DNA of 10,344 nucleotides from Paracoccaceae bacterium (lineage in GTDB: Bacteria; Pseudomonadota; Alphaproteobacteria; Rhodobacterales; Rhodobacteraceae). This document shows, one piece after another, positions 1 to 10,344 of this stretch. The notes under the pieces are model-generated. The model ran no database searches. It was given only the letters and a program-made list of their open reading frames with translations, and had not been told where the DNA came from. The position numbers and the translations under genes were made by a program. Location: the NCBI GenBank assembly GCA_024742655.1, contig JANSYB010000033.1:1-10344 (forward strand), written 5' to 3'. Every line of letters starts with the position of its first letter. The first letter of the stretch is position 1.

Positions 1-59
1 CGGTTTTCATCATGGGCACGCTGGCCGTCGGCACCATGATGGGCGGAGGTGCGGCATGA
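1..59 (+). CDS. C-terminal end of a hydrophobic protein, candidate arginine/ornithine transporter (partial)
   Basis: Only the last 18 codons are present, in the frame that ends with the TGA at 57-59. The tail is very hydrophobic and small-residue rich (Val-Phe-Ile-Met-Gly-Thr-Leu-Ala, then Gly/Ala/Met), as expected for the end of a membrane helix. Its stop overlaps the arcA start in an ATGA, so the two genes are probably translationally coupled in one operon. An arginine/ornithine antiporter (ArcD or a YfcC-like carrier) is the usual neighbour of arcABC, so a transporter is a reasonable guess. The fragment itself is too short to prove the family. Confidence 0.55.
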
Positions 60-1279
60 GCGATCTTGGCGTCCATTCCGAAACCGGGCAGTTGCGCCAG
101 GTGATTGTCTGCAAACCCGGCCTGGCACACCGGCGCCTGACACCCGAGAACTGCCAGGACCTTCTGTTCGATGACGTGTTCTGGGTGAAACAGGCGCAAA
201 AGGATCACGACATGTTCGCCGATCTGATGCGCGGTGAAGGGGTCGAGGTTCTCGACACCGGCGTCCTGTTGGGCGAAACGCTCGACATCCCCGACGCCCG
301 CGCCTGGATACTGGACCATCGCATCACGCCTGCGGAAATCGGCGTTGGCATGCTGACCGATCTGCGCGCCTGGATGAATGAATTGCCCGGGCCGGACCTC
401 GCCAGGTTCCTGATCGGTGGCCTGACCGTGGATGATCTGCCATTCGAGCCCACGGGCATGTTCGGCAGTTACCTCGGGCGGCTTGGATTCGTGCTGCCGC
501 CCCTGCCCAACATGCTGTTCACGCGGGACAACAGCGCCTGGATCTATTCCGGCGTGACGCTCAACCCGATGTATTGGCATGCGCGGCGCCCCGAGACCCT
601 GTTGACGGCGGCGATCTACCGGTTTCATCCGGCCTTTGCCGACCGCGTCGAGGTGCTCTGGGGGGATCCCGCACGCGATTTCGGCCTCGCCACGGTCGAA
701 GGCGGGGACGTGATGCCCGTCGGTGACGGGCTCGTTCTGATCGGCATGGGCGAACGCACCTCGCCACAGGGCGTGGGGCTTCTGGCCGAGGCCCTTTTCG
801 ATCAGGGCCGGGCGACACGGGTTCTGGCCTGCCAGATGCCCAAGGATCGCGCGGCCATGCATCTGGACACCGTGTTCACGTTCTGCGGTGGCGACGTGGT
901 GACCAGTTTCACCGAGGTCGCGGCGGAATTGACCGTCTACGATCTGCACCCCGGCGAAGGCCGCGCACCGCTTGACATCCGGCGGCTCGACCGCCCGCTC
1001 TTCGACGTGATCGCCAAAGCGATGGGGTTCAGGAAACTCAATGTCGTGCCCACGGGCGGCGCGGATGCGTTCGAGGCCTCCCGCGAACAATGGAACGACG
1101 GCAACAACGTCCTTGCGATCCGTCCGGGCCTCGTCATCGGCTACGACCGCAACGACGACACCAACGCGGCCTTGCGCGCAGAAGGCATCGAGGTGCTCGA
1201 AGCGCCCGGGGCCGAGCTTGGGCGCGGTCGCGGCGGCGGGCGCTGCATGAGCTGTCCCACCATACGCGACCCGGCATAA
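56..1279 (+). CDS. arcA: Arginine deiminase
   Basis: Cytoplasmic enzyme that hydrolyses L-arginine to L-citrulline and ammonia, the first step of the arginine deiminase pathway. At 407 residues it has the usual family length. The N-terminus has the family opening [18 protein letters not shown] (residues 5-22). The catalytic set of the guanidine-modifying fold is visible: Asp158 in FTRD, Glu215 and Asp218 in EGGD, His269 and Asp271 in MHLD, and the nucleophile Cys397 in GGRCMSCP near the C-terminus. A second cysteine, Cys400, stands where many homologues have another residue. The start is set by GGAGGT at 45-50, five bases before the ATG, and by overlap with the upstream stop. arcB follows after 10 bases. 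Family assignment is very secure. Confidence 0.97.
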
Positions 1280-1289
1280 GGAGGAGACA

Positions 1290-2291
1290 ATGGGCTACAA
1301 TCTGAAGAACCGGCACTTCCTGAGCTTGCGGGATTTCTCTCCGGCCGAGATCGGTTTCCTGCTGAAACTCTCGGCGGATCTGAAGGCCGCGAAATACGCC
1401 GGTACCGAACGCGCGTTGCTGAAGGGCAAGGAAATCGCGCTGATCTTCGAGAAAGACAGCACGCGAACCCGCGCCGGTTTCGAGGTCGCAGCCCACGACC
1501 AGGGGGCGAATGTCACCTACCTGGGGCCGACCGGCTCTCATATCGGGCGCAAGGAAACGGTCAAGGACACCGCCCGCGTGCTCGGCCGCATGTTCGACGG
1601 GATCGAATACCGTGGCTTTGGCCAGGACGTGGTCGAGCAATTGGCCGCCCATGCCCGCGTACCCGTCTGGAACGGTCTGACGGACGAATTTCACCCCACC
1701 CAGGTTCTGGCCGATTTCCTGACGATGCAAGAGCACGCGAACAAGCCGTTGCGCGATATCGCTTTCACGTTCATGGGCGACGCCGGCAACAACATGGGTG
1801 ACAGCCTGCTGATCGGCGGCGCGAAAATGGGGATGGACGTCAGGTTATGCGCCCCGCGTGAATGCTGGCCCGCCACGGTGATCGAGGCCGAAGCACGAAG
1901 CATCGCCCAGTCGACCGGCGCGCGCCTCATGGTTTCGGACAATGTCGAGGAGGCGACACTGGGGGCCGATTTCATCTACACCGATGTCTGGGTTTCGATG
2001 GGCGAGCCCAAGGAGAGATGGCGCGAGCGGATAGACCTTCTGAAACCCTACCAGGTCACCGCAAGGGTCATGGCCGATACCGGCAATCCGCGCACGCGGT
2101 TCATGCATTGCCTGCCGGCCTTCCATAACGCCGAAACCGAGATGGGCGCCCAGATCGAGAAGGAATTCGGCCTGTCCGAGATGGAGGTCACGGACGAGGT
2201 TTTCGAAAGTGAAGCCTCTATCGTCTTCGACCAGGCCGAGAACCGGTTGCACACGATCAAGGCGGTACTGGTCGCCACGATGGGGGCCTGA
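1290..2291 (+). CDS. arcB: Ornithine carbamoyltransferase, probably catabolic
   Basis: Cytoplasmic transcarbamylase interconverting citrulline plus phosphate with ornithine plus carbamoyl phosphate. The 333 residues contain every family signature: the carbamoyl-phosphate loop STRTR (57-61), HPTQ (135-138), the ornithine-side loop DVWVSMGE (232-239) and the catalytic HCLP (273-276). An AAGGAGGAG ribosome site lies a few bases before the ATG. Sequence alone does not separate the catabolic ArcB from the anabolic ArgF. Its place between arcA and arcC, with 10- and 3-base gaps, argues for the catabolic direction, feeding carbamoyl phosphate to carbamate kinase. The family is certain; the direction is inferred from context. 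Confidence 0.95.
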
Positions 2292-2294
2292 GCC

Positions 2295-3218
2295 ATGCTG
2301 GTCGTCGCGGCCCTGGGCGGAAATGCCCTGCTCAGGCGGGGGCAGGCCCTGACCGCCGAGAACCAGCGCGAGAATGCCCGCGCCGCGGCCGGCGCGCTGG
2401 CCGGGATCGTGCGCGCGGGGCATGACCTCGTGATAACCCATGGCAATGGTCCACAGGTCGGACTTTTGGCGCTTCAGGGCTTGGCCTACAAACCCGACGA
2501 GGCCTATCCCCTCGACGTGATGGGGGCCGAGACCGAAGGCATGATCGGCTATCTCATCGAGCAGGAACTGGAAAACGCGCTCGACCATGACCGCGCGGTC
2601 GTCACGCTTCTGACCCAGATCCGCGTGGACCCTGACGATCCGGCCTTTGCAAAGCCGGCGAAATTCGTCGGGCCCGTCTACGACCGGCAAGAGGCCGAGA
2701 CCCTGGCACAACGGCATGGCTGGTCCATCGCGCAGGACGGCGATCACTGGCGCCGCGTCGTCCCCTCGCCCGCCCCGGTCGAAATCCCCGATCTCAAGGC
2801 GATCCGGCAGTTGCTGATCCACGGCACGATCGTGATCTGCGCGGGCGGCGGCGGGATACCGGTGATGGCCCGGCCCGATGGCGGACTGACCGGCGTGGAG
2901 GCCGTGATCGACAAGGATGCCGCCAGCCGACTGCTGGCCGAGGCCCTTGGGGCCGACGCGCTTTTGATGCTGACCGACGTGGACGGGATCATGCGGGATT
3001 TCGGCACCGACCGGGCACGGCGCATCGGTCATCTTACACCACAAGAGGCGCGCGCACTTGATTTGCCCGACGGCTCGATGGGCCCCAAGGCGGCTGCCGC
3101 GGCGCGTTTTGCAGACAGTGCGACGGGCCGGTGGGCCGCGATCGGCAAACTGGACGATGCCCTCGGCCTGATACTGGGCTCGGCCGGAACCCGCATCGCC
3201 ACCGCCCCGCCCGCCTGA
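2295..3218 (+). CDS. arcC: Carbamate kinase
   Basis: Cytoplasmic amino-acid-kinase-family enzyme that uses carbamoyl phosphate to phosphorylate ADP, giving ATP, ammonia and CO2; it is the energy-yielding last step of the pathway. At 307 residues it has the usual length. Visible motifs are ALGGNALL (6-13), VITHGNGPQVG (46-56), DVMGAETEGM (74-83), FVGPVY (124-129), CAGGGGIPV (182-190), VIDKDAAS with Lys207/Asp208 (204-211), LTDVDGI (226-232) and GSMGPK with Lys265 (260-265). The ATG lies three bases after the arcB stop, with no strong ribosome site of its own, so translation is probably coupled. The gene converges on the small - strand gene, whose stop is only six bases away. Confidence 0.96.
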   Translation: MLVVAALGGNALLRRGQALTAENQRENARAAAGALAGIVRAGHDLVITHGNGPQVGLLALQGLAYKPDEAYPLDVMGAETEGMIGYLIEQELENALDHDRAVVTLLTQIRVDPDDPAFAKPAKFVGPVYDRQEAETLAQRHGWSIAQDGDHWRRVVPSPAPVEIPDLKAIRQLLIHGTIVICAGGGGIPVMARPDGGLTGVEAVIDKDAASRLLAEALGADALLMLTDVDGIMRDFGTDRARRIGHLTPQEARALDLPDGSMGPKAAAAARFADSATGRWAAIGKLDDALGLILGSAGTRIATAPPA

Positions 3219-3223
3219 GCGGG
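3210..3223 (+). terminator. Possible weak hairpin terminator at the end of arcC
   Basis: CCCGC-CTGA-GCGGG forms a five-base-pair all-GC stem with a four-base loop that contains the arcC stop codon. No T-run follows on either strand, so it is at best a weak or factor-dependent terminator in the convergent arcC / - strand gene junction. Confidence 0.3.
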
Positions 3224-3224
3224 A

Positions 3225-3479
3225 TCATGTATTCGCCGCCAGGCCCCAGTGATCGCGCAATTCCGCAATGACCCGGGTCGGCAGATTGTGATAGCGGGCG
3301 ATTTCGCTGTCACTCAACCCGTAATCAACGAAGGCCGAAAGGGCCGCCCGCGGCGCCATGCCAAGCGTTTCGGCAATCTTTCGGCGCCGTTTCGCATCCA
3401 GCGACGTCCCCGCAAGATCACGATCAAGAGTATCGCTCAACATCCAGTCCTTCAGCATTCGCATGTGACTTTCCGCCAT
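3225..3479 (-). CDS. Small helix-turn-helix-like protein of unknown function
   Basis: I do not recognise a named family. The protein has 84 residues from the ATG at 3479; an in-frame TTG three bases upstream could add one residue. It is basic and helical. The N-terminal half has a cluster Lys-Arg-Arg-Arg-Lys. The C-terminal half, Tyr-Gly-Leu-Ser-Asp-Ser-Glu-Ile-Ala-Arg-Tyr followed by a second helix ending in Asp-His-Trp-Gly-Leu, looks like a helix-turn-helix (the LSDSEIARY type seen in DNA-binding domains). No ribosome site is strong; TAGG lies about eight bases upstream. A Crp/Fnr-type dyad (3511-3524) sits 31 bases upstream of the ATG. The gene could encode a small DNA-binding accessory factor, but that is inference. 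Both coding status and function are less sure than for its neighbours. Confidence 0.65.
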   Translation of the reverse strand: MAESHMRMLKDWMLSDTLDRDLAGTSLDAKRRRKIAETLGMAPRAALSAFVDYGLSDSEIARYHNLPTRVIAELRDHWGLAANT

Positions 3480-3510
3480 CAAAGCCTACCCACGAAAGAT
3501 TGGCCGCGCT

Positions 3511-3524
3511 TTTACACACGTTAA
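3511..3524. promoter_or_regulatory. Crp/Fnr-type dyad, site 1 (upstream of CBS gene and of the divergent small gene)
   Basis: TTTAC-ACAC-GTTAA is a 14-base dyad with ten-base symmetry of the form TTNAC-N4-GTNAA. It lies in the divergent region 31 bases from the - strand ATG (3479) and 133 bases from the + strand CBS ATG (3658). The same pattern occurs at 5305-5318 and 10178-10191. The spacing and symmetry match Crp/Fnr-superfamily operators, but the half-site is not the FNR one (TTGAT). The regulator at 4150-4923 is the obvious candidate binder; this is inference. Confidence 0.55.
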
Positions 3525-3546
3525 CGCAAATCTACCCGTTCGCCAG

Positions 3547-3552
3547 CACACT
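3547..3552 (+). promoter_or_regulatory. Candidate -10 element for the CBS gene
   Basis: CACACT lies exactly where a -10 hexamer would fall if dyad site 1 is centred at -41.5 (class II activation), which puts +1 near 3559. It shares A2, A4 and T6 with TATAAT. The dodecin promoter has CAGACT at the same distance from its dyad. No -35 box is evident, as expected for an activated promoter. This is inference from spacing only. Confidence 0.3.
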
Positions 3553-3657
3553 GTTACGGGTGATGCTTGAACCGCGCGCCGATGCCCGCTCTTTTCAGGC
3601 CGACCGGCGCGAGCCAAAGCGCACGCCATCTCCTGACAGGCAACAGGAGGACGGAGT

Positions 3658-4089
3658 ATGCGAATCAGAAAAATCATGTCCGAACCCGTTATCTCGATCA
3701 CATCGGAAGATGCGATCATCAAGGCAGCGGACCTGATGCGACGCCACGCCATCGGTATCCTGCCGGTTCTGGAGAGTTGGTGCCCCGTCGGCGTCATCAC
3801 TGATCGTGATATCGTCATACGGGCGGTTGCCGACCCCGAGAGGGCGCTGGACCAGGCGGTCAGGGCCGTGATGTCACGGGACCCGATTTCGTGCCAGGCC
3901 GATCAGACAATTGCCGAAGCAGCCGCCGTCATGGGCGACGAGCAGGTCAGGCGCGTGCTGGTTCTCGACAGATCAGAGCACCTTGTCGGTGTTCTGACGG
4001 TCGGCGATATCGCCAGGGAGGTCTCGGAGGAGCTGGCCGGTCAGGCTCTCGGCGAGATTGTCGAGTTTCGCAAAAACCCCGACCGGTGA
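3658..4089 (+). CDS. Two-CBS-domain protein
   Basis: Stand-alone cytoplasmic protein of 143 residues made of a tandem CBS pair (Bateman module): CBS1 at about residues 7-57 (MSEPVISITSEDAIIKAADLM, then GVITDRDIV) and CBS2 at about 72-125 (MSRDPISCQADQTIAEAAAVM, then GVLTVGDIA). Such modules bind adenosyl ligands (AMP, ATP, SAM, NADH), dimerise, and report energy or redox state to partners. No catalytic domain is attached. AGGAGG at 3645-3650 lies seven bases before the ATG and fixes the start. A Crp/Fnr-type dyad stands upstream. Stand-alone CBS proteins in hypoxia or dormancy regulons (for example Hrp1 of Mycobacterium tuberculosis) are a plausible parallel, not proof. The ligand and partner cannot be read from the sequence. 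Confidence 0.9.
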   Translation: MRIRKIMSEPVISITSEDAIIKAADLMRRHAIGILPVLESWCPVGVITDRDIVIRAVADPERALDQAVRAVMSRDPISCQADQTIAEAAAVMGDEQVRRVLVLDRSEHLVGVLTVGDIAREVSEELAGQALGEIVEFRKNPDR

Positions 4090-4149
4090 GCATCACCGAA
4101 ACGCAGGCGCACGACGCCCCTCCCCCCGGTCAGAACGTCCCTGACGGCG

Positions 4150-4923
4150 TCAGCTGCAATTCCTCAATGGCGGAGGCGCGTCATCCGGCATGATCTCCTT
4201 GCGCAAATCATCGGGATCGATCTCGGCGAGGTCCGCAAGCCTGTCGATATCCCGGATCGTGATATCCATGTGATCGCTGACATCGAGAATACCGTTGCGT
4301 TCAAATCGCCGCAGAGTGCGGCAGATATGGACAGAAGATAATCCGCACAGATCGCCGAGTTGCTGTTGGTTCATCGGAATATGGAATTCCTTGACCTCCG
4401 GCAAACCCTGACCGGTCGATCTGAGGCAAAGTTCGCACAGCGCATAGGCGATGATGGTCTCTGCCCCGCCCTTGCCCAAACGCAGCATGCGTTCGGACAT
4501 GCGTGCCCAGGCCGCTCCGGTTTCCTGATGGAGCGCGCCCACGATGTCGGGATTGTCATCGACAAACCGAAGCCACGTGCCGCGCGGGATCGCGGCATAG
4601 GTCACGTCGCTGAGGGTCTCGACCTCAACCGCGCTGATATCCACATCCGCGGAAGCCGGATCCAGGATGTTGCCCGACAGCAGGATGTCGACGATCAGGC
4701 GGTTGCCTTCCATTGTGAACTTGGAAACGCAAAGCCACCCCGACACCATCAGATACACGCAATCGCTTTCTTCTCCTTCAAGCTTGATCACGGCTTTTGC
4801 GGGGTGGTTTTGCAGATGCGTCCTGATCAAAGCCGACATCCGGTGTGCGGCTTTCGACTCTTCCTTGATCCCGGCTGGAAGCACGAACGCGTCGCGATTG
4901 GCATAAAGAATGCGAGCAGACAT
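4150..4923 (-). CDS. Crp/Fnr-family transcriptional regulator
   Basis: Cytoplasmic DNA-binding regulator of 257 residues. An N-terminal extension (1-40) is followed by a cyclic-nucleotide-binding-like beta barrel (about 41-120, with LEGEESDCVYLMVSGWLCVS), a long dimer helix (about 125-170) and a Crp-type winged helix-turn-helix (about 175-225). The helix-turn-helix is at 185-212 (MNQQQLGDLCGLSSVHICRTL onward). The recognition helix has Val-His where FNR has Glu-Thr, and keeps the conserved Arg202. There is no N-terminal FNR-type [4Fe-4S] cysteine cluster. Cysteines at 55, 65, 163, 166 (CxxC), 193, 201 and 256 could be redox-active, but this is not shown. The barrel lacks an obvious cAMP-site signature, so the effector is unknown. 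GGGGG lies about seven bases upstream of the ATG. The gene is convergent with the CBS gene and divergent from the phasin run. Confidence 0.93.
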   Translation of the reverse strand: MSARILYANRDAFVLPAGIKEESKAAHRMSALIRTHLQNHPAKAVIKLEGEESDCVYLMVSGWLCVSKFTMEGNRLIVDILLSGNILDPASADVDISAVEVETLSDVTYAAIPRGTWLRFVDDNPDIVGALHQETGAAWARMSERMLRLGKGGAETIIAYALCELCLRSTGQGLPEVKEFHIPMNQQQLGDLCGLSSVHICRTLRRFERNGILDVSDHMDITIRDIDRLADLAEIDPDDLRKEIMPDDAPPPLRNCS

Positions 4924-5385
4924 ATTTGGGCCCCCGTTATTTGAAAAATATCTTTAGTTTAGCACGGATCGGGAACGCGATGCCACCGGAGCGGGCATTT
5001 TCGTCCGTGTCGGGCGGGGTCGAGGGGCTATTTAACGGCAAGTTTCCGCTTGAACGACACTCAGGATGCCCCGCAGCGGATCGCAGCGTCGGAACGCCCC
5101 CATCCTGGCTTCCATGTGGCTGTTTCGGGCTGGAAAGGCATGGCACGCGGGGGCAAAGGGCAAACCGCGCGACCGGACCAAATGATCCGATGCCATGGCA
5201 AGGGCGCGGGCCCGTGTCTGACGGTCTTGCACACTCGAATCGTGACGCGTCCAGCCCGGCAAAACACCCAAGGCCGAACCACGGGCGCACTCATGTGCCA
5301 CGCTTTTACGCAGGTTAATGCGACACCCCGCCCCTTCCCGTCACCTTCATGTCCAGACTGCCCCTGACCTGGCCCGGAGGATGAA
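4924..5385. other. 462-base intergenic region between the regulator and the phasin run
   Basis: No convincing gene is present. Open frames exist on both strands, but they overlap one another, are Arg/Pro/His rich and lack good ribosome sites. The first 45 bases (about 4924-4970) are AT-rich compared with the rest and probably hold the regulator's promoter, read leftward. The right end holds dyad site 2 (5305-5318) and the phasin ribosome site. The stretch at about 5040-5300 has no feature I can name; a small RNA or a long 5' leader is possible but unsupported. Confidence 0.5.
5305..5318. promoter_or_regulatory. Crp/Fnr-type dyad, site 2 (upstream of the phasin run)
   Basis: TTTAC-GCAG-GTTAA fits TTNAC-N4-GTNAA. 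It ends 67 bases before the phasin ATG. Its left flank CGCT is shared with site 1 and its right flank ATGCGAC with site 3. No clear -10 hexamer falls at the class II distance; CAGACT at 5354-5359 is 13 bases too far, so the promoter geometry here may differ. Confidence 0.55.
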
Positions 5386-5817
5386 ATGGCGACCGATCCG
5401 AAGACCCCTTTGACCGACATCATGGACCAAGCCCGCGGCATGCTTGCCACCAATCCGATGCTTGCGCCGCAGATGGAACAATTCTGGAAAGCTCAGGAAG
5501 ATGTCCTCAAAGAAGCCCGGACATTTTCCGAGGCATGGTTTCAACGCCGACAGGAAGCGGCGCAATCAGCCCTCGACGCGGTGCGCGACATCAACGGTAA
5601 CGGTGCCGACCCCTCGATGGCCATGTCCGCCATCATCGATTGGCAGCAACACTCATTCCAGCGGCTGACCGAAGACATGCAGCAATGGGTCGATCTTTGC
5701 ACGCGTTGCGCCGGCTGCATGACCTCAGCCGAGGTCGAGGCGGGCAAGGAAGGCGCGAAAAAGGTCGCCAAACGCGCGAAATCAACCGCCAAGACGAAAC
5801 ATGCAACCCCGGTGTGA
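5386..5817 (+). CDS. Phasin-like protein with CxxCxxC motif and basic tail
   Basis: A 143-residue, mostly alpha-helical protein. The N-terminal part (about 10-60) is amphipathic, with MEQFWKAQEDVLKEARTFSEAWF, followed by a region resembling phasins (about 50-112). Phasins coat polyhydroxyalkanoate granules; some act as stress proteins. The C-terminus (about 119-140) is rich in Lys/Ala (GAKKVAKRAKSTAKTKHA), like the histone-like tails of PhaF-type phasins, which can bind DNA. A CxxCxxC motif (Cys105, Cys108, Cys111) is unusual for a phasin and might bind a metal. GGAGG at 5376-5380, five bases before the ATG, fixes the start. It is the first gene of a run with the 95-residue protein, the exported protein and the bacterioferritin-like protein. 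The phasin call rests on general resemblance, and no PHA synthase is in the window. Confidence 0.7.
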   Translation: MATDPKTPLTDIMDQARGMLATNPMLAPQMEQFWKAQEDVLKEARTFSEAWFQRRQEAAQSALDAVRDINGNGADPSMAMSAIIDWQQHSFQRLTEDMQQWVDLCTRCAGCMTSAEVEAGKEGAKKVAKRAKSTAKTKHATPV

Positions 5818-5834
5818 CCCACAAGGGGCCACAC
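5812..5834 (+). other. Possible intra-operon hairpin after the phasin gene
   Basis: GTGTG (5812-5816) can pair with CACAC (5830-5834), and CCC (5818-5820) with GGG (5825-5827), giving an imperfect stem that includes the phasin stop codon. A T6 run follows only after about ten bases (5845-5850), so it is not a standard terminator. It may tune readthrough or mRNA stability within the run. Weak evidence. Confidence 0.2.
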
Positions 5835-5873
5835 GGAACCGCCGTTTTTTCAACTCGAAAGGGAGACGATCAG

Positions 5874-6161
5874 ATGGATGACAAGAGCGCATATCGTCAG
5901 AAACTCGAGGCGCGCCTCGATCAATGGCGCGCTGACATAGACAAGCTGGAGGCGAAAGCGGCCGAACTCGGTGCGGACGCACGGATACAGTACCAGAACC
6001 AGGTCGAAGAGCTGCGCCAGAAGCAGGACCAGACGCGCGAGAAACTCGAGGAACTCGACAAAGCCAGCGACGAGTCATGGGAAGACCTCAAAGGCGGGTT
6101 CGAGAAGGCCTGGGATGACCTCGGCACGGCTGTCAAGAACGCAACGGAAAGGTTCGGTTGA
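5874..6161 (+). CDS. 95-residue coiled-coil protein, sll1863-like stress protein
   Basis: A small, highly charged, cytoplasmic helical protein with no signal peptide. Residues 8-66 form a heptad-like coiled coil (LEARLDQWRADIDKLEAKAAEL, then VEELRQKQDQTREKLEELD). The C-terminus has a tryptophan-bearing amphipathic segment SWEDLKGGFEKAWDDLGTAV (residues 68-87; Trp69 and Trp80, 11 apart). It resembles the small coiled-coil stress proteins typified by cyanobacterial sll1863; the function is not established. The ATG at 5874 is preferred because GGGAGA lies about seven bases upstream. A longer in-frame reading would overlap the phasin gene. It follows the phasin gene by 56 bases and the next gene starts two bases after its own, so the genes are probably co-transcribed. 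Confidence 0.85.
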   Translation: MDDKSAYRQKLEARLDQWRADIDKLEAKAAELGADARIQYQNQVEELRQKQDQTREKLEELDKASDESWEDLKGGFEKAWDDLGTAVKNATERFG

Positions 6162-6162
6162 G

Positions 6163-6657
6163 ATGCAAACGAGACGTAAAAGTCCCGCTCTTCGCCTGTC
6201 GGCCGCACTGGCCCTTTGCGTGGGTCTGCTTGCCCTGCCCTTGCCCGTGCAGGCACAGCAATCCGACGAAACGACCACCTTCGAGGACGTGCAAAAGGAG
6301 TTTTCGGAGACGTTCGACACCATTTCCGAATACACCGCGCAGGAACGCGAGGATGCGCTCGCAGCCATCGACGAGACGTTGCAACGCCTGGATGGCCGGA
6401 TCGAAGAGACCGAAGCGGCCATCCGGGACCAATGGTCGGAGATGTCGCAGGCCACCCGCGAACAGACCGCCGCCACCCTGAAAACCTTGCGTGAACGCCG
6501 CAACCGGCTGAGCGAGGCCGTCGGTGCGTTGTCGCAGGGCGCGGGCAATGCCTGGGGCGACCTCATGGCCGGTGTGCGCAATGGCTGGAACGATCTGGAA
6601 CGCGCCTGGGGCGACGCGGCATCGACCGTTGATACCGAAACCGAAACAGGAGACTGA
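6163..6657 (+). CDS. Exported coiled-coil protein related to the preceding 95-residue protein
   Basis: 164 residues with a clear Sec signal peptide: basic MQTRRKSPALR, a hydrophobic core at 12-27, and a predicted cleavage after VQA (residue 31). The mature part (32-164) is acidic, helical and soluble-looking, so periplasmic location is likely. Its C-terminal half lines up with the neighbouring protein: LRER (109-112), Leu123 and Trp131 have the same spacing as LRQK, Leu61 and Trp69 there, and AWGDLMAGVRNGWNDLERAW (130-149) matches SWEDLKGGFEKAWDDLGTAV, including an 11-residue Trp spacing. It thus looks like an exported paralogue with unknown function. The ATG at 6163 follows the upstream stop by one base; GGAAAGG at 6146-6152 may serve as ribosome site. 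A longer in-frame reading would overlap the previous gene and bury the signal peptide. Confidence 0.85.
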   Translation: MQTRRKSPALRLSAALALCVGLLALPLPVQAQQSDETTTFEDVQKEFSETFDTISEYTAQEREDALAAIDETLQRLDGRIEETEAAIRDQWSEMSQATREQTAATLKTLRERRNRLSEAVGALSQGAGNAWGDLMAGVRNGWNDLERAWGDAASTVDTETETGD

Positions 6658-6658
6658 C

Positions 6659-7144
6659 ATGACCAATCGATCGCGTAGCCTTGAAAATCTGCAACAGGCG
6701 CTGTCCATGGAAATGACGGCGATCCATCAGTACCTGCTTCACGCGCATGTGCTCGACGACTGGGGGCTTGATCGTCTCGCCGCCAAGATGCGCGAGGAAA
6801 TGAACGAGGAACTCGGCCATGCCAGCCGGTTTCTCGATCGGATTCTCTACCTGGACGGCGACCCCGAGATCACGGCAACAAAATCGCCCAAACCCTCGGA
6901 AACGCTTGAGGATCTCTTTTCGGCCGATCTCGAAGAGGAAAAGGGCGCGCTTGACTTCTATTCGCAAGCCGCACAAGCCGCCGATGAGGATCGCGACGTC
7001 GGAACCCGGATATTGTTCGAAGAGATCATTCTGGATGAGGAAGGTCACAAGGACTGGCTGTCGCAACAATTGAACCTGCTCAAGCGGATGGGCGAGCCGA
7101 CCTACATGGCCAAGACCATGAGCGACGCGACCCAAGATGCCTGA
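6659..7144 (+). CDS. bfr: Bacterioferritin-like ferroxidase, probably haem-free
   Basis: Iron-storage or iron-detoxifying protein of the ferritin four-helix-bundle superfamily, 161 residues (family about 155-160), cytoplasmic. The di-iron ferroxidase ligands fall at the same numbers as in E. coli Bfr: Glu18, Glu51, His54, Glu94, Glu127 and His130; Tyr25 is also kept. Position 52, where Bfr has the Met that ligates the intersubunit haem, is Leu (EELGHA), so haem binding in the usual way is unlikely. The start is set by AGGAGA at 6648-6653, five bases before the ATG, one base after the stop of the exported protein. It is likely co-transcribed with the phasin run. Oligomeric state (24-mer) and role (storage versus peroxide protection) are inferred from family. 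Confidence 0.93.
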   Translation: MTNRSRSLENLQQALSMEMTAIHQYLLHAHVLDDWGLDRLAAKMREEMNEELGHASRFLDRILYLDGDPEITATKSPKPSETLEDLFSADLEEEKGALDFYSQAAQAADEDRDVGTRILFEEIILDEEGHKDWLSQQLNLLKRMGEPTYMAKTMSDATQDA

Positions 7145-7387
7145 TCGGGCCGCGATGTATCGAGGGGCCGGGTTCCGGGTCGCCGCCCGGACATCCGGCT
7201 CTGGCCTTCCGCATTGCCGGCAGTGGCCCCCGCGGTCATCGGTCTTGGGTTGTCCTGCGTGGCCACGGCGGCGGCCCCCTTCTTGGGTGATTGGCGGCCC
7301 GCGTCGTGGCCGGGCTGCCGGGCCTGATCGTCGTGTCGGTCGCGCGGGCGGCAACCTGATCACGGTTCTGACAAGGCGGGAGCAATC
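7145..7387. other. GC-rich 243-base gap between the bacterioferritin-like gene and the P-type ATPase
   Basis: No gene is supported. One frame continues after the bfr stop with a hydrophobic stretch but has no credible start. A CCGGG/CCCGG inverted repeat lies at 7175-7190 without a T-run. No TTNAC-N4-GTNAA dyad was found here. I cannot name a promoter for the ATPase gene. Confidence 0.45.
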
Positions 7388-10150
7388 GTGGAGCCGAAAC
7401 AGACGACGTTTCAACGAGAGGACAACGCAAACGTGTCAGACACGCAGGCTTCACCCCCACATGCAAGACCGATCGACGAGATCGTCGAGCATCTGGAAAC
7501 GGATCCGGAAGACGGGCTGAGCTCCGACGAGGCGGATGCACGCCTCGACTCGAACGGTCCCAACACCTTGCGCGAGCAGGCCCGCAAGAGCCTGTTCGCC
7601 ATTCTGATCAACCAGTTCGAAAGCGTCATCGTCTGGCTGCTGACCTTCGCGGCGGGCCTGTCGTTCGTGTTCGCAGAATACGCCGAGGGCATCGCCATCG
7701 TGGTGCTGTTGCTCATCAACGCCGGCATCGGGTTTTACACCGAACTTCGGGCGGTCCGCTCCATGGAGGCGCTGAGGCAAATCGCCCAGGTCCAGACCCG
7801 GGTGCGCCGCGACAGTCAGGATCAGGCCATCGACGCCAGGGAAATCGTGACCGGCGACCTGGTGCTGCTTGAGGCGGGGGATATCCTGACGGCCGATCTC
7901 AGGCTTTTGGAAAGCGCCAGGTTGCAGGTGGACGAGGCGGTGCTGACCGGTGAATCCAATCCGGTCGACAAGTCGACGGAACCGCTTGATCCGGATACCG
8001 CCATCGGCGATCGCGCGAACATGGCCTACAAGGGCACCGCCGTCACACAAGGCTCGGGCCGGGGCGTGGTTGTCGCGACCGCGATGGACACCGAGATCGG
8101 ACGGATCAGTGAACTGGCACAAAGCGCCGAAGCCGAGGCCGCCCCACTCGAAGAGCGGCTGGACAAACTGGGCCATCGCCTGATGTGGCTGTCGCTCGGT
8201 CTGGCCGCCCTGATCATCGGCGCGGGCATGCTGCGTGGCTCCGGCCTGACCGAGATGGTGCAGACCGGCGTCGCTCTTGCCGTGGCGTCCGTGCCCGAAG
8301 GCCTGCCGATCGTCGCAACCCTCAGCCTGGCGCGCGGCATGTGGCGCATGAGCGCCCGCAATGCCCTGATCACACAACTGTCTTCGGTCGAGACACTGGG
8401 GGCGACAACCGTGATCCTGACCGACAAGACCGGCACCCTGACCGAGAACCGCATGACGGTCGTGCGCTACCTGTTCGATACCGCGCAGATCGAGGTGGCC
8501 GCCGGGAATGGCGACGCGACGTTTCAGCTGGATGAAGACAAGACGGTGGAGCCGGACCAGGACGACCGACTGGCCTGCGCGCTTCGGGTCGGGGCGCTGT
8601 GCACGAACGCCGATGCAAGCGCGGAGAACAGTGACGCCTATGTCGGCGACCCGATGGAGATCGCCTTACTCCGGGTGGCCGGGACCGCCGCGTTTGATCG
8701 CGATGCGCTGCGCGCCGATTATCCCGAAACCCGCGAGCATGCCTTCGATCCGGATCTCAAGATGATGGCCACGGTTCACGAGGACGATGGCGACTACCTT
8801 GTCGCCGTGAAAGGCGCCCCCGAAGCGGTCCTGGAGGTCTGCACCAAGGTCATGGGCGAAACCGGTGAGGCCGCGGATCTCGACAAGGACGCGCGCGCGC
8901 AGTGGCTGAAGCGGAACACAAAAGCGGCACAGGAAGGTCTTCGGCTGCTGGCGCTCGCGCAAAAACGCGTCTCGGATGACAGCGCCGAGCCCTATGCCGA
9001 CCTGACCCTGATCGGACTGGTCTGCCTGCTTGATCCGGTTCGAAAGGACGTACCCGACGCGATCGCGGCCTGCCGCAAAGCCGGCGTGAGGGTCGTCATG
9101 CTGACCGGGGATCATGCCGATACGGCCCAGAGCATCGCCAGGAACGCCGCAATCGCGGATGGCGATCTGTCGGTGGTCGAAGGCACCGACCTGAAAGACC
9201 TCGATGTCGACGCCCTCGATGAAGAAGATCTGACCCGGCTCAAGCAAACGGATGTTTTCGCCCGCGTCGCCCCCGAGACCAAGCTGACACTTGTATCCAT
9301 TTTTCAGAAAGCGGGCCATATCGTCGCCATGACCGGCGACGGGGTCAACGATGCTCCGGCGCTGAAAAAGGCCGATATCGGGATCGCCATGGGTCAACGC
9401 GGCACGGAAGTCGCCAAACAGGCGGCCCGCATGGTGCTGCGGGATGACGCCTTTTCGACCATCGTCGCGGCAATGCGCGAAGGGCGGGTGATCTTCGGCA
9501 ACATCCGGAATTTCGCGGTCTACATGATGTCGTGCAATGTCAGCCAGATCCTTGTGGTTGGCCTGGCCGTCATCGCCGGTCTGCCCGCCCCCCTGCTGCC
9601 GATGCAGATCCTGTATCTGAACGTGGTCACGGGTGTTTTTCCCGCGCTTGCCCTGGGGCTCGGGCCCGGCAGCGACACGGTCATGTCCGGGCCGCCGCGC
9701 GATCCCACCGAACCGATCGTCAACCGCGACAACTGGATTCATACCGCGGTGCTTGGCGGCTTTCTGACCGTCGCGATCCTCGGCGCCTTTGCCCTGGCGC
9801 TCTTCTGGCTGAAGCTGGACACTGGCCCGGCGATCACCGTCGGGTTTCTGACGCTGGCGCTTGGCCACCTGTGGAACGTTTTCAATCTGCGCGACCCCGC
9901 AACGGGTTTTTTCGTCAATGACGTGTCGCGCAACAGGTATGTCTGGGGTGCCATCGCCTTGTGCCTGGGGTTGATCGCGGCCGCGTTGTGGATGCCCGGG
10001 CTGTCCGGACTTCTGAAAACCGAACCTCCCGGTGTGCCCGGATTCCTGCTGGCCGCATCGGCAAGCCTGATACCCGTGGCATTGGGGCAAATCTGGATCG
10101 CGTGGATGCCCCGCACTGACAGGCCGCACGCCGCAAGCTCGCACGCGTAA
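7388..10150 (+). CDS. P-type cation-transporting ATPase (PII, Ca2+-ATPase-like) with altered ion-site residues
   Basis: Inner-membrane ATP-driven cation pump, 920 residues, with the full P-type layout: N-terminal cation-ATPase domain (about 27-85), M1-M2 (about 70-118), actuator with LTGES (186-190), M4 with PEGLP (303-307), phosphorylation motif DKTGTLT (Asp346), nucleotide domain with KGAPEAVL (475-482), hinge MLTGDH and TGDGVNDAP (571-576 and 649-657), and M5-M10 to the C-terminus. The M4 Glu304 of PEGLP is kept, but the M5 residue equal to SERCA Glu771 is Gln720 and the M6 residue equal to Asp800 is Gly749. The transported ion is therefore unclear. The start is GTG 7388 with GGGAG five bases upstream. 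A GTG at 7433 (15 codons in) with GAGAGGA about ten bases before it is an alternative. Confidence 0.92.
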   Translation: MEPKQTTFQREDNANVSDTQASPPHARPIDEIVEHLETDPEDGLSSDEADARLDSNGPNTLREQARKSLFAILINQFESVIVWLLTFAAGLSFVFAEYAEGIAIVVLLLINAGIGFYTELRAVRSMEALRQIAQVQTRVRRDSQDQAIDAREIVTGDLVLLEAGDILTADLRLLESARLQVDEAVLTGESNPVDKSTEPLDPDTAIGDRANMAYKGTAVTQGSGRGVVVATAMDTEIGRISELAQSAEAEAAPLEERLDKLGHRLMWLSLGLAALIIGAGMLRGSGLTEMVQTGVALAVASVPEGLPIVATLSLARGMWRMSARNALITQLSSVETLGATTVILTDKTGTLTENRMTVVRYLFDTAQIEVAAGNGDATFQLDEDKTVEPDQDDRLACALRVGALCTNADASAENSDAYVGDPMEIALLRVAGTAAFDRDALRADYPETREHAFDPDLKMMATVHEDDGDYLVAVKGAPEAVLEVCTKVMGETGEAADLDKDARAQWLKRNTKAAQEGLRLLALAQKRVSDDSAEPYADLTLIGLVCLLDPVRKDVPDAIAACRKAGVRVVMLTGDHADTAQSIARNAAIADGDLSVVEGTDLKDLDVDALDEEDLTRLKQTDVFARVAPETKLTLVSIFQKAGHIVAMTGDGVNDAPALKKADIGIAMGQRGTEVAKQAARMVLRDDAFSTIVAAMREGRVIFGNIRNFAVYMMSCNVSQILVVGLAVIAGLPAPLLPMQILYLNVVTGVFPALALGLGPGSDTVMSGPPRDPTEPIVNRDNWIHTAVLGGFLTVAILGAFALALFWLKLDTGPAITVGFLTLALGHLWNVFNLRDPATGFFVNDVSRNRYVWGAIALCLGLIAAALWMPGLSGLLKTEPPGVPGFLLAASASLIPVALGQIWIAWMPRTDRPHAASSHA

Positions 10151-10169
10151 CCGGGCCCTGAATGGCCGG
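10151..10169 (+). terminator. Possible weak hairpin after the ATPase gene
   Basis: CCGG-G-CC-CTGAAT-GG-CCGG can form a six-base-pair GC stem with one bulged G, directly after the ATPase stop. There is no T-run, so it may only weakly separate the ATPase from the dodecin promoter. Confidence 0.3.
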
Positions 10170-10177
10170 CTCACATC

Positions 10178-10191
10178 TTGACCGAGGTAAA
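10178..10191. promoter_or_regulatory. Crp/Fnr-type dyad, site 3 (upstream of the dodecin gene)
   Basis: TTGAC-CGAG-GTAAA fits TTNAC-N4-GTNAA and is followed by ATGCGAC, as at site 2. It ends 87 bases before the dodecin ATG. CAGACT at 10214-10219 falls exactly at the class II -10 distance. Confidence 0.5.
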
Positions 10192-10213
10192 TGCGACCCC
10201 CAAGCCGACGTCC

Positions 10214-10219
10214 CAGACT
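10214..10219 (+). promoter_or_regulatory. Candidate -10 element for the dodecin gene
   Basis: CAGACT lies at -12 to -7 if dyad site 3 is centred at -41.5, with +1 near 10226. It shares A2, A4 and T6 with TATAAT and is close to CACACT at the same relative place in the CBS promoter. This is inference from spacing. Confidence 0.3.
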
Positions 10220-10278
10220 GGCCAAAGCCGCGCCGGAACTCGTCCGGCCGGCAAGACGGAACTGAAAGGAGATAAACA

Positions 10279-10344
10279 ATGTCGATGATGAAGGTTATCG
10301 AAGTTCTCGCAAACTCCCCCGATGGATTTGACGCAGCCACGGAG
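10279..10344 (+). CDS. Probable dodecin, N-terminal fragment
   Basis: The first 22 codons are present and the gene runs off the window. The opening Met-Ser-Met-Met-Lys-Val-Ile-Glu-Val-Leu-Ala-Asn-Ser-Pro-Asp-Gly-Phe-Asp-Ala-Ala fits the first strand and helix start of dodecins (xKVIEVxAxSxxxxxDAxx), small dodecameric flavin-binding proteins of about 70 residues that buffer FMN or riboflavin. AAGGAG at 10266-10271 lies seven bases before the ATG. It is preceded by a Crp/Fnr-type dyad, so it may belong to the same regulon as the CBS and phasin genes. The fragment is short, so the family call is good but not certain. Confidence 0.75.
   Translation, partial: MSMMKVIEVLANSPDGFDAATE

What the first reader, a model, noticed from the sequence alone, without database searches (positions are those of the whole stretch)
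3511..3524. A shared dyad TTNAC-N4-GTNAA before three transcription units suggests a local Crp/Fnr-type regulon
Seen: TTTAC-ACAC-GTTAA (3511-3524), TTTAC-GCAG-GTTAA (5305-5318) and TTGAC-CGAG-GTAAA (10178-10191). All lie in intergenic DNA, 67 to 133 bases before the CBS, phasin and dodecin starts. Flanks are also shared (CGCT before sites 1 and 2; ATGCGAC after sites 2 and 3). If GC is near 63 %, the eight fixed positions give roughly 4e-6 matches per base, or about 0.04 per 10 kb; three intergenic hits are far above that. I did not scan every coding base. Established: the 14-base dyad spacing is that of Crp/Fnr operators. Inference: one regulator links these genes.
Basis: partly seen in the sequence, partly recalled or inferred. 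Interest (0 to 1): 0.72.

Follow-up and report, generated by a model that had tools for sequence, protein, structure and literature searches.

The report
Stress-gene operators of a Crp/Fnr activator
Three matching DNA switches in this stretch are real, and comparison with related, mostly marine bacteria suggests that the regulator gene lying among them uses such switches to turn on a set of survival genes.

Summary
In detail: TTNAC-N4-GTNAA occurs three times in the window, at the stated places, against 0.03 expected. The regulator at 4150-4923(-) belongs to a mostly Rhodobacterales Crp/Fnr subfamily. Around its relatives in 44 loci (711,557 bp) the dyad occurs 89 times, the reversed pattern 2 times, and only the 4-base spacing is enriched. 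A profile from those loci ranks the three window sites first to third in the window. Of 95 relatives' sites, 88 lie outside gene cores. Sites precede phasin in 20 of 24, dodecin 7 of 15, CBS 10 of 32, Hsp20 5 of 8, hibernation-factor-like genes 6 of 12, other genes 34 of 428. A -10-like hexamer lies 32 bp from the dyad centre in 30 of 50 gene-oriented sites (shuffle maximum 18) and at all three window sites: class II activator geometry. The extended operator is TTRAC-N4-GTYAATGC; the regulator lacks the Fnr-group glutamate. Binding, signal and expression are untested; FnrL or Dnr could share sites, as Dinoroseobacter Dnr/FnrL sites have the same core (PMC5398030, passages). The kind is known; I found no description of this regulon in the papers searched.

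The parts
3511..3524 (+). Operator 1, TTTACACACGTTAA, upstream of the CBS gene
   Evidence: profile score 20.5
3547..3552 (+). Putative -10 hexamer CACACT, centred 32 bp from the centre of operator 1
   Evidence: 2 of 3 key letters; inference from geometry
3658..4089 (+). CBS-domain protein, predicted target
   Evidence: PF00571, 2 stretches; 10 of 32 relatives have a site within 350 bp upstream
4150..4923 (-). Crp/Fnr-family regulator, proposed to bind the operators
   Evidence: PF13545 and PF00027 over their cut-offs; fold
4297..4335 (-). Recognition helix of the regulator (residues 197-209, with V198, H199, C201, R202)
   Evidence: Predicted helix 197-209; alignment with FNR; coordinates computed from the frame
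5305..5318 (+). Operator 2, TTTACGCAGGTTAA, between the regulator and the phasin gene
   Evidence: profile score 24.4
5341..5346 (+). Putative -10 hexamer TCACCT, centred 32 bp from the centre of operator 2
   Evidence: 2 of 3 key letters; inference from geometry
5386..5817 (+). Phasin, predicted target
   Evidence: PF09361 at 20.2 bits, below its cut-off of 24.9; an orthologue L051:6088-6561 is over it at 25.7; 20 of 24 relatives have a site
5874..7144 (+). Two small ORFs (5874-6161, 6163-6657) and a ferritin-like gene (6659-7144) that follow the phasin closely and may be co-transcribed with it
   Evidence: gaps 56, 1 and 1 bases; PF00210 for the last; operon is inference
10178..10191 (+). 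Operator 3, TTGACCGAGGTAAA, upstream of the dodecin gene
   Evidence: profile score 18.5
10214..10219 (+). Putative -10 hexamer CAGACT, centred 32 bp from the centre of operator 3
   Evidence: 2 of 3 key letters; inference from geometry
10279..10344 (+). First 22 codons of a dodecin gene, predicted target
   Evidence: Best matches among 3365 short ORFs are dodecins of relatives (cluster named by PF07311); 7 of 15 relatives have a site

Best explanation
The three dyads are operators of one dedicated Crp/Fnr-family activator, the product of 4150-4923(-). As a dimer it binds TTRAC-N4-GTYAA, the promoter-proximal half extended to GTYAATGC, centred near -41.5, and activates transcription in the class II manner (-10 hexamer centred 32 bp downstream of the dyad centre). 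Its targets are low-energy survival genes: CBS protein, phasin operon and dodecin here; in relatives also Hsp20, hibernation-factor-like, F1-ATPase-beta-like and sulfite oxidase genes. Shown by computation: sites, spacing, enrichment, gene association, promoter geometry, co-occurrence with the regulator. Inferred: binding by this protein, activation, and the signal (most likely oxygen limitation or redox state, without an Fnr-type cluster).
For: Window: 3 sites against 0.03 expected. Relatives: 89 against 2 reversed and 5 complement controls, only spacing 4; profile without window data puts the window sites first to third; 88 of 95 outside gene cores, 61 between divergent genes; phasin 20 of 24, dodecin 7 of 15, CBS 10 of 32 against 34 of 428 other genes. 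Geometry: 30 of 50 at offset 32, shuffle maximum 18 in 2000. Regulator link: 4.1 against 1.13 extended sites per genome; strong site before phasin in 7 of 9 genes of regulator-bearing genomes and 1 of 9 of others. Recognition helix lacks the Fnr-group glutamate and the operator's third letter is mostly not G (A .58, G .31, T .09).
Against: No binding or expression data. 6 of 44 loci have no exact site. Three Blastomonas loci with a VHVCR helix have none. CBS has a site in only 10 of 32, dodecin in 2 of 6 when sought genome-wide. The assembly also encodes FnrL, and D. shibae FnrL/DnrD use TTAAC-N4-GTCAA at nirS/nosR2 (PMC5398030, passages). The -10 hexamers are weak (two of three letters). Many loci are close kin, so counts are not independent.
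Confidence: 0.82

Rival explanations
1. The operators are real Crp/Fnr operators but are bound mainly by FnrL or a Dnr-type NO regulator; the neighbouring regulator is a further target or uses other sites.
For: D. shibae: TTAAC-N4-GTCAA and TTGAC-N4-GTTAA serve FnrL/Dnr promoters, and universal stress genes are FnrL targets (PMC5398030, passages). FnrL is encoded here. 188 genomes without the regulator still average 1.13 extended sites against 0.48 control.
Against: Sites are concentrated round this regulator's genes and more numerous in genomes that hold it. Sites 1 and 2 contain no TTGA half; the listed R. sphaeroides FnrL sites mostly do (PMC2908626, passage).
Confidence: 0.13
2. The sites are CtrA boxes (TTAAC-N5-GTTAAC as quoted for D. 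shibae in PMC7232146).
For: Shared half-site TTAAC (PMC7232146, passage).
Against: Spacing 5 gives 3 matches in the 44 loci, spacing 4 gives 89.
Confidence: 0.01
3. Chance: a short motif noticed after the fact.
Against: 0 of 200 shuffles; recurrence before the same genes in relatives and a fixed -10 offset.
Confidence: 0.01

Closest known systems
FnrL / Dnr regulons of Rhodobacterales (Dinoroseobacter shibae, PMC5398030; Rhodobacter sphaeroides FnrL, PMC2908626; passages)
   Same: Crp/Fnr dyad with 4-base spacer, class II position, stress genes among the targets; some D. shibae sites have the same core
   Different: Fnr/Dnr helices keep the glutamate (PMC2908626 section 8); consensus TTGAT-N4-ATCAA; Fnr has a cysteine cluster, this protein has no cysteine before residue 55
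NssR of Campylobacter jejuni (PMC1274295, passage)
   Same: Recognition motif TTAACnnnnGTTAA; glutamate 181 replaced (Gln there, Val here)
   Different: Nitrosative-stress regulon in another phylum; homology to this protein not tested; TGC extension not reported in the passage seen
[not shown]
   Same: Crp/Fnr activator without iron-sulfur cysteines; activity controlled by oxidation of one cysteine (C183)
   Different: Glutamate-type helix group; the invariant cysteine here (C201) lies in the recognition helix; no redox test made
Uncharacterised alphaproteobacterial Crp/Fnr groups A, B, C, G (PMC2908626 sections 7 and 8 read)
   Same: Groups whose helices and predicted sites differ from Fnr; this regulator may belong to one of them
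   Different: Their logos are in a figure that is not held, so neither group nor motif could be compared

Membership tests
Crp/Fnr superfamily | Cyclic-nucleotide-type sensor domain plus Crp-type HTH | tested here: met
   [not shown]
FNR / FnrL | N-terminal cysteine set for an iron-sulfur cluster | tested here: not met
   Cysteines at 55, 65, 163, 166, 193, 201, 256 only
FNR / FnrL | NCBIfam FnrL equivalog cut-off (300 bits) | tested here: not met
   48.4 bits; the assembly's other gene L096 scores 454.5
FNR, FixK and DNR groups as in PMC2908626 | Glutamate at helix position 17 (E. coli FNR Glu209) | tested here: not met
   Aligned residue is V198; V198 nearly invariant in 29 relatives
FNR, FixK and DNR groups as in PMC2908626 | Arginine at helix position 21 (Arg213) | tested here: met
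   R202, invariant in 29
NnrR regulon | Operator ctTTGcgnnnncgCAAag (PMC1274295, passage) | tested here: not met
   Window sites and profile read TTNAC-N4-GTNAA
NssR | Operator TTAACnnnnGTTAA | tested here: inconclusive
   Core agrees in many relatives (14 of 50 distal halves TTAAC); none of the three window sites is exactly this
NssR | Protein homology to Campylobacter NssR | not tested
   Only the motif and residues 180/181 as told in PMC1274295 were compared
Class II Crp/Fnr-activated promoters | Dyad centred near -41.5, so a -10 hexamer about 32 bp from the centre | tested here: met
   30 of 50 at 32 bp, shuffle maximum 18; transcription starts not mapped
CtrA box | Spacing of 5 between the half-sites | tested here: not met
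   Spacing 4: 89, spacing 5: 3

The most novel reading that the evidence does not exclude
A Rhodobacterales Crp/Fnr subfamily with its own operator code (TTRAC-N4-GTYAATGC, going with loss of the Fnr glutamate) has taken a survival regulon (carbon-storage granules, flavin storage, ribosome hibernation, small heat-shock, alternative ATPase) out of Fnr control, and senses redox state directly through the invariant cysteine in its DNA-recognition helix.
Probability: 0.25. Interest if true: 0.68.

Novelty: new member of a known kind. Interest (0 to 1): 0.47.

Why it matters
It gives an unnamed regulator subfamily a defined operator, a promoter geometry and a target list that can be tested at once in cultured relatives. 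It ties carbon-granule, flavin-storage and ribosome-resting genes to one switch. It also adds a case in which loss of one recognition-helix residue goes with a change of one operator letter.

Tried and rejected
CtrA boxes: wrong spacing. Chance: rejected. A clean swap from Fnr-type to TTRAC sites before phasin: not claimed. Phasins of genomes without the regulator do carry TTGATGCCGATCAA (G119) and TTGATCTGTATTAA (G043) at 93 and 80 bp, but Fnr-type matches of 9 or 10 letters are 2 of 9 in each group. Autoregulation: 18 of 46 regulator genes have a site within 350 bp, but in many of those loci the same site lies nearer to a divergent phasin, so it is left open. A first genome-contig scan with the single protein found nothing; the alignment found 66 loci. 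The 22 loci that I set aside as distant showed no enrichment (2 against 2); three of them (Blastomonas, L091, L092, L095) have a VHVCR helix like the subfamily's but no site, which speaks against a simple one-helix one-site rule. A Pseudorhodobacter plasmid locus (L018) has no exact site, only mixed forms such as TTGATGTCGGTCAA. The assembly's other dyads (LuxR-type, ChpT-like, fasciclin and further genes) were only annotated.

Searches of the held paper library that returned no paper. The motif-string search returned three papers. 'No description found' rests on these and on the passages and sections named in the report; supplements and figures could not be read.

Full report
WHAT IS THERE. 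The window is a whole contig (C186) of a 3.34 Mb assembly in 745 contigs, 85% complete. It carries arcA, arcB and arcC (arginine deiminase pathway), a small reverse ORF, a CBS protein, a reverse Crp/Fnr regulator, a phasin followed by two small ORFs and a ferritin-like gene, a cation P-type ATPase, and the first 22 codons of a dodecin. The phasin assignment is by a Pfam match below its cut-off (20.2 against 24.9 bits) and by orthologues, one of which is over it. The three dyads are exactly as stated; 0.03 are expected by shuffling.

ENRICHMENT. In the 44 loci (711,557 bp) TTNAC-N4-GTNAA has 89 matches, the reversed pattern 2, the complement 5; spacings 0 to 8 other than 4 give 0 to 4 each. In the 22 distant loci it has 2, control 2. 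38 of 44 loci have at least one exact site. Leisingera plasmid islands with a 41 to 43% identical regulator beside a CBS gene have two sites each, one upstream of the sulfite oxidase gene and one between Hsp20 and universal stress genes (three records, closely related). A Pseudorhodobacter plasmid locus has none.

EXTENDED MOTIF. The symmetrised profile reads G (.57) C (.67) A (.55) T T [A .58, G .31, T .09] A C N4. The four fixed letters are fixed by the search pattern; the flanks and the third letter are free. The profile holds no window data and puts the window sites first to third (24.4, 20.5, 18.5; next 9.4). The training sites have median 22.5 and tenth percentile 18.2, so site 3 is a weak member.

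GENES. Gene cores come from my own blastp clustering, not from a trained gene finder; they cover 83% of bases. Of 95 sites (89 plus 6 on Leisingera plasmids), 88 lie outside cores, 61 of these between divergent genes. Site within 350 bp upstream, window left out: phasin 20 of 24; thiolase 6 of 6; an unassigned family 7 of 9, divergent from the thiolase in several loci and counted for the same site; Hsp20 5 of 8; F1-ATPase-beta-like 4 of 6; sulfite oxidase 3 of 4; S30AE hibernation-like 6 of 12; dodecin 7 of 15; regulator 18 of 46; CBS 10 of 32; other genes with homologues 34 of 428 (names). The clusters were picked after looking and several loci are close kin, so the p-values in that call are a guide only.

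PROMOTER GEOMETRY. For six of these clusters I oriented the sites within 200 bp of the gene: 52, of which 2 are the window's. At 32 bp from the dyad centre, 32 of 52 have at least two of the three key -10 letters; at 33 bp 16; at the other offsets from 18 to 59 at most 11. On the side away from the gene the value at 32 is 10 and the largest is 11. Without the window it is 30 of 50: phasin 10 of 20, CBS 5 of 9, dodecin 6 of 7, Hsp20 5 of 5, hibernation-like 3 of 6, ATPase 1 of 3. In 2000 shuffles of the downstream bases the largest count over offsets is 18. All three window sites have two of three at 32. This is the arrangement of class II Crp/Fnr promoters; PMC5398030 (passages) gives 39.5 and 41.5 bp for D. 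shibae nirS and nosR2. Activation is therefore the likelier mode. The promoter-proximal half is the more conserved (GTTAATGC in 28 of 50; distal half TTGAC 26, TTAAC 14, TTTAC 10).

LINK TO THE REGULATOR. At E at most 1e-30 the regulator is in 10 of 198 family genomes; weaker relatives count as absent. CATTRAC-N4-GTHAA averages 4.1 per genome in the 10 and 1.13 in the 188, controls 0.4 and 0.48, p about 3e-6, or 1e-5 without the own genome. Phasin orthologues occur in 8 of the 10 and in 9 of the 188. A site scoring 16 or more (a limit set after seeing the scores) stands within 260 bp upstream in 7 of 9 genes of the first and 1 of 9 of the second, p 0.015; one of the seven departs from the core by one letter. 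Dodecin genes of the regulator-bearing genomes have a strong site in 2 of 6. In G141 the sited dodecin is some 730 kb from the regulator, so linkage alone does not explain the sites. Two of the ten genomes (G084, G126) share contig lengths with L068 and L057, which went into the profile, so this test is not fully independent of it.

SPECIFICITY. E. coli FNR Glu209, Ser212 and Arg213 are implicated in DNA binding (PMC2908626, section 8 read); in the alignment with A. fischeri FNR the matching residues are V198, C201 and R202. PMC1274295 (passages) reports that residues 180 and 181 of CRP co-vary with operator letters, and that NssR, with Gln at 181, has TTAACnnnnGTTAA. A Val here with a mostly non-G third letter fits that rule. 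Three Blastomonas loci with the VHVCR helix but without sites do not obviously fit. All this is correlation, not binding.

OTHER REGULATORS. The assembly encodes FnrL (L096, 454.5 bits) and a third protein with a Crp-type helix (L098). Of its 30 dyads some are likely FnrL sites (L001, L006). D. shibae FnrL and DnrD use TTAAC-N4-GTCAA (PMC5398030, passages), so shared use is possible.

SIGNAL. Not known. There is no cysteine before residue 55. C201 is invariant in 29 sequences. A thiol switch as in FixK2 (PMC5582078, passages, C183) is a guess.

VERDICT. Observation confirmed, interpretation supported and sharpened: a regulon of a known kind with a regulator, operator and target set for which I found no description in the papers searched. 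The odds of the novel case were set at 0.25, because the Blastomonas loci and the equal Fnr-type counts before phasin weaken its operator-code and release-from-Fnr parts.

Noticed in passing
L003:1501-1514 (own genome, C94): A dyad TTAACACACGTTAA (profile 20.3) lies 231 bp before a ChpT-like gene (PF10090) and 10 bp before a GNAT acyltransferase; PMC7232146 (passages) reports Crp/Fnr control of chpT in D. shibae.
   Followed up: partly
L008:1501-1514 (own genome, C167): A dyad TTAACGGACGTTAA (profile 20.6) lies 97 bp before a LuxR-type regulator with an autoinducer-binding domain.
   Followed up: partly
window 3225-3482 (-): Small 85-aa reverse ORF without a Pfam match but with blastp relatives in 14 of the fetched loci; it lies divergent from the CBS gene across operator 1 and might share it.
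   Followed up: no
window 56-3218: Complete arcA-arcB-arcC arginine deiminase set at the contig start; its own promoter lies outside the contig, so control by the same regulator could not be checked.
   Followed up: no
L007:1501-1514 (own genome, C138): The best-scoring dyad of the assembly (25.7, TTAACGCGCGTTAA) stands 65 bp before a 220-aa ORF without a Pfam match.
   Followed up: no
L047:11926, L051:15503, L077:17529: The same sequence type TTGACAYTGGTGAA recurs inside the coding frame of an unassigned gene family in three related loci; probably conserved coding sequence, not operators.
   Followed up: no
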